From the NCBI GenBank assembly GCA_021646465.1, contig SOET01000023.1:1-64000 (forward strand): a DNA stretch of 64,000 bases, written 5' to 3'. The first letter of the stretch is position 1. Every line of letters begins with the position of its first letter. The notes under the pieces were generated by a model. That model was not told the DNA's origin. It searched no databases and saw only the letters and a list, made by a program, of their open reading frames with translations. Source of the stretch: Candidatus Kuenenia hertensis. Lineage in GTDB: Bacteria > Planctomycetota > Brocadiia > Brocadiales > Brocadiaceae. A program made the translations under genes and the position numbers. This document shows positions 1 through 64,000 of this stretch, one piece after another.

Positions 1-231
1 AAGCCATTCTCAGGGACCAGTTGCCAGTTGCCAGATTTCAGTGAGATAAGTTTTTTCATTTCCCTGTCATCTGGCCCCTGGTCACTGGCCACTGTGTTCA
101 ATCCCTTCTATTACAGGCATTTCTCAGCGACCAGTTGCCAGTTGCCAGATTTCAGTGAGATAAGTTTTTGCATTTCCCTGACATCTGGCCCCTGGTCACT
201 GGCGACTGTGTTCAATCCCTTCTATTACAGG
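1..231. repeat. Tandem 114-bp palindromic unit fused to CRISPR repeat fragments
   Basis: Two copies of a 114-bp unit lie in tandem (about 1-117 and 118-231). Each joins a hairpin-forming segment to 19 bases of the CRISPR repeat (99-117 and 213-231). In the first copy a left arm of stacked GCCAGTT motifs (15-36) can pair with a right arm rich in CTGG (69-90); the second copy repeats this 114 bases later with a few mismatches. The hairpin part resembles dispersed intergenic palindromes. It seems to have entered a CRISPR repeat at the old end of the array and then been duplicated together with the repeat fragment. The window starts inside or just at the edge of the first copy, so more copies may lie to the left. 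Confidence 0.75.
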
Positions 232-594
232 TCTTCGTTCATACCCCAATATCTGTGGCTTTTAAAGTAAAAAACAAGTCGCAATCCCTTCTATTACAGG
301 TCTTCGTTCATACGAGAAAGTTTTGGATGCAGTATCCAGAATTGTTGCGTCGCAATCCCTTCTATTACAGGTCTTCGTTCATACAAATCGCCCCTGAACA
401 TCTCCAACTGGAGCTGTCCAGTCGCAATCCCTTCTATTACAGGTCTTCGTTCATACGTCCAGGAGAATTGCAGAGGTAGAGGCCTGGAAGAGTCGCAATC
501 CCTTCTATTACAGGTCTTCGTTCATACGCGGTTCGCAGTTGCAGTTGTTGTTGTATGAGTCGCAATCCCTTCTATTACAGGTCTTCGTTCATAC
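99..594 (-). CRISPR. CRISPR array, 36-bp repeat, type III-associated
   Basis: Repeats start at 209 (first four bases diverged), 278, 349, 421, 492 and 559, each 36 bp. On the plus strand they begin GTCGCAATCCC and end CTTCGTTCATAC. A 19-base fragment is at 99-117. Five spacers of 31-36 bp separate the full units (245-277, 314-348, 385-420, 457-491, 528-558). On the minus strand the repeat ends in GGGATTGCGAC, so the last eight bases would give the crRNA 5' handle AUUGCGAC, the handle known from Thermus type III complexes. That and the degenerate repeats on the left both indicate transcription leftward with the leader to the right of 594, the same direction as the neighbouring cas genes. There is no cas1 or cas2 in the window. 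Confidence 0.95.
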
Positions 595-674
595 TGCACC
601 CCTTTCCTTTCTCTTGTATTAACAAGTACTTACAAAACCGATTTTTTACCATATCGGGCGTTTTAAAAGTTAGC

Positions 675-700
675 CAGGAAATATTTCTGAAATGTTTCAT
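675..700 (+). repeat. 26-bp sequence shared, inverted, with 10473-10498
   Basis: The bases starting CAGGAAATATTTC and ending GTTTCAT are an exact reverse complement of 10473-10498. One copy is in the presumed CRISPR leader, the other lies between the CARF gene and cas10. Together they bracket the csm, HEPN/MNT and Card1-like genes. The function is unknown: a shared regulator site and a repeat end are both possible. Confidence 0.7.
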
Positions 701-799
701 TACGTTCCTTCTAATGATCAACTATTTTGGTGTTTTTTGTCTGAGTTTCTAACCTTATTTGGATAGACAATTGCAGTTTTGAAAATAATCTAAATTATA

Positions 800-846
800 A
801 CCTCCCCTTTATCCCCTCCTTGCGAAGGAGGGGATAAAGGGGAGGT
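800..846. repeat. Perfect palindrome, 22-bp arms, 3-base loop
   Basis: The arms run 800-821 (ACCTCCCC...TCCTT) and 825-846, fully complementary, with loop GCG. No T-run follows on either side, so a simple rho-independent terminator is not supported. G/C-rich purine/pyrimidine palindromes of the same style occur elsewhere in the window (2211-2236, 5970-6048, 12945-13023), so it is best read as a dispersed repeat. Confidence 0.8.
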
Positions 847-995
847 AACAAATAATGCCTCTTCCGCCTGTCATTTTAATAATATGCCACCGATTAGCTT
901 GAAACCTGCATAATAAAAATGAAAATTTCTGTAACACTTTACTATGAACATCGGCTTACACAGATAATTTAAAACCGGAAAGGAAAGTGACGGAT

Positions 996-2147
996 TTATT
1001 TGAAACGTTCCTTTAATCTGTTCCTTAAATTCCTTGCCTGTTCAATAGTGAGTATTTCAATACCATAGTCTTTTGCTCTTTTTATCAGGGATTCATTTAT
1101 TTGACTTTGTGTAGTGCAAATGAGAGCCCGCCTTTCACCCTTGCCAAGCAATGTGGATATTGCGCCTTTTTTATAAACCTCATCCCTGACTATATCTTTT
1201 TCATCTTCAGAAAGGGTTTTGCACTCTACATAGTAAAAAATGTTATCCTTCAGAAATGCAATATCTAATTCGTTTGTGACATCGCTTAAATTTTCAATAG
1301 TGATATTCATCATGGCGTCATCCAGCATCCCTTCATTCACAAGGCTGTAAACTTCGCTATAAACATACTCTTCAAACCAGCCACCCGTCAAATAGACAAT
1401 ATCGTCTTTTATCAAATCTTTACTGATAAACCTGTCTTTTATTTCAAAACCATAGCTATTCAATATTTCTTTTTCAATATCTGTAATGTCACTATCAAAG
1501 GTTTCTGATAGACGATACTTTTTCAGTTTTCTTTTATCTTTTAAGTTTTCATACAAAAAACTTAATATGCCTTTTATCTGTTCATAATTGTAAAGTATCT
1601 TTACGGTGGAATCTTTACGGGAGAAAACCTTTGTTTTTATCTCTTCTGTTTTACTTTTATGCTGAATACTGAATCCATAACTGCACAGATATTCTTCGAG
1701 GTCTAACCTTTCTCTGATCTCGCTGGTTTTTAAGGGGTTTTTTCTGGGGAAAATCTGTACAAGTTCATTCTTTCCAAGCGGTATATAGTTTATGACGACC
1801 CTCTGGCCTATTCCCCTGAATATTTCATAAGCTGCAAGCGCCATAACCTTGTTTCCACCCGTTATATTAACAATATATTCAACTTCATTACCTGTTTTTT
1901 TGATGAGGCTTTCTATCTTATTCATACAATCAGTCAAAGAATCCTGGTCAACGGTTACCTTTTGTATATTTTCAGGATCGGGCAAAAGTTTTTTTAATTT
2001 CAGGGTATTTGCTATACACTCTCCCCTTCTTTCATTTTCCATCCTTTCCGTTGAAACAAACCAAAAGTCATCGGGGCGGTAATGAGCAGCAACGAGAATA
2101 TTGGGAATGGTTTGCTCGCCGATGAGTGAAACAAGGATTTTTTTCAT
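996..2147 (-). CDS. CARF plus PD-(D/E)XK nuclease, Card1/Can2 (DUF1887) type
   Basis: A 383-residue protein. The N-terminal half has a Rossmann-like CARF fold signature: a strand-rich start (KKILVSLIGEQ) and NITGGNK at 94-100, the loop that contacts cyclic oligoadenylate. The C-terminal part has a PD-(D/E)XK nuclease core: GGWFEEY (255-261), D295 in ELDIAF, and ECK (308-310). This order and length match Card1/Can2, which bind cyclic tetra-adenylate made by Cas10 and then cut single-stranded DNA or RNA. All expected catalytic residues are visible. It is the cas-type gene nearest the CRISPR array, on the same strand, 111 bases after hepT. Inferred role: second-messenger-activated effector of the type III-A system. 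The specific nucleic acid target cannot be read from sequence. Confidence 0.88.
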   Translation of the reverse strand: MKKILVSLIGEQTIPNILVAAHYRPDDFWFVSTERMENERRGECIANTLKLKKLLPDPENIQKVTVDQDSLTDCMNKIESLIKKTGNEVEYIVNITGGNKVMALAAYEIFRGIGQRVVINYIPLGKNELVQIFPRKNPLKTSEIRERLDLEEYLCSYGFSIQHKSKTEEIKTKVFSRKDSTVKILYNYEQIKGILSFLYENLKDKRKLKKYRLSETFDSDITDIEKEILNSYGFEIKDRFISKDLIKDDIVYLTGGWFEEYVYSEVYSLVNEGMLDDAMMNITIENLSDVTNELDIAFLKDNIFYYVECKTLSEDEKDIVRDEVYKKGAISTLLGKGERRALICTTQSQINESLIKRAKDYGIEILTIEQARNLRNRLKERFK

Positions 2148-2185
2148 AGTTCTGTTTTTTATTGTTAATTTTGTTTGCTTATTAT

Positions 2186-2250
2186 CTATTCAGCGTAATT
2201 TATAACACATCCCTAAATCCCCTCTTGATAGAGGGGACTTCCGGTGTCTG
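2186..2250. repeat. Partial MITE-like palindromic element
   Basis: CTATTCAGCG followed by AACACATCC and a short CCCCTC/GAGGGG hairpin (about 2218-2236). The left end matches the element at 59197-59335 and resembles the end of 5946-6050. Only one terminus is recognisable here, so the copy looks truncated. It separates the Card1-like gene from hepT. Confidence 0.6.
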
Positions 2251-2258
2251 CGCCGCCT

Positions 2259-2666
2259 TTATTCAATTAAAAGTTTTTCCATTTTATATACAAATTCTTT
2301 TATCTCATTGATCCTATTCTTCACAACCATAATATTCTGCCAGTTTACCTTGAGATACTGATGTATTGTCTCATTGCGGTGTTTTACCAGTGGTGCGGTT
2401 TTTAAGACGATCTCTCCTGCAAATTCATGGCAGGCAAGAATAGTGTCTCTGTAAGTATCCGGAATATTTCTTTTATTTTTCTTTAAACATTCCTCAGCGA
2501 TATCTACAAGACAGAGTATAATGTCGTTTATGCTCTTATCGAGAATGTTTCTTTTATCTCTATCAGCAAAGTAAAGATCCTTATCGACGCCTTCCAGCCG
2601 CAGCAAAAAATAGTCAATTGTTTCACGAATAAAAGAAAAAAGACGTTCTGTTTTCTTGTCAGTCAT
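2259..2666 (-). CDS. hepT: HepT-like HEPN ribonuclease toxin (DUF86)
   Basis: A 135-residue, mostly helical protein with the RX4HXY signature of HepT toxins: R97, H102 and Y104 in RNETIHQY. In the known HepT/MntA (type VII) toxin-antitoxin pair, R and H are the RNase active site, and MntA silences the toxin by adding AMP to the Tyr. All three residues are present, so the toxin should be active and open to AMPylation. It starts 27 bases after the end of the double nucleotidyltransferase gene, in the usual antitoxin-then-toxin order, and follows its second (MntA-like) domain. HEPN/MNT pairs are common in defence islands; here it sits between type III CRISPR genes. Confidence 0.88.
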   Translation of the reverse strand: MTDKKTERLFSFIRETIDYFLLRLEGVDKDLYFADRDKRNILDKSINDIILCLVDIAEECLKKNKRNIPDTYRDTILACHEFAGEIVLKTAPLVKHRNETIHQYLKVNWQNIMVVKNRINEIKEFVYKMEKLLIE

Positions 2667-2693
2667 AGAATAAATTCCCGGAATTTATTATCA

Positions 2694-3437
2694 TTATTTT
2701 ACGGTGATCTCTGTGTCCTTTGTGAAAATCCCACTCAATGCCCTCCTGAACCGTATTTCCTCAGTTTCGTGAAGCGCCCTGTGTGCAACTTTGTAAAGTG
2801 TATCGCTATCAGGTTCTATGAGATGTATACCTTTCAGTGCTTCCTGGATGACAAAAGGGGACTCATCTTCATCATCGAGCCTTAGAATAGACACATCCTT
2901 TTTTGTGGACATAAGAATTTTGTCAATTATTTCAACTTCTTCTTCCATGTCCTTTGCACTTAAGGACACTGCAAGATCGATATCAGACCTTACATGCGGT
3001 ATCCCTCTTGCGTATGAACCATAGAGAAGCGCAACAAGGACTTTGCCTTCTTTTTTGAGTTCCTGAAGGGTTTCTTTCAGCGGTGTTAATTCATTTTCTT
3101 CTGTTTTCATGTCCGAGCTTAATGGGATTTCAATTGCGTCCTTCAATATCTGATTAACAAAAGGATGCTCTCCGGTAAAATCTTCCGGCCTGAATGGATG
3201 CGGTTCTATCCTTGAATCTGTTTTTATTATAAATGGATTGACGCGCTGCCTGTCATAGAATCCGATACCGGTAAAATCTTTTGAAACCAGGGCAACGTCA
3301 ATATCGCTCCAATTGTTTGCCGTTCCCTTTGCATAGGAACCAAAAAGTATAGCTCTTTCTAATTGTATTCCGCTAGCTGATATCATACTGAGAAATTTTT
3401 TAAGCTTCTTTAATATTTCATCTGGCACAGCAGCCAT
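2694..3437 (-). CDS. Fused tandem MNT nucleotidyltransferases (MntA-like antitoxin)
   Basis: A 247-residue protein containing two complete minimal nucleotidyltransferase domains. Domain 1 (about 1-105) has FGSYAKG (32-38) and SDID (44-47). Domain 2 (about 110-247) has YGSYARG (129-135) and SDID (151-154). Both carry the GSx10DxD metal/nucleotide motif. Single MNT proteins are about 100-140 residues, so this is a fusion of two. Domain 1 ends in an NQILKDAIEI segment like the normal C-terminus of an MNT protein, followed at once by Met110, where a separate gene could once have begun. Domain 2 resembles MntA. The gene overlaps the end of the upstream HEPN gene by 28 bases and is followed by hepT, so each domain is adjacent to its likely HEPN partner. 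Inferred role: double antitoxin. Confidence 0.88.
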   Translation of the reverse strand: MAAVPDEILKKLKKFLSMISASGIQLERAILFGSYAKGTANNWSDIDVALVSKDFTGIGFYDRQRVNPFIIKTDSRIEPHPFRPEDFTGEHPFVNQILKDAIEIPLSSDMKTEENELTPLKETLQELKKEGKVLVALLYGSYARGIPHVRSDIDLAVSLSAKDMEEEVEIIDKILMSTKKDVSILRLDDEDESPFVIQEALKGIHLIEPDSDTLYKVAHRALHETEEIRFRRALSGIFTKDTEITVK

Positions 3438-3802
3438 CTGTATGTTTCCTTTATCTTTGAAAAGTATCTTTCAGTAAATTCCTTAGTACACGTCTGATAG
3501 AAGCCAAATTTTAAATCAGGATATCTTGTTTCCCGATTAAAATCATTAATATCTGCAAGAAAAGTTAACTGTTCTTCTGTCAGTTTTAGATTTGTATTCT
3601 CTGCCAATCTTAGTAAGTTGTGTATTTTGGGAGGTATTTCCTTTTTATCTCTCACATAGAATGCCTTAAGTACTTTTTCGATTACCAGATGTCCAATGAA
3701 TAAACACCAGTCATATTTCTGATTCTGGAAAAGTGTTTCTGCCACCTCCATGTCATGTGCAGCGGATTTGAGCCAATAGTCAATATGTGCGTTTATATCC
3801 AT
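3410..3802 (-). CDS. HEPN domain protein, partner of the MNT domain
   Basis: A 130-residue helical HEPN (PF05168-type) protein. It starts with the AAHDMEVAETL helix typical of the family, has HLVIEKVLKAF (38-48) as the conserved second helix and FNRETRYPD (88-96) in the fourth. This subtype lacks an obvious RX4-6H RNase motif, unlike the HepT at 2259. Such proteins are usually encoded directly beside an MNT nucleotidyltransferase. Here the next gene overlaps by 28 bases and begins with an MNT domain of the matching type. Biochemical role in this subtype is less clear than for HepT; substrate binding and nucleotidyl transfer have been proposed for the pair. Confidence 0.8.
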   Translation of the reverse strand: MDINAHIDYWLKSAAHDMEVAETLFQNQKYDWCLFIGHLVIEKVLKAFYVRDKKEIPPKIHNLLRLAENTNLKLTEEQLTFLADINDFNRETRYPDLKFGFYQTCTKEFTERYFSKIKETYRWLLCQMKY

Positions 3803-4123
3803 AATCTTTAAGAGAAAACGTACCGCTTATCTAAATTTCTCTCCTTGCCCACTGTATGGCTTCTTCAACGATCTCAGATTTAAGTCCTTGCTTTTAATTT
3901 TTTGGAAAAAGATGGATGAAATATTTGCCAGAAATCAGATATTGCATCATAGTATCAGGAGCATCCCTGCTCCTGACTACCAGTCAGCATACCTGTTGGC
4001 GGGCATTTAATTTAATAACTCAAGCTTCCAGCCTGAGCGCAAGCAGGATGCTTGTGGTACATTTCTCAAAAAAGTAATACAAAACGTAAGTTCGTGAGTC
4101 AGCCCTGACAGGGTTAATTGTAT
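3803..4123. other. Intergenic region with palindromes and a possible gene remnant
   Basis: No intact gene. On the minus strand 3831-3893 would encode about 20 residues (KQGLKSEIVEEAIQWARREI) ending at a stop; a stop also lies just upstream, so at most it is the tail of a lost gene. A perfect 8-bp-arm palindrome (TCAGGAGC / GCTCCTGA) is at 3955-3976, and an imperfect palindrome built on CAAGC / GCTTG is at 4021-4054. Both look like dispersed intergenic repeats. Confidence 0.5.
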
Positions 4124-5906
<1,783 letters not shown>

Positions 5907-5945
5907 TTACAGTCAAACAAATCAGATTTTAGAGATTCATGGTAA

Positions 5946-6050
5946 CTATTCAGCTTTAATACACACCCCGTCAGCTACGCTGCCACCCCTCTTTTTAGAG
6001 GGGAAGATAGCAAGTCCCCTCTATCAAGAGGGGATTTAGGGGTGTGTTAC
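5946..6050. repeat. MITE-like palindromic element in the place of csm4
   Basis: Begins CTATTCAGC, then ACACACCCCGTCAGC, a CCCCTC...GAGGGG hairpin pair, and GGGGTGTGTTAC at the other end, so the two termini are roughly inverted copies of each other. The same element occurs reversed at 59197-59335, and parts occur at 2186-2250 and 12945-13023. It fills most of the 230 bases between csm3 and csm5, exactly where csm4 is expected. Confidence 0.75.
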
Positions 6051-6083
6051 ACGCTGCACAGGAGATACAAAATTGATTTCTCT

Positions 6084-6121
6084 AACTAATTTCAAAAACC
6101 AGAGTGTCATATGCTTTTCAT
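6084..6121 (-). pseudogene. csm4: Possible 5' remnant of csm4
   Basis: One base after the csm3 stop an ATG (6119-6121) begins a frame that closes after four codons. If one A is dropped from the AAAA run that follows, the sequence reads MKAYDTLVFEIS and then stops. This resembles the short beta-strand at the start of a RAMP protein, in the right place and spacing for csm4. The rest of csm4 (normally around 300 residues) is missing and a palindromic element occupies the gap. The remnant itself is a weak call, but the absence of csm4 between csm3 and csm5 is clear. Confidence 0.35.
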
Positions 6122-6122
6122 A

Positions 6123-6878
6123 TTATTCACTAACAAAAGGATCTAAGTCCTTAAATCTCGCCCCAATTACAGGGTCTAAAAACTCAAAGGCAATACGCCC
6201 ATACCCCCTGCTGCCACTTCCCCCGAGGGCGTCCATTTTCAGGAGTTTTAATCCTTTTAAAAGGACAGTATTAAAAAGGTCTTCATCGCCATCCTGCAAA
6301 ACCTTAAATGTAACAAGAAAATTAAACTTTGTCCCCTCCGGCACCCGCTCAATAAATCTTGGATCTTTAGCGGTGCCCTTTATCCTGTTGATAACATTTT
6401 CTGATTTTTCCTCCGTTAAAAGCCACCGGTTATCCCTAGCCTTTTTTTTCCATGCGTCATCCAGGTAGCAGTCGGCAAAAGAAACCCTCGTTGGTCCAAG
6501 AGGTGTTTCATCTTCTTTATCCGCACCGCTTGAACCGAATATCTTAAGGATTGCCTCACACCTTGTTTTTAATTCATTTTTTAGTTCAACTTCTAGCCCA
6601 TTATTTCTATCAATTTCTTGCAATGTTTTAGAAGATACTACATCGCCTTCCGTGTAAAACATCAGCCCACTCTCCATTTCCAGAAGCGACCGGACCTTGC
6701 CCTTTAACTAAGAACCTGGAATGTAGGGTTCTAAAGTGTGGGGATGCTTAATAACAGGGCTATCAGTACCTCCGATGTGCATTTCCATATTGCCGGAACC
6801 GATATGAAGACCGCTTTTCAGTACAAGAGTACCTTCGAGTTTTTTGATTGCCGATAGTTTCATCTTCTCTGGTTTCAT
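6123..6878 (-). pseudogene. csm3: csm3 (type III-A backbone RAMP) with an in-frame TAG
   Basis: Csm3 builds the backbone of the Csm complex and cuts target RNA at 6-nt steps. From the ATG at 6878 (RBS AAGGAGGG at 6884-6891, start overlapping the csm2 stop as ATGA) the frame reads LEGTLVLKSGLHIGSG, then GGTDSPV with the catalytic Asp (D39), then YIPGS. Codon 57 is TAG (6708-6710), exactly where the family has the second Ser of PGSSLKGKVR. The same frame continues LKGKVRSLLEM to a normal C-terminus with GGSGSRGYGRI. TCG to TAG is a single base change. Restart at Met 6677 would give 184 residues without the catalytic Asp. Either a nonsense mutation or a base-call error; TAG serves as a normal stop elsewhere (for example 32475-32477). 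Confidence 0.9.
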
Positions 6879-7309
6879 CTTCTCCCTCCTTGAGTGGATA
6901 CTGTTTCTCCCTTTTTATCGTAAAATTTGTAATAGCCAATAAATGCCTCGAATAGTCCGGCAAAAGCATCAAAATCATTCTTATCCTTTACCTGGTTTAA
7001 TGAAGTTGCAATAAAGTCTTTAAAACCCTTAGAAACCAAGTCTCTTCCCATCGCATAAGCAGCCTTTGCGTTGAGCATTTTGAGATATGGTAATATATTC
7101 TCAAAATCAGCAGGATTTGTTTTTAACATACTATCAAACCTGATTACCTCATCATAAAATTTTCTAATCTGACTTGGTTTGTTTGCTTTTCCCCTGCTTT
7201 GTTTTTGTTCTGTATAAATTTCCTTTGCCAGTTCATCTGCTCTCCCAGAGAATAAATCCGGATCAATCAGTCTTCTCCCTTTGTCTTTCCAAAAACTTTT
7301 TATTTCCAT
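6875..7309 (-). CDS. csm2: Csm2, small subunit of the type III-A complex
   Basis: A 144-residue helical protein. Csm2 subunits line the inner filament of the Csm complex next to Csm3 and help hold the target RNA. Family traits seen: a charged C-terminal helical core, PSQIRKFYDEVIRF (46-59), which is the most conserved segment, LPYLKMLNAKAAYAMGR, and FAGLFEAFIGYYKF near the end. It lies 15 bases after cas10 and overlaps the csm3 start by four bases, indicating translational coupling. Length is normal and no defect is seen. Confidence 0.93.
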   Translation of the reverse strand: MEIKSFWKDKGRRLIDPDLFSGRADELAKEIYTEQKQSRGKANKPSQIRKFYDEVIRFDSMLKTNPADFENILPYLKMLNAKAAYAMGRDLVSKGFKDFIATSLNQVKDKNDFDAFAGLFEAFIGYYKFYDKKGETVSTQGGRR

Positions 7310-7323
7310 TTTCCATTCCTCCT

Positions 7324-9951
7324 CTATCTTCGGTTATAGATAACTTGCCATACAGGTATTTTCATGGCGCTGGTGTAGTCTTCAAGCCAAACAGCGGCAT
7401 TTTCTGCCTCCTGAATTGCCGCGTCTTTTTCTGCGCCTTTTAAATGCTTGCCGACATTTCTTACCAGCGTGTACTTAAACAACGCCCTCCACTTCAGATA
7501 TTCCCAATCGTCAGCCTCAATGCCTTCCCCTGCTTCGAAAAGTTCCTTAAGTTCCTTTGCATACCTTGCCATTTCGGAAAATGTATTTAACCTTAACAAC
7601 ATGGCATTATTAATAAAAGAGTTCTCTATCCACGATTCAATGGTTTTCTTGATGTCATTCAATTTTTCAAACTCTTCCCATTTCACGGTCTCCTCAAATA
7701 GTGTTATAGAATTTCTCTCGTTCCCCTTGGATTTTTTTAAGGCATCTTCTGCCCTTTCCGAGATGGACGGAATGGGTTCTCCCGGTTTATTGACGCTTAT
7801 TCCGGCAGAAAGGGTAATTTTTTTGTTGCCGCAAACGTAATTTTCAAATGAATTTTTCAAAAAAAGCGCAAAATCAATAATCTTATTCCACGGTCCTATC
7901 AGAAAAAGGTCGTCCCCGCCTGCAAAGACGGTATAGATATCTTTAAATTCCTTATTTGTACTGAGAATGAAAGGAAGATAGACAGAGAAATAGTGATTCA
8001 TCTGCCTGCTCATAGTAGCCAGCCGTGAAAGGGTGATACGTTTTAGCCCGCAAGAAAAGATAAGTGCAAGATTATCCACATCTGCTTTTAGAACACCCAA
8101 TGCTTCTACACCGGAGAATTTATCTTCCTTTTTATTCAAAGACATCTTGGCTATATCGTGGAACATTTTGGGAGAATCTTCATTTCTCATGTCAAAGAGT
8201 TCATTTTTTGCCTTTTCAGTTTTATTGCCGTGCAGGAGGCGATTGATAGCCTCTTCTGTCTCGTCTTCCTTTGTGTAGACAGGTACATACCCATTGATAA
8301 ATTTTGCGGTTATTTCCTTTGCAATCCTGCCTTCTTTTGGAATTGAGATATCCCAGTACTTCAGAAGCTGCCCTTTATTTACAAGCTCGCTGAGTTTTCC
8401 GGTAACATCAAAAGATACTTGATACCTTTTAAAGATCGGCTCTTTAAGTTTTTTGCCATATATTTCAGCATCAACCGTAGTGATGGCAATTTTCGGTTCT
8501 TTTACGAGAAAAGTACCGATGTAGATATGATCTCTGCATATCTTACAGGCAGATTCATCTTTGCCAACGAGAACGTCACTTTCCACCTCTGGACTTGATG
8601 GCCTTTTGCCACAGAATGGGCATAATTTTTTATCCAAATCATTGTTGAACTGGTCAAGATAGTCGTCAACTACGCCGCCGTATTTTTCAAGGTTGATCTT
8701 GTTATATTTTTTCTTTTCCGACTCTTTCGCTAAAGAGTCCCACAGGTGGACAAAACCTTTTTCCTTTTCCTTTGATACAAAATCGTTACAAGCAGCCGCA
8801 ATGAATGATATACCAAGTGAGACTTCTCCGTAGAACATCCCGATAAGCCGCTTATTGATTTCTTCTTCAACTGCAGTGATCTTGTCTCTTGTTTCTTTTG
8901 TATTTGGCGCGAGGATAGTAAATTTCCCGGCAGCATTGAGAATAATTGACGAATTAGTTAATCCAATTTCTCTGCATAGCATGTCAGCGGCAAGCTCTGA
9001 GATAAGAGATACCGCAAATGATCTGCCCCGCAAAAGTTTGGCAACGGCTTTGTTTGCGCTTCCACCTTCCGTAAATATAAAATTTTGGATACCGTAAAAA
9101 TCCCCTGTTACAAGCAGAAATTTTTTATCCTCGTAGTCCCTGATTTTTTCAATCTCCATCGTTTTGCGCTGGAGATGATATAAGTAAATGGCAGATGCCA
9201 GGGCTGACGTTGTTTTTGAATGGTCGTAAAGGGAAACGTCCGGAACTACCTTGCCAACGGTAGCGGCAGGAATATGGGATGCGTAAATCATGAGCAGGTT
9301 ATCGAAGTGTTCAAACCAGAGCGGAATATGCTGTTTGTGATGTAGATTTTCCAACGCTGCTATAAAACCAAGAAAGAGTTCATCGTATTCTTTCGAAGCT
9401 TGTGCGCCATCCAACAGCATGTACTCTTCCTTATCTATGGGGAAAATATTTGAAGGCGATAATTCTTTGAGTGGATAGCGGAATTTGTACGATTCGAGGC
9501 TATCCTCTTTCCGTTGCTCATCCGGAGATATCCCTTCAAATAGTGTAAGAAGCCGTGTTTTTTTGTAATCTCTGAACCCTATCTCCTTATTGTAATCCTC
9601 AAACTCATCCCGGTCAAAACCACTGCTTACCCTATCCGCTATGGCAATTACCCACTGCAAGGGAGTAACTGGGTTGTGATGCCCGGCAGCAAGGTTCATA
9701 AAGTTATCGTCAAGCCCCCAATTTCCCTTGTTAAACTTTTTTGGTAAAAATTTTTCTATGTGGTCAATAAAGGCGGCGGTATAAACGGCATGCTTATGAG
9801 TATGCCTGCCATTGAAAAATGGTTGATATAAATTTGCATGATTATTTATAAACTCAGGATCAACATGGAAATGTCCTCTTGCCCGTTCTGCGAATTTACC
9901 TATATCATGCAAAAATGCAGCTATAGCAATTTTATAAACAGTATCATTCAT
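7324..9951 (-). CDS. csm1: Cas10/Csm1, large subunit with HD nuclease and GGDD cyclase
   Basis: An 875-residue protein, full length for Csm1. An N-terminal HD domain has H15-D16 (LHDIGKF) and HKHAVYTAAF, the single-stranded DNase centre. A Zn-ribbon with CPFC (about 443-446) and CKIC lies before the second Palm domain. GGDD (678-681, in FAGGDDLFLIG) is the catalytic motif that makes cyclic oligoadenylates from ATP when target RNA is bound. The RBS AGGAGG sits 6-8 bases before the ATG. The cyclic product would feed the two CARF proteins at 996 and 10542. In the complex Cas10 docks through Csm4, which is missing here, so activity may depend on a Csm4 encoded elsewhere. Confidence 0.96.
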   Translation of the reverse strand: MNDTVYKIAIAAFLHDIGKFAERARGHFHVDPEFINNHANLYQPFFNGRHTHKHAVYTAAFIDHIEKFLPKKFNKGNWGLDDNFMNLAAGHHNPVTPLQWVIAIADRVSSGFDRDEFEDYNKEIGFRDYKKTRLLTLFEGISPDEQRKEDSLESYKFRYPLKELSPSNIFPIDKEEYMLLDGAQASKEYDELFLGFIAALENLHHKQHIPLWFEHFDNLLMIYASHIPAATVGKVVPDVSLYDHSKTTSALASAIYLYHLQRKTMEIEKIRDYEDKKFLLVTGDFYGIQNFIFTEGGSANKAVAKLLRGRSFAVSLISELAADMLCREIGLTNSSIILNAAGKFTILAPNTKETRDKITAVEEEINKRLIGMFYGEVSLGISFIAAACNDFVSKEKEKGFVHLWDSLAKESEKKKYNKINLEKYGGVVDDYLDQFNNDLDKKLCPFCGKRPSSPEVESDVLVGKDESACKICRDHIYIGTFLVKEPKIAITTVDAEIYGKKLKEPIFKRYQVSFDVTGKLSELVNKGQLLKYWDISIPKEGRIAKEITAKFINGYVPVYTKEDETEEAINRLLHGNKTEKAKNELFDMRNEDSPKMFHDIAKMSLNKKEDKFSGVEALGVLKADVDNLALIFSCGLKRITLSRLATMSRQMNHYFSVYLPFILSTNKEFKDIYTVFAGGDDLFLIGPWNKIIDFALFLKNSFENYVCGNKKITLSAGISVNKPGEPIPSISERAEDALKKSKGNERNSITLFEETVKWEEFEKLNDIKKTIESWIENSFINNAMLLRLNTFSEMARYAKELKELFEAGEGIEADDWEYLKWRALFKYTLVRNVGKHLKGAEKDAAIQEAENAAVWLEDYTSAMKIPVWQVIYNRR

Positions 9952-10027
9952 ATATGCCTCCTATACTTTCATGCAATAGCGCCGCAAGCACTATCATCTG
10001 ATATTCTCTTTTCTGTCTTTCATTCAT
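9944..10027 (-). CDS. 27-residue ORF overlapping the cas10 start, Cas10-like N-terminus
   Basis: A small frame with its own strong RBS (GGGAGG at about 10031-10037) encodes 27 residues, including YQMIVLAALLHESIGG. This looks like the first strand and helix of a Cas10 HD domain (usual form VLAALLHDIGKF) with HD changed to HE. It ends inside the first codons of cas10 in another frame. It may be the leftover start of an older cas10 after recombination, or a coupled leader peptide for cas10. Expression is not shown by sequence alone. Confidence 0.45.
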   Translation of the reverse strand: MNERQKREYQMIVLAALLHESIGGIYE

Positions 10028-10541
10028 ATTTTCCTCCCTGTTGAACGGTGGTCGGTTTTTTTTGATGGGTGCGCTAACGCTTCACCCTTCCTGCATACAA
10101 TGACAATGAATAAGCCTTTTTACTTTTTCACCTGAAAATAATATTTTTGCCACAGAGGACACAGCGCAGCAAAGCCGCAACTAAAAAGAGTTTAACCACA
10201 AAGGGCACAGCGCGGCCTTTGGCCGCAACCAAATACGAAACAATTTCAAATGACAAAAAACTCAATGCTACAAACTTTACGTAAGCATCATATAATCAAT
10301 GCCTTATGGCTATGCATTTTAAAAAACGAGCAGAAAAAACAAGAAGTTGATGGATAGTAGTACGAAGATGAAAAACATAAAGATATACAGATCTTAGGAT
10401 TTTTATGCCTCTTTGCGACCGTCAGATCATAGATGTTTCATAATTTACTTCGGCAAACTTAAAATTCAACACATGAAACATTTCAGAAATATTTCCTGTT
10501 TGATCTGCGTTCATCTGCGTCTATCTGCGTCCTTATTGTTC
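10028..10541. other. Intergenic region upstream of cas10
   Basis: No gene found. It contains two related CACAG-GC-rich segments (about 10148-10180 and 10195-10230), short TCTGCGT direct repeats (10500-10530) and the inverted copy of the leader sequence at 10473-10498. It should hold the promoter for the cas10-csm operon, but I cannot identify one. Confidence 0.5.
10473..10498 (-). repeat. Inverted copy of the 26-bp leader sequence
   Basis: Exact reverse complement of 675-700. It lies about 450 bases upstream of the cas10 start and 45 bases downstream of the end of the CARF ring-nuclease gene. Confidence 0.7.
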
Positions 10542-11687
10542 TTATTCTATAATCATCTTGTCTTTTTCCAGCCGTAATCCATACTGTGTGCTGCCATAGC
10601 TACCCACAGATGTTATCGTATAAAAGGGGGTAAGGTTTTTGTCCCGCAGGCCATCTTCTGTTTTTCTTCTTACCTTACTGATAGCCTGCCGTATTATTTT
10701 TGCAGGGATTCCTCCCCGCTTCCCATACTTTTCATAAAGCTCCCGGTCCTTCGAAGAATCCTTGCCGAATATCCTTGCATAACATGCGGTAAAGGCATTC
10801 AATGCCTCCCTTCCCATCAAGTGCCCAATGGGGGTATAACAATCAACACATTCGAGACAATGCTTCCTTTCCGTGCGTGTACAGTGATGCAGCTTTTGCT
10901 CCATAAGCAGGATATAAAGGGATAGCTCTATGGGGGTGAAATAGATCGTCCTGTTCCCTACCTCAAGCGCCCTGTCACGCAGATTTATCTTTAGCGGTTC
11001 CTGCACCAGCGCCGTATCTAACCCTTCCTGTCCCTGGCGGACAAGTTCTCTGAAGTTATTACTGCCCATGGGTAATTTTCCCCTCAGGCGTATAAACGGC
11101 AGGTCTGCCAGTTGAACGCATGCCATGTCGGTGCTTATTTTCTTCTCCGTTCCGTCAGGCATCCTGCACGGTATCAGTTTCGGTTTTTTAGGAGGATAGA
11201 AAAAGGCCGGATTGCTCTCAAATTCAGGGCTTACAAGGACGTGATAGAGCTTATCCCATGGCCTGCCAAAGAGCTGCAAGGCGCCGCCAAGATAGAATCC
11301 CATGGTCTTACGGCCTCCGGCAATGGAACAATGAAGCCGCAACCCCGCATCCTCTGTTTTTCCCCTGATGAATGCCGTTATAATATCTCCGGTTAGCTCG
11401 TTTTCTTCATTGTTTCTTATATCCTGCAAGGGGATACTTTCATGTTCTTTAATCACAATAAAACTGTCTTCCGTAAAGGGTATTTCGGGGAGTTTGTATT
11501 CCTTGATAAGCTGTCTAAGAATGCCTTGCCTGATAAGCGCATCAACAATCAATTGTTTGCCGTAAGAGGTGGTTATGACATACAATTCCTTGACAAATAC
11601 AGGGGGCATGGTTTTTGAAAGTGCATAAATAGTTTCGGTGATAATTTGCGGCGTAGCGCCTGCCACGCAGATAAGAATATCTTTCAT
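10542..11687 (-). CDS. CARF protein of the NE0113 / Csm6-type ring nuclease family
   Basis: A 381-residue protein. The N-terminal CARF domain has ILICVAGATPQIITETIYAL (4-23), LYVITTSYGK and HCSIAGGRKTMGFYLG (119-134), the signature of the TIGR02584 (NE0113) family annotated as CRISPR-associated ring nucleases. These bind and some degrade cyclic oligoadenylate, switching off or tuning the type III response. The C-terminal half has a Cys cluster (C269, C277, C280, C283), possibly a zinc site, and a winged-helix-like end (SKVRRKTEDGL...STQYGLRL) reminiscent of OmpR-type DNA-binding domains. It overlaps the truncated cas6 by four bases. No HEPN RNase motif is seen, so a regulatory or ring-nuclease role is more likely than an RNase effector. 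Confidence 0.82.
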   Translation of the reverse strand: MKDILICVAGATPQIITETIYALSKTMPPVFVKELYVITTSYGKQLIVDALIRQGILRQLIKEYKLPEIPFTEDSFIVIKEHESIPLQDIRNNEENELTGDIITAFIRGKTEDAGLRLHCSIAGGRKTMGFYLGGALQLFGRPWDKLYHVLVSPEFESNPAFFYPPKKPKLIPCRMPDGTEKKISTDMACVQLADLPFIRLRGKLPMGSNNFRELVRQGQEGLDTALVQEPLKINLRDRALEVGNRTIYFTPIELSLYILLMEQKLHHCTRTERKHCLECVDCYTPIGHLMGREALNAFTACYARIFGKDSSKDRELYEKYGKRGGIPAKIIRQAISKVRRKTEDGLRDKNLTPFYTITSVGSYGSTQYGLRLEKDKMIIE

Positions 11688-12070
11688 CTTTTCCCAACCT
11701 TGTTTAAATTAAGATTTAGGTAATCTATGGAGTTTCTGATGATTATCAAGTGAAAGGAAAATGATTCTTGAGGCGCAAAGGCCTGCTTTTCGGCAACGGA
11801 CGGTTCAATGACAAAAAGGCAAGGCGCCTTGTGGTAAAGCTGTAATATTTCTGCATCTTCCGGGGAATGGGCTTCAAAGATGCATGCGTAAATGCATTTT
11901 TGTTTCAAAATGCAGTTATCGCATGGCTTTCCCCGTACCACACAGACGATTTTTTTAAAGGCATACCCAAATCCACCACGAAAGACCGCCCCTTTATATG
12001 CAGGAAAGCGTATGTGGTCTTTCACACATGCGGTGAATCTGAATTTCGCTAAACGGAATGAGAAGGGCAT
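11684..12070 (-). pseudogene. cas6: cas6, N-terminal half only
   Basis: Cas6 cuts pre-crRNA within each repeat. The 128 residues match the first half of type III/I-associated Cas6: HIRFPAYKGAVFRGGFGYAF (19-38), then a Cys-rich segment CDNC and CIYACIFEAHSP, LFVIEPS, and FSFHLIIIRNSIDYL. In intact Cas6 (about 250-300 residues) this last segment continues into the second RAMP domain with the glycine-rich RNA-binding loop. Here the frame ends within a dozen residues and overlaps the next start (ATGA). The second half is not visible in any frame, because the CARF gene begins immediately. So a deletion is indicated rather than a simple frameshift. Processing of the adjacent array would need another Cas6. 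Confidence 0.8.
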
Positions 12071-12352
12071 TTACATTTCCAAAACTGAAAAGTTTTATAA
12101 GAAATAAACACCACCCTCCTAATCTCTCCCCCCCCAAAAGTTTAACACTATAGAGATATTAATGAAGAAAATCAATAAGAAAATATGCCCGATTTGAAGG
12201 AACATATAGAATTGTCTGGTAAGAAACCAGACCTACATGGTTTTAAATTGCTGTCAGGAGTTTCCTCCTGACAACACAAAAACTTCATAAACTATGCGCA
12301 ATTATTTATGACCGTGTATATAGTTTATTAAATGCTCCCTCTTTGAGTGATA
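12071..12352. other. Intergenic region
   Basis: AT-rich, no gene seen. Two short hairpin repeats occur: GTCTGG/CCAGAC (about 12214-12230) and TCAGGAG/CTCCTGA (about 12255-12272). The second type recurs at 34796-34850. Confidence 0.5.
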
Positions 12353-12429
12353 TGGTGGGCGATGCTGGACTCGAACCAGCGACCTCTTGCGTGTCGAGCA
12401 AGCGCTCTAGCCAACTGAGCTAAACGCCC
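12353..12429 (-). tRNA. tRNA-Val (GAC)
   Basis: Minus-strand cloverleaf of 77 nt with encoded CCA. The D-arm is AGCTCAGTTGGC. The anticodon stem is CTTGC/GCAAG around a 7-base loop TCGACAC, so the anticodon is GAC (valine, GUC). The T-arm is GCTGGTTCGAGTCCAGC. Acceptor stem pairs GGGCG with CGCCC, but position 6 to 67 appears as a T-T mismatch. The gene is isolated between repeats. Confidence 0.93.
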
Positions 12430-13262
12430 ATATAATATGGTCGGAGAAATTCCGTAACTGGTATTGATGCGATCAGGTATGATTAATTTAGAAATAATGT
12501 TATTAAAATTATTGTTTATTGTCAAGGTAATAAGTAGTTTATTCGATTGGATTATTTACCGCAGATACCGCCGAGAACAATGTAGAGACGCATTGCTATG
12601 CGTCTCTACTGGCAATTTACGCTCCCAAACAGGAGTTTGGGAGCGAGCAGTTGAAATTTATTTTTCAAAAAACCAAACTATTACGAGAAATGAAGAAAAA
12701 GAGAAATTCTTAATAGAAATTTTCATTTTTCATAATCTTCAATTCGTTGTTATAATTTAGCATTTGAGAATTTCAAAGTTGTTTTTTCCCGAGGAATCAG
12801 GAATCCATATCATGTATTAAAGACTGGATTCCCGTTTACACGGGAATGACAACAGAAAATAATATTTTCGAAAGTCAAATTAAACGTTCGGGAATACTCC
12901 CAACGTTTGAGAATTTCATGTTTTTATTACGAAAACGAGAACACACCCCGTCAGCTTCGCTGCCACCCCACCCAAGAGGGGAATTATGAAAATCCCCTCT
13001 TGGGTGGGGATTAAGGGGTGGGTAAATAAAAGTCGTTGGGGTTTCGTTTATTAAACCCCAACATAATTTAACGTTTAGGAATTTCAATCTTTGTAGGGGC
13101 TGAAGATTTTCAGCCCCTACGTTGAAATGTTTTATCCCATAAAGCCGCCGAAGGCCTAATTTAAAGTTTGCTTTCAACGAACAGACATATTATCGTGGAC
13201 CTCGCATCGTAGATCATGCATCGTGCATCTTAAATCTTAAAAAATGTTTATCAAATAATTTT
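12430..13262. other. Repeat-rich intergenic region, no gene
   Basis: Gene-free stretch of 830 bases packed with palindromes: GTAGAGACGC-type (12582-12609, also at 32549 and 59238), GCTCCCAAAC/GTTTGGGAGC (12621-12644, related to 52808-52842), a CACCCC/GGGGTG element (12945-13023), and a 12-bp-arm hairpin GTAGGGGCTGAA (13093-13120). It seems to be a collecting site for dispersed repeats. Confidence 0.7.
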
Positions 13263-13943
13263 ATGAACGTACTCGGCATTGAAACGTCTGGCAATATCGG
13301 GGGCATTGCCCTTTGTGAGAATCAGCAATGTATCATCACAAAGACCTTTAGCGGCGCCATGCGGCATGAACGGGAATTGGTCCCTGCCATTAAGGATATT
13401 TTAGAGGAGGTACACTGGACTGTTAATGATATCGATGTGATCGCCGTTGATGTCGGGCCAGGTTCGTATACGGGATTAAGGATTGGCGTTACTTGTGCGA
13501 AAACCCTTAGCTATGCGCTGAACAGACCGGTCGTTGACGTACCGATATTTGATATTGTGGCGGAAAATTGTACCTCTGGCACGTTGCCCATCTGCCCGAT
13601 AATTGACGCGAGACGCAAACACGTGTACGCCTGTGTGTACCAAATTGACGGAGTGCAGAAGAAAAGACTCACGGAATTTATGGTGATTGAGCCAGAGAAG
13701 TTATTGGCGCTTCTCCCCCGTCCGGTAACGATTTTCGGGGATGGAATTCTGCCCTATAAGGAAATTTTTTCACAGGAAGATATTATTATCGGAGCGGAAG
13801 AGTATGCCACACCAAAACCGGGAAACGTTGCACTATTAGGAGAAAAAAGGTATGAGTCAGGCTATCAGTGTGAACCCGGAAAACTTTTGCCGCTTTATTT
13901 GCAAAGGCCGGAAGCAATTGAAAAGAAAGGTATGACGATATAA
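13263..13943 (+). CDS. tsaB: TsaB, tRNA t6A biosynthesis factor
   Basis: A 226-residue ASKHA-fold protein. TsaB pairs with TsaD and TsaE to put threonylcarbamoyl on A37 of ANN-decoding tRNAs, in the cytoplasm. Family signatures: LGIETSGNIGGIAL at the start, HERELVPAIKDIL (36-48), DVGPGSYTGLRIGVTCAKTL (64-83) and the IIDARRKHVYACVY motif (112-125). Length and start are normal, with no strong RBS. It stands alone on the plus strand and meets the secreted-protein cluster tail to tail with one base between stops. Confidence 0.94.
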   Translation: MNVLGIETSGNIGGIALCENQQCIITKTFSGAMRHERELVPAIKDILEEVHWTVNDIDVIAVDVGPGSYTGLRIGVTCAKTLSYALNRPVVDVPIFDIVAENCTSGTLPICPIIDARRKHVYACVYQIDGVQKKRLTEFMVIEPEKLLALLPRPVTIFGDGILPYKEIFSQEDIIIGAEEYATPKPGNVALLGEKRYESGYQCEPGKLLPLYLQRPEAIEKKGMTI

Positions 13944-13944
13944 T

Positions 13945-14817
13945 TTACTCTGACGCAACCGTTACCTTTAATTTTTCTTTCGATCCATTTGCCTTAAACA
14001 CAACTGTTGCCTTTCCGGTTTTCTCCCTGGCTGTGATCGTGAAAATGGTTTGTCCGTTTTCATCTGTTGTTCCGCTTTCCGGGGAAAGTGATAAGCGTTT
14101 TTTCCCCTTCTTTATGGTTGTCGTAACAGAGACATCTTCAGAGACGCAATCATTTTCTCCTTTCACGGTAACAACTATTTCCCTACTTTCACCTTTTTGA
14201 AGTTTTAAAGAGTCCTGAGAAAGTTGCATTGATTTTGCACCGCATTCGTCCTCCGTCAAGGTAGGTGTTGGAATGGGTTGTATTATTAATGCCGCTGCCG
14301 TATAAATATAATCGTTTTCCGGAGTACCTCCCCCATCGGCCTGATTCCCTGAAGCGTAAAAGGTTACAGGATCAGTCACATTAGCCGGAGGAGCAGTCCA
14401 TTGCACCGTCCATGAAGTTCTTGCGGTACCAACCGTAGTGTGGGCGGCATACTCGTTGAAATATGCCTCTGTTTGTGTTGTAATGTCTCTACTTTGAAAA
14501 GTTCCAACTTTTTTATTCGTAGAGTCTAAAGCGGTTAACTCAAATCCATGCAAGCCGGAAGTAGAATTTGAAAAAGACACGGTCACTTCTATCGTCTCCC
14601 CCAACACGTAATTGGGTGGTGTTGTAATAAAAAAGGCAGCCGTTCTGGAATTTATGCTGAAACTACCGTGGCACACGGGGGGATCATCACAACTCTTGCT
14701 GCCGCAGATATCATCGGGGGCGCCAGTACGGCCTGCAATAGGACCGCTCAAAAAACCATACGCAGGATTCCATAAAAGGAATATCACGAATATTACATAC
14801 AGAATAATGTATTTCAT
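13945..14817 (-). CDS. Choice-of-anchor V plus Ig-like secreted protein (copy 1)
   Basis: A 290-residue exported protein. A signal peptide covers residues 1-21 (YIILYVIFVIFLLWNPAYG). Then FLSGPIAGRTGAPDDICGS is the hallmark of choice-of-anchor V (reelin/Reeler-like) domains, followed by SCDDPPVCHGSF, where the family usually has a CxxCH-like heme or metal motif; here the spacing is C-x5-CH. The C-terminal 90 residues (about 200-290) form an Ig-like domain (EIVVTVKGENDC ... GKATVVFKANG). Function unknown. It is paralogous to the protein at 16393-17241, and each follows an FG-GAP/ASPIC gene by a few bases, so the two gene types probably work together at the cell surface or in the periplasm. Confidence 0.75.
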   Translation of the reverse strand: MKYIILYVIFVIFLLWNPAYGFLSGPIAGRTGAPDDICGSKSCDDPPVCHGSFSINSRTAAFFITTPPNYVLGETIEVTVSFSNSTSGLHGFELTALDSTNKKVGTFQSRDITTQTEAYFNEYAAHTTVGTARTSWTVQWTAPPANVTDPVTFYASGNQADGGGTPENDYIYTAAALIIQPIPTPTLTEDECGAKSMQLSQDSLKLQKGESREIVVTVKGENDCVSEDVSVTTTIKKGKKRLSLSPESGTTDENGQTIFTITAREKTGKATVVFKANGSKEKLKVTVASE

Positions 14818-14820
14818 TGG

Positions 14821-16359
14821 TTACTCTTCCGTTATCTCGATGGTTTGATCGGATTCAAGATCGGTAAGGGTCTGGATTTTTCCGTTCGGCCAGGTAATGT
14901 TCAGTGTAGTGATGCTAGCATTGCTCCCCAGGCCAAAATGAACCCACAAACTATCCTGCGAACAAAAACCGGAACCGCCGTCTACTTCCCTTATTTGAGA
15001 ACCGGAATCGGTGGTGATTTCAACTCTGGCGCCAATCCCTGCCTTGTTATCTGTTGTGCCAACAGTTTTAATAATAATCCAGTGGTTATCGTTGCCATTA
15101 TTCCGATACAGACGATTTGTCTCTTTGTAGTTAACGGCATAGAGGTCCATATCGCCGTCATTATCATAATCTCCCCACGTTGCGCCCTCTCCCTTGCCGG
15201 TATTTTGAATGCCTGCGATTGCCGCAACATCAATAAAAGTACCATCACCATTGTTCTGATAGAGATTGCTCGCTTCATCCCTTTGTATTCCCCCGTTCAC
15301 CACATGCAAATCAAGGTCTCCATCATTGTCATAATCAATCCACGTCGCCTCTATACTGGTTGCCGTGTCATTTAATCCTGCGGCATCGGTTACATCGGAA
15401 AATGTACCATCATTATTGTTTCGGTATAAGACGTTTTTCCCGCTGGTGGAGATGGGCGGGGATTGTGATATCGTCGTACTATTGTTGGTAATAAACAAAT
15501 CCATATCGCCGTCATTATCATAATCCCCCCATATCCCCGAATGACCGCCGTCAAGATGATTAATACCGGCAATAGAGGAAACGTCAGTAAATGTACCATC
15601 CCCATTATTCCGGTACAAAACGCTGGGATTATCTTCCGGTGAATCAAGATACGGACTTGCAAAATTTATCACCATAAGATCCTGATCTCCATCATTATCA
15701 TAATCACACCAGGAAACCCCCATTCCATTCCCCGGTTCATTTACACCGGCAGATTCAGTAACGTCTTCAAACAAATTGCCTCCCCTGTTTCTGTATAATT
15801 TATTGGATTGACCATAACAAAAAATAGTGTGCACGTTATTCGTCAGATAAAAATCCAATAACCCATCACCATCATAATCAATCCATGACGCGCAGAGACC
15901 GTATCCCACACTCGTCACGCCGGCAGTACCGGCAATATCGGTAAACGTACCATCACCATTGTTCTTGTACAAAAGGTTCTCCGCCCCGTATCCCGCCCCC
16001 ACATCATTCACCAGATAGAGATCAAGATATCCGTCATTATCACAATCGCCCCATGCGATACCTGCCCCGTTTCCGTCATCGTCTACACCCGCATCTTCCG
16101 AAATATCGGTAAACGTACCGTCTCCATTGTTTTTATAGAGTATATTCGTGTCGCCATAATTCGACACATACAGGTCTAAATATCCGTCATTATCATAATC
16201 AGCCCATGCGGCTCCCAGTCCGGGAGAATTATTGTTAACATTTGCTGATTCCGCAACATCAGTAAACGTAACCTGCGAAAAAGTGACAGAAGGATACATA
16301 CAAAGAATGAAAAACCCAAAGAAAATACTTCCCCGGAGGGCTATCTTTAATTTATTCAT
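14821..16359 (-). CDS. FG-GAP/VCBS repeat protein with ASPIC/UnbV C-terminus (copy 1)
   Basis: A secreted protein of about 512 residues. After a signal peptide (ALRGSIFFGFFILCMYPSVTFSQ) come seven to eight repeats of the type AAWADYDNDGYLDLYVSN plus LYKNNGDGTFTDI, the calcium-binding FG-GAP/VCBS blades of a beta-propeller. The last 100 residues have IGARVEITTDSGSQIREVDG and SQDSLWVHFGLG, the ASPIC/UnbV domain. Such proteins are frequent in planctomycetes; their role is thought to be adhesion or binding and is not proven. The start at 16359 gives the best signal peptide; 16374 is an alternative. It sits three bases before the choice-of-anchor V gene, indicating a two-gene unit. Confidence 0.85.
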   Translation of the reverse strand: MNKLKIALRGSIFFGFFILCMYPSVTFSQVTFTDVAESANVNNNSPGLGAAWADYDNDGYLDLYVSNYGDTNILYKNNGDGTFTDISEDAGVDDDGNGAGIAWGDCDNDGYLDLYLVNDVGAGYGAENLLYKNNGDGTFTDIAGTAGVTSVGYGLCASWIDYDGDGLLDFYLTNNVHTIFCYGQSNKLYRNRGGNLFEDVTESAGVNEPGNGMGVSWCDYDNDGDQDLMVINFASPYLDSPEDNPSVLYRNNGDGTFTDVSSIAGINHLDGGHSGIWGDYDNDGDMDLFITNNSTTISQSPPISTSGKNVLYRNNNDGTFSDVTDAAGLNDTATSIEATWIDYDNDGDLDLHVVNGGIQRDEASNLYQNNGDGTFIDVAAIAGIQNTGKGEGATWGDYDNDGDMDLYAVNYKETNRLYRNNGNDNHWIIIKTVGTTDNKAGIGARVEITTDSGSQIREVDGGSGFCSQDSLWVHFGLGSNASITTLNITWPNGKIQTLTDLESDQTIEITEE

Positions 16360-16392
16360 AATACAAACTCTCATAATTTCGCTTTACAACAA

Positions 16393-17241
16393 TTACTCAA
16401 CAACTTTTATTTTTATCTTTGTTTTTAACCCTTCCGCCTTAAATGTTACCTTCGCATTGCCCTTCTTTTTGGCTAATAGGGTAAATACCGCATTTCCCTC
16501 TTCATCAGTTATTTCCTTCTTTGGCGATATTGTAACGCTCTTTTTCCCCTTCTTTACTTTTGCCTTCACCGTTATGCCTTCAACCGGACAATCGTTTTCA
16601 CCTTTCACGGATATTGTTACCTCTTCAGTTTTACCGGTTTGTAGTTCCAGATCAGATGACGATGCTGCAATGGTCTCCGCATCACAGGAAGAAGGTGTTG
16701 ACGATGCGGTAACAGAAGTATTTGCGGTGTAAATATAGTCGTTAAAACTCGAAGAATCCCCATTCGCCTCATTACCTGCCGCATAAAATGTGACAGGATC
16801 AGCTACTTGCCCGGAAGGGGCATTCCATTGCACCGTCCATTGATTCATTGCAGAACCCACCTTTGTGTGAGCGGCATAGAGATCGTTATATTTTTCTGTT
16901 TGTGTTGTGTTGTCTATTGATGTAAAGGAACCGGCAATATTATCATCGGCGTCAACAGCGGTTACTTCAAATCCATACACCGCGGAGGAAGAATTGCCGA
17001 AAGAAATGGTAATGTCTAATGATTCTCCTGCTACATAATGAGAAGTAGGAACGCTTATTTCGAAATTCGCAGAACCCTCATTTTCCGAATAAGATGTATG
17101 ACAGTTGGAAGCGCATGTTGTGCTTCCACACGCTTCTCCCGGATTTCCCGTTCTCTCCGCCGGAGGGCCACCAGAAAAACCAAAAACACTATTACTACCC
17201 ATTGCGAATAGTATGAAAAAGAGAAAATATGTTTTAAACAT
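16393..17241 (-). CDS. Choice-of-anchor V plus Ig-like secreted protein (copy 2)
   Basis: A 282-residue paralogue of the protein at 13945-14817. It has a signal peptide (residues 1-21), FSGGPPAERTGNPGEACGS, then TCASNCHTSY, where the Cys-Cys-His motif has spacing C-x3-CH rather than C-x5-CH. The anchor-V beta-domain carries the conserved YAAHTKVGSAMNQWTVQW, and an Ig-like C-terminal domain is rich in Lys (KVKKGKKSVTISPKKE). It follows the frameshifted FG-GAP gene by two bases and precedes copy 1 of that gene by about 30. The differing Cys spacing between copies suggests either relaxed selection or different ligands. Function unknown. Confidence 0.75.
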   Translation of the reverse strand: MFKTYFLFFILFAMGSNSVFGFSGGPPAERTGNPGEACGSTTCASNCHTSYSENEGSANFEISVPTSHYVAGESLDITISFGNSSSAVYGFEVTAVDADDNIAGSFTSIDNTTQTEKYNDLYAAHTKVGSAMNQWTVQWNAPSGQVADPVTFYAAGNEANGDSSSFNDYIYTANTSVTASSTPSSCDAETIAASSSDLELQTGKTEEVTISVKGENDCPVEGITVKAKVKKGKKSVTISPKKEITDEEGNAVFTLLAKKKGNAKVTFKAEGLKTKIKIKVVE

Positions 17242-17243
17242 TT

Positions 17244-18793
17244 CTATTCCTCTGTTATTGTAAGTATTTGATCTACTTCAACATTTTCAAATACTTGTAC
17301 CTTTCCCGACGGCCAAAGAACTTCCAGAGTATCTATCATCTCATTGATTCCCAATCCGAAGTGAACTACCAAACTGTCCTGCGAACAAAAGCCGTCGCCA
17401 CCACTTACCTCGCGAATTTGATTCAATCCACCGGCAACTACTTTCACTCTCGTTCCGATGCCTGAAGCATTGCTTACCGTTCCTTTTGTTTGTATTTCAA
17501 TCCAGTGATTTGTATTCCCGTTATTACGATAGAGAATATTCGGTTCATTATAATTCACCAGGTAGACATCCATATCGCCATCATTATCATAATCCCCCCA
17601 GGAAGCACCCTCGCCAAACCCTCTGTATTGAATACCCGCCTCTTGCGCTACATCCGTAAAAGTGCCGTCTCCATTATTCCGGTATAACCTGCTTTCAGAA
17701 AGTGCGGCAATCCCCCCATTTACCACATGCAGGTCCAAATCTCCGTCATTATCATAGTCAACCCAGGCAACCCCGGTGCTGTCATTTTCATCTCCAACCC
17801 CTGCAGAATCGGTAACATCGGCAAAAGTCCCGTCCCCATTGTTCATAAACAATACGTTTTTCCCACTTGGAAGTATATCTTTAACATTTGCGATGTAAAC
17901 ATCCATATATCCATCATTGTTATAGTCTCCCCATGCCACTCCGTGTCCTCCGATTGTGTTTACTGCATTCACAGACAACGCGAACGTTCCATCACCGTTG
18001 TTATTATATAAAACACTGAGATTATTTTCCGGTGGATCGATATTTGAATTCACAAAATTTAATACATACAAATCCTGATCGCCATCGTTATCATAATCGC
18101 ACCAGGCGGTTCCCATCCCATTTCCAAAATCCCCTACCCCTGCTTCTTCGGTGACGTCACTGAATGTATCATCCCCATTATTTTTAAACAATTTGTTTGA
18201 TTGACCGCTGCATATCATGACATGGGCGTTATTGGTAAAATACACGTCTAAAAGTCCGTCATTGTCATAATCAGCCAGTGAAACACACATACCAAACGCC
18301 AGATTTTCTATTCCCCCTTTTCGGCAATATTCTCAAAAGTACCGTCACCACTATTTTTATACAATACTTTCTTATCCCCATACCCAGGCCCCAAACCGTT
18401 TACCAAAAACAAATCCAAAAAACCGTCATTATTGTAATCTCCCCACGCGATATCAGTACTTGCGCCCGTATTTCCTACATTTGCAAAATCTGTAATATCA
18501 GAAAAAGTATCATTCCCTGTATTTTTATATAAAATGTTTTCATCCTTGTAATTTGACACGTAAAGGTCAATAAGACCGTCATTATCATAATCTCCCCATG
18601 CCGCCCCCATTCCCCTGGAAGAATTGTTAACCAGGGCGATACTCGTAACATCGGTAAACGTCGTTGCCGTTTGAGAAAGGACGTCTCTATTGCAAATAAA
18701 GTTCAGCAAAAAAAACAATAAAAAAAGGAAACTTTTATTATAAAGTTTCCTTTTCTTATTATTTCTATTTTGTAATTTTATTGATCTTATCAT
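17244..18793 (-). pseudogene. FG-GAP/VCBS plus ASPIC protein (copy 2), frameshifted
   Basis: Same architecture as the gene at 14821: signal peptide (LFLLFFLLNFICNRDVLSQ), FG-GAP blades (AAWGDYDNDGLIDLYVSN and others) and a C-terminal ASPIC/UnbV domain (GIGTRVKVVAGG ... DSLVVHFGLG). The frame from 18793 ends at 18308 with ...FENIAEKGE; the following blade continues in the next frame as IENLAFGMCVSLADYDNDG down to 17244. One G missing from the G5 run (CCCCC at 18313-18317 on the plus strand) restores an unbroken protein of about 517 residues. It may be a true mutation, homopolymer phase variation or a sequencing error. Confidence 0.85.
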
Positions 18794-18822
18794 GAGCAAG
18801 AACTATTCATTTATTCAGCCCG

Positions 18823-19275
18823 TTATCGGTATCTTACTAATTTACCATATACATGCCTCAAACCAAAAGGCGCAGCCTCCCGTAATTTTAAAAGAATCTT
18901 TTCTCTTTCCCGCATCATGTTTTTGATTGCCAATTGAAAGATATGTTTCGACCTGTCAAATGTCAGTAAGATCATGCCTATGAAATACAATTTAAAAAGA
19001 ATAACGAAAATTACCGGAGAAGTAAAAAGCAATACTTTCGGCCTGGAAGCATCTTCAACAAATCTCTGAAATGCCGGAATCAGAAACAATATCGTTATCG
19101 AACATGTAGCCAGAATGATAAGGAACACCTTTACCGCCATATAAACATGGAAGTATTTTTTTAGACGATTATTCCCTGTACACTCAAAATCCTGTATTGC
19201 GGAGAACCATTTTCTACCTATTCTCCTGCTATTTTCCACAAACTCTATCATCTTATTCTTTTTTATTTGTATCAT
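18823..19275 (-). CDS. Small membrane protein of unknown function
   Basis: About 150 residues from the Met at 19275. It has a basic N-terminus (KKNKMIEFVENSRRIGRKW), two hydrophobic segments (VFLIILATCSITILFLIPAF and VLLFTSPVIFVILFKLYF) and a basic C-terminal tail ending RHVYGKLVRYR. I do not recognise a family. A longer start at 19392 would overlap rfbB by 89 bases and is less likely. It lies between rfbB and the secreted FG-GAP proteins on the same strand. Confidence 0.55.
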   Translation of the reverse strand: MIQIKKNKMIEFVENSRRIGRKWFSAIQDFECTGNNRLKKYFHVYMAVKVFLIILATCSITILFLIPAFQRFVEDASRPKVLLFTSPVIFVILFKLYFIGMILLTFDRSKHIFQLAIKNMMREREKILLKLREAAPFGLRHVYGKLVRYR

Positions 19276-19303
19276 TTTAATCGTTCTTATAAAAACCAAA
19301 TAG

Positions 19304-20326
19304 TCAATTTTTGCAAGCGAATCTATGATTGTATTGTGTTTGATAGTATTTCTTAAATTCATCATTTTTAATTTGTTTCCACCATGATACATTCATTTCA
19401 TACCACTTTATTGTATCTCTCAGACCTTCCTCAAAATTTATCTGCGGAAGCCATCCCAAAGTTTTCAGCTTCGTGCAATCCAGAGCATAACGCCGGTCAT
19501 GCCCCTCCCTGTCTTTTACATTTTCTATCATGCTCTTATCTTTTTCAAGTACGCTTAAGATAAATAACGCCGTATCGATATTATACTTTTCATTACCACC
19601 TCCAATATTATATACTTCTCCGTCCTGGCCGTTCTCAATAATAAAATCAATAGCTGCGCAATGGTCTTCCACGTGAATCCAGTCTCTTTCCTGCTTTCCG
19701 TCACCATACAACGGAAGCTTTAAATCCTCAATTGCATTTGTGATAAAAAGGGGAATGAATTTTTCAGGATGTTGATACGGTCCGTAATTATTTGATGCCC
19801 TGGTTATGATGATTGGCAATTTATACGTCTTCCAATACGCAAAAGCCAAACGATCTCCCCCCGCCTTGCTGGCAGAATATGGATTGCTTGGGTTTAACGG
19901 ATCGGTTTCTTTAAAGGCTCCATGGTGAGCTGTGCCATAGACTTCATCCGTAGATATTTGAATAAATTTTTTAATTTTATATCTGCGTGATGCTTCCAAC
20001 AGTACGAACACCCCCTTCATATCAGTGTCTATGAATGTACTCGCACTAAGGATACTACGATCGACATGCGTTTCCGCGGCAAAATTGACAATCGTGTCAA
20101 TATTTTCCGCGGACATAATATGATCTACTAATTCCTGATTACAAATATCACCCTTATAAAACCTGAAACGTCCGGAAAGTTCACGATCCTCGCGTATGTC
20201 TTTGAGATTTTCCAAATTACCTGCATACGTCAATTTATCAAGCACTACGACATGGTGGCGTCTGACCATGCGGCGTGCAAAGTGACTCCCTATAAATCCG
20301 GCGCCGCCAGTTATCAGTATCGTCAT
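19304..20326 (-). CDS. rfbB: dTDP-glucose 4,6-dehydratase
   Basis: A 340-residue extended short-chain dehydrogenase. It converts dTDP-glucose to dTDP-4-keto-6-deoxyglucose, the entry to dTDP-rhamnose and other deoxysugars of the cell surface. The NAD site is GGAGFIGSH (7-15). The dehydratase triad is T126-D127-E128 in STDEVYG. Catalytic Y150 and K154 are in YSASKAG. RASNNYGPYQHPEKFIP, the substrate-binding stretch, is intact. No rfbA, rfbC or rfbD gene is nearby, so the pathway partners must be elsewhere. It starts 64 bases after the atpC stop on the same strand. Confidence 0.94.
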   Translation of the reverse strand: MTILITGGAGFIGSHFARRMVRRHHVVVLDKLTYAGNLENLKDIREDRELSGRFRFYKGDICNQELVDHIMSAENIDTIVNFAAETHVDRSILSASTFIDTDMKGVFVLLEASRRYKIKKFIQISTDEVYGTAHHGAFKETDPLNPSNPYSASKAGGDRLAFAYWKTYKLPIIITRASNNYGPYQHPEKFIPLFITNAIEDLKLPLYGDGKQERDWIHVEDHCAAIDFIIENGQDGEVYNIGGGNEKYNIDTALFILSVLEKDKSMIENVKDREGHDRRYALDCTKLKTLGWLPQINFEEGLRDTIKWYEMNVSWWKQIKNDEFKKYYQTQYNHRFACKN

Positions 20327-20390
20327 AATGCGCTCCGCAGAATCAACGTTATTTTTTTAAAGGTACAAATGGAAATTTTTAAAACTTTAT

Positions 20391-20795
20391 TTAGCGATTG
20401 GCAAGACTCAACCATGTATCCGCACGTTTCAGCATCGCCATAGCACGTTCCTTCTCTTCCCGGGTTCCTTCTTTGCTCAGCATCTGTTCCGCAGATTTCT
20501 TTTCTTCCTGTATTTTTGCAACATTTACTTCTTCTCTTGTCACGCACGTATCAGCTAATACTATTACCTTATTAGCGACAACTTCAAAGAACCCTCCATC
20601 AAGAGCAAAATTTAATGTGGCATTTTTATCATCTTCTATCGTCAATATGCCCGTCTGCAATTCGGTAATAAAGGGAGCATGATCAACCAATACTCCGAAA
20701 GAACCTTGTGTTCCCATAGCGGTCACACTCTTTACCAATCCCTTAAATACAGTTTTCAGGGGAGTTACAATTTCCAAATCAAACGTTTTTGTCAT
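20391..20795 (-). CDS. atpC: F-type ATP synthase epsilon subunit
   Basis: A 134-residue protein. Epsilon couples F1 rotation to the c-ring and can inhibit ATP hydrolysis. The N-terminal beta-sandwich has FDLEIVTPLKTVFKG, GSFGVLVDHAPFITEL and FALDGGFFEVVANKVIVLAD (about 70-90), all family hallmarks. A C-terminal helical hairpin follows (EEVNVAKIQEEKKSAEQ...). Last gene of the atp operon, two bases after atpD. Confidence 0.95.
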   Translation of the reverse strand: MTKTFDLEIVTPLKTVFKGLVKSVTAMGTQGSFGVLVDHAPFITELQTGILTIEDDKNATLNFALDGGFFEVVANKVIVLADTCVTREEVNVAKIQEEKKSAEQMLSKEGTREEKERAMAMLKRADTWLSLANR

Positions 20796-20797
20796 GA

Positions 20798-22216
<1,419 letters not shown>

Positions 22217-22330
22217 TTATTGTCTCACTCCTTCCATTACTTTCTACCATCAAAAAAAAGGGTTTTCCGGTAAAAATCTATCTCTCTATGAAATAAAGTT
22301 ATGTTATCAGTGAATACTTGTAAAGTATTT

Positions 22331-23203
22331 TTATACCAAAGCTTCAGCACCTGAGACTATTTCAAGCAATTCTTTGGTAATTGTCTCCTGCCTTGCTTTA
22401 TTATACACGCTTGTCAAATCATCAATCATTTCCCCTGCATTTTCAGTAGCGGCAATCATTGCGACTCTCCTGGCAGCATATTCAGAGGTCAGTGATTCTA
22501 AAATACATTGATAGATTTGCGTCTCAATATATTTAGGGAATAGATTATCTAAAATATTTTCAACAGAAGGCTCTATAATGTATTCCCTTTTTTCTCTTCC
22601 CTCACCGCCAAATCCTTCTTTTTCAATAGGAAACAAACGAAGACTTTCAGGAAATGACTGCATTACGGTATGAAATTTGGTAAAAAACACGTACAACTCT
22701 CCATACTTTTGGTTATTATAATCCTGAGTTAATTTTGCCGCGAAGGATTTAACCCAATCGAAACCCAGCTTTTCCACACTTTCAGGAATATATTCTTCGA
22801 TTGCATATACATCTTTTCTTTTCGAAAAATATAAATTTGCTTTTTTACCAATAAGGATTAACTTAACCTGCTTGTTGCTTTCCTTGATAAATCTCACTGT
22901 CTTTTGAATAATGTTATTATTATATGCACCGCATAATCCCTTGTCCGCTGTGATCAACACAATTTTCGCCACAGAACTCCCGCCTTCACTTTTTGCAAAC
23001 CAGCGGTGAGAGCTTTCCTCTGACAGGGAAGAAAGTAAATCACTTACCATCTGATGAAGCTTTTCTGTAAAAGTTCTCGAAGCAACCACCCTGTTTTCAA
23101 CTTTTTTCAGGCGACTTGCAGCCACCATCTCCATCGCCCTGGTAATTTGTTTTATGCTGGAAATGCCTTTTATGCGTTCCTTAATTTCACGAATACTCTG
23201 CAT
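22331..23203 (-). CDS. atpG: F-type ATP synthase gamma subunit
   Basis: A 290-residue central stalk protein. It opens with the N-terminal helix REIKERIKGISSIKQITRAMEMVAASRL, has the Rossmann-like middle with ITADKGLCGAYNNNI, and ends with the conserved C-terminal helix EYAARRVAMIAATENAGEMIDDLTSVYNKARQ split across residues 245-276. The termini form the coiled coil that turns inside the alpha3beta3 head. Four bases separate it from atpA. Confidence 0.96.
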   Translation of the reverse strand: MQSIREIKERIKGISSIKQITRAMEMVAASRLKKVENRVVASRTFTEKLHQMVSDLLSSLSEESSHRWFAKSEGGSSVAKIVLITADKGLCGAYNNNIIQKTVRFIKESNKQVKLILIGKKANLYFSKRKDVYAIEEYIPESVEKLGFDWVKSFAAKLTQDYNNQKYGELYVFFTKFHTVMQSFPESLRLFPIEKEGFGGEGREKREYIIEPSVENILDNLFPKYIETQIYQCILESLTSEYAARRVAMIAATENAGEMIDDLTSVYNKARQETITKELLEIVSGAEALV

Positions 23204-23206
23204 CCC

Positions 23207-24715
23207 TTAACCCTTCTTGCCAAAAGTTTGTTTGAATTCACTTATAGCACTTTCCAGCTTTGATGATAATTCCTGATCGATTTTTTTCTTCTCGGCAATC
23301 TCTAAACCAATAGAAGCATGTTTTTCCTTCATAAAAGCAAGAAACTCTTTTTCGAACCTCTTAATTTTATCTACCGGAATATCATCCAAAAAGCCATTTA
23401 TACCGGCGAAAATAGACATAATCTGATCTTCTACGGCTACCGGCTCATATTGAGGCTGTTTTAATATTTCAACAAGTCGCTGACCTTTTGCAATTTGCGC
23501 CTGAGTAAACTTATCCAATTCCGATCCGAACTGCGCAAAGGAAGCCATTTCCCTATATTGCGCCAATGTCAGTCGCAACATACCCGCAACTTTTTTCATC
23601 GCCGGAATCTGAGCGTTTCCTCCTACCCTGGAAACAGACAACCCCACAGAAATAGCAGGCCTTACACCGGCATTAAACAAATCACCTTCAAGATATATCT
23701 GACCATCGGTAATCGAAATCACATTGGTTGGAATATATGCTGAATAATCACCCGCCTGTGTCTCAACAACCGGAAGGGCTGTCAAAGATCCCCCTCCAAG
23801 CTCACTATTTAATTTAGCGGCCCTTTCCAACAAACGGGAATGCAAATTAAAAATATCTCCTGGAAATGCTTCACGGCCGGGAGGACGCCTTAAAAGCAAG
23901 GATATCTGACGATAAGCAATAGCATGCTTATACAAATCATCGTACATAACAACCGCATGCATTCCGTTATCCCTGAAATATTCACCCATAGCACAACCTG
24001 CATACGGCGCTATGTATTGCAATGGCGCAGGGTCTCCAGCAGACGCAACGACAACAATACTGTTGTCCATAACATTATGATCTTCCAATGTCTTTACAAC
24101 GCTTGCAACAGTTGACATTTTTTGCCCAATAGCAACATAAATACAGTATACCCCTGTTTCCTTTTGGTTAATAATCGTATCCACCAAAATTGCCGTTTTC
24201 CCTGTTTGCCGGTCACCGATAATTAATTCACGCTGTCCCCTTCCAATAGGGATCATTGCATCAATGGCCTTGATACCAGTTTGCAAAGGCTCTTTTACAG
24301 GCTGCCTTTCTACCACATTCGGAGAACCTCCTTCTATCGGACGAAATTCTTCGGTGGCAATTGGTCCCTTTCCATCTATCGGTTGGCCCAGTGCGTTTAC
24401 AACGCGCCCCAGCATTGCTTTGCCCACAGGTACCTGAACAATTTTTCCTGTAGTTTTAACAACATCGCCTTCCTTTATTTTTTCATCGGACCCAAGAAGG
24501 ATTGCACCCACATTGTCTTCTTCCAGGTTCATGGCAATGCCATATACATTGTCCGGGAACTCCAATAACTCGCTGGACATACACTCATCAAGGCCGTAAA
24601 TTCTGGCAACTCCATCACCAACCTGCATCACATGGCCTACATTTTCCAACTTTAATTTTTCTTCATAGCCTTCAATTTCTTTTTTAATGATTGAAGCAAT
24701 ATCCCCTAACGCCAT
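23207..24715 (-). CDS. atpA: F-type ATP synthase alpha subunit
   Basis: About 502 residues. The nucleotide-binding loop is [10 protein letters not shown], and the regulatory/structural motifs [39 protein letters not shown] and [10 protein letters not shown] are present. The alpha subunits alternate with beta and hold non-exchangeable nucleotide. The ATG at 24715 is chosen because AGGAG lies about 9 bases upstream; a GTG at 24721 is also possible. The gap to atpH (24716-24832) contains a hairpin. Confidence 0.97.
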
Positions 24716-24749
24716 ATACACATACTCCTGTATAAACCATTAAAATCAT

Positions 24750-24771
24750 GTGGCAGGTATACACCTGCCAC
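24750..24771. other. Hairpin between atpH and atpA
   Basis: Inverted repeat GTGGCAGGT / ACCTGCCAC with a 4-base loop, in the intercistronic gap. No T-run follows on the minus strand side, so it is more likely an mRNA processing or stability element than a terminator. Confidence 0.55.
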
Positions 24772-24832
24772 GAAACAATCTTTTTTAAGAATGATATTTA
24801 TCTGAAACTTTAAAAACAAGGCTTATGTATGA

Positions 24833-25381
24833 TTAACTTGCCCTGATTTCCATAAGTTTTGATCTTAAATTTCTCAACCGATTGACAACACTGCCGTCAA
24901 TCATCTTATTTCCAACCTCAACGATAAGCCCGCCCAGAATTTGAGGGTTTTCAACAACTTCAACTTCCACAATCTTCCCGGTAAGCTTTTTCAAGCTGTC
25001 TTTGAGACTTTCCAACCTCTCGCCGACAATAGGTATTGTAGACTGAACTTTGGCTCTTATTACACCCTTTTTTTCATCTACAACCTGTCCATAAACATCA
25101 GGTATTAATTCTAAAATCTGCTCTCTTCTGCGGTCCACCAGTAAATAGAGAAAATTAAGCATAAGTCCGGAAACAGATTCACCAAATACCGTTTTTATGG
25201 TATCTTTCTTTTCCTTGTGCGTTATAGAAGGATGCATGAACATTTTTTTTAAATCCTCGTACTCTACAATTGCAGCAGAAACAAGCCCAAGATCGTTTTC
25301 CACCTGGTCGAGTATTCCCTTATCAACCGCTGTTTCCAGAAGGGCATTCACAAATGTAACCGCAACACTTTTATCTAACAC
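24833..25381 (-). CDS. atpH: F-type ATP synthase delta subunit
   Basis: A 182-residue peripheral stalk subunit that ties the top of F1 to the b subunits. Family features: an N-terminal helical domain (SVAVTFVNALLETAVDKG), the KKMFMHPSITHKEKKDTI segment, LNFLYLLVDRRREQIL, and the C-terminal signature NPQILGGLIVEVGNKMIDGS (about 145-164). It overlaps atpF by 11 bases, indicating coupling. Confidence 0.95.
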   Translation of the reverse strand: MLDKSVAVTFVNALLETAVDKGILDQVENDLGLVSAAIVEYEDLKKMFMHPSITHKEKKDTIKTVFGESVSGLMLNFLYLLVDRRREQILELIPDVYGQVVDEKKGVIRAKVQSTIPIVGERLESLKDSLKKLTGKIVEVEVVENPQILGGLIVEVGNKMIDGSVVNRLRNLRSKLMEIRAS

Positions 25382-25880
25382 TCAACCCCCCCATATCCTT
25401 AATTACATCATCAACCAACTTTTCAGCAGTTTGTTGTTCTATGGACTGTTGAATTATTCTTGAAGAAGCCAGCAAAGAGAGATTGACCACCTGGTTCCTG
25501 ATTTCAGCAATAGCCTTTTTTCTTTCCTGTTCAATACCTTCCTGAGCTTTTGTTCGAATCAGTTCTGCCTCTTCCTGCGCACGCTTTACAATCCCTTCAC
25601 TGAGTTTCCCGCCTTCATTGATGGCTTCCTGTATTTTGTTGGCCGCCTCGGTTTCGACTTCAGCAAGTTTCACCTGATAGTCGATTTTCATCTTTTCTAC
25701 ATCAGACTTATCTACTTCTATCTTTGCATAAGTACTTTTTATCCCTTCACTTCTCTCCTTAATGAGGGCTGATATTTTGCCAAAAAGAAACTTTTTAAGG
25801 ACAAAAAGCAGTATTAAAAATCCAACGCCCTGGACTATAACCGACTTAATATTTATTCCAAGGGTATTTAAGATATCCAA
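25371..25880 (-). CDS. atpF: F-type ATP synthase b subunit
   Basis: A 169-residue peripheral stalk subunit. A single N-terminal membrane helix (about 12-32, VIVQGVGFLILLFVLKKFLF) is followed by a long charged helix (SALIKERSEGIKSTYAKIEV...) that dimerises as a right-handed coiled coil. Only one b gene is seen, so a b2 homodimer is expected rather than b/b'. It lies 24 bases after the first-position c gene. Confidence 0.94.
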   Translation of the reverse strand: MDILNTLGINIKSVIVQGVGFLILLFVLKKFLFGKISALIKERSEGIKSTYAKIEVDKSDVEKMKIDYQVKLAEVETEAANKIQEAINEGGKLSEGIVKRAQEEAELIRTKAQEGIEQERKKAIAEIRNQVVNLSLLASSRIIQQSIEQQTAEKLVDDVIKDMGGLSVR

Positions 25881-25904
25881 TGAAATCTCCTCCTACACCA
25901 ATTC

Positions 25905-26177
25905 TTACTTAATAGCGTGTTGAATTACCTCTAAAACAGCTTCTGTCTTTGGCAATTTTCCAAGAAGGATAAAAGACACCATCAATGAATAAATCGTCAA
26001 CGACTCAATAAATGCAAGGCCAACGAACATAACCAATTGAATTTTCCCTGCCATATCCGGCTGCCTCGCCATACCATTTGCTGCACCGTAAACCGCAATT
26101 CCCTGTCCAATACCGCAACCAAAGGCAGCGATAGCCAATAATGCCACTGCAATAGCTAACAAAGCAAAATATACCAC
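25905..26177 (-). CDS. atpE: F-type ATP synthase c subunit, copy 1
   Basis: A 90-residue two-helix hairpin. The polar loop is ARQPD (37-41). The ion-carrying carboxylate is E58 in helix 2, in FIESLTIYS. Q25 in helix 1 together with E58, S59 and Y63 matches the ligand pattern Q-E-S-Y of sodium-binding c-rings such as that of Ilyobacter. Part of this pattern also occurs in some proton-type rings, so ion choice is not settled. A second, different c gene lies 127 bases upstream. Confidence 0.94.
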   Translation of the reverse strand: MVYFALLAIAVALLAIAAFGCGIGQGIAVYGAANGMARQPDMAGKIQLVMFVGLAFIESLTIYSLMVSFILLGKLPKTEAVLEVIQHAIK

Positions 26178-26234
26178 CTACACTCCTCCTTCTAAAAAAA
26201 GAATAACTAAAATACAGATACATTAATCACTATA

Positions 26235-26270
26235 CAACTCGTTCCAACACTGAAGTATGGAACGAGTTGT
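26235..26270. other. Hairpin between the two c-subunit genes
   Basis: Perfect 13-bp arms ACAACTCGTTCCA (26235-26247) and TGGAACGAGTTGT (26258-26270) with a 10-base loop. It sits in the 127-base gap between the two atpE genes. On the minus strand no clear T-run follows, so partial termination, RNA processing or mRNA stabilisation could set different amounts of the two c subunits. Confidence 0.7.
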
Positions 26271-26304
26271 AACTTTCTCAAAAATTTGTTATAAAAAAAA
26301 TTTC

Positions 26305-26628
26305 TTATTTTACATTTTGCTGCAAGATTATATCAGCAGAAGAAAACAATTCACCGCTTGAAGCATTTTGCCTGAATATCTCCAGAATTGCTTCCGAAGC
26401 AGGCAGTTTACCAAACAACATAAACGACATCATCAAAGAATAAATTGCAAGAGACTCAATAAAAGCAATACCAATTATCATAGCTAGCTGTATCTTCGCA
26501 GCAACCGAAGGTTGCCTTGCCATACTTTCAACGGCGCTGCTCACTACTTTCGCCTGCCCCAAAGCGCAACCAAATGCCGCAACGGCTACCACAGGAATTC
26601 CAATTGCCAATACTGCAAAATAATCCAT
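26305..26628 (-). CDS. atpE: F-type ATP synthase c subunit, copy 2 (longer)
   Basis: A 107-residue paralogue of the c subunit at 25905, with the same two-helix plan: helix 1 with GCALGQAKVV (Q25), polar loop ARQPS, helix 2 FIESLAIYS with E58, S59 and Y63 at the same positions. It differs by a 17-residue longer C-terminus (ASSGELFSSADIILQQNVK) and Ser in place of Asp in the polar loop. Being first of the two in the operon, it may be made in a different amount. Whether it joins the same ring or forms a separate one is unknown. Confidence 0.9.
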   Translation of the reverse strand: MDYFAVLAIGIPVVAVAAFGCALGQAKVVSSAVESMARQPSVAAKIQLAMIIGIAFIESLAIYSLMMSFMLFGKLPASEAILEIFRQNASSGELFSSADIILQQNVK

Positions 26629-26740
26629 CTTTTACCTCCCCTTATCAAAAAAGTTGTGAAATTTTTAAGACAAAAACCACACCACTTATCAGATAAATAA
26701 AATGTGAAGAGGAGAGCCTTATGCCCTGTTGCAGATTTTC

Positions 26741-27517
26741 TTAATGATGCTCTTCTTCGTCATGAATTCCTATAGCTCCTGCGATATAAAAACTTGCCAA
26801 AAGCGCAAAAATCATCGCCTGAATAGTACTTCCCAACAAGGCAAGAAATACCATTGGCAGATGCATCGGTAAAGGTATAAAACCAAGCAAAAAGGGAGAA
26901 AAACCGATAAATATTGCAATTACCGTATCCTCACCCATTATATTACCAAATAAACGCATCGATAAAGAAAGAGGACGGGATAACACTTCCTGCATAACAT
27001 GCAAAGGAAAGGTAAGCGGTGCAAGCCATACAGGTTTACCCACCATATGTTTAACATAACCAAAAATGCCGTTATTTTTTATACCCTGATATTGTGTGAC
27101 AAAAAAAACAATTAAGGCAAGCGCAACTGTTGTATTTAAATTACTCGTTGGAGAATGAAAAAGCGGTATTTGCCCCAGCATGTTCATACAAAAAATGTAA
27201 ATAAAGAACGTACCAATAAACGGAACAAAACGCTCTGCAACACGTCCCATCTGCGATTTCGTAAAATTCTCAAGGCCTTCTACGATGATCTCCAATAGCG
27301 CCTGAAGCCTTCCCGGCACCATTTTCAACTTCCGGGTTGCTACGATAGAAAATAGTCCCAGAAAAATGATAATTAATGCAGACATCACTATCGGCACCCA
27401 CTCATGCTTCGTCAAGCCTAAAAACTGACTATGGGCATCCGAAGGAATAAAATCCAAAAACGATGGTAATTCGGTGGAAGTCCCTCCTCCACCACCGCCA
27501 TGACCTTCAGCAGACAC
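26741..27517 (-). CDS. atpB: F-type ATP synthase a subunit
   Basis: A 258-residue membrane protein with five to six helices. It forms the two half-channels next to the c-ring. The essential Arg is in LSLSMRLFGNIMGE (about 190-203), followed by the conserved C-terminal helix QAMIFALLASFYIAGAIG. The N-terminus has an unusual GGGGG run after MSAEGHG. It is 38 bases after atpI and 112 bases before the longer c gene. Confidence 0.95.
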   Translation of the reverse strand: MSAEGHGGGGGGTSTELPSFLDFIPSDAHSQFLGLTKHEWVPIVMSALIIIFLGLFSIVATRKLKMVPGRLQALLEIIVEGLENFTKSQMGRVAERFVPFIGTFFIYIFCMNMLGQIPLFHSPTSNLNTTVALALIVFFVTQYQGIKNNGIFGYVKHMVGKPVWLAPLTFPLHVMQEVLSRPLSLSMRLFGNIMGEDTVIAIFIGFSPFLLGFIPLPMHLPMVFLALLGSTIQAMIFALLASFYIAGAIGIHDEEEHH

Positions 27518-27555
27518 TTACCTTGCTCCTTTCTCTAGTTAAATCTATCTCAAGC

Positions 27556-28011
27556 CTAACACTTGCTGTTTTCTGATGGGAATTTAACCGTCTTATTCAA
27601 CTGCCCCACCAACACATTACCCAATACTTTCAATATTATTACCGCTAAAACAATGCTTAAACCGGCAAACATTGCAATAACATTTAATTCCAGAAATACA
27701 CATGCAGAAAAAAGAATCCCTCCCACAATAAAATATTTTATCATGCTGAACTGAAGAAAAAATCCCTTTATTTGCGGCCTTTTTTTCTGCACCCCATAAC
27801 GTATCCCCCACCACGACATTTGAAACAACAACAAGCTAATAAAACATCCGGTCGCAACGCTTATTGTCAACTTTGTTGACATATAAGATAACGAACAGAC
27901 TATTATAATCAGCGATAAATAAAAGGACATCCGAAATACTCTGTCTGGAAATCCTTCATCCAGCGCCAGGATATCAATTTTTTCTTTCTGCTGGTTTGTT
28001 CTTATTTTCAT
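27556..28011 (-). CDS. atpI: ATP synthase subunit I (AtpI family)
   Basis: A 151-residue membrane protein with four hydrophobic segments (about 28-45, 50-68, 88-108 and 110-130). Position just before atpB and size fit AtpI, a chaperone-like factor for c-ring assembly and possibly Mg uptake. Sequence conservation in this family is low, so the call rests on topology and place. The start overlaps the preceding atpZ-like gene by 38 bases; Met at 27930 would be a shorter alternative. Confidence 0.75.
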   Translation of the reverse strand: MKIRTNQQKEKIDILALDEGFPDRVFRMSFYLSLIIIVCSLSYMSTKLTISVATGCFISLLLFQMSWWGIRYGVQKKRPQIKGFFLQFSMIKYFIVGGILFSACVFLELNVIAMFAGLSIVLAVIILKVLGNVLVGQLNKTVKFPSENSKC

Positions 28012-28228
28012 CAGACAATTTTTTTATTACTTGAAAAAATTTGATAAAACTGCCAATTGCACCCCAAAAAATAAAAAACAAAAGAAACCATGGCGACGTA
28101 CCATATTTTCTATCAATATAAGTACCAAGGAAATACCCCCCTGCCAGAGCTCCTGCAGTGGTGAATCCAAAGCTGCCAACCAAACCTATAATTCTGTATG
28201 CCTCATGGTCTTTCTTGATAAAAAACAA
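27974..28228 (-). CDS. atpZ: AtpZ-like F1F0 ATPase accessory membrane protein
   Basis: An 84-residue protein with two membrane helices. The segment GALAGGYFLGTYIDRKYGTSPWF (about 26-48, given in parts) with the conserved G-YID-K-T-PW pattern is the AtpZ/AtpI (PF09527) signature. AtpZ is found at the head of many atp operons, and a cation transport or assembly role has been proposed. It starts 11 bases after the PhoU-like gene stop and runs into atpI. Confidence 0.85.
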   Translation of the reverse strand: MFFIKKDHEAYRIIGLVGSFGFTTAGALAGGYFLGTYIDRKYGTSPWFLLFFIFWGAIGSFIKFFQVIKKLSDENKNKPAERKN

Positions 28229-28239
28229 AACATCTCCTG

Positions 28240-28857
28240 CTAAGCAAAATATCTTTCTATCGCTTGTTTCATATGCATTACCACCTTTGATTGCGAATCA
28301 ACAATGTTTAAATACAATGAGGCGCTTCTTGGCTGACAAATCCCCATAACTAATCGTTCTTCATGTTCTTCAGAATAATCGTTAACGAGTTTGCTTAAAT
28401 TTTCATACTTATCGATAACATGCTTCCTCAAAACTTCATTTTTTGTCACTATAGCATCCCTGGCTGTTTTCAATACATCAAGTGTCTCTTTAAACAGTTG
28501 CGTCACTTCGTTTACCGCTTTATCACCAAACAATATTTTTTCACTTAATTTGACCCGAATGTTACGTATCATGCTATCCATATCATCCGTAGCCATTTCT
28601 ATATGCCCAATAACTACAGCTAATTTTTTCAACAAATTTTTATCGGAATCATTATCTTTCTTTATACTGCCGAGAATGCCCAGCGATTCATTTTCTTCAT
28701 CATGAACTGACTTGCTAATTCTTTGAGCATCATTAAGCAATTCTATATTATGCTTCAAAAACGACAACATGCATAGATTCAGAACAGATTCGGCATTTGA
28801 ACACATAGAACTTATTCGCTCCAGTATCACTTTTACATCGTCATTTACTTTTGTCAT
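28240..28857 (-). CDS. PhoU-like domain protein at the head of the atp operon
   Basis: A 205-residue all-helical protein with two PhoU-like helical bundles: DVKVILERISSMCSNAESVL at the start, LAVVIGHIEMATDDMDSMIRNI in the middle, and the HEERLVMGICQPRSASLYLNI segment near the end. PhoU-type proteins bind metal-phosphate clusters and regulate phosphate transport or other partners. No pst genes are nearby. It is 11 bases upstream of atpZ, so it is probably cotranscribed with the ATP synthase, which would be consistent with a link between phosphate or ion status and ATP synthesis (inference). Confidence 0.65.
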   Translation of the reverse strand: MTKVNDDVKVILERISSMCSNAESVLNLCMLSFLKHNIELLNDAQRISKSVHDEENESLGILGSIKKDNDSDKNLLKKLAVVIGHIEMATDDMDSMIRNIRVKLSEKILFGDKAVNEVTQLFKETLDVLKTARDAIVTKNEVLRKHVIDKYENLSKLVNDYSEEHEERLVMGICQPRSASLYLNIVDSQSKVVMHMKQAIERYFA

Positions 28858-28976
28858 GTTAAAGCCTTTTCATATGTCTATATTTTAAAAACATAACCAT
28901 TTATGACTTATCATTTTCTTTTGTGAAGATGCTACCATTATCCGAAGTAAACATCAATGATAAATTATATATAAAT

Positions 28977-30269
28977 TTATAATATTTTCGCTACTTCTCC
29001 AAACGCACCAATGGTATCATTTATTTCTTTTTGACCATGCAGAACCGAAACGAATGCCGCTTCAAACTGCGAAGGGGCAAAATAAAATCCCCGTTCAAGC
29101 ATACCGTGAAAAAACTTTGCGTATCTGTTTGTATCACAAAGCTTTGCAGTAGCATAATCAGTCACCGGCTGGTTTGTAAAAAAAGTACACAACATCGAAC
29201 CCACTCTGGTATGATACGCCGGAATGTTCTCATCCCTGCATACTTTTTCCATACCGTCCGCTAATTGCTTCGACCTTTCTTCCAAAGTTTTATAAACAGC
29301 ACTGTCTCTCAAAATTTCCAAAGTTGCAATTCCCGCAGTCATTGCAACTGGGTTACCCGATAAAGTACCTGCCTGATACACCGGCCCGACAGGAGAGATG
29401 CTATCCATAATTTCTTTCTTGCCGCCATAAGCGCCGACAGGAAACCCACCCCCGATAATTTTGCCCAAGGTAGTCAAATCAGGTGTAATATTATAAAGCG
29501 CCTGCACCCCACCATGCGCAACCCTGAAACCGGTCATCACCTCATCAAAGATGAGCACAATGCCATGTTTTTTTGTTATTTCCCTCAAACCTTCCAAATA
29601 ATTCTTTGCTGGCGGGACAACCCCCATATTTCCTGCTACCGCTTCGACAATGATACAGGCAATCTCATTGCCACGTTTCGAACAAACCTCATTTACTGCA
29701 TCGATGTTATTGTATGGAAGTGAAATGGTATGTTTTACAAAATCCTGGGGAATTCCCGGACTGTTCGGCATACCTAACGTTGTAGCGCCTGAACCTGCCT
29801 GAACCAGCAAACTATCTACATGGCCATGGTAACAACCCTCAAACTTAATAACAGCATCTCGTTTTGTATATCCCCTCGCGAGACGAATAGCACTCATAGT
29901 GGCTTCAGTACCGGAATTTACCATCCTTATTTTTTCAATAGATGGCATCGCTTCCTTAACAAGTTTTGCCAACTGAATTTCCAGCTCGGTTGGAGCACCA
30001 TAGCTGGTACCATTTGCAACCGCCTCATTCACCTTTTTTACAATTCTCGAATCGGCATGCCCCAGAATCAATGGCCCCCAGGAACCAACATAATCCACGT
30101 ATTTATTACCGTCTATATCAGTAAGGTAGCATCCCGAACCCGACTTTATAAAGATCGGAGTACCACCTACTCCGCCAAACGCCCTCACGGGGCTATTCAC
30201 TCCGCCCGGTATAAAACTTTGCGCTTCCTGGAACGCTTTTTTTGATTTCTCTGTAATTATCTTTGACAT
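28977..30269 (-). CDS. hemL: Glutamate-1-semialdehyde 2,1-aminomutase
   Basis: A 430-residue PLP enzyme of fold type I. It makes 5-aminolevulinate from glutamate-1-semialdehyde in the C5 route to heme. PGGVNSPVRAF (21-31), VNSGTEATMSAIRLAR (117-132), CYHGHVDSLLVQAGSG, IFDEVMTGFRV and the PLP-binding K270 in LGKIIGGGFPVGA are all present. Heavy heme demand fits the multiheme cytochrome in the window. It lies divergent from purN with a 110-base gap. Confidence 0.96.
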   Translation of the reverse strand: MSKIITEKSKKAFQEAQSFIPGGVNSPVRAFGGVGGTPIFIKSGSGCYLTDIDGNKYVDYVGSWGPLILGHADSRIVKKVNEAVANGTSYGAPTELEIQLAKLVKEAMPSIEKIRMVNSGTEATMSAIRLARGYTKRDAVIKFEGCYHGHVDSLLVQAGSGATTLGMPNSPGIPQDFVKHTISLPYNNIDAVNEVCSKRGNEIACIIVEAVAGNMGVVPPAKNYLEGLREITKKHGIVLIFDEVMTGFRVAHGGVQALYNITPDLTTLGKIIGGGFPVGAYGGKKEIMDSISPVGPVYQAGTLSGNPVAMTAGIATLEILRDSAVYKTLEERSKQLADGMEKVCRDENIPAYHTRVGSMLCTFFTNQPVTDYATAKLCDTNRYAKFFHGMLERGFYFAPSQFEAAFVSVLHGQKEINDTIGAFGEVAKIL

Positions 30270-30379
30270 ATAAAACCTATTCTTTTATATATATTATACA
30301 GTTCGTTTTCTATTAAAATTTGAAAGGGAGAATGATAGCAAAACATAATTTTTTTGTCAACTATTATTGCACATATCAA

Positions 30380-31033
30380 ATGAGAAAAATCATAAATATC
30401 GCTGTTTTAATTTCCGGCAATGGTAAAACACTGCAAAATTTTATAGACTGCATAAAGTCCAATTCTTTACCTGCCAGGATTCAAATAGTTATTAGCAGCA
30501 ATCAGAATGCAAAAGGACTTGAACGTGCAATGAATAACAATATTCCTTCAGCGGTAATTTCGCGCTCTTCGTACAAAGACATCAATTCCTTTAGCGATGC
30601 AATTACAAAAAAACTGGAGGAATATCCTATTGATCTTATTACCCTCGCAGGTTTCATGCACTTGTACAAAATTCCGGATAAATATATTGGAAAGGTAATG
30701 AATGTTCACCCCGGCCTTATCCCCGCTTTCTGCGGTCATAATCATTACGGACACAAAGTGCACGAGGCAGTTATCGATTATGGCGCAAAAGTATCCGGGT
30801 GTACCGTACATTTTGCTGATAATATATATGATAACGGTCCCATTATTATTCAAAGGACCGTACCCGTTCTCGATGACGATACACCAGACACACTTGCAGA
30901 AAGAGTTTTTAAGGAAGAATGTATAGCATATCCAGAGGCAATCCGCTTATTTGCCGAAGAGAGATTAAAGATAGAAGGCAGAAAAACGATTATTCTCAAA
31001 CGCTCTACACACAAATACAACAATAACGTCTAA
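30380..31033 (+). CDS. purN: Phosphoribosylglycinamide formyltransferase (PurN)
   Basis: A 217-residue enzyme that transfers a formyl group from 10-formyl-tetrahydrofolate to GAR in purine synthesis. N108 and H110 are in VMNVHPGLIPAF, D151 is in NIYDNGPIIIQ, and the start INIAVLISGNGKTLQ is typical, all equivalent to the catalytic residues of the E. coli enzyme. An in-frame TTG at 30320 would add 20 non-conserved residues and is rejected. The C-terminus is a little longer than usual (ILKRSTHKYNNNV). Confidence 0.93.
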   Translation: MRKIINIAVLISGNGKTLQNFIDCIKSNSLPARIQIVISSNQNAKGLERAMNNNIPSAVISRSSYKDINSFSDAITKKLEEYPIDLITLAGFMHLYKIPDKYIGKVMNVHPGLIPAFCGHNHYGHKVHEAVIDYGAKVSGCTVHFADNIYDNGPIIIQRTVPVLDDDTPDTLAERVFKEECIAYPEAIRLFAEERLKIEGRKTIILKRSTHKYNNNV

Positions 31034-31066
31034 AAAACATATCTAAGAAAAAAAAAGGAGATCATT

Positions 31067-31603
31067 GTGATAAAAACATTTTTTACAACAGTCATCCTTG
31101 CCGTACTATCCATTTGCACTTTTATTACCAATGCACAGGCCATTGTGACCGGTCTCAGTACGGAAGAACTTACTAAATCGTCTCATGCAGTTATTACGGG
31201 TACCGTTGAAGATGTTCAATCATATTGGAGCAACGACAGAAAAACTATTTTTACCAGTGCTACAATAAAATTAACCGAAATTATTCGCGGCAATATTATT
31301 CAGAACACTATTACAGTAGAATATGAAGGTGGCGAAGTAGAGGGAATAGGACTAAAGATATCCGACATGGCTACTCTTAACAAAGGTGAAAAAATACTCT
31401 TGTTCCTTAAAACCGCAAAAAGCAAAAGAACAGAACAGAAAGAAAACGTATTTCGCATTGTCGGAAGGGCACAGGGCAAATATTTTATTGATAAGAACGG
31501 AATAGCGAAAAAAAGCGGATTTACTACCATTAATAGAAAAGAGGTAATTGATAATAACATTCCCATTGAAACTCTTATAGACAGGATAAAAGGAGTAAAA
31601 TAA
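31067..31603 (+). CDS. Exported protein of unknown function
   Basis: 178 residues from a GTG start with a strong RBS (AAGGAG, 6 bases upstream). A signal peptide (FFTTVILAVLSICTFITNAQA) is followed by a beta-rich domain: LTKSSHAVITGTVEDVQSYW ... SATIKLTEIIRGN ... YEGGEVEG ... GEKILLFLK. This pattern is seen in small exported proteins with an OB- or SH3-like look encoded beside metalloproteases. It is four bases upstream of the matrixin-like gene, so the two are probably cotranscribed, for example as substrate, chaperone or inhibitor and protease. I do not recognise a named family. Confidence 0.7.
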   Translation: MIKTFFTTVILAVLSICTFITNAQAIVTGLSTEELTKSSHAVITGTVEDVQSYWSNDRKTIFTSATIKLTEIIRGNIIQNTITVEYEGGEVEGIGLKISDMATLNKGEKILLFLKTAKSKRTEQKENVFRIVGRAQGKYFIDKNGIAKKSGFTTINRKEVIDNNIPIETLIDRIKGVK

Positions 31604-31607
31604 TACA

Positions 31608-32477
31608 ATGAAGAGAACAAAATCTAACCGTATCGTTCCCTTTATCACCTTTATAGTATTACTGTTTTTTAGTTTTTCAATATATGGGTATGAAGTGAGT
31701 ACCACGAATAACGGAAAAGAAATAAAATGGAAAAAAGATACGGTAACGTATCTTATTAATACAACGGACGGCCCTTCCGGCAGTCTTGACGCTATCTCGT
31801 CATCGATGCAGACATGGACGGATGTTGATACCTCTACCTTTACTTTCATTGACGGCGGAACAACCTCAAAAAATGATCATGGAGAAGCGGACGGTATTAA
31901 TATTATCGATTTTGGTCCTATAGAAGATGAAGGAGTATTGGGACAAAACAATTTCTGGTTTTATACGTCCGGAGAAATGATCGACAGTGATATACGTTTC
32001 AACACCAATGAGAAATGGAGTACCGATGGTTCTCCTAATAAATTTGACATACAAAATGTAGGCACGCATGAGCTCGGCCATTCCCTCAGTTTGGATGACC
32101 TTTACCGCCCCAGTGATTCGGAAAAAACGATGTATGGCTACAGTTTTCCTGGTGACATCAGCCAAAGAACATTACACCAGGACGATAAAGACGGCATTAC
32201 TTACTTATACCCCTCCACAAAAAACAGCAGCATCTCTGGTACGGTAATTGATACAGAAGGAACACCTTTGGAAAAAGTAAAGTTACGGCTGAAAAAAGGA
32301 AGCAAAACAAAAAAGAAAACAAAATCGGACGAGACTGGTTCCTTTGAATTTACTAATTTAAAAAGCAATTCTTACAATATCATTGCAAAAAAAAGCGGTT
32401 ATAAAAAATCAAAAACAAACATGGAACTTGGCGAATCAGAAGATAAAGAACTTGAAATCATAATGGAGGAAAAATAG
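31608..32477 (+). CDS. Matrixin-like metalloprotease with C-terminal CarboxypepD_reg domain
   Basis: A 289-residue exported protein. Signal peptide 1-27. The catalytic domain (about 30-205) has GEADGINIIDFG, a zinc site H154-E155-x-x-H158 with D164 in the third position (HELGHSLSLDD), and a possible Met-turn in TMYGYSF. Classical matrixins have HExxHxxGxxH; Asp as third ligand occurs in snapalysin-like enzymes, and the Gly is Ser here. A carboxypeptidase regulatory-like Ig domain (about 210-289, SISGTVIDTEGTPLEKVKLRL) follows. Probable role: extracellular protein processing. It shares an operon with the exported protein just upstream. Confidence 0.82.
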   Translation: MKRTKSNRIVPFITFIVLLFFSFSIYGYEVSTTNNGKEIKWKKDTVTYLINTTDGPSGSLDAISSSMQTWTDVDTSTFTFIDGGTTSKNDHGEADGINIIDFGPIEDEGVLGQNNFWFYTSGEMIDSDIRFNTNEKWSTDGSPNKFDIQNVGTHELGHSLSLDDLYRPSDSEKTMYGYSFPGDISQRTLHQDDKDGITYLYPSTKNSSISGTVIDTEGTPLEKVKLRLKKGSKTKKKTKSDETGSFEFTNLKSNSYNIIAKKSGYKKSKTNMELGESEDKELEIIMEEK

Positions 32478-32784
32478 ATCATATATACTCAGGAAGCTCA
32501 CAATGTGTGATTTATAAACAACGTTGCACAAGTTCAACACGGACAAACGTAGAGACGCATTGCTATGCGTGTCTACAGTCCCTGCCACCCCGTTATCAAT
32601 GAAAAATTCACATTTTATGCGCATTTTAAGTATGTATCCCTTAATCCTGTCAGTGTTGGCCTGCGTAACCTAAAAGGAAGAAAAACACATTTTCATAAAT
32701 GATTGCAGTTGAATTTATTCCTTCAATTGTTTACTATATCCCTACTTATAACATACCCTTGCTTATTAAAGAGCCTGTTCCTTT
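32478..32784. other. Intergenic region with a GTAGAGACGC palindrome
   Basis: About 300 bases without a gene. The 28-base palindrome at 32549-32576 matches those at 12582-12609 and 59238-59265. The rest is AT-rich and should contain the promoter of the TonB receptor cluster. Confidence 0.6.
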
Positions 32785-34710
32785 ATGGCAGTATCACTAA
32801 ACCATAAGATAATTCTTTTTGTTTTTATTCCGGGTCTGTTTGCTATCTCCTCCCCACCTTTGGGACTAACCGAAGATATCGTATCTCTCCAATCAACAGT
32901 TCATAATCAGTTTATGGAAGAGTTAAAATGGTTGCAGGAAGAGAGCGTTGTTTCTACCGCATCACGAAGAGAACAGAAGGTTTCTGATACGGCTGCAGCC
33001 GTATTTGTTATTACACAGGAAGATATCCGCCGTTCCGTCGCAAACAGTATTCCGGAAGTGCTACGAATGGCTCCGGGAGTACATGTTGCAAGAATTGACG
33101 CAAATAAATGGGCAATAACGATGAGAGGCTTTACGAACCGATATGCCGACAAATTGCTTGTTTTAATCGACGGGCGCACTGTTTACTCCCCTTTGTTTTC
33201 CGGAACGTACTGGGATGTTCAGGACACATTGCTGGAAGACATAGAACGCATTGAAGTTATTCGTGGTCCCGGCGGCACCCTATGGGGCGCAAACGCCGTA
33301 AACGGTATAATAAACATAATTACAAAAAGTGCAAAAGATACGCAGGGCGGCCTCTTCACGGGAAGCGCGGGTAGTGAAGAACGTGGTATGGGAGGACTTC
33401 GTTACGGCAGCAAGCTGGGCGATAATGCTTATTTCCGAATCTATTCAAAATATGCGAACCATGATGATTTCGTCCTCGAATCAGGCGACAGCGCAAACGA
33501 CAGTTGGGAAGCGGCACGTGCTGGTTTCAGGGTTGATTGGGATTATTCAATCAAAGATGCTTTAACATTCCAGGGCGATATCTATACGGGTGATGAAAGC
33601 GAAATGAACAAATACTATCCGGACGCCGATATCTATGCATCAGGCGGTAATATGCGGACAAACTGGAGGCACAAATTTTCAGACACTTCGGAAATGGCGC
33701 TGCAGGTATATTACGACCGAACAAACCGCACGACTTCAAGTATCGATGAAGAACGCGACACATTCGATATTGATTTCCAGCATAATTTACGCCTTACTGA
33801 TTGGAATGAATTTATATGGGGAGTTGGGTATCGTTATACTTATAACGATACCGAAGACGATGACGGATTATTACTTGATCCTTTAAACAGAGCGGACAAT
33901 GTATCCAGCATGTTTTTACAGGATGAATTTTCCTTTTTCGGCAACACAGTAAAAGTCACCATCGGAACAAAGTTTGAACACAATGACTACACCGGATTTG
34001 AAATCCAGCCCAGTTTAAGGGCGCTCTGGTCATTCACTGAAATGCAAACAATATGGGCTGCTGTTTCACGGGCGGTGAGGACACCTTCCCGTTTCGAATC
34101 TGATATTGTTATTGACCATTCCCCCTACTATTACTTTACCGGCAACGAAGACCTTGAAGCGGTAAACCTCCTGGCATATGAGATCGGATACCGTATTCAT
34201 TTTACAAAAAAACTTTCACTTGATACTGCTTTATTTTACAACTTCTATGACGATATAATACATGACGTTAATGACGAAACATTCAAAAACGTTTTTAATA
34301 CAAAAACATACGGCGTGGAAACAACCGTTAACTGGACAGTCACCGATCCATGGAGATTAGTTGCCGGCTACACATATTTTGACGTTGATTCTACCAATTA
34401 CAACGTTACGAAAGAACAGCAGTCAGACCCTCACAGTTTGTTTAATATTCGATCATTACTCAATCTTCCGTATAATGTGGAACTGGACGCCGCTTTATTT
34501 TATGTTGACAGTTTTACAAGCCTTGACAGAAATATCAGCGATTATATACGTTTTGACGTCAGACTCGGATGGCGCGTCACAAATAATCTTGATGTTAGTT
34601 TAACAGGAACAAACCTGTTTGACGACAAACACCTTGAATATAAGGACGGTTCATTGGAACCTACCGAAATAGAGAGGGCAATTTATGCAAAATTAACATG
34701 GAAATTCTGA
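32785..34710 (+). CDS. TonB-dependent outer membrane receptor (first of two)
   Basis: A 641-residue outer membrane protein with signal peptide, plug and 22-strand barrel. The plug has SRREQKVSDTAAAVFVITQED, VLRMAPGVHVARI, RGFTNRYADKLLVLIDGR and ERIEVIRGPGGTLWGANAVN. The C-terminus ends in an aromatic residue (LTWKF), as for BAM-inserted barrels. A conserved segment FMEELKWLQEESVVSTASRR before the plug resembles the KWLQEEAEAKVTIATKRD of the second receptor at 40365. The substrate is not clear; the form is closest to colicin I/vitamin or siderophore-type receptors. It opens a plus-strand cluster with binding proteins and a sensor kinase. Confidence 0.9.
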   Translation: MAVSLNHKIILFVFIPGLFAISSPPLGLTEDIVSLQSTVHNQFMEELKWLQEESVVSTASRREQKVSDTAAAVFVITQEDIRRSVANSIPEVLRMAPGVHVARIDANKWAITMRGFTNRYADKLLVLIDGRTVYSPLFSGTYWDVQDTLLEDIERIEVIRGPGGTLWGANAVNGIINIITKSAKDTQGGLFTGSAGSEERGMGGLRYGSKLGDNAYFRIYSKYANHDDFVLESGDSANDSWEAARAGFRVDWDYSIKDALTFQGDIYTGDESEMNKYYPDADIYASGGNMRTNWRHKFSDTSEMALQVYYDRTNRTTSSIDEERDTFDIDFQHNLRLTDWNEFIWGVGYRYTYNDTEDDDGLLLDPLNRADNVSSMFLQDEFSFFGNTVKVTIGTKFEHNDYTGFEIQPSLRALWSFTEMQTIWAAVSRAVRTPSRFESDIVIDHSPYYYFTGNEDLEAVNLLAYEIGYRIHFTKKLSLDTALFYNFYDDIIHDVNDETFKNVFNTKTYGVETTVNWTVTDPWRLVAGYTYFDVDSTNYNVTKEQQSDPHSLFNIRSLLNLPYNVELDAALFYVDSFTSLDRNISDYIRFDVRLGWRVTNNLDVSLTGTNLFDDKHLEYKDGSLEPTEIERAIYAKLTWKF

Positions 34711-34968
34711 TATATCTCCGGCGGGTTGCAGCGGGAGCATTTCCGATTTTTTGTAAAAAACCAATTAACGTATATGAACAGTGGCGGCAGGAGTTTCCTC
34801 CTGCCGCCTTGATACGGCGTAGATTGCTGTCAGGAGGAAACTCCTGACAGCACAAAAAACTCCTGAATCCCCCTTTTCTAAGGGGGACTTGTGAGTCAGG
34901 TAGCTTCATTTAATGACATTGGCTTGCAAACCTGAACCTGCAAATAGTATCAACCTTTTTATTGCACT
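34711..34968. repeat. Repeat-rich gap with TCAGGAG/CTCCTGA hairpins
   Basis: Two hairpins built on GGCAGGAG/CTCCTGCC (about 34783-34806) and CTGTCAGGAG/CTCCTGACAG (about 34821-34850) are followed by a CCCCCTT/AAGGGGG element (34868-34888). The same motifs occur at 12255-12272 and elsewhere. No gene. Confidence 0.65.
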
Positions 34969-35850
34969 ATGACAAAATCTGCGTATTTACAAGTAATACT
35001 TCTCAGAAGAATTGCCTTTCTCGTTTCTGTAAAGGCACTCTTGTTTTATCTCATACTGATTTTTTTTATTGTATTTGCACCTTGTCGCCCCGGACTCACG
35101 GTTTTTGCCGAATCCAAGTATACAATATATTTTTATAACCCCGAATCAAATATCGATAACTATGCCTCTCTCAAAACAAAATTCGATCTTTATTTAAAAA
35201 AAATCGGGCCGTACCAGTTCCAGCCCTTCAGCAACAGAAACACTTTTGAGAACAAAACCAGAGGCCAGCACAACTGCGTTCTTATACTCTCCAGCTGGTA
35301 TTATAAAGAATTAAAGAATTTGTTTTCTATCAAACCTGTCCTCATAGGCACATTAGACGACAACTCATACCAAAAGAAAGTGCTTATCGCCAAAAAAAAT
35401 ATTAATTGTCCTGCAATGCTGAAAGGTTGCAGCATCGCATCATCGGGAGGCAAAGAATATACTGTAGAATTTCTTCAGTCAATGTTGAAAGAAAAAGATA
35501 AAGAGATTGTTGAAACGCTTCAGATTTTGAACGTTCCCAAGGATATTGACGCACTTATTTCTATTGGTTTCGGCCTTGTTCAAGCGGCATTAACTACTGA
35601 ATACAGCATTGAAATGCTGGCGGATATAAATAACGGGCTATACAAAAATCTTTCCATTCTTGCTATGAGTGAAGAATCACTCCTGCCGGTTGTAGCAATA
35701 CCGGCTGAATCCGGCCACGTGGTACCGGAATTAGTGGAAACAATCGCAAACATGGAAGAAACACCTGATGGAAAAAGTAATATTCAGATGCTTGGGCTTG
35801 ATGGCTGGAAAATGCTTGATGAAAATGATTGGGAGTTGTTACAGAAATGA
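34969..35850 (+). CDS. PhnD-like periplasmic binding protein
   Basis: A 293-residue protein with an N-terminal membrane anchor or long signal (LLFYLILIFFIVFAPC). The rest shows the two-lobed type II binding-protein pattern of the phosphate/phosphonate (PhnD) group: YTIYFYNPES, then LKGCSIASSGGKEYTVEFLQSML, and VPKDIDALISIGFGLVQAALTTEYS. In this group the protein often feeds a sensor kinase instead of an ABC transporter; no permease or ATPase gene is present. It overlaps the next gene by four bases. Confidence 0.75.
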   Translation: MTKSAYLQVILLRRIAFLVSVKALLFYLILIFFIVFAPCRPGLTVFAESKYTIYFYNPESNIDNYASLKTKFDLYLKKIGPYQFQPFSNRNTFENKTRGQHNCVLILSSWYYKELKNLFSIKPVLIGTLDDNSYQKKVLIAKKNINCPAMLKGCSIASSGGKEYTVEFLQSMLKEKDKEIVETLQILNVPKDIDALISIGFGLVQAALTTEYSIEMLADINNGLYKNLSILAMSEESLLPVVAIPAESGHVVPELVETIANMEETPDGKSNIQMLGLDGWKMLDENDWELLQK

Positions 35851-36833
35851 TGGCGGTTGTTAAATATTCAATGGAAAAAATTAAAGTTTACACCCGCAAA
35901 AGATTAGCGGCAAGGCGCCGCCTTTTGATACTTTTAATAACGATTATTACAACAATCTTTTTGTCATACATTCCGTATGCAAAAGGAAATGGCGGGGTTT
36001 TAATCATTAATTCCAATGAATCCGTAAAAAAATATTCCCTGATACAAGGAGTATTTAAAACTAATTTTGAAGGTTCCACTACCGAAATGGATATCGGAAG
36101 TAACTGGCTTGATGAAAAGAAGATAGAAAAGTCAATCGGGGACACGAACCCGGATCTTATTTTCTCCATAGGTTCAAAGGCTTACATTATGGCAAGCAGA
36201 ATTGCAAAAGATACCAATATTATTTATTCATTAGGCATAAACTGGCAACGTTTCATGATAACGGACAAAACTTATGTTATCGCCAGCGAACTTCCCCCCA
36301 TGACAAATATGATGATGTATCGTTATTTCTTTCCTGATATAAAAACGGTGGGCATTATTTACAGTAAGAACCACAATAAAGAATGGTTCATGAAAGCGAT
36401 TACCGAATCCGAACAAGTCGGAATTAAAATTATAGGAAGGGCCATAACAAAAGAAAAAGAGGCAAGTACAGCGCTCAATTACCTGTTGCCCAAAGTTGAC
36501 GCACTCTGGCTAATTTCTGACCCTGTTGTTCTTTCCGGTATGGAATGTGTGAATGAAATCTTTGCCCGATGCGATGCATTAAAAATACCCGTCTTTTCCT
36601 ATGACCAACTCTTTGCCAATTTTGGCGCATCATTTATCATTTCAGCCGATGTTGCCACAATGGGAGAACAAGCAGCAAAAACAGCACAAAACATTCAATT
36701 GAATAATACGGCTGTCGAAAAGGTTCAAAATCCGGCAGGCACTTATATTGCAATAAACGTAAAAAAAATAGAACAATATGGTATAAAACTGAATACAAAG
36801 GCACTATCTTCTGTAAATGAATTTATTGAATAA
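35847..36833 (+). CDS. ABC-type substrate-binding protein (PF04392-like)
   Basis: About 328 residues from the ATG at 35847 that overlaps the preceding stop (ATGA). A basic N-terminus and hydrophobic signal ([20 protein letters not shown]) precede a type I periplasmic binding fold: [55 protein letters not shown] and [17 protein letters not shown]. No transporter partners are encoded, and the hybrid kinase follows after six bases, so it probably senses a ligand for that kinase. The ligand is unknown. Confidence 0.78.
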
Positions 36834-36838
36834 TCAAT

Positions 36839-39371
36839 ATGGCAAAAAATATTCAATTAAAAAACAGCATCAAATGGAAACTCCTTTTCACGATGCTGGG
36901 GTTGATTATCGGCCTGTTAACAATATTAACCCTTGTTCAAATCTATTCACAAAAGGAGATATTGACGGGTGAACTCGGACGCAGGATTGAGTTAATAAAG
37001 GATAATCTGCGCAAACAGGGGGAAACCCTTTCTGATAATCTCGCATTTCAGGTAGAAGATGCGCTTGCTTCGTACAATCTTCTTGATATCTTTAATCAGG
37101 CAAATAAAGCCGTAAAGGAAAATGAAGATTTAAAATATATCATCCTTACTGATTTAAAAGGAATTGCACTTGTTCATACCTTAAAACCGGAACTGAATGA
37201 AAGTGTTCTTTCCGGCGAAGACAACCAATTTGCGATAGCACAAAATATGGCAACAATCAATGAGTTTGAAAAAGACGGTATTCCCTACATGGAATTTATT
37301 GTTCCCATCCATGTAAGTACTGATCAGTGGGGCGTATTGAGGCTTGGATATTCATTGGAAAATCTTTATCAAATACTACACGATTCACACCTGAAGATTG
37401 AGGAGCAAACTCTGCACATGGTAATACGGTCCGGTTTAACGACCATCGTGTTCATTGTAATCGGCTCATGCATGGTGCTTTTTCTTTCTTCCCGATTGGC
37501 AAAACCACTTATTAAATTGGCACAGATGGCGCAGGAACTTGCAAAAGGAAATTTTTCCGTTTCAGAAAACAGCGTCCTCAATTCGAAAGACGAAATTGGC
37601 GTTCTTGCGCAAACGTTTTCCTTCATGTCAAAAGAACTAAAGAATTCTTATGAAAAACTTGAAGACTATAGTCTTTCCCTGGAAAAGCGTGTTGAGGAAC
37701 GGACTTCTGAACTGCTCAAATCAAATGAACTTTTAAAGCAGGAAATCAATGAGCGCCATAGAATCGAAGCGGAGCTCGAAAAAGCCAGGGAAGCAGCCGT
37801 TGCCGCAAATAATGCAAAAAGCGAATTTCTCGCCAGTATGAGTCATGAAATCCGCACTCCCATGAATGCCATTATCGGCATGTCGGACTTATTGTGGGAA
37901 ACGACACTAACACCGAAACAGGCCGGAATACGTTAAGATATTCCGCATGGCAGGAGATAACCTCCTGCAAATCATCAATGACATTCTTGACCTTTCCAGG
38001 GTGGAGGCGGGACAAATTACCCTTGAGCATATAGAGTTTGATCTCCGTGAACAAATAGAAAAGACTTGCGAAGTCCTGGCATTTCGCGCCCACGAAAAAG
38101 GTCTTGAGTTGAATTTTCATTTAGCCCCTGATGTTCCTCCCTTCTTAATTGGAGATCCGGTGCGTCTCCATCAAATACTCACAAATTTAATCGGGAATGC
38201 CATAAAATTTACCGAAACAGGCGAGATAGCGCTGTTTGTAAAACGTAATACCATTCCGGATAAAAAAGGCATGCTGCTCTTTTCTGTTACTGATACAGGA
38301 ATCGGTATACCCGAAGAAAAGCAAAGTATTATCTTTGATAATTTTTCACAAGCAGACTCTTCTACTACCCGGCAGTATGGCGGAACAGGACTTGGACTCG
38401 CAATTTGCAAACGCCTGGTTGAATTAATGGAAGGAGAAATCTGGGTAGAAAGTATTGAGGGAAAGGGAAGTACTTTTCATTTCACCGTAACACCTGGTAT
38501 TCAATCGATAGTACAGAAGCGGAATAAAGAACAATTGTCTTTCACTGAAAAGCCTAACATTTTAATAATAGACGACAACGCCACAAATCGTACCATATCT
38601 CATAGTATGTCTAAAAATGTTCATCCCCTGCGGATCTTGCTTGTTGAGGATTATTTCCATAACCGTGTATTGATTCAGTCTTACCTTAATGAAACACACT
38701 ATGCGTTAGATATAGCTGAAAACGGGAAAGATGGTTTGAAAAAATTCAAATCAGGAAATTATGATCTTGTATTAATGGATATACAAATGCCGGTTATGGA
38801 TGGTTACACTGCCACAAAAGAAATAAGAAAATACGAAAAGGAGTGCGGGGCGAAAGAAACGCCTATCATCGCATTAACTGCTCATGCATTAAAAGGAAAT
38901 GAACAGAAAAGCCTTGATGCGGGATGTAATCATCATCTTGTCAAACCAATAAAAAAACAAATACTTTTAGATACCATCCATAAACAAGTCGGTTTATCCG
39001 CAAATTACCACCCTGCAGAAGAAAATAAAGAAAAGGGAACCTCTTTTTCTTGTGAAACTGAAATTACGGTTGATAACAAATTATTTGTTTCAATTAACAC
39101 CGTATTTAAAAAGTTTATCCCTGAATTCATTGAAGACGTCCGAAACGACATAATAACAATAACTGCCGCATTGCATAACATGGACTTTAAAACAATCGAA
39201 ATGCTGGCACACAGATTAAAAGGGGCAAGCGGCGGGTATGGTTTCCATGAACTCACCGTCATGGGAAAGGCAATCGAATCAAGCGCGAAAAACAAAAACA
39301 CAGCAGAAACGCAAAAATTGATTAATGAACTATCACGGTATATTGAACAGGTAGAGATTGTCTATGAATAA
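36839..39371 (+). pseudogene. Hybrid sensor histidine kinase, frameshifted between H-box and ATPase
   Basis: Two membrane helices (about 13-36 and 203-222) flank a periplasmic sensor region. A HAMP domain ([19 protein letters not shown]) and a coiled coil follow, then HisKA with H336 in [13 protein letters not shown]. The frame stops at 37936 just after [11 protein letters not shown]. The next frame carries on as [20 protein letters not shown], then a HATPase domain ([25 protein letters not shown]), a receiver (VLMDIQMPVMDG) and an Hpt domain (AHRLKGASGGYG), ending at 39371. One extra C near 37923 explains the break. A short IIDDNATNRTI before the receiver looks like the start of a first receiver whose body was deleted. 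Mutation or sequence error cannot be told apart here. Confidence 0.85.
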
Positions 39372-40368
39372 CACAATACTCATCGTTGACGACTCAAAGC
39401 ATGTACAAAGACAGATCGAAATATTTTTGAAATCCGAAGGATATTCACAATTACTCTTTGCTAATTCGGCATATGAAGCATTTAATCTCCTGAATTTGGA
39501 AAATGATACGATTGATTTGATACTGATGGATATCAGCATGCCCGGTATCGATGGAGTGGAAGCCTGCCAGAAAATAAATACTTCCGGACATTTAAAGAAC
39601 ATTCCTGTAATAATGATAACGGCTGATGACACAAATGAAGGTTTAAAAAAGGCATTTGATGCGGGTGCGATAGACTATATAAAAAAGCCTTTGAATTCGG
39701 TCGAATTAATTGCCCGGATAAATTCCGTGCTGAGATTGAAAAAGGAAATGGATGAACGGGCACAACGGGAAACCGAATTGCTTCAGCTTACGCAAATTCT
39801 TGAAGAAACAAATGCCAAATTACAACAGGCAAATGAAATGCTCCGCCATCTCTCACGAACTGACAGCCTTACCGGGGTTGCAAACAGGCGTTTTTTCGAT
39901 GAAATCCTCCACAGTGAATGGAAACGATCAACCAGGTTATCAAAACCAATATCCTTACTGATGATCGACATCGATTGCTTCAAAAACTATAACGACGCCT
40001 ATGGTCATCAAAAAGGTGATGAATGTCTTAAACAGGTAGCAAACGCCTTACTCAATGCCGTAAAAAGGCAGTGTGATATAATCTCGCGTTATGGAGGCGA
40101 GGAGTTTGCTGCTCTTCTCTCGGATACCGATGAAAAAGGGGCTCTCATGGTTGCAAATACAATGCAATCAAATCTGGCTGCTATGAAGATCCCTCATAAA
40201 AATTCACATGCGGGTAATAATGTCACTGTGAGCATTGGTGTTTCAAGTATTGTTCCCGATACAACTTCAGTTCCTGAAATGTTGATTTCGACAGCAGACA
40301 AGGCACTTTATCTCGCAAAATATGAAGGACGTGACAGAATTAAATTTTTTCCCACTATGAAAACATGA
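39364..40368 (+). CDS. Response regulator diguanylate cyclase (REC-GGDEF, PleD-like)
   Basis: About 334 residues. A REC domain has the acidic pair in TILIVDDS and the phosphoacceptor in LILMDISMPGIDG, then ITADD and K in YIKKPLN. A coiled coil leads to a GGDEF domain: DSLTGVANRRFF, MIDIDCFKNYNDAYGHQKGD and the active site GGEEF with RQCD five residues before it, the RxxD inhibitory site for c-di-GMP. It should make c-di-GMP when phosphorylated, most likely by the adjacent hybrid kinase, whose stop overlaps its start. ATG at 39364 is preferred over TTG at 39358. Confidence 0.93.
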   Translation: MNNTILIVDDSKHVQRQIEIFLKSEGYSQLLFANSAYEAFNLLNLENDTIDLILMDISMPGIDGVEACQKINTSGHLKNIPVIMITADDTNEGLKKAFDAGAIDYIKKPLNSVELIARINSVLRLKKEMDERAQRETELLQLTQILEETNAKLQQANEMLRHLSRTDSLTGVANRRFFDEILHSEWKRSTRLSKPISLLMIDIDCFKNYNDAYGHQKGDECLKQVANALLNAVKRQCDIISRYGGEEFAALLSDTDEKGALMVANTMQSNLAAMKIPHKNSHAGNNVTVSIGVSSIVPDTTSVPEMLISTADKALYLAKYEGRDRIKFFPTMKT

Positions 40369-42581
40369 AAAAGACATGTATTTTAACTGCCATAGTATTT
40401 ATTTGTTGCCTTGCCATTTGCAAAACGCTTGTTTTTCCCGGAGAAACGACGAAAGAACAAACGACAGCTTATGGAGAAAACATTAATTTCGATATTGTTT
40501 TTCCGAAACAAAACGATACAGAAACGGATGCAAGACTGGCACAGGCAGAAAGTATGTTTCATGAAGAGGCAAAATGGTTACAGGAAGAAGCGGAAGCAAA
40601 AGTCACCATTGCTACAAAACGTGATACCACAATAACGAAAGCTCCAGGTATCATATCAGTGATAACTGAGCCGGAAATTAAAAACATGGGATATCGTACT
40701 TTTGCTGAAATATTAAGAACAATACCGGGATTTGAAATCTTAAAGAGAGGCGCTTACGGCACAGTGATTCCTGCAATACGTGGTGTAGAAGGAGAAAACA
40801 TGGTTCGGGTAATGCTCAATGGACACTTTGTTAATAATCCTTATATAGGTGATGCATTTCAAAATTTTGACGATTTTCCCCTTGAGAATGTGGATAGAAT
40901 AGAAATTATCAGAGGACCAGGCTCTGCCTTATACGGAGAAAATGCATTTCTGGCAGTTATTAATATTATTACCAAAGATATTTCTGCTTTAGAAGGCATA
41001 CGGGTCAACAGCGGGTACGGAAGCTTTGATACGATGGAAGGAAATATCCTGTTTGGTGAAAAATACGGAGAAGTAAGCGTCACGGGAATGTTACACTACT
41101 CTGAAACAAAAGGCCTCGAAGAATCAATAAACAGCGATTTTGTTACCGCTATGGATAATGCATTTTCTTCATTCGGTTTCCCAAAGGCATCGGAAGCTCC
41201 GGGGAGCCCTGATGATTGGAGAAGAAAATATATCATGAATCTTAAAGCCAATTACAAAGATTTTTATTTTGAAGGTTTCTACTTAAACAAAAACAGGGGA
41301 GGTTATCTTGGCATCCAGGATGCGCTGACAAATGAAACCGATATTGAAAATAACTATGTCTTTACAGAAATAATGTATAAAAAGAAACTTGGAGAAAGGC
41401 TTGCCATAAGCCCAAGAATATATTACGACCAGTTTGATGATGACTATTATGTGGAATCGTTGCCAGAGGGGACAACATTGTCTTTTGACACAAATCAAGA
41501 TAACATATATGAAACTTTTTACACATACTCTGAAGGGTTAATTGGCAATGGACGATATAGCCAAAAGATTGCAGGAACTGAAATTCCCATAGATATTGAA
41601 TTGTTTACCGGAAATTTATTTACCATGGGCATGGAATTCAGGCTGATAAATCAAACAAATATCAGCTATTACTCAAATTTTCATCCGCTGACATATGAAC
41701 CATTATCCTCAATCCAGGACTTTTCTGATACGTATCCTTTCGCAAATGATGTTACAAGGAGAATCTGGTCTGCCTATGTTCAGGATGTATGGGATATTAC
41801 TGATAAAATAAATCTCACTACGGGATTCAGATTCGATGATTATAGCGATTTTGGCGGAGAGTTCAGCCCACGTATCGGGTTAACATGGGAAATTTTAGAA
41901 AACGCCTCGCTTAAGTTATTATATGGGAGGGCATTTCGTGCTCCAAACTTTGATGAAATGTATATTACGAACCAGCCCGCTCGTCATGGAAATGAAAGTT
42001 TAGAACCGGAAACAATTGATACCTATGAAATAGGCATCGACTACACTATTAACAGATATATAACGAGCAAAGTTAATTATTTTTACAATAACATCAAAGA
42101 TTTGATTGTCCTTCAGTTGAAAGACCCTGGACTCTGGCAGTTTGAAAATTTTAGAGATGCATATATTCACGGAATCGAATTTGAAAGCAGGATCAATTTT
42201 ACCAAAAACAATTACCTTTTTATGAATTATACCTTCCAGGACCCTAATGACGAGAACGGCAAAAATCTCCCTTTTGTCACAAAACATAAAGGAAACTTTG
42301 GGGTAAACATGCAGCCATGGAAATATATCAATACAAACCTGAGCACATTCTTCAGCGGGAAACGTTACCGGGAAGAAGGAGATTCAAGGGATGACTTGCC
42401 TTCCTACGCACTCCTCAACCTTTCTCTCATAGCAAAAGATTTTTGGGAAACAATGGAGATACAGGGAACAGTTAACAATTTGCTGGATAAAGATTACGAT
42501 GATCCCGGAAATGTATACGTTCCAGATGATCTGCCAAGACCGGGACGAACTTTTTTTATCGGGATGTCATATGCATTTTAA
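40365..42581 (+). CDS. TonB-dependent outer membrane receptor (second)
   Basis: A 738-residue receptor: signal peptide (LTAIVFICCLAICKTLVF), plug with TKAPGIISVITEPEIKNMGY, ILRTIPGFEILK, IRGVEGENMVRVMLNGHFVN and DRIEIIRGPGSALYGENAFL, then a barrel ending ISYAF-like (IGMSYAF). It overlaps the diguanylate cyclase stop by four bases (ATGA), so it is the last gene of the sensory operon. Substrate unknown. The shared pre-plug segment with the receptor at 32785 suggests a common partner or a common origin. Confidence 0.9.
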   Translation: MKKTCILTAIVFICCLAICKTLVFPGETTKEQTTAYGENINFDIVFPKQNDTETDARLAQAESMFHEEAKWLQEEAEAKVTIATKRDTTITKAPGIISVITEPEIKNMGYRTFAEILRTIPGFEILKRGAYGTVIPAIRGVEGENMVRVMLNGHFVNNPYIGDAFQNFDDFPLENVDRIEIIRGPGSALYGENAFLAVINIITKDISALEGIRVNSGYGSFDTMEGNILFGEKYGEVSVTGMLHYSETKGLEESINSDFVTAMDNAFSSFGFPKASEAPGSPDDWRRKYIMNLKANYKDFYFEGFYLNKNRGGYLGIQDALTNETDIENNYVFTEIMYKKKLGERLAISPRIYYDQFDDDYYVESLPEGTTLSFDTNQDNIYETFYTYSEGLIGNGRYSQKIAGTEIPIDIELFTGNLFTMGMEFRLINQTNISYYSNFHPLTYEPLSSIQDFSDTYPFANDVTRRIWSAYVQDVWDITDKINLTTGFRFDDYSDFGGEFSPRIGLTWEILENASLKLLYGRAFRAPNFDEMYITNQPARHGNESLEPETIDTYEIGIDYTINRYITSKVNYFYNNIKDLIVLQLKDPGLWQFENFRDAYIHGIEFESRINFTKNNYLFMNYTFQDPNDENGKNLPFVTKHKGNFGVNMQPWKYINTNLSTFFSGKRYREEGDSRDDLPSYALLNLSLIAKDFWETMEIQGTVNNLLDKDYDDPGNVYVPDDLPRPGRTFFIGMSYAF

Positions 42582-42602
42582 TTCTGTAGACATTTCCTTT
42601 TT

Positions 42603-43139
42603 TTACCCTTTTGCCCTTTCACCCTGAAACCACATATCATAGAGGGGGAAAAAGATATACGCGCCGAATGTAAGGATAAATAAAATATTGGAAACGGTTA
42701 ACAAAATAACAAAATGATGTGACGTATAGCGAATAAGCCATGGCGCGCTGAGGTTCATGACAATCCCCGCCAGCGAGCCACTGTAAACGGTTATCTTCAA
42801 CCAGTCACGCAACTGTGTCAGCGCAAGCATCCTTGAAAGGATAAAAACAACAATAGGTATTGAGAATAGATGTGCATGGGTTACCCCTAAAAGCTCTCTG
42901 TACGATTTAGGAAAATAAATCCCTTCCTTTAAACTCTCAGCGTATTCCTCCTGCGTTTGATCAGGGTTAAACTCTTCCTCTTTATCACCACAATAATAAC
43001 GCACCGTTTTCTTTGGGGAAAAGCCCGTCTTGTCGTAAGCTACCCAAAAGCCAACCCCAACTGCAACAGTAATAATGGATAAGAAAAAGGTAAAAAACAT
43101 TTTATTACTAATGGGCAGAGACCACATGCCACGCGACAT
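42603..43139 (-). CDS. Integral membrane protein next to the FMN/ApbE gene
   Basis: About 178 residues from the ATG at 43139 (AAGGA 7 bases upstream). There are four hydrophobic helices: FFTFFLSIITVAVGVGFWVAY, LLGVTHAHLFSIPIVVFIL, ITVYSGSLAGIVMNLSAPWLI and FVILLTVSNILFILTFGAYIFF. His residues inside or near helices (THAHLF, TSHHF) could ligate heme or metal. The start overlaps the end of the ApbE fusion by about 30 bases, so the two are probably coupled. I do not recognise a named family; a membrane redox partner is an inference from context. Confidence 0.65.
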   Translation of the reverse strand: MSRGMWSLPISNKMFFTFFLSIITVAVGVGFWVAYDKTGFSPKKTVRYYCGDKEEEFNPDQTQEEYAESLKEGIYFPKSYRELLGVTHAHLFSIPIVVFILSRMLALTQLRDWLKITVYSGSLAGIVMNLSAPWLIRYTSHHFVILLTVSNILFILTFGAYIFFPLYDMWFQGERAKG

Positions 43140-44814
43140 CGATTTTTCCTTCATTTTTAACCTTTGTAAATTTTTCATCAAAACCCCGGCTTACATATAT
43201 AACAATCTTTCCGTCCTTCTCACACGCAATTAACGCCTCCGCACCTGGTACCTCCCGAACAAGATCGAACCCCCTCTCCGGGCCTAAAACGTATACACTT
43301 GTTGAAAGAGCATCAACATCCGTTCCGGATGGGGCAACGATTGTCACGGCAATCGTTTCTTTCACAGGTTTCCCCGACCGCGGATCGATTATATGAGAAT
43401 ATCGGACTCCGTCGATATCAAAAAATCGTTCATAATCGCCTGATGTGGCCGTGGCTTCATCCCTGAGTTCCAGATATCCCAGTATTTCACCCGTATCACG
43501 CGGGTGCTGCACCCCAACTTTCCACGTGTTTCTCCCCGCCGGAGTCCCCAGTACGTATATGTTTCCTCCCAAATTAATACATGCATTATCAACGCCGTAA
43601 TTCTTCATGACTTTCAGTGCCTTGTCCACGGCATACCCTTTTCCAATCGCGCCAGGATCTATTTGCGTCGACATATTCTTAAAAAAAACCGTACCCGCTT
43701 TTTTCTGATCTCCGTTTCTTTTTATCTCTATATTTTTATACGATACGGCAGGAAGAAGCCTGTTGATTGCCACTTCGGAAGGAATATGTCCCTTTTCATT
43801 GAAGAACCCCCATAATGCCACCACAGGGGAAACCGTAATATCAAATGCCCCGCCGCTTAACTCACTGAAGAAAAATGATTGTTCAAGAAACTCAAGGAAT
43901 TCTTCGGTGCATAATACAGGAGATTTTACGGCAACCTTGTTTACCCTTGAAAGTTCGCTGTCTTTTTTGTAATTGCTTAACATGGCATCCATTCGCTCCA
44001 TTTCATCCAATGCAGCGTCAATGGCCTCTCCCGCTTTTTTAACATCGTCTGAATACGTGGATATCTCGGCAAACGTACCCATGATCATCCTCGTTTGTTT
44101 CACAAGTTTTTTCTCAGAGACCTCTCTCTCCTTTTTTTCGCGTTTTTCATTACGGGAGGTAACATCTTCTCCCGTTATTTTTGTCGTACCAGCCGGCGCC
44201 AATGCATTCACATCCCTTTTCCCATTCAGATAATATTCATTTATCACTCCCAACACCTTCCTAACTCCGGCGCACATATACTGCACCGACATGGTAGCTC
44301 CGGTAATATTAATAATATCTTTATTGATCCTGATAGGGTTTTTCAGGGATTTACCGATAAACTGATAAAGAAAACGTTTCCTTGCAATCTCTCCGCCGCG
44401 GCTTTCACGATACACAAGTACGGCAATATCCTTTATCTTTCCGTTTGGCTTTACCGCAACGATAAAGGTAAACGGATGGAACTTTCCGATCTCCTCCGTT
44501 ATGATTGCGTATCCCTGAACTTTATTTTTTTTCATTCCAATGTGTACAGTGAAATGATTCTCAAAAAGACGCCTTTTTAATAATTGTTCCAGATTCTGTT
44601 TTTCTTCAGGAGTCATGATAATTTCATCCGTTATGATCCTATCACTCTCCGGGAAAACCTCTTTAATCGCTTCTTCTTCTGTAAGATATACCTGTAATTG
44701 AAAATTGTCCGCTGGTTCGGTTTCCGTTTCCTGAGAATATATTACTCCTGCTGAAAAAAGAAACATACTCAAAAACACGAAAAAGCGAAAACAGAAAATA
44801 ATCCTTTTATTCAT
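43108..44814 (-). CDS. FMN-binding domain fused to ApbE flavin transferase
   Basis: About 568 residues with a signal peptide (IIFCFRFFVFLSMFLFSAGV). The N-terminal part (about 85-190) is an FMN_bind domain with ITGATMS, the S/T-G-A-T site where FMN is linked covalently. The C-terminal part (about 235-560) is ApbE, which cleaves FAD and attaches FMN to such a Thr: MGTFAEISTYS, IDPGAIGKGYAVDKAL, NLGGNIYVLG, SHIIDPRSGKP and DVDALSTSVYVLG. Enzyme and substrate domain are thus on one chain, suggesting self-flavinylation in the periplasm and electron transfer outside the membrane. It is followed by a membrane protein and preceded by a lipoprotein and a multiheme cytochrome. The ATG at 44814 fits the signal peptide better than 44838. 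Confidence 0.9.
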   Translation of the reverse strand: MNKRIIFCFRFFVFLSMFLFSAGVIYSQETETEPADNFQLQVYLTEEEAIKEVFPESDRIITDEIIMTPEEKQNLEQLLKRRLFENHFTVHIGMKKNKVQGYAIITEEIGKFHPFTFIVAVKPNGKIKDIAVLVYRESRGGEIARKRFLYQFIGKSLKNPIRINKDIINITGATMSVQYMCAGVRKVLGVINEYYLNGKRDVNALAPAGTTKITGEDVTSRNEKREKKEREVSEKKLVKQTRMIMGTFAEISTYSDDVKKAGEAIDAALDEMERMDAMLSNYKKDSELSRVNKVAVKSPVLCTEEFLEFLEQSFFFSELSGGAFDITVSPVVALWGFFNEKGHIPSEVAINRLLPAVSYKNIEIKRNGDQKKAGTVFFKNMSTQIDPGAIGKGYAVDKALKVMKNYGVDNACINLGGNIYVLGTPAGRNTWKVGVQHPRDTGEILGYLELRDEATATSGDYERFFDIDGVRYSHIIDPRSGKPVKETIAVTIVAPSGTDVDALSTSVYVLGPERGFDLVREVPGAEALIACEKDGKIVIYVSRGFDEKFTKVKNEGKIDVAWHVVSAH

Positions 44815-44857
44815 GATATCACATTCTATCTCATTCATAATTTATTACTGACAACTA

Positions 44858-45319
44858 CTATTCTTGTGCATTAAGAATCTGCTCCACCTTTTCAAGGAAC
44901 ATTTGTTCGGGCATTCCATTTGATGGAACACGTTCCCACCGATAAGCACGGCTGCCGCCGGGAGCCTTCTCTTCAACATAAGCCTCTACAGACAGATAGG
45001 TCCTGCCTTGTTCAGGCTCAACCGTAATGAACAAACGATAACGTTCCTGCCATCGACCCTCCAAAAGCAACCCCATATCTCTTGTAGTAGAATATCCCTT
45101 CACCCAGTCAGTTACCACAAATCCCTTTTCCACATCTCTTTCTTTCACCCTTACTCCGATAAGGGCCTGATCAATCGCCTCCCAAACAGAAACCGCATCA
45201 CCGTTAACATACCGTGAAATACCGGATACATTCCTTCGCCCCCACCATCCTGTAGCACAGCCGGTAAGCTCTGTAATTAAAAATCCTGCAAGCAGTAATA
45301 TGACAATACTATATTTCAT
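44858..45319 (-). CDS. Small lipoprotein
   Basis: A 153-residue lipoprotein: hydrophobic signal (YSIVILLLAGFLIT) and a lipobox ELTGC with the acylated C21. The mature part reads VWEAIDQALIGVRVKERDVEKGF...TDWVKGYSTT...RWQERYRLFITVEP, like BamC/NlpB-type or DUF-type periplasmic lipoproteins, but I cannot name the family. It is on the same strand as and 19-43 bases upstream of the FMN/ApbE fusion. Confidence 0.75.
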   Translation of the reverse strand: MKYSIVILLLAGFLITELTGCATGWWGRRNVSGISRYVNGDAVSVWEAIDQALIGVRVKERDVEKGFVVTDWVKGYSTTRDMGLLLEGRWQERYRLFITVEPEQGRTYLSVEAYVEEKAPGGSRAYRWERVPSNGMPEQMFLEKVEQILNAQE

Positions 45320-45518
45320 TAAAAAATAGACGTTGCCGTGTAGGGGCTGAAAATCGTTCGGCTGAACTCACGACGAAGTCTTCAGCCCTTACGTTACGAT
45401 ATGAATTATTGTAATAACTATTGATTTCTTCTGAAAATATCCTTTTTTCACCATACGAAAAGTAAAGATACTAACAGATATATTTCTTTTTTACAAATAC
45501 TTTGTATCTTTCCTCTTT

Positions 45519-47807
45519 TTACGGTTCCAGACTTATTGACACTTTGTGTGATTCATAATCATTTTCCTCCAGAGAGATTACATATCCGTTTTGCGCTGCA
45601 AACTCAAGAGTCCCTTTCGGATAAAAACGGTAAATAAGCCTCGCCGTTATGGTTATTGTACTGTTGTCCAGTGTTTGAAATTCATAATGTGTAGTATCTG
45701 TCTCATTCGCCTTAATACGTGTATCATACAATTCTTCAACGGCAAAAGAATACAATATGTCATTGAAAAACGGGTTCAAATCTTCATTATCTTCGATCAT
45801 TCTGTTATGTTTTATGAATATTTTACCTGGTTTGCCCGCATAATCCCCTTCTCCCTCATAATATCCATCCGGAAAATTCCCTCCCGGTGTATCAATAACC
45901 TGATCATTGATTTGACTAAGAGAATTTCCTGATTGCGTTACTTCCACAAATAAAACGACGTTGCGCTGTGTGACGCCGGACGGATAGGCATGTCCCGTGT
46001 GGGAATTTTTTACACTCACATCAAAGCTGACAATGCCATCAGCAACACTGGCATTCGAGATTGCAAGGTCTACCGCCCAATCAAGATATCGTTTCTTCTC
46101 ACCAACCGGAAGGTTTTGGTTGGTACCTTCAAAATGGTGGGGATATATGGTTCTGGGATCGCGGCTCGTCCCCTTCTGCTTTTTACTTTCACTCAACATA
46201 TAATATGAATCGGTAACTTCGGTATAATCTGCAATAGATTCACCCGTTGCAGGGTCTGGCGGCGGATCTTTCATATGGCAGTCCTGACACTGCAGCACCT
46301 GCCCTGCGTAATTATCCATCGGATAGTCTTCCTCCAACCCGCTATAACCGCTAAATCTCCATTCACGGTATGTGTCTTCGCTCCATAATATCCTTTCAAT
46401 GGTTTCTCCACCAGTAGGCTGATCATTTTCGTCTACCGGCTGCAAATATAATTTCCTTGCATCCTGATGGCAAGGGGTGCATATTTCACTCTTTTTAAAC
46501 TGTGAAACGTATGACGCCTGCATACTTTTATAGGTAACATCGTCAAAAGGCCCAAACATCACCTTCCCCTCTTTTGCGATATTTAAAGCAGGGTCGGGAC
46601 GTAAAAGATCCACTTTATAATTCACACCGGGTTCCGTCCAATACTCTTCCTCCTCATGCACATTTTGCATCTTATGACAAAAATCGCAATGAACGCCTTG
46701 TTTGTCTATTGATGACAAATTATCAACATCAGTCAAAACGCCCGCTCTCATATCCCATTTTGGCGTTTTACCGTCGCTCTGTACACCGGATGCAAACGAA
46801 GGTGAATGACAATCAGCGCAATCATGAATGTTTCCAGCGTCTCCCAAAATTTTATACCTGCCCGTGGAATCCTCAAATATCTTCCCCTTGTCACCTACAA
46901 ATTCAGGATTAGGATCGTCAAAAATAGAAACATCTCCAAAATTTGCCCTGTCTCCTGTAACATACCATGCAGTATACAAAAGAAAAATCAGTTGATTTAT
47001 CGAATTTACCGCTGCGCTTGCCATTTCGCTGTCTTTCCAGTCGTTATAAATATTTTCATGGCACTTTTTGCAGTTTTTGCTCGATAGGTATTCATAATCC
47101 GTGTGATCTTCCTCCTGAACTGCTGAAAGGGCAATGCTCACAAAATCATCTTTTCCCAAAGTCATTTCCTCTCCCGCATTTTTATACCCCTCTTTACCAG
47201 CAGTTACAATAACTTCCTCCCCTGAAATCCCTTCATATTCTATTGAAAAATTTCCGCTTTCATCAGAAAGGACGCATTGCGCTTCCTCTTCAGGATAATA
47301 GCTCTCATCATCATCGTTAATATCCGCTACTCCCTGTATCCTTACCCGTGCATCCTTTATATCACCCGAAGCCTTATCATAAACGGTTCCTACGATTTCC
47401 CACATTTCAAGAGTACCTACAACAATACGGTCTTTTTTCCTGATTTTATAGTCATCCCATTCAAGTTTTATCTTAATTGTTATCTTATCATCCACATTGT
47501 AATCACCAAGTGAGGCTGAACCGGTAAACGCGCCTTGACCAGTGTTCCACGTTAATTCAACTTCCTTTTTAGACTTTTTACCCTTTGCTTTTAAAGTAAA
47601 AACAGATTTTGTAACATCACGATAGTCATACTTGTTTTGCGATATCTTTACATAAAGGGTATCAGCTGCAAGAAAGGCCCTGTCATCCGTTGAATAGTCT
47701 GCATTTCTGCTCAATGTATACGAAACACCGGCAAAGACACCTGAACACAGAAAAAATGTTAAAAGTAAACAGAAAGCAGTTATCTTTATCGTAGTATTGT
47801 ATCTCAT
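45519..47807 (-). CDS. Five-heme c-type cytochrome with CarboxypepD_reg domain
   Basis: A 762-residue exported protein. Signal peptide about 1-26. A beta-rich N-terminal half contains a carboxypeptidase regulatory-like Ig domain (WEIVGTVYDKASGDIKDARVRI, about 130-230). Five CXXCH heme motifs follow: CKKCH, CADCH, CDFCH, CTPCH and CQDCH, with extra His residues as likely second axial ligands. The C-terminal third is again beta-rich (FDVSVKNSHTGHAYPSG). This pattern resembles cytochrome c554/octaheme-like electron carriers in anammox and metal-reducing bacteria, joined to a surface-binding domain. It probably carries electrons at or near the outer envelope and may be a partner of the nearby FMN/ApbE protein. 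Confidence 0.88.
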   Translation of the reverse strand: MRYNTTIKITAFCLLLTFFLCSGVFAGVSYTLSRNADYSTDDRAFLAADTLYVKISQNKYDYRDVTKSVFTLKAKGKKSKKEVELTWNTGQGAFTGSASLGDYNVDDKITIKIKLEWDDYKIRKKDRIVVGTLEMWEIVGTVYDKASGDIKDARVRIQGVADINDDDESYYPEEEAQCVLSDESGNFSIEYEGISGEEVIVTAGKEGYKNAGEEMTLGKDDFVSIALSAVQEEDHTDYEYLSSKNCKKCHENIYNDWKDSEMASAAVNSINQLIFLLYTAWYVTGDRANFGDVSIFDDPNPEFVGDKGKIFEDSTGRYKILGDAGNIHDCADCHSPSFASGVQSDGKTPKWDMRAGVLTDVDNLSSIDKQGVHCDFCHKMQNVHEEEEYWTEPGVNYKVDLLRPDPALNIAKEGKVMFGPFDDVTYKSMQASYVSQFKKSEICTPCHQDARKLYLQPVDENDQPTGGETIERILWSEDTYREWRFSGYSGLEEDYPMDNYAGQVLQCQDCHMKDPPPDPATGESIADYTEVTDSYYMLSESKKQKGTSRDPRTIYPHHFEGTNQNLPVGEKKRYLDWAVDLAISNASVADGIVSFDVSVKNSHTGHAYPSGVTQRNVVLFVEVTQSGNSLSQINDQVIDTPGGNFPDGYYEGEGDYAGKPGKIFIKHNRMIEDNEDLNPFFNDILYSFAVEELYDTRIKANETDTTHYEFQTLDNSTITITARLIYRFYPKGTLEFAAQNGYVISLEENDYESHKVSISLEP

Positions 47808-47809
47808 AA

Positions 47810-48472
47810 TTAAATCAACCTCCTTGAATGCATTAATTCTTCATGCCCCACAAAAGCATAATGTTTTATTTCTCTTATTTTTAGTTTATTTAATACAACT
47901 TCTATATCATTTCTTATCTTTGCCATGTTGCTTATTACTGTTGGGCAAAATTGACTGCCGGTATGGAGTTCAATTTCCCCGAAACAGTCTTCTGTACTTT
48001 TTGCCTTTCTATATGGTCTGTCAGCAGTTATAGCGTCAATGGTATCTGCCAGAGAAATTATTCTCGACGCAAGGGGAATACTTTCCCCTTTAAGACCTTC
48101 CGGATAACCGAACCCGTCAAAACGTTCATGATGATGAAGAACGATACATGATATTTCCCTGAACATTGGCAATCTTTTAAGAATATTGTGCCCTATCCGC
48201 GGATGCGCCTGTATTTGCTCTTTTTCTTCGAACGTCAGACTACCCGTTTTGTTTAACACCTTATCCGGGATGCCTATCTTACCAATGTCATGCAAATGTG
48301 CCGCGATATGTATTATTTCTTTTTCTTTCTCCGGCACTGACATTGCGGTTGCCATCATAACCGACAATTCAGCAACACGCCATGAATGAATTGAAGTGTA
48401 TGGGTCTCTTGCATTTAAAATATTTACGACAATATCAATTACTTCGTGAGTATTTATCTTCTGTTTTGTCAC
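47810..48472 (-). CDS. HD-GYP phosphodiesterase
   Basis: A 220-residue protein made almost only of an HD-GYP domain. H...HDIGKIGIPDKVLNKTG (about 54-72), QAHPRIGHNIL, HHHERFDGFGYPEGLKG (with the GYP triad) and SLADTIDAITADRPYRKA are all there, so it should hydrolyse c-di-GMP. No receiver or sensor domain is attached. It follows the DUF2325 gene and ends two bases before the cytochrome gene on the same strand. Confidence 0.9.
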   Translation of the reverse strand: MTKQKINTHEVIDIVVNILNARDPYTSIHSWRVAELSVMMATAMSVPEKEKEIIHIAAHLHDIGKIGIPDKVLNKTGSLTFEEKEQIQAHPRIGHNILKRLPMFREISCIVLHHHERFDGFGYPEGLKGESIPLASRIISLADTIDAITADRPYRKAKSTEDCFGEIELHTGSQFCPTVISNMAKIRNDIEVVLNKLKIREIKHYAFVGHEELMHSRRLI

Positions 48473-48588
48473 AATGTTATTTTCAACAAGTAGCGATTAA
48501 TCCATGATCAGCGTAACATGTGAATAAATTCACTCATTCTTTATCTCATAAGTATAATAATTTAATATTCAGAATTTCAAATCACCTG

Positions 48589-48906
48589 TCAGTTAAGAGG
48601 CAACCGTAAACCAGACTTCTTAAATTGACTCTGACTATCCTTCATCTTTTGATAAATGGACGACCAAGACCTTTTGGCATAAACAACAGGTATCTCCTTC
48701 GAATTTGCATACTCTTTAATTTTGTGGGAAAGGTTATGGTTCACGTAATCGCACAACACGATAATAAAATCCATTGTTTCGGGAATGCCGTTGCGTATCT
48801 TCTGAGTACTTCTCCCTGACATATGCTTCACCTCATTTACTCCTATTTTATCAAGCTCTCTCGGAATACTCCCCAAATGATCACCACCTACTATTAATAC
48901 TGACAT
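48589..48906 (-). CDS. DUF2325 protein
   Basis: A 105-residue protein. MSVLIVGGDHLGSIPREL and FIIVLCDYVNHNLSHKIKEYA with VYAKRSWSSI near the end match DUF2325, a small Rossmann-like domain with a conserved G-G-D/R and N-H. Function unknown; members occur beside iron or metal regulated genes. A Fur-like box (48927-48945) sits about 20 bases upstream of its start, which would link expression to iron. Confidence 0.8.
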   Translation of the reverse strand: MSVLIVGGDHLGSIPRELDKIGVNEVKHMSGRSTQKIRNGIPETMDFIIVLCDYVNHNLSHKIKEYANSKEIPVVYAKRSWSSIYQKMKDSQSQFKKSGLRLPLN

Positions 48907-48926
48907 TTTTTACCCTCCCAAATATT

Positions 48927-48945
48927 GTTAATGAGACTCATTCTC
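48927..48945. promoter_or_regulatory. Fur-like operator upstream of the DUF2325 gene
   Basis: GTTAATGAGACTCATTCTC is close to the 19-bp Fur consensus GATAATGATAATCATTATC, with the two halves in inverted order around AGACT. It lies just before the start of the minus-strand gene, in promoter position. No experiment supports it; related DtxR-type sites could look similar. Confidence 0.55.
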
Positions 48946-49054
48946 AGTATCATAATAAAAAAAATCGTTTTGTCAATGGAAATTTCAACACCTTCTCTCT
49001 CCGCCACTGCACGTCTCTGTGCAGGCTCATGTTGGTATTGTCGGATAAAAAACC

Positions 49055-49280
49055 CTACCTTACAGATTTATGATTTATTTTTTCTTCTATTTCATCAAGT
49101 TGTACCGTTTGTTTCGTTTTCCAAAGTCCTTTTTCCTTGCCTGTGATTTTATATGTATCAGCTATCAAATTATCAAATTCAAATAATCCTTCTTCATCGG
49201 TAATTGTTTTTTCTTTTTTCCCGCTATTCTTCCCTTTGATCTTTATTTTTACCGATTCGACAGGATCATTATTGGAAGTA
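49055..49280 (-). pseudogene. Truncated CarboxypepD_reg-type domain
   Basis: About 70 residues (DPVESVKIKIKGKNSGKKEK...FEFDNLIADTYKITGKEKG) match a carboxypeptidase regulatory-like Ig domain as found at the ends of the proteins at 31608 and 45519. The reading frame stays open upstream to 49357, but that part comes from a dispersed repeat (49319-49535), so the rest of the original gene is gone. Likely a remnant cut by repeat insertion. Confidence 0.55.
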
Positions 49281-49318
49281 TTCCCAAATTTTTGCAACTC
49301 CATCATTCTTGTTCCCAA

Positions 49319-49535
49319 GTAGAGACAGGTTTGAAACCTGTCTCTACTTGGGAACACAATTGTGAAAGAAGCCCCTTGCAGGTTCAGATTACAAATATGA
49401 ACCCAATAGTTTATCTGATTAATAGCGATATATACATTTCATGGCTAAATTGCCACGCATGAAACGTGGGGTTCAGGTCACAGACCTGAACCCGCTTGGG
49501 GAAAATTTTGCAAAAATTTGGGAATGCTCCCATTC
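49319..49535. repeat. About 215-bp dispersed repeat, copy 1
   Basis: Starts with AGAGACAGGTTTGAAAC, contains GGTTCAGATTA, CCCAATAGTTTAT, GCGATATATACATTTCATGG, CACGCATGAAACGTG and a GGTTCAGGT/ACCTGAACC hairpin, and ends near TTGGGAATGCTCC. The second copy is at 56885-57112 in the same orientation. No ORF. It lies between the DUF2325 region and the chemosensory operon. Confidence 0.85.
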
Positions 49536-49544
49536 GTTGCAGTG

Positions 49545-50630
49545 TTATACATTTTTTACCTTCTTTTTTTTCTTTTCTTCGTACATTTGCATGTCTGCTT
49601 TCGCAATTACTTCATCTATTGAACATGGATTTTGATAATCATAGCATGCGAAACCCACACTCACTGACAACTTATAGGGATTTTTGTTCTGTTCATTATA
49701 CCTGTTTATGTTGTCTTTTAACCTCCTGACAATACCTTCTGCGTTTTGACGATTACTATCTACCGAAAAAACAGCATATTCATCACCTCCCATCCGCGCA
49801 ATAATATCGGATTCACGGAATGTTTTTTTCAAAATAATTGCTGTTTCCTTTAATACGCGGTCTCCTTCGTTATGCCCGTAGTTGTCATTTATTTTTTTAA
49901 AATCGTTCAAATCAATTATAAACAAAAATAGTTTTTCCTTCGTCCTGTCAGCAATTTTCATTTGCTGCTCCAGAAGGATAAAAAAACCTCTTCTGTTATA
50001 AATATTTGTAAGTTCATCGGTGATTGACATTCTGTATAACTCTTGAGTCTTTTCAGTCAACTCAGCTTTTGTTTCTTCCAATTCCTTATTTAAATTTCTT
50101 AGTTCTAAATTCTTTTGAATTGCGTTTTCATAGGTCGATATCAAAAGGTCTATTATTTGTACACGTTCGGAAGTAATAAAGTGTTTTTTACCGGCAAAAA
50201 ATATTTCGATGCCAAATTGAGCATTCATATTTCTTCGGATTGCCTGATTGGCCAAAACATAATTTATCCTGGATACGAGAAAACTCTCTTTATAAGGTTT
50301 CACGATAAAACTATCTGCTCCGCATGCAAGCCCTTCTACAATATCTTTCGGATCAGAGAGCGAAGAACACAAAATAAACGGAATATCTTTTAAATTATCA
50401 TCATCCCTGATCTTTTTGCATAATTCATACCCGCTCATTCCGGGCATAACGATATCACTGATAACCATCGACGGCTTCCGTGTTTCCATGAGGGCAAGCG
50501 CCTCAGAGCCACTCTCCGCAAGAGACACAATATAGTGGTTTTTTTCTACAATGTATTTCAATTGCGCTGCCTGTGTAGGACTGTCTTCGACAATTAATAT
50601 TTCAATATCGCTGTTATCTTCTTTACCCAT
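49545..50630 (-). CDS. REC-GGDEF diguanylate cyclase (WspR-like), distal copy
   Basis: A 361-residue protein. The receiver has ILIVEDSPTQAAQLKYIV and MVISDIVMPGMSGYELC with the phosphoacceptor Asp, then SLSDPKD and K in IVKPYK. A coiled coil (NAIQKNLELRNLNKELEETK) leads to GGDEF: DELTNIYNRRGFF, FIIDLNDFKKINDNYGHNEGD, RESD as I-site, then MGGDEYAVF. It should make c-di-GMP after phosphorylation by CheA. It overlaps the next gene by eight bases and is paralogous to it. Last gene of the chemosensory operon. Confidence 0.92.
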   Translation of the reverse strand: MGKEDNSDIEILIVEDSPTQAAQLKYIVEKNHYIVSLAESGSEALALMETRKPSMVISDIVMPGMSGYELCKKIRDDDNLKDIPFILCSSLSDPKDIVEGLACGADSFIVKPYKESFLVSRINYVLANQAIRRNMNAQFGIEIFFAGKKHFITSERVQIIDLLISTYENAIQKNLELRNLNKELEETKAELTEKTQELYRMSITDELTNIYNRRGFFILLEQQMKIADRTKEKLFLFIIDLNDFKKINDNYGHNEGDRVLKETAIILKKTFRESDIIARMGGDEYAVFSVDSNRQNAEGIVRRLKDNINRYNEQNKNPYKLSVSVGFACYDYQNPCSIDEVIAKADMQMYEEKKKKKVKNV

Positions 50631-51693
50631 TTCTCATCCGCTTTTTTTCGTACATTATTTTGTCAGCCTTGTCCAGGAGTTCGTCGATGGTGCTGTTTTC
50701 ACCCACTTTGCAAAAAAACTTACCTATACTTGCCATAAGCTGAAAAGGATAACCAGTCCGGGAGTTAAAGTCATCGATGTTATCCTGGAACCGGCGTTCA
50801 AGATCATCCGCATCATTTTCTTCAGACTCCACTGAGAACACAATAAATTCGTCACCACCTATGCGTGCAACAACATCAGACTCCCGAAACATTTTCTTAA
50901 TAATAGCAGCTAATTCCTTCAGCATCACATCGCCTTCTTTGTGGCCATAGGTATCATTGATATATTTTAATCCATCGACGTCAATCATAATAAGCAATAC
51001 GGGTTGTTTCTTTCGTTTTGCAATTTTCAATTGCTGTTCTGCTATCAGAAAAAAACCGCGGCGGTTACGCAACCCTGTGAGTTCGTCAAATAAAGTAATT
51101 TCGTGGAGTTCAGCAGCCTGTTTTGCAAGCAATGCTTTTGCCTCTACCAATTTCCTGTTTGTCTCTTCAAGTTCGGTATTTTTCTGAATAACACTCTCGT
51201 ACACTGAAAAAAGCAGATCAATTATTTGCAATTTTTCAGCCGTGAGAAAATACTTTTTGCCGGACAAAAACAATTCTATACCAAATTGTGAAACAGATTG
51301 CTTTCGTAATGCCTCATTTGCAAGAATATAATCGATACGGGAGATGAAGAATTCTTCCTGAAATGGTTTTTGTATAAAATGGCAGGCGCCGGATTCTAAT
51401 CCCTTAAAGATATCCTCCGCGCTGGAAAGAGAAGTCACGAGAACTACCGGGATATTTTTTGATTTTAATTTTTTGCATAATTCATAACCATCCATCTCCG
51501 GCATGACAACGTCACTAATAACCAAATTTGGCTGCACGGTATCTATCATATCTATCGCTTGTCTGCCGTCTCGTGCAATAAAAACCTTATAGCGTTGTTT
51601 TTCAAGAACATACTTTATACGCTCAGCCTGCGTCGGGCTGTCTTCGGCAATAAGTATTTTGATCTCTTTATGGATGACGGTTTTCATATTCAT
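50623..51693 (-). CDS. REC-GGDEF diguanylate cyclase (WspR-like), proximal copy
   Basis: A 356-residue protein with the same layout as the gene at 49545: receiver (ILIAEDSPTQAERIKYVL, LVISDVVMPEMDG), a linker with FGIELFLSGKKYFLTAEKLQ shared by both copies, a coiled coil, then GGDEF with DELTGLRNRRGFF, MIDVDGLKYINDTYGHKEGD, RESD and IGGDEFIVF. Active site and inhibitory I-site are both intact. It overlaps cheB by four bases. Two tandem output cyclases on one chemosensory operon is unusual; they may differ in activation or localisation. Confidence 0.93.
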   Translation of the reverse strand: MNMKTVIHKEIKILIAEDSPTQAERIKYVLEKQRYKVFIARDGRQAIDMIDTVQPNLVISDVVMPEMDGYELCKKLKSKNIPVVLVTSLSSAEDIFKGLESGACHFIQKPFQEEFFISRIDYILANEALRKQSVSQFGIELFLSGKKYFLTAEKLQIIDLLFSVYESVIQKNTELEETNRKLVEAKALLAKQAAELHEITLFDELTGLRNRRGFFLIAEQQLKIAKRKKQPVLLIMIDVDGLKYINDTYGHKEGDVMLKELAAIIKKMFRESDVVARIGGDEFIVFSVESEENDADDLERRFQDNIDDFNSRTGYPFQLMASIGKFFCKVGENSTIDELLDKADKIMYEKKRMRNG

Positions 51694-52760
51694 CCCGTTA
51701 ATTCAACTGCACCAGTTTTTAACGTTAATTTTTCAAGAACAGCAGGAATATCATAAATAGAAAGTATGTGCGTTGCGGCGCCGATTCTTTTTGCCTCCGC
51801 GGGCATGCCATAAATGATGGAGGTACTTTTATCCTGAGCAATAGTTATCGCACCGCGTTCTTTCATTAACTTCAATTCCTGTGCGCCATCCTGTCCCATT
51901 CCTGTAAGAAGAATACCTACCGCCCTATCGCCAACATTTTCAGTTACCGAACGAAACAAAAATGAGACCGATGGACGTAAACCATTTTCCGGCATGCTGT
52001 GCCCAAGAAATATTTTTAATTTATCATTTACCCCCATATGATAACCATCCGGGGCAAAGTAAACATGCCCCGGTAAAACTGCTTCATCATTGATTGCCAC
52101 ATGAATTTTAAATGGCGTTGTTTTCATAAGCCACTCTGCCATCCCATTTATAAAACCGGGGGAAATGTGCTGAACAATCAAAACAGGAACAGGTATTTCC
52201 TTATCAAGGTTTTTAAGCAATATCTGAATCGTCTGAGGTCCTCCTGTAGATGCGCCAATTGCAACAAGTTTAATTTTTCCCGCACACTCTATATCATTTT
52301 CTGTTGCCTCGTTTTTAACAGATTTCTTTTGTGATGCATTGTCTGTTCCCGGCCTTACAAATTCAGAATTGGATAGCGATTTTACCATGTTTATCAAATG
52401 CCGCGAAGCATGTTCATGGTTATGATCTTCTATGCTTCCCGGCTTTTCAATGAATGCCATAGCTCCGGCATCCAGCGCCACAAATGTTTTCTCTTTTTCC
52501 TTTGGATTCCAAAATGCACTTACCATAATAACAGGCAGAGGATTTGTTTTCATTATCGTACGGGTAGCCTCTATGCCGTCCATCTCAGGCATTTGAATGT
52601 CCATCACAACAATATCAGGTTTTTTGCATCGTAAAAATTCTACCGCTTCCCTTCCATTGTTTAATTTACCAATAACGCATATATTCGGATCTCTCTGAAG
52701 AATATGCACTAAAAGTTCCTGCACCACGGGCGAATCATCTACCACTATTACATTTATCAT
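51690..52760 (-). CDS. cheB: CheB receptor methylesterase (WspF-like)
   Basis: A 356-residue protein with an N-terminal receiver (D54 in VVMDIQMPEMDG) and a C-terminal methylesterase. The catalytic triad is S171 in GASTGGPQ, H198 in VQHISPG, and the Asp in LLTGMGQDGAQ. It removes methyl groups that CheR puts on receptor glutamates and so resets the receptor. In Wsp-type systems this protein (WspF) lowers cyclase output. It directly precedes the two diguanylate cyclase genes, with a four-base overlap. Confidence 0.95.
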   Translation of the reverse strand: MINVIVVDDSPVVQELLVHILQRDPNICVIGKLNNGREAVEFLRCKKPDIVVMDIQMPEMDGIEATRTIMKTNPLPVIMVSAFWNPKEKEKTFVALDAGAMAFIEKPGSIEDHNHEHASRHLINMVKSLSNSEFVRPGTDNASQKKSVKNEATENDIECAGKIKLVAIGASTGGPQTIQILLKNLDKEIPVPVLIVQHISPGFINGMAEWLMKTTPFKIHVAINDEAVLPGHVYFAPDGYHMGVNDKLKIFLGHSMPENGLRPSVSFLFRSVTENVGDRAVGILLTGMGQDGAQELKLMKERGAITIAQDKSTSIIYGMPAEAKRIGAATHILSIYDIPAVLEKLTLKTGAVELTG

Positions 52761-52807
52761 ATATTGTACCTGTATTCAATTAGACTGCCTTCGGCAGCGA
52801 CTTACGA

Positions 52808-52842
52808 CTGCTTGTTCCCAAACAGAGTTTGGGAACAAGCAG
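52808..52842. repeat. Palindrome with 16-bp arms between cheA and cheB
   Basis: Arms CTGCTTGTTCCCAAAC and GTTTGGGAACAAGCAG are fully complementary around AGA. A related sequence is at 12621-12644. It lies in the 139-base gap between the cheA stop and the cheB start, and no clear T-run follows. It may affect the ratio of the upstream and downstream parts of the operon. Confidence 0.75.
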
Positions 52843-52899
52843 TTGAATTTGGGAATGAGCTATAATACATTCAGGACTGCAAATGCTCCGCCCCTACAA

Positions 52900-55287
52900 C
52901 TATATAAATCGTTTTACTGTTTCCAGGAGGTCGCTCTGGTCGAAGTTACTCTTAACAATGTAAGCACTTGCACCCACGTCTATTCCTCTTTCACAATCTT
53001 CACGGGAACCCAAAGATGTTACCAGAATCACCGGAATCTCAGATAATTTTTTGTTTTCCCGAATCTTCGCAGTAAGAGCAAATCCGTTCATCCGCGGCAT
53101 ATCAACATCTGACACCACCAAATCAAATTCTTCCATTTTCAACTTTGATAGGCCGTCAATTCCGTCAACAGCAGTTTTTACATTGTAACCACCTGATTCA
53201 AGAATATTTTTCAATAACATCCTGGAAGTAATTGAATCTTCAACAATAAGTATCATTTTTCTTTTCCCCACGGTCGTTTCTCTTTGAATATCTTTTGTAA
53301 CGGAAGAAGATGGTGTTCTAATTGCTGATTGAATTAAATCATACACATTTATTACAGGAATAATTTCTCCGGAACCAAGAATTGTTGCACCTGCAATATT
53401 TCGGACACGCACTAATTGTTTACCAAGATTTTTGACTAATACTTCCTGTTCATCAAGCACCTCATCCACAGAAAAAGCGATGCACTTATTTGAAGCACTG
53501 ATAACTACCGTATGGAGATAATCGGAATTTGCGATTTCTTTTGATATGTTTTTATTTACACTGGATATACACAATACATCACTCAATTTTATTAACGGAA
53601 CAGATTCTCCATCAACAAATACGGTTTCTTTTTCTTCAATCTCTTTTATCTCATTCGTATTAACACGTATCACCTGTTCCACGCTGATCGTTGGGATTGC
53701 GAATTTCTGATCGGCGACTCTTACAATTATCCCCCGAAATGTAGCAAGTGTTAAAGGAAGAATTATTCTGAATGTCGTACCCGCATTTATACCAGATTCT
53801 ATATTCACCTTGCCGCCAAGTTTTTCAGCTTTTTCACGGACTATGGCAAGCCCAAGCCCTCTTCCGGATATATTTGTAATAATCGGACTTGTAGATATAT
53901 CTGATTGAAATATTAATGACAATGCTTCTTTGTCATCCATGTTATCAATATCCTCTTTTTTTGTATAACCGGATTTTAGCGCCGCTTTTTTTACTTTCTC
54001 AACATTAATGCCCCTTCCATCATCTGAGATAACTATTTCCACCTGATTGCTATTCGTCTGATGTATTGATAGAGAAATTGTTCCCTGCGGCTTTTTGTTT
54101 TTCTGTACCCGCACTTCAGTGTTTTCGATTCCATGATCGATACAATTTCTTACCATATGCATTAACGGATCTTTTATTTCTTCCAAAATACGTTTGTCAA
54201 TTTCAACCTCACCACCTTGAATTAACAAATTTACATTTTTGCCCTGGTTTCGGGAAATATCACGCACGGCCTTCGGGAAACTTTCCAATACCGAAGAAAA
54301 CGGCATCATAATGATTTTTTTGACATCCTCAAGAAATTCGTCCACCATTCCGGAAATCATTCGATGGTCACGTTTCGTGCAGCCCGCTAAATCATTTATT
54401 TCCTTTTCCAGGATTTTTATATAGTTATTATTCCATTCCAGGAATTCTATCAGCGAATCAATATCTGCACTACTACGTTTTATTTTATCTTTCACAGAAT
54501 CAATTTCATTTTGTAATGAAAATGTCTTTCGCACCGATGAGTAGGCTTTCGACCATTTATTGTCCCAATCATTAAAGATTGCTGATATGCGCGATAGTTC
54601 ATGAGCACGCAGCAGCGAAACCTGTTTTAAAGAAAGCATTTCCTCTGCTTTAAAAAAAAGTGTATCTAATTTTGTCGCGGCAACCCGTAACACCTTTACA
54701 TGGGTTGTTTCCCTTTCGGCACTATCATCTTTTTGTCTGACATTATTTGTATCGTTTCGTTTATCGTCATTAATGTAAGCCCCAGCCGTATCAGTAATTT
54801 TGTTCTCAGTTGATGCCTCTTTAGCGTTCGTTGACAAACTTTCTTCAATGAACTTTTGACTGCATCTTTCAGTAAGGTTTTCATCAGTACATTCACCCGA
54901 TGCAAGTTCTTCTATCCGGCGTACAAGTTCAAAAATTTCTTCAATTTTCTGCGGGGAAACAAGTATTCTGCCAATGCAATCAACGGCATTATGCAGAATA
55001 TCATATTTTCCCTCAGACAGTTTAAACCCTTTATGTTTTACAGAGTCAAACACCGTTTCAAGCGCATGGCATATTTTTTCGATATCGAGAAGGTTTACCG
55101 CCCTTGCTGCACCTTTCAAACTATGGGCTTCACGGAATATCTTTTCAATAATTTGGTTCTGTTCGTGGATGGGGGGATTTTCCTCCATTTTCAGCAGATC
55201 AGCAGACATTTCCTTTACATGTTCTTCCGCCTCTATTTTAAACGTGGCCAGCAGTCGTTTTTGAAATTCAATTTCTTTTTCGTTCAT
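52900..55287 (-). CDS. cheA: Hybrid CheA histidine kinase with C-terminal receiver (WspE-like)
   Basis: A 795-residue protein. The Hpt domain has H55 in FREAHSLKGAARAVN. A middle dimerisation region follows, then a HATPase domain with HMVRNCIDHGIE, SDDGRGINVEKVKKAAL and GRGLGLAIVREKAEKLGG. A CheW-like domain (about 560-690) binds receptors. A receiver at the end has MILIVEDSITSR and D727 in DLVVSDVDMPRMNG. Kinase-receiver hybrids of this type are found in Wsp and other non-flagellar systems. It should phosphorylate CheB and the two REC-GGDEF proteins. It lies nine bases after the HD-GYP gene. Confidence 0.95.
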   Translation of the reverse strand: MNEKEIEFQKRLLATFKIEAEEHVKEMSADLLKMEENPPIHEQNQIIEKIFREAHSLKGAARAVNLLDIEKICHALETVFDSVKHKGFKLSEGKYDILHNAVDCIGRILVSPQKIEEIFELVRRIEELASGECTDENLTERCSQKFIEESLSTNAKEASTENKITDTAGAYINDDKRNDTNNVRQKDDSAERETTHVKVLRVAATKLDTLFFKAEEMLSLKQVSLLRAHELSRISAIFNDWDNKWSKAYSSVRKTFSLQNEIDSVKDKIKRSSADIDSLIEFLEWNNNYIKILEKEINDLAGCTKRDHRMISGMVDEFLEDVKKIIMMPFSSVLESFPKAVRDISRNQGKNVNLLIQGGEVEIDKRILEEIKDPLMHMVRNCIDHGIENTEVRVQKNKKPQGTISLSIHQTNSNQVEIVISDDGRGINVEKVKKAALKSGYTKKEDIDNMDDKEALSLIFQSDISTSPIITNISGRGLGLAIVREKAEKLGGKVNIESGINAGTTFRIILPLTLATFRGIIVRVADQKFAIPTISVEQVIRVNTNEIKEIEEKETVFVDGESVPLIKLSDVLCISSVNKNISKEIANSDYLHTVVISASNKCIAFSVDEVLDEQEVLVKNLGKQLVRVRNIAGATILGSGEIIPVINVYDLIQSAIRTPSSSVTKDIQRETTVGKRKMILIVEDSITSRMLLKNILESGGYNVKTAVDGIDGLSKLKMEEFDLVVSDVDMPRMNGFALTAKIRENKKLSEIPVILVTSLGSREDCERGIDVGASAYIVKSNFDQSDLLETVKRFI

Positions 55288-55295
55288 TGGTAGAT

Positions 55296-56252
55296 CTAAC
55301 CCCTGCTGCCGAGAAAGGCAACAAAACTTCTGAAATACACTTCGTCAAAATGTTCATCCATGAGCTCTTTCATTATTTGCAACGCGGGAAACGGTTTTCT
55401 CGCATCCGAATAAGGTCTTTTGGTGGTCAAGGCGTCGTAAACATCAATTATTGTTGCAATTTTTCCGTAATCATGAATCTCATTCCCCTTCAAGCCTTTC
55501 GGATAACCTTTTCCATTAAGTTTTTCATGATGCTGCAAAACAGGATAGAATGAATCTTCATTAAGTCCGCCCAAATCATTCAATATTTCATGCGCAAACT
55601 CCACATGTTTTTTTATTTCAGCATACTCCACCTCGCTAAGCTTCCCATTTTTATTCAGTGTGCCAAGGTTAATTTGTGTTTTACCAATATCATGAAGCAA
55701 TAACCCTGTACCAAAATTATTCATTTCTTTCCCATCGAGTCTTAAATATTTCGCAAATAAAAGACCCAATACGGAAACGTCCACACAATGAGTATAGGTA
55801 TAATAATCATGAGATACCATATTTAACATAGTTGAAGTAGCGTCTTTGTTATTGAGCACATATTCTACCGTGTTTGCCACCCAGTTTTTTGACCTATCAA
55901 CATTATCACCGGCGCGCGGATCGTTAAATATGTCGATCATGATGGATTTTGCCACATTGTAAACCATCTTTGATTTAACATTCGCATCAATGGATGGATC
56001 ATGAATTACCTCTTTTAACTGAGACTCCATATACCGCAAATAGAGTTTTTCTTCACTTTGATTAATAAAGAGGTAGTTGATCTGTTTGTATAAAAGTTCT
56101 TTTATTTTATCTTCTTTAAGAGCATTATTCCCGCTACAGTACAAAACGTAACGTATATCTGCATCAGCCCGGATTTTTATGTAAAGATTACATCCCGTAC
56201 AAGTATTCGGCTGTATTGTGCTTAAAGCTATGGGTATATATTCATTTTGCAT
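55296..56252 (-). CDS. HD-GYP phosphodiesterase within the chemosensory operon
   Basis: A 318-residue protein. The N-terminal 130 residues are a helical/mixed regulatory region of a type often seen before HD-GYP domains (IKIRADADIRYVLYCSG...LFINQSEEKLYLRYMESQL). The HD-GYP domain has H in DYYTYTHCVDVSVL, LLHDIGKTQINLGTLNKNGKL, KKHVEFAHEIL, LQHHEKLNGKGYPKGLKG and IIDVYDALTTKRPYSDA. It should break down c-di-GMP. It sits between cheW and cheA, so the same operon that drives synthesis also carries a degradation enzyme. Wsp operons do not normally contain this gene. Confidence 0.9.
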   Translation of the reverse strand: MQNEYIPIALSTIQPNTCTGCNLYIKIRADADIRYVLYCSGNNALKEDKIKELLYKQINYLFINQSEEKLYLRYMESQLKEVIHDPSIDANVKSKMVYNVAKSIMIDIFNDPRAGDNVDRSKNWVANTVEYVLNNKDATSTMLNMVSHDYYTYTHCVDVSVLGLLFAKYLRLDGKEMNNFGTGLLLHDIGKTQINLGTLNKNGKLSEVEYAEIKKHVEFAHEILNDLGGLNEDSFYPVLQHHEKLNGKGYPKGLKGNEIHDYGKIATIIDVYDALTTKRPYSDARKPFPALQIMKELMDEHFDEVYFRSFVAFLGSRG

Positions 56253-56317
56253 AAAAAATCAATATACCTTAATTAAAATGTAAATATCTTTACTATTACA
56301 ATAATATAATTAAAATT

Positions 56318-56866
56318 TTAACGGTTCTTTTCATCTGCTCCTTCACATACAATAATCGATTTATCTGTTAACATCTGATCCGCATCCAATAATATCAACT
56401 GATCCTCAGTTATTCCTTTTACGTATTTTCGAACAGACTCTGCTATTGTCAGAGGCGGCGGCACTATTTTATCCAAAGGAACAGATTTTACTCCGGCGAT
56501 TGAATCGGCAACTATGCCAAACTCCATATTCTCATTTTGAATAATTATTACTTTGTTTAAATTTGAAAAACCCTTCCTCTTTGGAATGTTGAAGAATGTT
56601 TTTATATCGATAACGGAAAATATCTGCCCCCGTACATTAATAATTCCAATAACATATTCCGGTGTTCCCGGGATTTTTGTGATATCTTTGATCAAATACA
56701 CTTCACGAACGTAATTCATTGGAATACAATACCTGTCATAATCAATAAGAAATTCAACTATGTTTACATGCTGTATTCCATCATCCTGAATTCCCGGTGC
56801 TCGTGCGAGTATTTTCGCCCTTTCTTTAAGAATTTTTTTTCGATCTTCTCTATTCAATTCAGGCAT
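56318..56866 (-). CDS. cheW: CheW coupling protein (first)
   Basis: A 182-residue SH3-like scaffold protein that links receptors to CheA. VEFLIDYDRYCIPMNYVREVYLI, KIPGTPEYVIGIINVRGQIFSVIDIKTF and GIVADSIAGVKSVPLDKI are the standard CheW motifs. An N-terminal charged tail of about 30 residues is extra. It lies 66 bases before the HD-GYP gene and 258 bases after the receptor gene; a repeat fills the latter gap. Confidence 0.92.
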   Translation of the reverse strand: MPELNREDRKKILKERAKILARAPGIQDDGIQHVNIVEFLIDYDRYCIPMNYVREVYLIKDITKIPGTPEYVIGIINVRGQIFSVIDIKTFFNIPKRKGFSNLNKVIIIQNENMEFGIVADSIAGVKSVPLDKIVPPPLTIAESVRKYVKGITEDQLILLDADQMLTDKSIIVCEGADEKNR

Positions 56867-56884
56867 CTGGTATTCTCCTCACCG

Positions 56885-57112
56885 GTAGAGACAGGTTTGA
56901 AACGGGAGCATTCTCAAATTTTTGCAAATCTATCAATTGTGATGGAAGCCCATTGCGGGTTCAGATTTGTAATCTGAACCCAATAGTTTATGTGATTAAT
57001 AGCGATATATACATTTCATGGTTAAATTACCACGTATGAAACGTGGGGGTTCAGGTCACAGACCTGAACCCGCCGGGGGGGGGATTTTGCAAAAATTTTG
57101 GGAATGCTCCCC
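56885..57112. repeat. About 220-bp dispersed repeat, copy 2
   Basis: Same parts in the same order as 49319-49535: AGAGACAGGTTTGAAAC, GGTTCAGATT, CCCAATAGTTTAT, GCGATATATACATTTCATGG, CACGTATGAAACGTG, a GGTTCAGGT/ACCTGAACC hairpin, and a GGGAATGCTCC end. A run of G (57074-57083) is expanded. It occupies the gap between the receptor and cheW genes of the operon. Confidence 0.85.
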
Positions 57113-57124
57113 CCGACAATACGC

Positions 57125-59116
57125 CTATATTTTGTATTTTTGAATCAATTTCTTAAGCCTCTGTCCCAGATTATTCAAATTGTGTGCTTCCTCTTCAAGT
57201 TGCCTGGCACTTTCAACGTTTTGTGAAGTTGCCGTTTTTATATTCTCCATTGCGTTTACCACCTGTGTTATGCCGGACATTTGTTCGTTACTCGATGCGG
57301 TAATCTGCATTGCAGCCTGTGATGCAAGTGAAACACTGTTACGGAGCTTATGAATGGATTTTCCCGCTTCACTGGTGAGTTTTACCCCTGTATCGACTAC
57401 CTTGCTGCCTTGTTCGGTTTTCAGCACAGCCTCATTTGTGGCTTTCTGAATATCATTTAATATTTTTCTGATCTGCATCGTTGCCTGCCTGGATTCTTCC
57501 GCAAGATTTCTGACTTCCTGCGCAACCACAGCAAAACCTTTCCCGTGTTCCCCCGCCTTTGCAGCCTCAATAGCGGCATTCACCGCCAGCAGATTTGACT
57601 GTTCCGCTATATCATCAACTGTCGCAATGATAACACCGATGGTGTGGCTTTGTTCGCTAAGTTTTATAATACTTTCCGCAATGGAGGACATTTGTTCTTT
57701 AATATTATTCATACCCTCTATTGTTTCATTCACCGCCTTTTCTCCGCCTTCAGAAATTTCCGCAGCACCCTGTGCGCTGACAGATACTTGTTGTGTTTTT
57801 TCGGTAGAAAACTGCGCAGTTTGACGGAATTCCTCAATTGTCGCCGTCGTTTCTGTTACAGAAGTGGCCGTTTCTGTTGAGGTTGAAGCAAGCTGGGTAG
57901 TCGCCGCAAGTATCTCGCTTGTAGATGATGCAAGAACATTTACTCCTTCCGCAATTTCCATAGTCTGTTCGCGTAAATTTTCTACCATGTTTTTCATAGC
58001 CGCAAATAGGTGGCTTACTTCGTCGCTGCCGCTGATTTCTATTTTTATTGTAGTGTCGCCCTGCGAGATATGTTCCGCATACTGAACTGCCATGCTCAAA
58101 GGACGGGTAATTCCGAGGGAAATTACGTATGCAAATAGTATGGAAGCAAAAACCGCAACGATTGTCAGAATGATAAAGAAAATAAAGGTTGTTCTTGAAG
58201 CATGCCATACTTCCCTGGAATCAAGCACCAGGTCTTCTGATAGTTTGTCTTCAACCCTTTTCAAAAGGTTTATTTTCCCCGTTTGCATCTTAAACCATTC
58301 TGATGGTTCTACTCCAAACATACCCTCATCGTGTTTTTCAAGCGCAATATTCCTCATTTTCAATGCTTCGTCCACGTACTTATTATCTAAACTTGTACGA
58401 TAATATTCGTTTTGTTCCTCTGTTGCCAGGTCTTTAAATATTTTTAAGTAAATTTCCTGCCGTATTATGTTATCCCTTGATTTGTTATACACCCCGGCTT
58501 CAAATCTGTCAGCCGCAAATGTATCACTTAGGTATACCCTCTCCATACCCGCCAATTCTTTTATCATTAAAAAATTAACGTATGCGGATATTTGTTTAAA
58601 CAATTCCGGATTGTTGCACAACGTTGATAATACAGCGATTACGTTTAATAATTCAGCATTAAGATTTGTATAATATTCAATTTCCTCTTCCGTGGTAATT
58701 TCGAGTGAATTGATCTGTTCCCGTTTTTCCTTCATGATTGCAATAAGATGCAGAGATCTCTCCAGCGTAATGCCGATTTTTGTGCCGTATTGATCAAGCC
58801 GCATTCCTTTGACTATATTTTTTAATTCAATTATCTTCTGATCAGTAAGCTGTCTCTGTTCATTTAACTCACTGGCAAATTCCTTTCCGCTGCTTCCGAT
58901 GTACAGCGCAGACGCCCCTCGTTCCTTTTGTGTTTCGTGAACAAGTTTACTAATGTATACTGCAAGCTCCGATAAAGTTTCCAGTTTTTCCATCTCCTTT
59001 GATACCGCGTGTTTTTCCAAGGTTCCGATAATTGAAAAGTACAACATGACACATATTGGCAATATCAGCAAAAGAGCAAGTTTATATTTCATCTTTATTT
59101 CGTTAAGTACTTTCAT
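57125..59116 (-). CDS. Methyl-accepting chemotaxis protein with NIT sensor domain
   Basis: A 663-residue receptor. TM1 is at about 11-30 and TM2 at about 311-336. The periplasmic region between them starts [27 protein letters not shown] (given in parts), the hallmark of the NIT nitrate/nitrite-sensing domain. A HAMP domain ([20 protein letters not shown]) and a signalling domain follow, with the hairpin tip [32 protein letters not shown] (shown here in pieces) and [10 protein letters not shown]. It is the only receptor in the operon and so is expected to set the input: probably nitrate, nitrite or a related nitrogen anion. Confidence 0.9.
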
Positions 59117-59196
59117 ATTCTGTTCCCATATCCCTTTGTTTTAAATGGATAATCCCCTACACCCATGTTTTTAACTTATAGTCTGAATTATTGTAA

Positions 59197-59335
59197 CTAT
59201 TCAACGTAATTCATAACACACCCATAAATCCCCTCTTGTAGAGACGCAATGCATTGCGTCTCTACTTCCCATCTTCCCCTCTAAAAAGAGGGGTGGCAGC
59301 GTAAGCTGACGGGATGTGTATTACACTTTGAATAG
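59197..59335. repeat. MITE-like element with a second palindrome inserted
   Basis: Ends CTATTCAACG and TTTGAATAG are inverted copies. Inside come ACACACCC, CCCCTC, then GAGGGGTGGCAGCG, the reverse of the element at 5946-6050. The 28-base GTAGAGACGC palindrome (59238-59265) interrupts it, so one repeat has landed within another. It lies between the receptor and cheR genes. Confidence 0.8.
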
Positions 59336-60864
59336 ATACGAATTATTTCTTTTAATCTTCCTGCCGTTATCCCCTCTGATTCAGGAAGCACATCTTCCGG
59401 TTTATGGTTTTTCAAAAGCATTAGAGCATTCTCATAATGCTTTGAAGACTCATTCAGTTTTTGCTGTTCTTGCGCAAAATTTCCTAAAGCATAATGGGCA
59501 AGAACAAAATTTGGATCAAGATACAAAACTTGTTTTAATGACGCTATCGCGCCATCAATATTTTTCTGTTCATGAAGGATAGTGGCCCGCAAATAATAAT
59601 AATTAGGCTGCAGTTTATCTGTCTTTATCGCATTATTACACCATTCAAGGGCATCCTCAATTTTCCCTTCATTTGCATAAGATTTCGCAAGAAGATACAT
59701 AATGGCATCTCTTTTTACCTGTGATTCCTTCCTATCATCCGGCATGGAAGAATAAAGTTTCAAAAGAATATCCGTTGCTTCTTTGTACAATCCTCGTTCA
59801 AATGCCTTTAATGCTTTTTCATATAATGTTAATGTTTTTTCATCCGTGTCTTGCTTCCTTTCCGGAAGGACTTCATCAGCCTTCTTGTGAGATACATTTT
59901 GCAACCTTGCAGCTTCATCAAATACCTGTCCGTAGACATCCTCCCTCTTCCGCATTGGATAAACGACCTCATCTACGTATCTATTCACCGGATCATAACA
60001 TTTCGCGGCTATCTCTTTTTTATAAAATGTTTCACCAAAACAATTAACCGGAAGGAATTCATGTATGCGGCATTGCAGTCCTTCAACCGGACTCACCACC
60101 AGCCACCCATTTTCAACAAGTGAACGGTAGAATTTATGCAATATTTCTCTTATTAACGCATCATTGAAATAAATAAATACATTGCGGCAAAAAATAATAT
60201 CCATTGCATTTGTATTATTCAGAATTGAGGGATATGCATCTTCCTTCAGATTGAGGGGGGAAAAAACAACCATTTCTTTTATCTGGGGAGAAATAGCATA
60301 TTTGTTTTCGTGTGTTAGTTTAAAATATTTATTTATAATCCACTTCGGAGTTCCCCTGAATGACCATTTTCTGTATAATCCTTCAGAGGCTTTTTTGAGA
60401 AAATTTTGATTAATATCGGTAGCAAGAATCGTTATGTCCCAATCTCTGATATCCCGAATCAATTTATCGATCAATATTGCTATGGAATAGGGCTCCTCTC
60501 CGGTAGCGCAACCCGCAACCCAAATTCTCAACCGTTGGTCTTTCCCCTTTCTGGCCGTAATTAAATCGTTCAAAATACTCTTTTCCAGCGCTTCAAAACT
60601 ATTTTTATGGCGAAAAAAATACGTCTCTCCCACCGTTAAATGATTTGCAAGCAGCGAAACATCATTTTGTGTTAACGGAGCTGACAGTAACCGCTGCAGA
60701 AACATTTCTACATCACCATACCCAAAATCATTCGCGGCCAGCCGAATATGACGTATCAAATGATGCCAACGGTCTTTTGCATAACATAATCCCAGTTTTT
60801 CCGAAATCAGATCACTAAACCGGTTGAGTAACTGTTCTGGTATTTTCTGTTTCATGCGTATCAC
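59281..60864 (-). CDS. cheR: CheR methyltransferase with C-terminal TPR repeats (WspC-like)
   Basis: A 527-residue protein. CheR (about 1-270) has the N-terminal helical subdomain, GETYFFRHKNSFEALE, the SAM-binding loop VAGCATGEEPYSIAIL, ILATDINQNFLKKA and MDIIFCRNVFIYF. The C-terminal half (about 340-500) has TPR units (YEKALKAFERGLYKEATDIL, LEWCNNAIKTDKLQPNYYYL, LKQVLYLDPNFVLAHYALGN). The CheR-TPR layout is that of WspC. It methylates receptor glutamates with SAM. The GTG at 60864 overlaps the cheW stop as GTGA; ATG at 60855 is the alternative. Its 3' end runs into the neighbouring repeat. Confidence 0.94.
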   Translation of the reverse strand: MIRMKQKIPEQLLNRFSDLISEKLGLCYAKDRWHHLIRHIRLAANDFGYGDVEMFLQRLLSAPLTQNDVSLLANHLTVGETYFFRHKNSFEALEKSILNDLITARKGKDQRLRIWVAGCATGEEPYSIAILIDKLIRDIRDWDITILATDINQNFLKKASEGLYRKWSFRGTPKWIINKYFKLTHENKYAISPQIKEMVVFSPLNLKEDAYPSILNNTNAMDIIFCRNVFIYFNDALIREILHKFYRSLVENGWLVVSPVEGLQCRIHEFLPVNCFGETFYKKEIAAKCYDPVNRYVDEVVYPMRKREDVYGQVFDEAARLQNVSHKKADEVLPERKQDTDEKTLTLYEKALKAFERGLYKEATDILLKLYSSMPDDRKESQVKRDAIMYLLAKSYANEGKIEDALEWCNNAIKTDKLQPNYYYLRATILHEQKNIDGAIASLKQVLYLDPNFVLAHYALGNFAQEQQKLNESSKHYENALMLLKNHKPEDVLPESEGITAGRLKEIIRIYSKCNTHPVSLRCHPSF

Positions 60865-61328
60865 TTTATTGAATGTTCCGCCCTTTCCAAAGCCTCTTCC
60901 TCTTCTATTGACAAAAATTTCTCAATGTCACAAATAAAAGTCAAATCACCGTTGATCTTCAATATCCCCTGAATAGTATCAATATTTTTAACAATGTCCT
61001 TCGCACAAATGATATCTTCTCCTTTTATAACACCTTCGATTGCATCTGCAATTATAATTACCGTGCGTTTGTGAGTATTCAAGACGATCAATTTATCATC
61101 AATATCGATTTCCTTTTCTTTTAAACACAACCTTTTTCTTAAATTTATTACCGGCAGTACCTCCCCTTGCACATTAATCACACCAACAATAATTTCAGGG
61201 GCTGAAGGCAACGGAGTAATTTCAACGGCACGAACAACTCTCTTCACCTCCGTATACCTTACCGCAAACCGCTGCTTTTCAATCGTAAAAATAACAAGAT
61301 GTTCGGTATTCATTTTATATCGTAACAA
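60861..61328 (-). CDS. cheW: CheW coupling protein (second)
   Basis: A 155-residue CheW-like protein with VIFTIEKQRFAVRYTEVKRVV, ITPLPSAPEIIVGVINVQGE, VLPVINLRKRL and VIIIADAIEGVI. It overlaps cheR by four bases and is the first gene of the chemosensory operon. Wsp systems also have two CheW-like proteins (WspB and WspD), one beside the CheR gene. Confidence 0.92.
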   Translation of the reverse strand: MLRYKMNTEHLVIFTIEKQRFAVRYTEVKRVVRAVEITPLPSAPEIIVGVINVQGEVLPVINLRKRLCLKEKEIDIDDKLIVLNTHKRTVIIIADAIEGVIKGEDIICAKDIVKNIDTIQGILKINGDLTFICDIEKFLSIEEEEALERAEHSIK

Positions 61329-61690
61329 TTCATAAATACATCATATATGATTATCTTGCCCACCCGAATGGAGGTATCGCCATGATGGTGCAATTATAAT
61401 CATTTTTTTCCAGATAACAAACAATATGTAAAATATTACGGACAGTTCCGCTTACCTCAGAGAACGCTGGGGTCACAGAGGTAATCAAAGAATAACAACA
61501 GGAAATTATGCGGATTTTCCTCATTATTATTCTGCATTCTCTGCGGGGAATTATTACCAATAGGGAGCATTCCCGATTTTAATCTTTCTATTTCCAGTAA
61601 CAATAAATAAACAATTTACATTTACGGTTTCCTTCATTATTATTATAGTTGTTTTACTTTTTATTCTTTACTATCCACACTATTTATTCT
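61329..61690. other. Divergent intergenic region
   Basis: About 360 bases without a gene between the chemosensory operon (leftward) and the DUF255 gene (rightward), so it should hold both promoters. It contains a CTCAGAGAACG...CACAGAGG stretch (about 61456-61481) and a GGGAGCATTCCC motif (about 61562-61573) like dispersed repeats elsewhere. No promoter is clear to me. Confidence 0.5.
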
Positions 61691-63862
61691 ATGTTAATTC
61701 GATGTAATATCATTTTTGTTTTACTATTTACAACCACATTTGACTCATACTCTATTTTTGGAAATCCCTACGCAAATAACGTATCTCAGCAATCTTTATT
61801 AAAAATGAAAACAAACAAACCAAACCGTTTAATAAATGAAAAAAGCCCTTACCTGCAACAGCATGCTTATAACCCGGTAGATTGGTATCCCTGGGGAGAA
61901 GAAGCATTCAAAAAGGCGAAAGCTGAAAATAAGGTAATTTTTCTTTCTATTGGTTATTCCACCTGCCACTGGTGCCATGTAATGGAGGAAGAATCTTTTG
62001 AAGATGAGGAAGTTGCAAAATTATTAAATGAATTTTTCGTTGCCGTAAAGGTTGACAGAGAAGAACGCCCTGATATTGATAATGTTTATATGACCGTTTG
62101 CCAGGCAATGACCGGCAGTGGAGGCTGGCCTCTTACTCTCTTTCTTACACCGGAGGGGAAACCTTTTTACGCTGGCACCTATTTCCCTAAAACAGAGCGG
62201 TTCGGTAACCCCGGTTTAATCGCTGTCTTGACGCAAATTGCCAACTTATGGAAAACAAACAAAGAAAGTGTTCTTGCTTCCAGTTCGCAGGTTACAAAGC
62301 TCTTAAATATTGAAGTATCTTCCGAAAGTGAGGAAACATTAGATATTCGTACATTGAAAACGGCCTATGAACAATTAAGGGACCGTTTTGATTCTATTTA
62401 CGGTGGGTTCGGGTCGTCACCAAAATTCCCCACACCACATAATTTTAGTTTTCTTCTCAGATGGTGGAAACGCAACAACGCTGCATTTGCCCTTGAAATG
62501 GTCGAGAAATCTCTTGAATTAATGGCAAGAGGAGGCATTCATGATCATTTAGGAGGAGGATTTCATCGATATTCCACCGATGAATACTGGTTAGTCCCTC
62601 ATTTTGAAAAAATGCTGTATGACCAGGCATTGCTTGCCATTGCGTATATTGAAACTTACCAGGCAACTAAGAAAGAAAATTATGCAACAGTGGCAGAAGA
62701 TATTTTTGATTATGTATTGCGCGACATGACGTCGCCTGAAGGCGGATTCTATTCCGCCGAAGATGCCGACAGTGAAGGAGTCGAGGGAAAATATTACGTA
62801 TGGACGCCGGAAGAAATTAAAAAAGTCCTTGGAGAAAAGGATGGAAACATTTTTTGTGATTTTTATGACGTGTCGGACGTTGGCAATTTTGAAGACAAAA
62901 ACATATTGCATGCAGACAAACCACTGTCAGTTGCGGCAAAACTGGAAAATTTAGAACCGGACGCCCTTGAGAAACTGCTCAGTACCTGCCGGAAAAAATT
63001 ACTTTCAATACGCGAAAAACGTATTAAACCTCATAAAGACAAGAAGATTATTACCTCATGGAACGGCCTTATGATTTCCGCCTTATCCAAAGGTGCACAG
63101 GCCATGAATGAACCGAAATACGCAGAAGCGGCATCATGCGCCGCTGACTTTATACTGGATACACTCTACCAGGAAAATACAATATTATTAAGGCGTTTTT
63201 GCGAGGGTGAAGCCGCAATTCCAGGATTTCTCGACGATTACGCTTTTTTTGTAAACGGATTGATTGATCTTTATGAGACAACCTTTGAGGAAAAATATCT
63301 TAAGGCGGCCTTGCAGGTTAATGAACAAATGATTAACAATTTTTCAGACGAAAATGATGGAGGATTTTTCTTTAGCGGCAAAACCAATGAAAAACTCATC
63401 ACACAAACAAAAGAAATTTATGATGGCGCAACACCCTCAGGAAATTCTGTCGCATTGTTAAACTTATTGCGAATAGGACGTATTACCGGTAATTCATTTT
63501 ATGAAACATTAGCAAACAACCTTATAAAGGCCTTTTCCCATACCATCAGTCAGTATCCTTCCGGATATACCCAATTCATGTGCGCCCTTGATTTTGCCTT
63601 GGGCCCCTCGAAAGAAATTATTATAGCGGGAGAACGTGAGAACAAAGACACCAAAAACATTCTCAGAGAAATTCAGATCCGTTTCCTGCCAAATAAAGTG
63701 CTGCTCTTACATCCTTCAGACGGCACATATATTGAAGAAATAGCTCCATATACTAAAGAACAAAATCCTATTGAAGGCAAAACAACCGTCTACGTTTGCG
63801 AGAATTATGCCTGTAAAAAGCCTGCACATGACAAAAAAACAATCATACAACTCCTGGAATAA
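61691..63862 (+). CDS. DUF255 / YyaL-type thioredoxin-domain protein
   Basis: About 723 residues. The family core starts [20 protein letters not shown], then [20 protein letters not shown], a thioredoxin-like site [14 protein letters not shown] (CHWC), [12 protein letters not shown] and [16 protein letters not shown] large alpha/alpha barrel (about 270-700) resembles N-acylglucosamine epimerase folds: [42 protein letters not shown]. Function is not settled. From ATG 61691 the start has a signal-peptide-like stretch ([20 protein letters not shown]); starting at Met 61805 would give the usual cytoplasmic form. Neither has a good RBS. Confidence 0.85.
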
Positions 63863-63907
63863 CAACACATATTGTTCATGATTACCCTGCTTCTGAATTC
63901 AGCATGT

Positions 63908-64000
63908 TTACTCTCCCTTATGCACAGGAGGATGCATACTGGTTTCCCGCCGCTCATTGGAAAAAATAGGAGGCTTGGTTTCAATAGCACCTGTAGCCGG
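63908..64000 (-). CDS. C-terminus of a gene running off the window
   Basis: The minus strand is open from the window edge to a stop at 63908, giving 30 residues ending PPIFSNERRETSMHPPVHKGE. It has normal protein-like composition and no overlap with the DUF255 gene, whose stop is 46 bases away, in a tail-to-tail arrangement. Too short to assign. Confidence 0.45.
   Translation of the reverse strand, partial: PATGAIETKPPIFSNERRETSMHPPVHKGE

Follow-up and report, generated by a model that had tools for sequence, protein, structure and literature searches.

HEPN/MNT toxin-antitoxin modules have been divided into two classes: the HEPN protein of Class I belongs to PF01934 or PF08780 and carries the RX4HXY motif, and that of Class II belongs to PF05168, does not have this motif and contains a conserved Tyr (Yao 2020, PMC7641770). 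In the type VII toxin-antitoxin system of Shewanella oneidensis, MntA, a single-domain protein of less than 150 aa whose third catalytic acid is D71, adds three AMPs to Tyr104 of HepT, its only toxin (Yao 2020, PMC7641770). Class II antitoxins retain GSX10DXD and their toxins retain the conserved Tyr; as of Yao 2020 (PMC7641770), the toxicity and AMPylation of Class II HEPN proteins had received no experimental test. In several PF05168 HEPN domains the His of the motif is replaced by Asp, and a conserved His is found elsewhere (Anantharaman 2013, PMC3710099).

More than one MNT gene may occur at a single locus. A tandem MNT(II)-MNT(I)-HEPN operon was described in Geobacillus (PMC6929052) and clusters with several MNT and HEPN genes in crenarchaea (PMC3710099), the MNT genes being separate in both cases. 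Toxin-antitoxin systems may also be tied to CRISPR-Cas: the type VIII system CreTA, which guards type I-B CRISPR, consists of an RNA toxin and a crRNA-like antitoxin that requires Cas proteins (PMC12737573).

Here we describe a locus of the anammox bacterium Candidatus Kuenenia hertensis in which HEPN/MNT pairs of both classes share a single MNT polypeptide. The window is the whole stretch of DNA that was analyzed, 64,000 nucleotides long (assembly GCA_021646465.1, contig SOET01000023.1, positions 1-64,000); genome G009, one of the relatives compared below, comes from the same family.

Organization of the Cassette

The original prediction placed a HEPN/double-MNT/HepT cassette between csm5 and a Card1-like nuclease, and the open reading frames, Pfam matches and overlaps confirm it. 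The order of transcription on the minus strand is csm1, csm2, csm3 (with a stop codon), csm5, HEPN1, the fused MNT1-MNT2 gene, HepT, the Card1-like nuclease and the CRISPR array. The features are as follows:

3410..3802, minus strand: HEPN1, 130 aa, Class II HEPN (PF05168, 5.4e-20), predicted to be the toxin paired with MNT domain 1
2694..3437, minus strand: gene for the fused MNT1-MNT2 protein, 247 aa, a predicted antitoxin with two adenylyltransferase domains
3126..3437, minus strand: MNT domain 1, residues 1-104; GSx10DxD at 33-47; candidate third acid E78
3111..3125, minus strand: linker, residues 105-109 (PLSSD); pLDDT below 50 at residues 108-114 of the model
2697..3110, minus strand: MNT domain 2, residues 110-247, from the retained Met110; GSx10DxD at 140-154; candidate third acid D181
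2259..2666, minus strand: HepT, 135 aa, Class I HEPN, predicted RNase toxin; RX4HXY at residues 97-104 (2355-2378), with Tyr104
996..2147, minus strand: Card1-like CARF nuclease (PF23400, PF09002)
4293..5906, minus strand: csm5 with a C-terminal extension common to cmr6 of relatives
6123..6878, minus strand: csm3, with an in-frame TAG at 6708-6710
6875..9951, minus strand: csm2 and csm1 (cas10, GGDD present)
213..594, no strand assigned: CRISPR array of about 6-7 repeats

HEPN1, the 247-aa protein and HepT are encoded by three open reading frames, all of them intact. The first two overlap by 28 nt, and 27 nt separate the stop codon of the fused gene from the start of hepT. Upstream of csm1 and outside the cassette, a CRISPR-associated protein of the Cas_NE0113 family (PF09623) is encoded at 10542-11687.

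The Fused MNT Protein

Pfam matches PF18765/PF01909 in two separate stretches of the 247-aa protein, and the AlphaFold model (mean pLDDT 76) contains two MNT folds with a low-confidence linker between them. Both GSx10DxD motifs that had been proposed are present; the earlier coordinates of the second, 130-154, were wrong, and it occupies residues 140-154. The motif residues of domain 1 are conserved in the alignment. As a whole, the protein scores 77.2 bits against the NCBIfam MntA_antitoxin model NF047752 (cut-off 60), with the best stretch at 128-229, and structure comparison returned 7bxo, the MntA of the HepT/MntA complex, as the top PDB match. E78 and D181 lie on the strand that is expected to bear the third catalytic acid, or at its edge, and we infer this role for them from the model. 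The PADLOC candidate families PDC-S09 and PDC-M05A were considered and set aside, as they match merely as generic MNT.

Domain 1 is 66-75% identical to the stand-alone MNT1 proteins of relatives, and domain 2 is 67-75% identical to their stand-alone MNT2 proteins, whose own start aligns near Met110. With orthologues about 65-75% identical in related genomes, the domains are not chance products. No ribosome-binding site is visible upstream of Met110, and separate translation of MNT2 from this codon is therefore thought unlikely.

Two Different Predicted HEPN Partners

HepT matches PF01934 with 32.5 bits (cut-off 23.5, E 7.6e-8), as expected of a Class I HEPN protein. Its RX4HXY motif is, as predicted, intact (RNETIHQY, residues 97-104, Tyr at 104) and is found in 4/4 aligned sequences; the protein is 83% identical to HepT of G016. 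Its score against the NCBIfam HepT equivalog is 44.6 bits, under the cut-off of 60, which makes it a divergent member by this yardstick. The similarity to the S. oneidensis system extends to Tyr104 within RX4HXY, the GSX10DXD motif of the MNT partner (domain 2), the antitoxin gene coming first, and 7bxo as the closest MNT fold (PMC7641770). Unlike MntA, which is a stand-alone protein of less than 150 aa, the antitoxin is here one half of a 247-aa double protein; in relatives the MNTs are stand-alone.

HEPN1 has no RX4-6H RNase motif. It contains EX3K, IHN and R93-Y94-x-D96, and among the 22 HEPN1-type sequences E42, K46, H61 and Y94 are invariant (22/22), with R93 and D96 nearly so. The protein has a HEPN fold, with 1wol, 1ufb and 2hsb as the best PDB matches in structure comparison; a PDB search by sequence gave no match for either HEPN1 or HepT. 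Its PF05168 membership, the missing RX4HXY and the conserved Tyr94, together with GSX10DXD in the adjacent MNT domain 1, are the features of Class II modules (PF05168 and PF01909, PMC7641770). Judged by their sequences, HEPN1 and MNT1 are thus a Class II pair and MNT2 and HepT a Class I pair. What distinguishes this locus from other Class II modules (PMC7641770) is that its Class II MNT forms one protein with a Class I MNT.

A perfect 10-bp inverted repeat (AATAAATTCC-C-GGAATTTATT) is found at 2668-2690, between the stop codon of the fused antitoxin and the start of hepT. It might limit hepT translation; the palindrome is not retained in G016 or G018.

Origin of the Fusion

It was originally proposed that the antitoxins of two neighboring pairs had fused, and this is strongly supported by the layouts found in relatives. 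HEPN1-MNT1 occurs as a lone pair with HEPN1 upstream in five genomes (G713, G712, G006, G007 and G032; loci L093, L094, L047, L049 and L052), and MNT2-HepT as a lone pair with MNT2 upstream in two (G016 and G014; loci L039 and L043). In the single-contig genome G018 the two pairs are adjacent and unfused, in the order of the window: the end of cmr6, a HEPN1 remnant, MNT1, about 310 bp, MNT2, HepT and Card1. In G024 the beginning of MNT2 overlaps MNT1 in another frame (...GATGATGACAGTGATGGCTGATGA...). The junction in the window, measured from the shared GAAATCCC to ATGAAA, is 19 nt shorter than that in G024, which brings MNT2 into the MNT1 frame; the MNT2 start codon survives as Met110 and about five linker residues are added. 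The overlapping-frame arrangement is, from these alignments, the likely pre-fusion layout. Since MNT2 is truncated and HepT is absent in G024, this genome provides a model of that layout and not an ancestor. The sequence of events would be that HEPN1-MNT1 (Class II) and MNT2-HepT (Class I) became head-to-tail neighbors, after which a small change of length at the junction put the two MNT frames in register and may have created one bifunctional antitoxin.

The same comparison bears on whether the fused frame could be an assembly or sequencing error that conceals overlapping frames of the G024 kind. A one-base indel at the junction would part the frames, and the csm3 stop lies on the same contig. 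The junction differs from that of G024, however, by a net 19 nt and not by one base, it has no long homopolymer, and the domains are otherwise clean, so that we regard an error as very improbable. There is also a slim chance that the MNT domains, which have fold and motifs in common, act on each other's toxins, or that one merely stabilizes or doses the other; against this, the two belong to different subfamilies and have different neighbors in the relatives seen.

A near-fusion is found at the same place in G017 (L046 6969-8354), where a deletion has brought the end of csm5 next to an MNT1 remnant, the two being in frame and separated by one stop codon.

Distribution and Maintenance

No other fused copy was found in 33 genomes of the family, 62 Brocadiales genomes, a sample of 392 Planctomycetota or 296 Bacteroidetes-centered genomes (from the phylum to which the L012 genome belongs); these sets overlap. 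GTDB contigs contained six relatives, none of them fused, and no relatives were found in viral contigs, phages or plasmids. A candidate second fusion in G172, matching over residues 11-150, turned out to be an ordinary HEPN1-MNT1 pair. A stop or frameshift between the domains of close relatives, or single pairs in all homologues, had been named in the original prediction as the mark of a local accident, and with no fused relative in the sets searched, the fusion is local. It is real, intact and a single instance in the genomes searched, and the double antitoxin is a novel variation on the known type VII HEPN/MNT theme.

Compared pairwise with orthologues, and where dS is measurable, MNT1 has a dN/dS of about 0.09-0.12 and MNT2 one of about 0.09-0.18, values that span the whole time since divergence and do not resolve selection after the fusion; with a single fused example, no comparison shows such selection. 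For HEPN1 and HepT, pairwise dN is 0.10-0.16 and dS is high or saturated. Nothing suggests decay of the toxins of the window itself, which looks to be one of the few loci with all units apparently intact. Among relatives, HEPN1 carries an internal deletion and a stop codon in G018 and G009 and a stop codon in G003, and the G010 copy is truncated; the HepT gene of G018 contains a frameshift, that of G029 is truncated and that of G013 is shortened. Truncated MNTs also occur. Because the toxins at this locus are so often broken in relatives, the whole cassette may be heading for decay.

An alternative is that the fusion arose by accident and is neutral, in a region with much toxin-antitoxin turnover; the antitoxin domains would then work separately, or one of them would be dispensable, and their joining would add nothing. 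In favor of this are the uniqueness of the fusion among the 62 Brocadiales genomes and in the wider samples, the deletion that produced the near-fusion in G017, and the many decayed toxins and truncated MNTs of relatives. The four functional units are nevertheless intact in the window and both MNT domains have low dN/dS against relatives, and we consider a neutral accident unlikely, if a serious alternative.

Association with CRISPR-Cas Loci

Of 17 Brocadiaceae genomes that contain relatives of MNT1 or MNT2, 15 have these genes no more than several kb away from a CRISPR array or cas genes, compared with 1 of the 17 other MNT regions of the genome from which the window comes (Fisher p ~2e-6, a value that ignores shared ancestry among loci partly related by descent). 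Three further Brocadiales genomes also have such relatives at CRISPR loci, and two short contigs are uninformative. The association of this MNT lineage with CRISPR-Cas loci is real. A HEPN-MNT pair of Aphanizomenon flos-aquae, described by Songailiene and co-workers in 2020, is likewise said to adjoin a CRISPR-Cas locus; that pair is reportedly a single, unfused Class I pair and the locus is of another type, I-D. An ATP-sensing role was reportedly proposed for it.

The original prediction went further and suggested that the cassette works together with the type III module or protects it; the genomic association stands, and this functional part is not supported at the locus itself. The csm3 gene is broken by the TAG codon (PYIPGS*LKGK), csm4 is absent between csm3 and csm5 (5906-6123), and a csm4 query gave no match elsewhere in the genome. 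With csm3 broken and csm4 lost, the local type III-A effector looks defective, cas10, csm2, csm5 and Card1 being intact, and for this reason we do not adopt as the main reading that the cassette tightly guards this module. Conversely, cmr genes are present beside a broken HEPN1 in G018, G009, G003 and G010. Neither of the two systems thus needs the other, and they decay independently, favoring co-residence or recent recruitment over strict partnership. CreTA also resides inside a CRISPR-Cas locus (PMC12737573), but its dependence on Cas proteins is not seen for the cassette of the window, which has a protein antitoxin and intact toxins next to a defective effector.

It could still be argued that the cassette is a working type III accessory, a HEPN back-up that fires when infection or the synthesis of cyclic oligoadenylates drains ATP and AMPylation stops. 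The recurrent location at cas genes and CRISPR arrays and the ATP-sensing role said to have been proposed for the A. flos-aquae pair agree with this idea. The intact toxin-antitoxin genes beside the broken csm module, the dead HEPN1 genes beside cmr and the partly shared descent of the loci speak against it, and make it distinctly improbable; it is doubtful that the cassette and the type III module of this locus are closely connected in function.

Several other features of type III loci in these genomes were observed. The C-terminal ~107 residues of csm5 in the window (4293-4620) share 71% identity with the cmr6 C-terminus of relatives (L011 4527-4841; L040 6998-7312), and a csm5-like remnant precedes HEPN1 in relatives, signs that III-A and III-B loci have recombined. 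Contig C31 of G000 (L090 4358-9532, 11662-13962) encodes a 1274-aa multi-RAMP protein and a 434-aa neighbor, next to a zf-HC2 protein, a possible sigma-like protein and an RT-Cas1-like fusion; no Cas10 was seen in this stretch, which is possibly type III-E-like. A second type III module on contig C42 of the same genome (L091) contains Cas10-like, several RAMP, CARF-nuclease-like and adenosine-deaminase-like proteins, the last of which has no Pfam match and is a possible relative of Cad1.

Proposed Mode of Action and Implications

By analogy with the families involved, the HEPN proteins would be toxic, the MNT domains would AMPylate them, and their control would be joint. Like MntA, domain 2 probably attaches AMP to HepT at Tyr104 and blocks the predicted RNase, and domain 1 probably silences HEPN1, perhaps via the invariant Tyr94. 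A single chain would fix equal dosing of both antitoxin activities. With both domains on one chain, the two toxins would come under common control and would be set free at the same time when antitoxin or ATP is short; control of both predicted toxins by one chain is plausible. We give a probability of roughly 0.6 to the explanation as a whole, namely that the antitoxins of two pairs fused into one bifunctional antitoxin that acts on two HEPN partners by AMPylation. The more specific proposal, that in this CRISPR-linked anammox HEPN/MNT lineage one bifunctional adenylyltransferase antitoxin silences a Class I RNase HepT and a Class II HEPN simultaneously, with coupled release, is more tentative and falls a little short of an even chance.

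If read correctly, the locus is a natural construct that ties Class I and Class II HEPN/MNT pairs to one polypeptide, and, if the proposed mode of action is true, it would provide a direct handle on the question whether HEPN proteins of Class II are toxins and are kept silent by AMPylation. Its value lies in being one natural construct for the study of Class II HEPN function and dual control, and not in wide occurrence. The recurrence of this HEPN/MNT lineage at CRISPR-Cas loci of Brocadiales, where toxins and effectors decay independently, bears on whether toxin-antitoxin systems are partners or passengers of CRISPR-Cas.

Follow-up and report, generated by a model that had tools for sequence, protein, structure and literature searches.

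A putative iron-controlled flavin module of the cell envelope in Candidatus Kuenenia hertensis

Introduction

A 64,000-nucleotide stretch of Candidatus Kuenenia hertensis (contig SOET01000023.1, positions 1 to 64,000; hereafter the window) carries a gene group whose core is a lipoprotein, a fusion of an FMN_bind domain with an ApbE enzyme, and a four-helix membrane protein, here TM4. In the reading we favour, the group encodes an electron-transfer module in the cell envelope that works with flavin, is controlled by iron and reduces Fe(III), which FeoB then imports as Fe(II). Iron reduction for uptake is the probable function because related gene sets recur in parts of the phylum, at times beside ferrous-iron transporters and with an iron-type box in common.

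As we picture it, a Fur-type repressor would free the promoter under iron shortage, and the ApbE half of the exported fusion would attach FMN to T182, either within its own polypeptide or in the FMN_bind half of another copy. TM4 may take up electrons in the membrane, with quinol close to an HxH motif predicted at the outer face as the likeliest donor, and pass them to the FMN. The flavin would then reduce ferric iron in the envelope, and FeoB would import the Fe(II). The lipoprotein would anchor or position the flavoprotein, with a multihaem cytochrome and a DUF2325 protein as likely regulon companions.

Anammox bacteria require much haem iron, and to our knowledge iron reduction and import in these bacteria are poorly known. 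We offer a candidate regulon in which one box links the putative flavin reductase with two feoB loci, a porin gene and a series that includes encapsulin. Flavinylation research gains from it a fusion protein equipped with its own modifying enzyme and shared by many planctomycetes, naturally occurring pseudo-ApbE copies, an acceptor motif whose Asp is displaced, and the TM4 membrane family.

The gene group

The lipoprotein, fusion, membrane protein and cytochrome reading frames listed in an earlier note on this DNA lie where it placed them (Table 1). These four genes stand as a group, but its true start is further upstream, where the DUF2325 and HD-domain genes lie on the same strand. The HD gene and the cytochrome gene are 2 nt apart and the lipoprotein and fusion genes 19 nt; the TM4 frame, counted from its TTG, overlaps the fusion by 74 nt. 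A search for RNA families in 42000-50000 found none, and the operon itself contains no iron transporter.

Table 1. Features of the gene group (positions in the window)
Feature	Position	Strand	Remarks
TM4, four-helix membrane protein, invariant HxH	42603..43154 (longest ORF from TTG 43181)	(-)	core member
FMN_bind-ApbE fusion, 576 aa	43108..44838 (alternative start ATG 44814)	(-)	core member
ApbE domain of fusion	43231..44082, residues 253-536	(-)	Pfam profile; S466, H482, D509 intact
FMN_bind domain of fusion	44251..44475, residues 122-196	(-)	Pfam profile
Acceptor codon T182 of fusion	44293-44295	(-)	
Lipoprotein, 153 aa, weakly NlpB/BamC-like	44858..45319	(-)	core member
Five-CxxCH secreted cytochrome, 762 aa	45519..47807	(-)	optional member
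HD-domain protein, lineage-specific neighbour	47810..48472	(-)	PF13487, E 5.1e-40
DUF2325 protein, 105 aa, first gene of group	48589..48906	(-)	PF10087
Fur-type 7-1-7 operator TGAGAATGAGTCTCA, near-perfect inverted repeat	48932..48946	(-)	
Sigma70-like promoter TTGACA-N16-TATGAT	48949..48976	(-)	11/12 consensus matches

The core of the module is lipoprotein-fusion-TM4, and the cytochrome is optional. Of the 31 genomes with TM4, 25 have it next to the fusion and on the same strand; in family f4 the two are unlinked. The lipoprotein is found in 31 of 39 genomes and lies near the fusion on the same strand in 26 loci. Its lipobox ends in the residues TGC, of which G20 and C21 are invariant across 27 aligned sequences. 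The protein falls below the PF06804 cut-off, and the search for its fold by sequence returned BamC alone (E 0.43). In G012, a genome of 99% completeness, the ApbE half is present but searches turned up neither the FMN_bind half nor the lipoprotein nor TM4, which looks like a joint loss. Among the 17 listed matches outside the order that cover both halves of the fusion, four come from genomes without a TM4 match (G101, G166, G338, G356).

Promoter and shared box

The Fur-like box noticed earlier is real and directly follows the sigma70-like promoter. That promoter scores highest of the 27 matches in the region scanned, a number only modestly above that in shuffled sequences (18.8 +/- 4.4). It aligns across six DUF2325 loci and with the sequence ahead of a porin gene in the same genome, and the box is kept ahead of DUF2325 in several relatives.

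Allowing up to 3 mismatches, the window alone holds no excess of box matches over chance (3 vs 2.0), and the standing of the box therefore rests on genome-wide and comparative counts. The 4.17-Mb genome contains 4 exact copies, where we estimate ~0.008 with equal base use. They lie before the window operon, 12 bp before the start of the porin gene, ~800 bp before a second, degenerate fusion (FUS2), and at C58:22747, where there is no clear target gene. One-mismatch copies lie 41 bp before a feoB followed by a 137-aa gene and an iron-dependent repressor gene, and 20 bp before the gene for a secreted 478-aa protein. Up to two mismatches give 8 matches in this genome, a threshold too loose genome-wide because both two-mismatch sites (C24, C42) fall inside genes; up to three give 94, against 40 for the reversed pattern.

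At up to two mismatches, 0.62 Mb of Brocadiales module loci yield 27 matches against 0 for the reversed pattern, and 38 TM4 loci from outside the order (outgroup loci) yield 24 against 1, counts in which symmetric sites may be entered twice. The symmetric form at this threshold occurs in 13 of the 38 outgroup loci, with no match for two control patterns, and 25 of the 38 have no box match in the stretch. A 19-mer Fur consensus of the E. coli type was set aside: its best match in the window (15/19) was equalled in 2 of 20 shuffles.

Fur boxes have the geometry of a 7-1-7 inverted repeat, and such a repeat stands here ahead of iron genes. The genome has two Fur-family genes over the cut-off and a separate repressor gene beside feoB. 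Since, in addition, a Campylobacter jejuni relative of the DUF2325 protein is described as PerR-regulated in PMC9426514, the reader of the box could also be a PerR- or DtxR-type protein.

This bears on the alternative that survives best, which we nevertheless consider unlikely: that a PerR-type regulator controls DUF2325, an encapsulin and the flavin module in defence against oxidative or nitrosative stress, the module scavenging oxidants or NO by means of membrane electrons. The DUF2325 protein (PF10087 60.5 bits, cut-off 33.6; present in 15 of 43 clustered loci) heads the operon, and its C. jejuni relative rose most in expression at the higher light dose (same source). On the same strand after FUS2 come FeoA-FeoB, FeoA/GGDEF, cation efflux, thioredoxin-like, encapsulin and multicopper/multihaem proteins, and DUF2325 and Trx are named as possible cargo of the anammox encapsulin in PMC6934571. 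Stress defence, however, accounts poorly for a one-mismatch box directly before feoB with its iron-dependent repressor, and for feoB adjoining the module itself in outgroup genomes.

Linkage with feoB

The outgroup sample comprises 38 TM4 loci and covers 38 of the 46 outgroup genomes that carry TM4. In 25 of these loci FMN_bind is no more than 2.5 kb from TM4, and in 29 it is somewhere in the stretch; ApbE is present in 29, a porin in 25 and feoB in 8, the other 30 having none. As feoB occurs in 331 of 392 genomes, mostly in one copy, we estimate that chance would place it in ~0.1 of 38 loci (0.43 Mb of loci). Nine control stretches from the K. hertensis genome, picked around weak box matches rather than at random, gave a single FeoB-profile match, in the frame of another GTPase-like gene.

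The earlier note had proposed an electron route across the envelope, perhaps to outside acceptors. An iron-tied flavin group is what stands of this, with the box before two feo-bearing loci and feoB in the outgroup loci; no finding points to extracellular acceptors in particular.

The fusion protein

The claim that one protein holds both a flavin acceptor site and the enzyme to modify it is borne out by Pfam, the 576-aa frame passing both cut-offs (PF04205 30.6 bits vs 22; PF02424 282.1 bits vs 25.6). T182 sits within KDIINITGATMSVQ, and the acceptor core [S/T]-G-A-T appears as ITGAT. The Asp lies at T-8 and not at T-6, so the sequence departs from the published motif D-x-x-[S/T]-G-A-[S/T]. 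The displacement recurs: of 47 Brocadiales proteins, 38 carry D-x3-[ILV]-[TS]-G-A-T and the 9 exceptions are truncated, ApbE-only or lack that Asp, and the Asp is at T-8 in 24 of 29 outgroup FMN_bind sequences. All 29 of these have the acceptor Thr, but only 18 the exact [S/T]-G-A-T core. In the Klebsiella pneumoniae fumarate reductase, changing the motif Asp to Ala had only minor effects, according to PMC12052999.

The same paper gives the catalytic Ser-His-Asp of Vibrio cholerae ApbE as S241, H257 and D285. Their counterparts in the fusion, assigned by motif and alignment, are all intact (Table 1), and Foldseek pairs its AlphaFold model with solved ApbE/Ftp structures (E 3.2e-29). Self-flavinylation is plausible, given the intact ApbE residues; the displaced acceptor Asp tells against it. 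Modification in cis or in trans would each be compatible with the sequence.

Could the fusion instead be chiefly an ApbE for other flavoproteins such as FUS2, its FMN_bind half guiding or storing flavin? FUS2 retains the acceptor Thr but has lost Ser466 and Asp509 of the triad and therefore probably needs an enzyme in trans, and a Pfam search of the genome found ApbE in the fusion and FUS2 only. We judge this improbable. In outgroup genomes FMN_bind adjoins TM4 even without the ApbE fusion (L161, L166) or with a separate ApbE gene nearby (L173, L177), which suggests that TM4 has the FMN_bind half as its partner.

The membrane protein TM4

The TM4 frame has 192 aa from TTG, with ATG 43154 or 43139 the likelier start. 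Of the earlier description as a four-helix membrane protein with His residues, the helices are confirmed (four long helices and two short ones in an AlphaFold model of pLDDT 72), and the conserved His are limited to the HxH (H102 and H104 of the 192-aa frame; 92 and 94 in alignment A1). The motif is retained in 63 of 63 sequences, a count biased because these came from a profile that contained HxH and because 7 of 40 fetched loci, which gave no TM4 frame, do not enter it. The idea that TM4 binds haem b through His pairs on two helices found no support, as the second His cluster (SHHF) varies and the HxH alone is invariant. The conserved His lie on one face of TM4 only, and a full transmembrane path is therefore not evident.

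TM4 is a membrane family unnamed in the libraries searched (Pfam, NCBIfam, PDB). Among 30 members, Pfam gave no match at E<=0.5 to PepSY, MsrQ, NapH, DsbD or DUF4405 and only weak matches to 11 unrelated families (best 0.0019), and NCBIfam gave just two weak, unrelated matches. Against the PDB the pLDDT 72 model returned helical-bundle background only; the best VIA-align row, a designed helical bundle (Z 9.2), lies inside the tool's background for helical models, so that no clear match emerged. Our genome searches for TM4 centred on Planctomycetota; in plasmids, a search with a TM4 relative (L177) gave no match.

A CxxCH precedes the HxH in 6 of 31 outgroup TM4 frames, and none of the six has FMN_bind in its stretch, as if haem had replaced flavin. 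There is also a bolder and more tentative proposal, to which we incline somewhat less than halfway: that TM4 is a new class of membrane electron-transfer protein with an outer-face HxH, which with self-flavinylating fusions and a porin forms a Fur-controlled ferric reductase in Planctomycetota; that in some lineages a c-type haem in a loop by the HxH replaces the flavin partner; and that the regulon of anammox bacteria links this reductase with FeoB and the encapsulin compartment.

Comparison with known systems

The flavinylation-associated membrane systems of PMC8238504 (NapH-, MsrQ- and PepSY-like, DsbD, NQR/RNF-like) likewise bring ApbE and FMN_bind together with a membrane protein, and some are under Fur control and include an iron transporter; the main text mentions VIT1 but not 'FeoB'. 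The present module differs from these classes in a TM4 that matches none of their Pfam models, in ApbE and FMN_bind on one polypeptide, and in the linkage with feoB and porin. DUF4405/FezC cytochromes also pair a small membrane protein with apbE in an iron context; according to PMC11334425, DUF4405 has six helices and haem b, with four His at the centre, whereas TM4 has four long helices, conserves only the HxH and has no Pfam DUF4405 match. The words 'fused', 'fusion', 'planctomycet' and 'brocadi' are absent from the main texts of both papers.

The FMN_bind half aligns with RnfG/NqrC (TIGR01947 E 1.4e-5; Foldseek rows 40-49). RnfG membership is not indicated (25.3 bits vs a cut-off of 102; no Rnf genes among the scanned neighbours), and unlike RnfG/NqrC the domain is fused to ApbE, has its acceptor Asp displaced and shows no other Rnf/Nqr gene adjacent. 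The ApbE half superposes on Treponema Ftp, Listeria FmnB and E. coli ApbE (Foldseek TMt 0.87-0.90, 24-32% identity), which unlike the fusion were solved as separate proteins. ApbE is likewise fused to its own flavinylation target in the trypanosomatid fumarate reductase, as reported in PMC12052999; that enzyme differs in being eukaryotic and glycosomal, with ApbE N-terminal and another acceptor enzyme. Our search, which left most subscription journals and supplements outside, found no literature on ApbE self-flavinylation or anammox FMN-binding.

Cytochrome and neighbouring receptor

The cytochrome has exactly five CxxCH, as the earlier note counted (residues 246, 330, 374, 443 and 507). Its place as a fixed part of the electron route did not hold, nor could we keep it as a core member: in most of the 39 genomes it is absent or located elsewhere, being full-length in 10 and cut at contig ends in 2 more, and among these 12 it adjoins the lipoprotein in 6. 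That electrons are exported by respiration to minerals or other extracellular acceptors, via this cytochrome and a porin, is hard to credit. The operon does hold a multihaem cytochrome, a porin gene stands behind an exact box in this genome, and 25 of the 38 outgroup loci have a porin, but the module and the cytochrome are not conserved together, and the iron-type box and feoB linkage better fit assimilation.

The gene for the TonB receptor lies on the other strand and is convergent with the group. As a neighbour it is not constant: among the fetched loci it recurs on the one contig of L075/L003 and near a fusion-paralogue fragment in L124, but not in the 18-kb L076, and it was set aside as a regular partner.

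Gene group in the window

All four genes claimed in the earlier note, for a cytochrome, a lipoprotein, an FMN_bind-ApbE fusion and a four-helix membrane protein (here TM4), were found on the minus strand. The start that it gave the group had to be moved, the group being longer, with a promoter, a putative Fur-type operator (the box), a DUF2325 gene and an HD gene upstream. The order after promoter and box is DUF2325, HD, cytochrome, lipoprotein, fusion and TM4, with successive gaps of 116, 2, 199, 19 and -74 nt. A single transcript is plausible, since the three minus-strand terminator-like sites of the group all lie inside genes and the total of such sites, 8, is not clearly more than in shuffles (5.4 +/- 2.5). 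Protein identity to the loci of named relatives is 77% for a Planctomycetota MAG and 64% for a Candidatus Brocadia MAG.

Coordinates of the gene group and of related sites (L, locus handles; C, contigs)
Feature	Position	Strand	Remark
Promoter and box	window, 48932-48976	-	upstream end of group
Fusion	window, 43108-44838	-	576 aa
TM4	window, 42603-43154	-	
Response-regulator/GGDEF, CheB-like, CheA-like gene run	window, 49545-55287	-	upstream of group; named by eye
FUS2 series: FUS2, FeoA-FeoB fusion, FeoA/GGDEF, cation efflux, thioredoxin-like, encapsulin, multicopper/multihaem	L237:2855-13258 (C58)	one strand	behind box; links iron uptake with anammox encapsulin
Two short membrane-type ORFs (~25 and 47 aa, by eye)	L203, C58:83257 to 84062		between box and FUS2
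Fourth exact box	C58:22747 (L236)		no clear target gene
Second feoB and iron-dependent-repressor protein with FeoA domain	L238:5121-8451 (C82)		behind one-mismatch box

The box and its copies

In six aligned loci the -10 element before DUF2325 is followed by the box, as TGAGAATGAGTCTCA or a close variant, and three others (L090, L094, L099) have weaker forms before this gene. No box was found at the DUF2325 gene of L079, L083, L097, L098, L123 or L128; all of these except L098 have a box match (0-2 mismatches) upstream of a porin gene. Written as TGAGACT-G-AGTCTCA, the box makes up a perfect inverted repeat with 7-1-7 spacing, as in a Fur box.

The genome of Candidatus Kuenenia hertensis itself holds four exact copies, two with one mismatch and two, both inside genes, with two mismatches. 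Exact copies precede the window operon, a porin gene (by 12 bp) and the series headed by FUS2, a degenerate paralogue of the fusion (by 805 bp, with two short ORFs between); the one-mismatch copies lie 41 bp before feoB and 20 bp before the gene for a secreted 478-aa protein. Weak matches are largely noise, as at three or fewer mismatches the pattern matches this genome 94 times and its reversed control 40 times. In module loci the box is enriched over the reversed pattern (27 versus 0 in Brocadiales, 24 versus 1 in outgroups, that is, Planctomycetota outside this order; both strands counted). Candidate binders are two Fur-family genes over cut-off and the iron-dependent-repressor protein beside feoB.

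Companion genes and a probable link to iron

The lipoprotein occurs in 31/39 genomes, close to the fusion and on its strand in 26 loci, and DUF2325 in 15/43 clustered loci. The cytochrome is a companion, not core; at L060 and L130 it lies near the box and DUF2325, at a site without the fusion. At L082, FeoA, FeoB and FeoA/GGDEF are directly upstream of the lipoprotein, an order repeated at L129 (by sequence clustering), and at L086 the cytochrome lies downstream of genes for a multicopper/multihaem and a rubrerythrin-VIT1 protein.

The module points to iron because of the iron-type box, the feoB behind such a box, the feoB genes beside the module, both within Brocadiales and at eight outgroup loci, and VIT1, seen once. 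For an envelope flavoprotein beside FeoB, the simplest role would be to reduce Fe(III) for Fe(II) import; the electron donor, cofactors and substrate assigned to the module are putative. Iron reduction of this kind has also been put forward for other systems that combine flavinylation with VIT1 (PMC8238504, partial text). Stress defence is a less likely alternative, in which a PerR-type regulator would control DUF2325, encapsulin and the flavin module against oxidative or nitrosative stress; the DUF2325 gene in the group and the encapsulin in the FUS2 series speak for it.

The FMN_bind-ApbE fusion and FUS2

Both halves of the fusion pass curated cut-offs. Its AlphaFold model (mean pLDDT 81, pTM 0.60) resembles solved ApbE/Ftp structures (E 3.2e-29); the match to RnfG/NqrC is weak. 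The catalytic triad is S466, H482 and D509, Ser-His-Asp being the ApbE catalytic residues in the available text of PMC12052999. Between the halves pLDDT falls below 50 (model residues 207-232, model start ATG 44814), and such a linker would allow flavin modification in cis. In the acceptor motif, D-I-I-N-I-T-G-A-T, the Asp is two residues farther from the Thr than in the published D-x-x-[S/T]-G-A-[S/T]; exchanging the Asp for Ala is reported to have changed little in one enzyme (both PMC12052999, in part). Outgroup FMN_bind sequences have the Thr in 29/29, Asp at T-8 in 24/29 and exact [S/T]-G-A-T in 18/29.

The fusion has matches in 34/39 genomes, K. hertensis included. By our own reading of the match rows a fusion of this type occurs in 30/39, truncated in one of them where the contig stops, and the rest of the 34 have the ApbE part alone or a paralogue. 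Outside the order, 17 fusions among the matches listed span both halves, 13 in genomes with TM4 and 4 without. In genome G012 (99% complete; L105) the searches recovered the ApbE half alone, and neither an FMN_bind half nor the lipoprotein nor TM4.

FUS2 (548 aa, contig C58, 35% identical to the fusion) retains the acceptor Thr and catalytic His. It can probably not modify itself, because Met replaces Ser466 and Ala replaces Asp509; the SNYKKDSE stretch is also partly deleted. In genome G020 (L112, contig C1) the degenerate paralogue is split in two pieces.

The TM4 family

Systems of ApbE and FMN_bind have been described before, and trypanosomatids have an ApbE joined to the protein that it modifies (PMC12052999, partial text). 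The literature covered, supplements and most subscription journals lying outside its scope, yielded no account of FMN_bind-ApbE fusions in bacteria together with the TM4 family; of all the parts, TM4 is the likeliest to be new. The window protein and 30 members gave no relevant Pfam or NCBIfam match, and structure comparison gave no clear solved relative (model pLDDT 72).

TM4 is present in 31/39 genomes (only weakly in G035, as broken pieces in G037) and in 25 of these it sits beside the fusion, on its strand, the aligned parts being -71 to 340 nt apart. A profile search found it in 77/392 planctomycete genomes, 31/36 within the order and 46/356 outside. At the 38 of these 46 outside loci taken for neighbourhood analysis, FMN_bind lies within 2.5 kb in 25 and anywhere in the stretch in 29, with ApbE at 29, a porin-like protein at 25 and feoB at 8, the same eight being recovered by tblastn. 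Two of six porin-like proteins tested match Porin_O_P, one below cut-off. Nine control stretches of the K. hertensis genome (117 kb), picked around weak box matches, gave one FeoB-profile match, in another GTPase-like frame, and none to the other profiles.

HxH is conserved in 63/63 aligned TM4 sequences and one Gly in 62/63, in an alignment that leaves out 7/40 fetched loci (no TM4 ORF) and with a search profile that itself contains HxH; by the positive-inside rule, we infer that HxH is located at the outer side of the membrane. CxxCH precedes HxH in 6/31 outgroup TM4 ORFs (L192, L193, L195, L196, L197, L198), in whose stretches FMN_bind was not found; an ApbE gene is near in three of the six. 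In family f4 (L115, L116, L117, L118, L200) TM4 is unlinked from the fusion, and at L118 and L200 a copy of TM4 lies close to a C82-type feoB.
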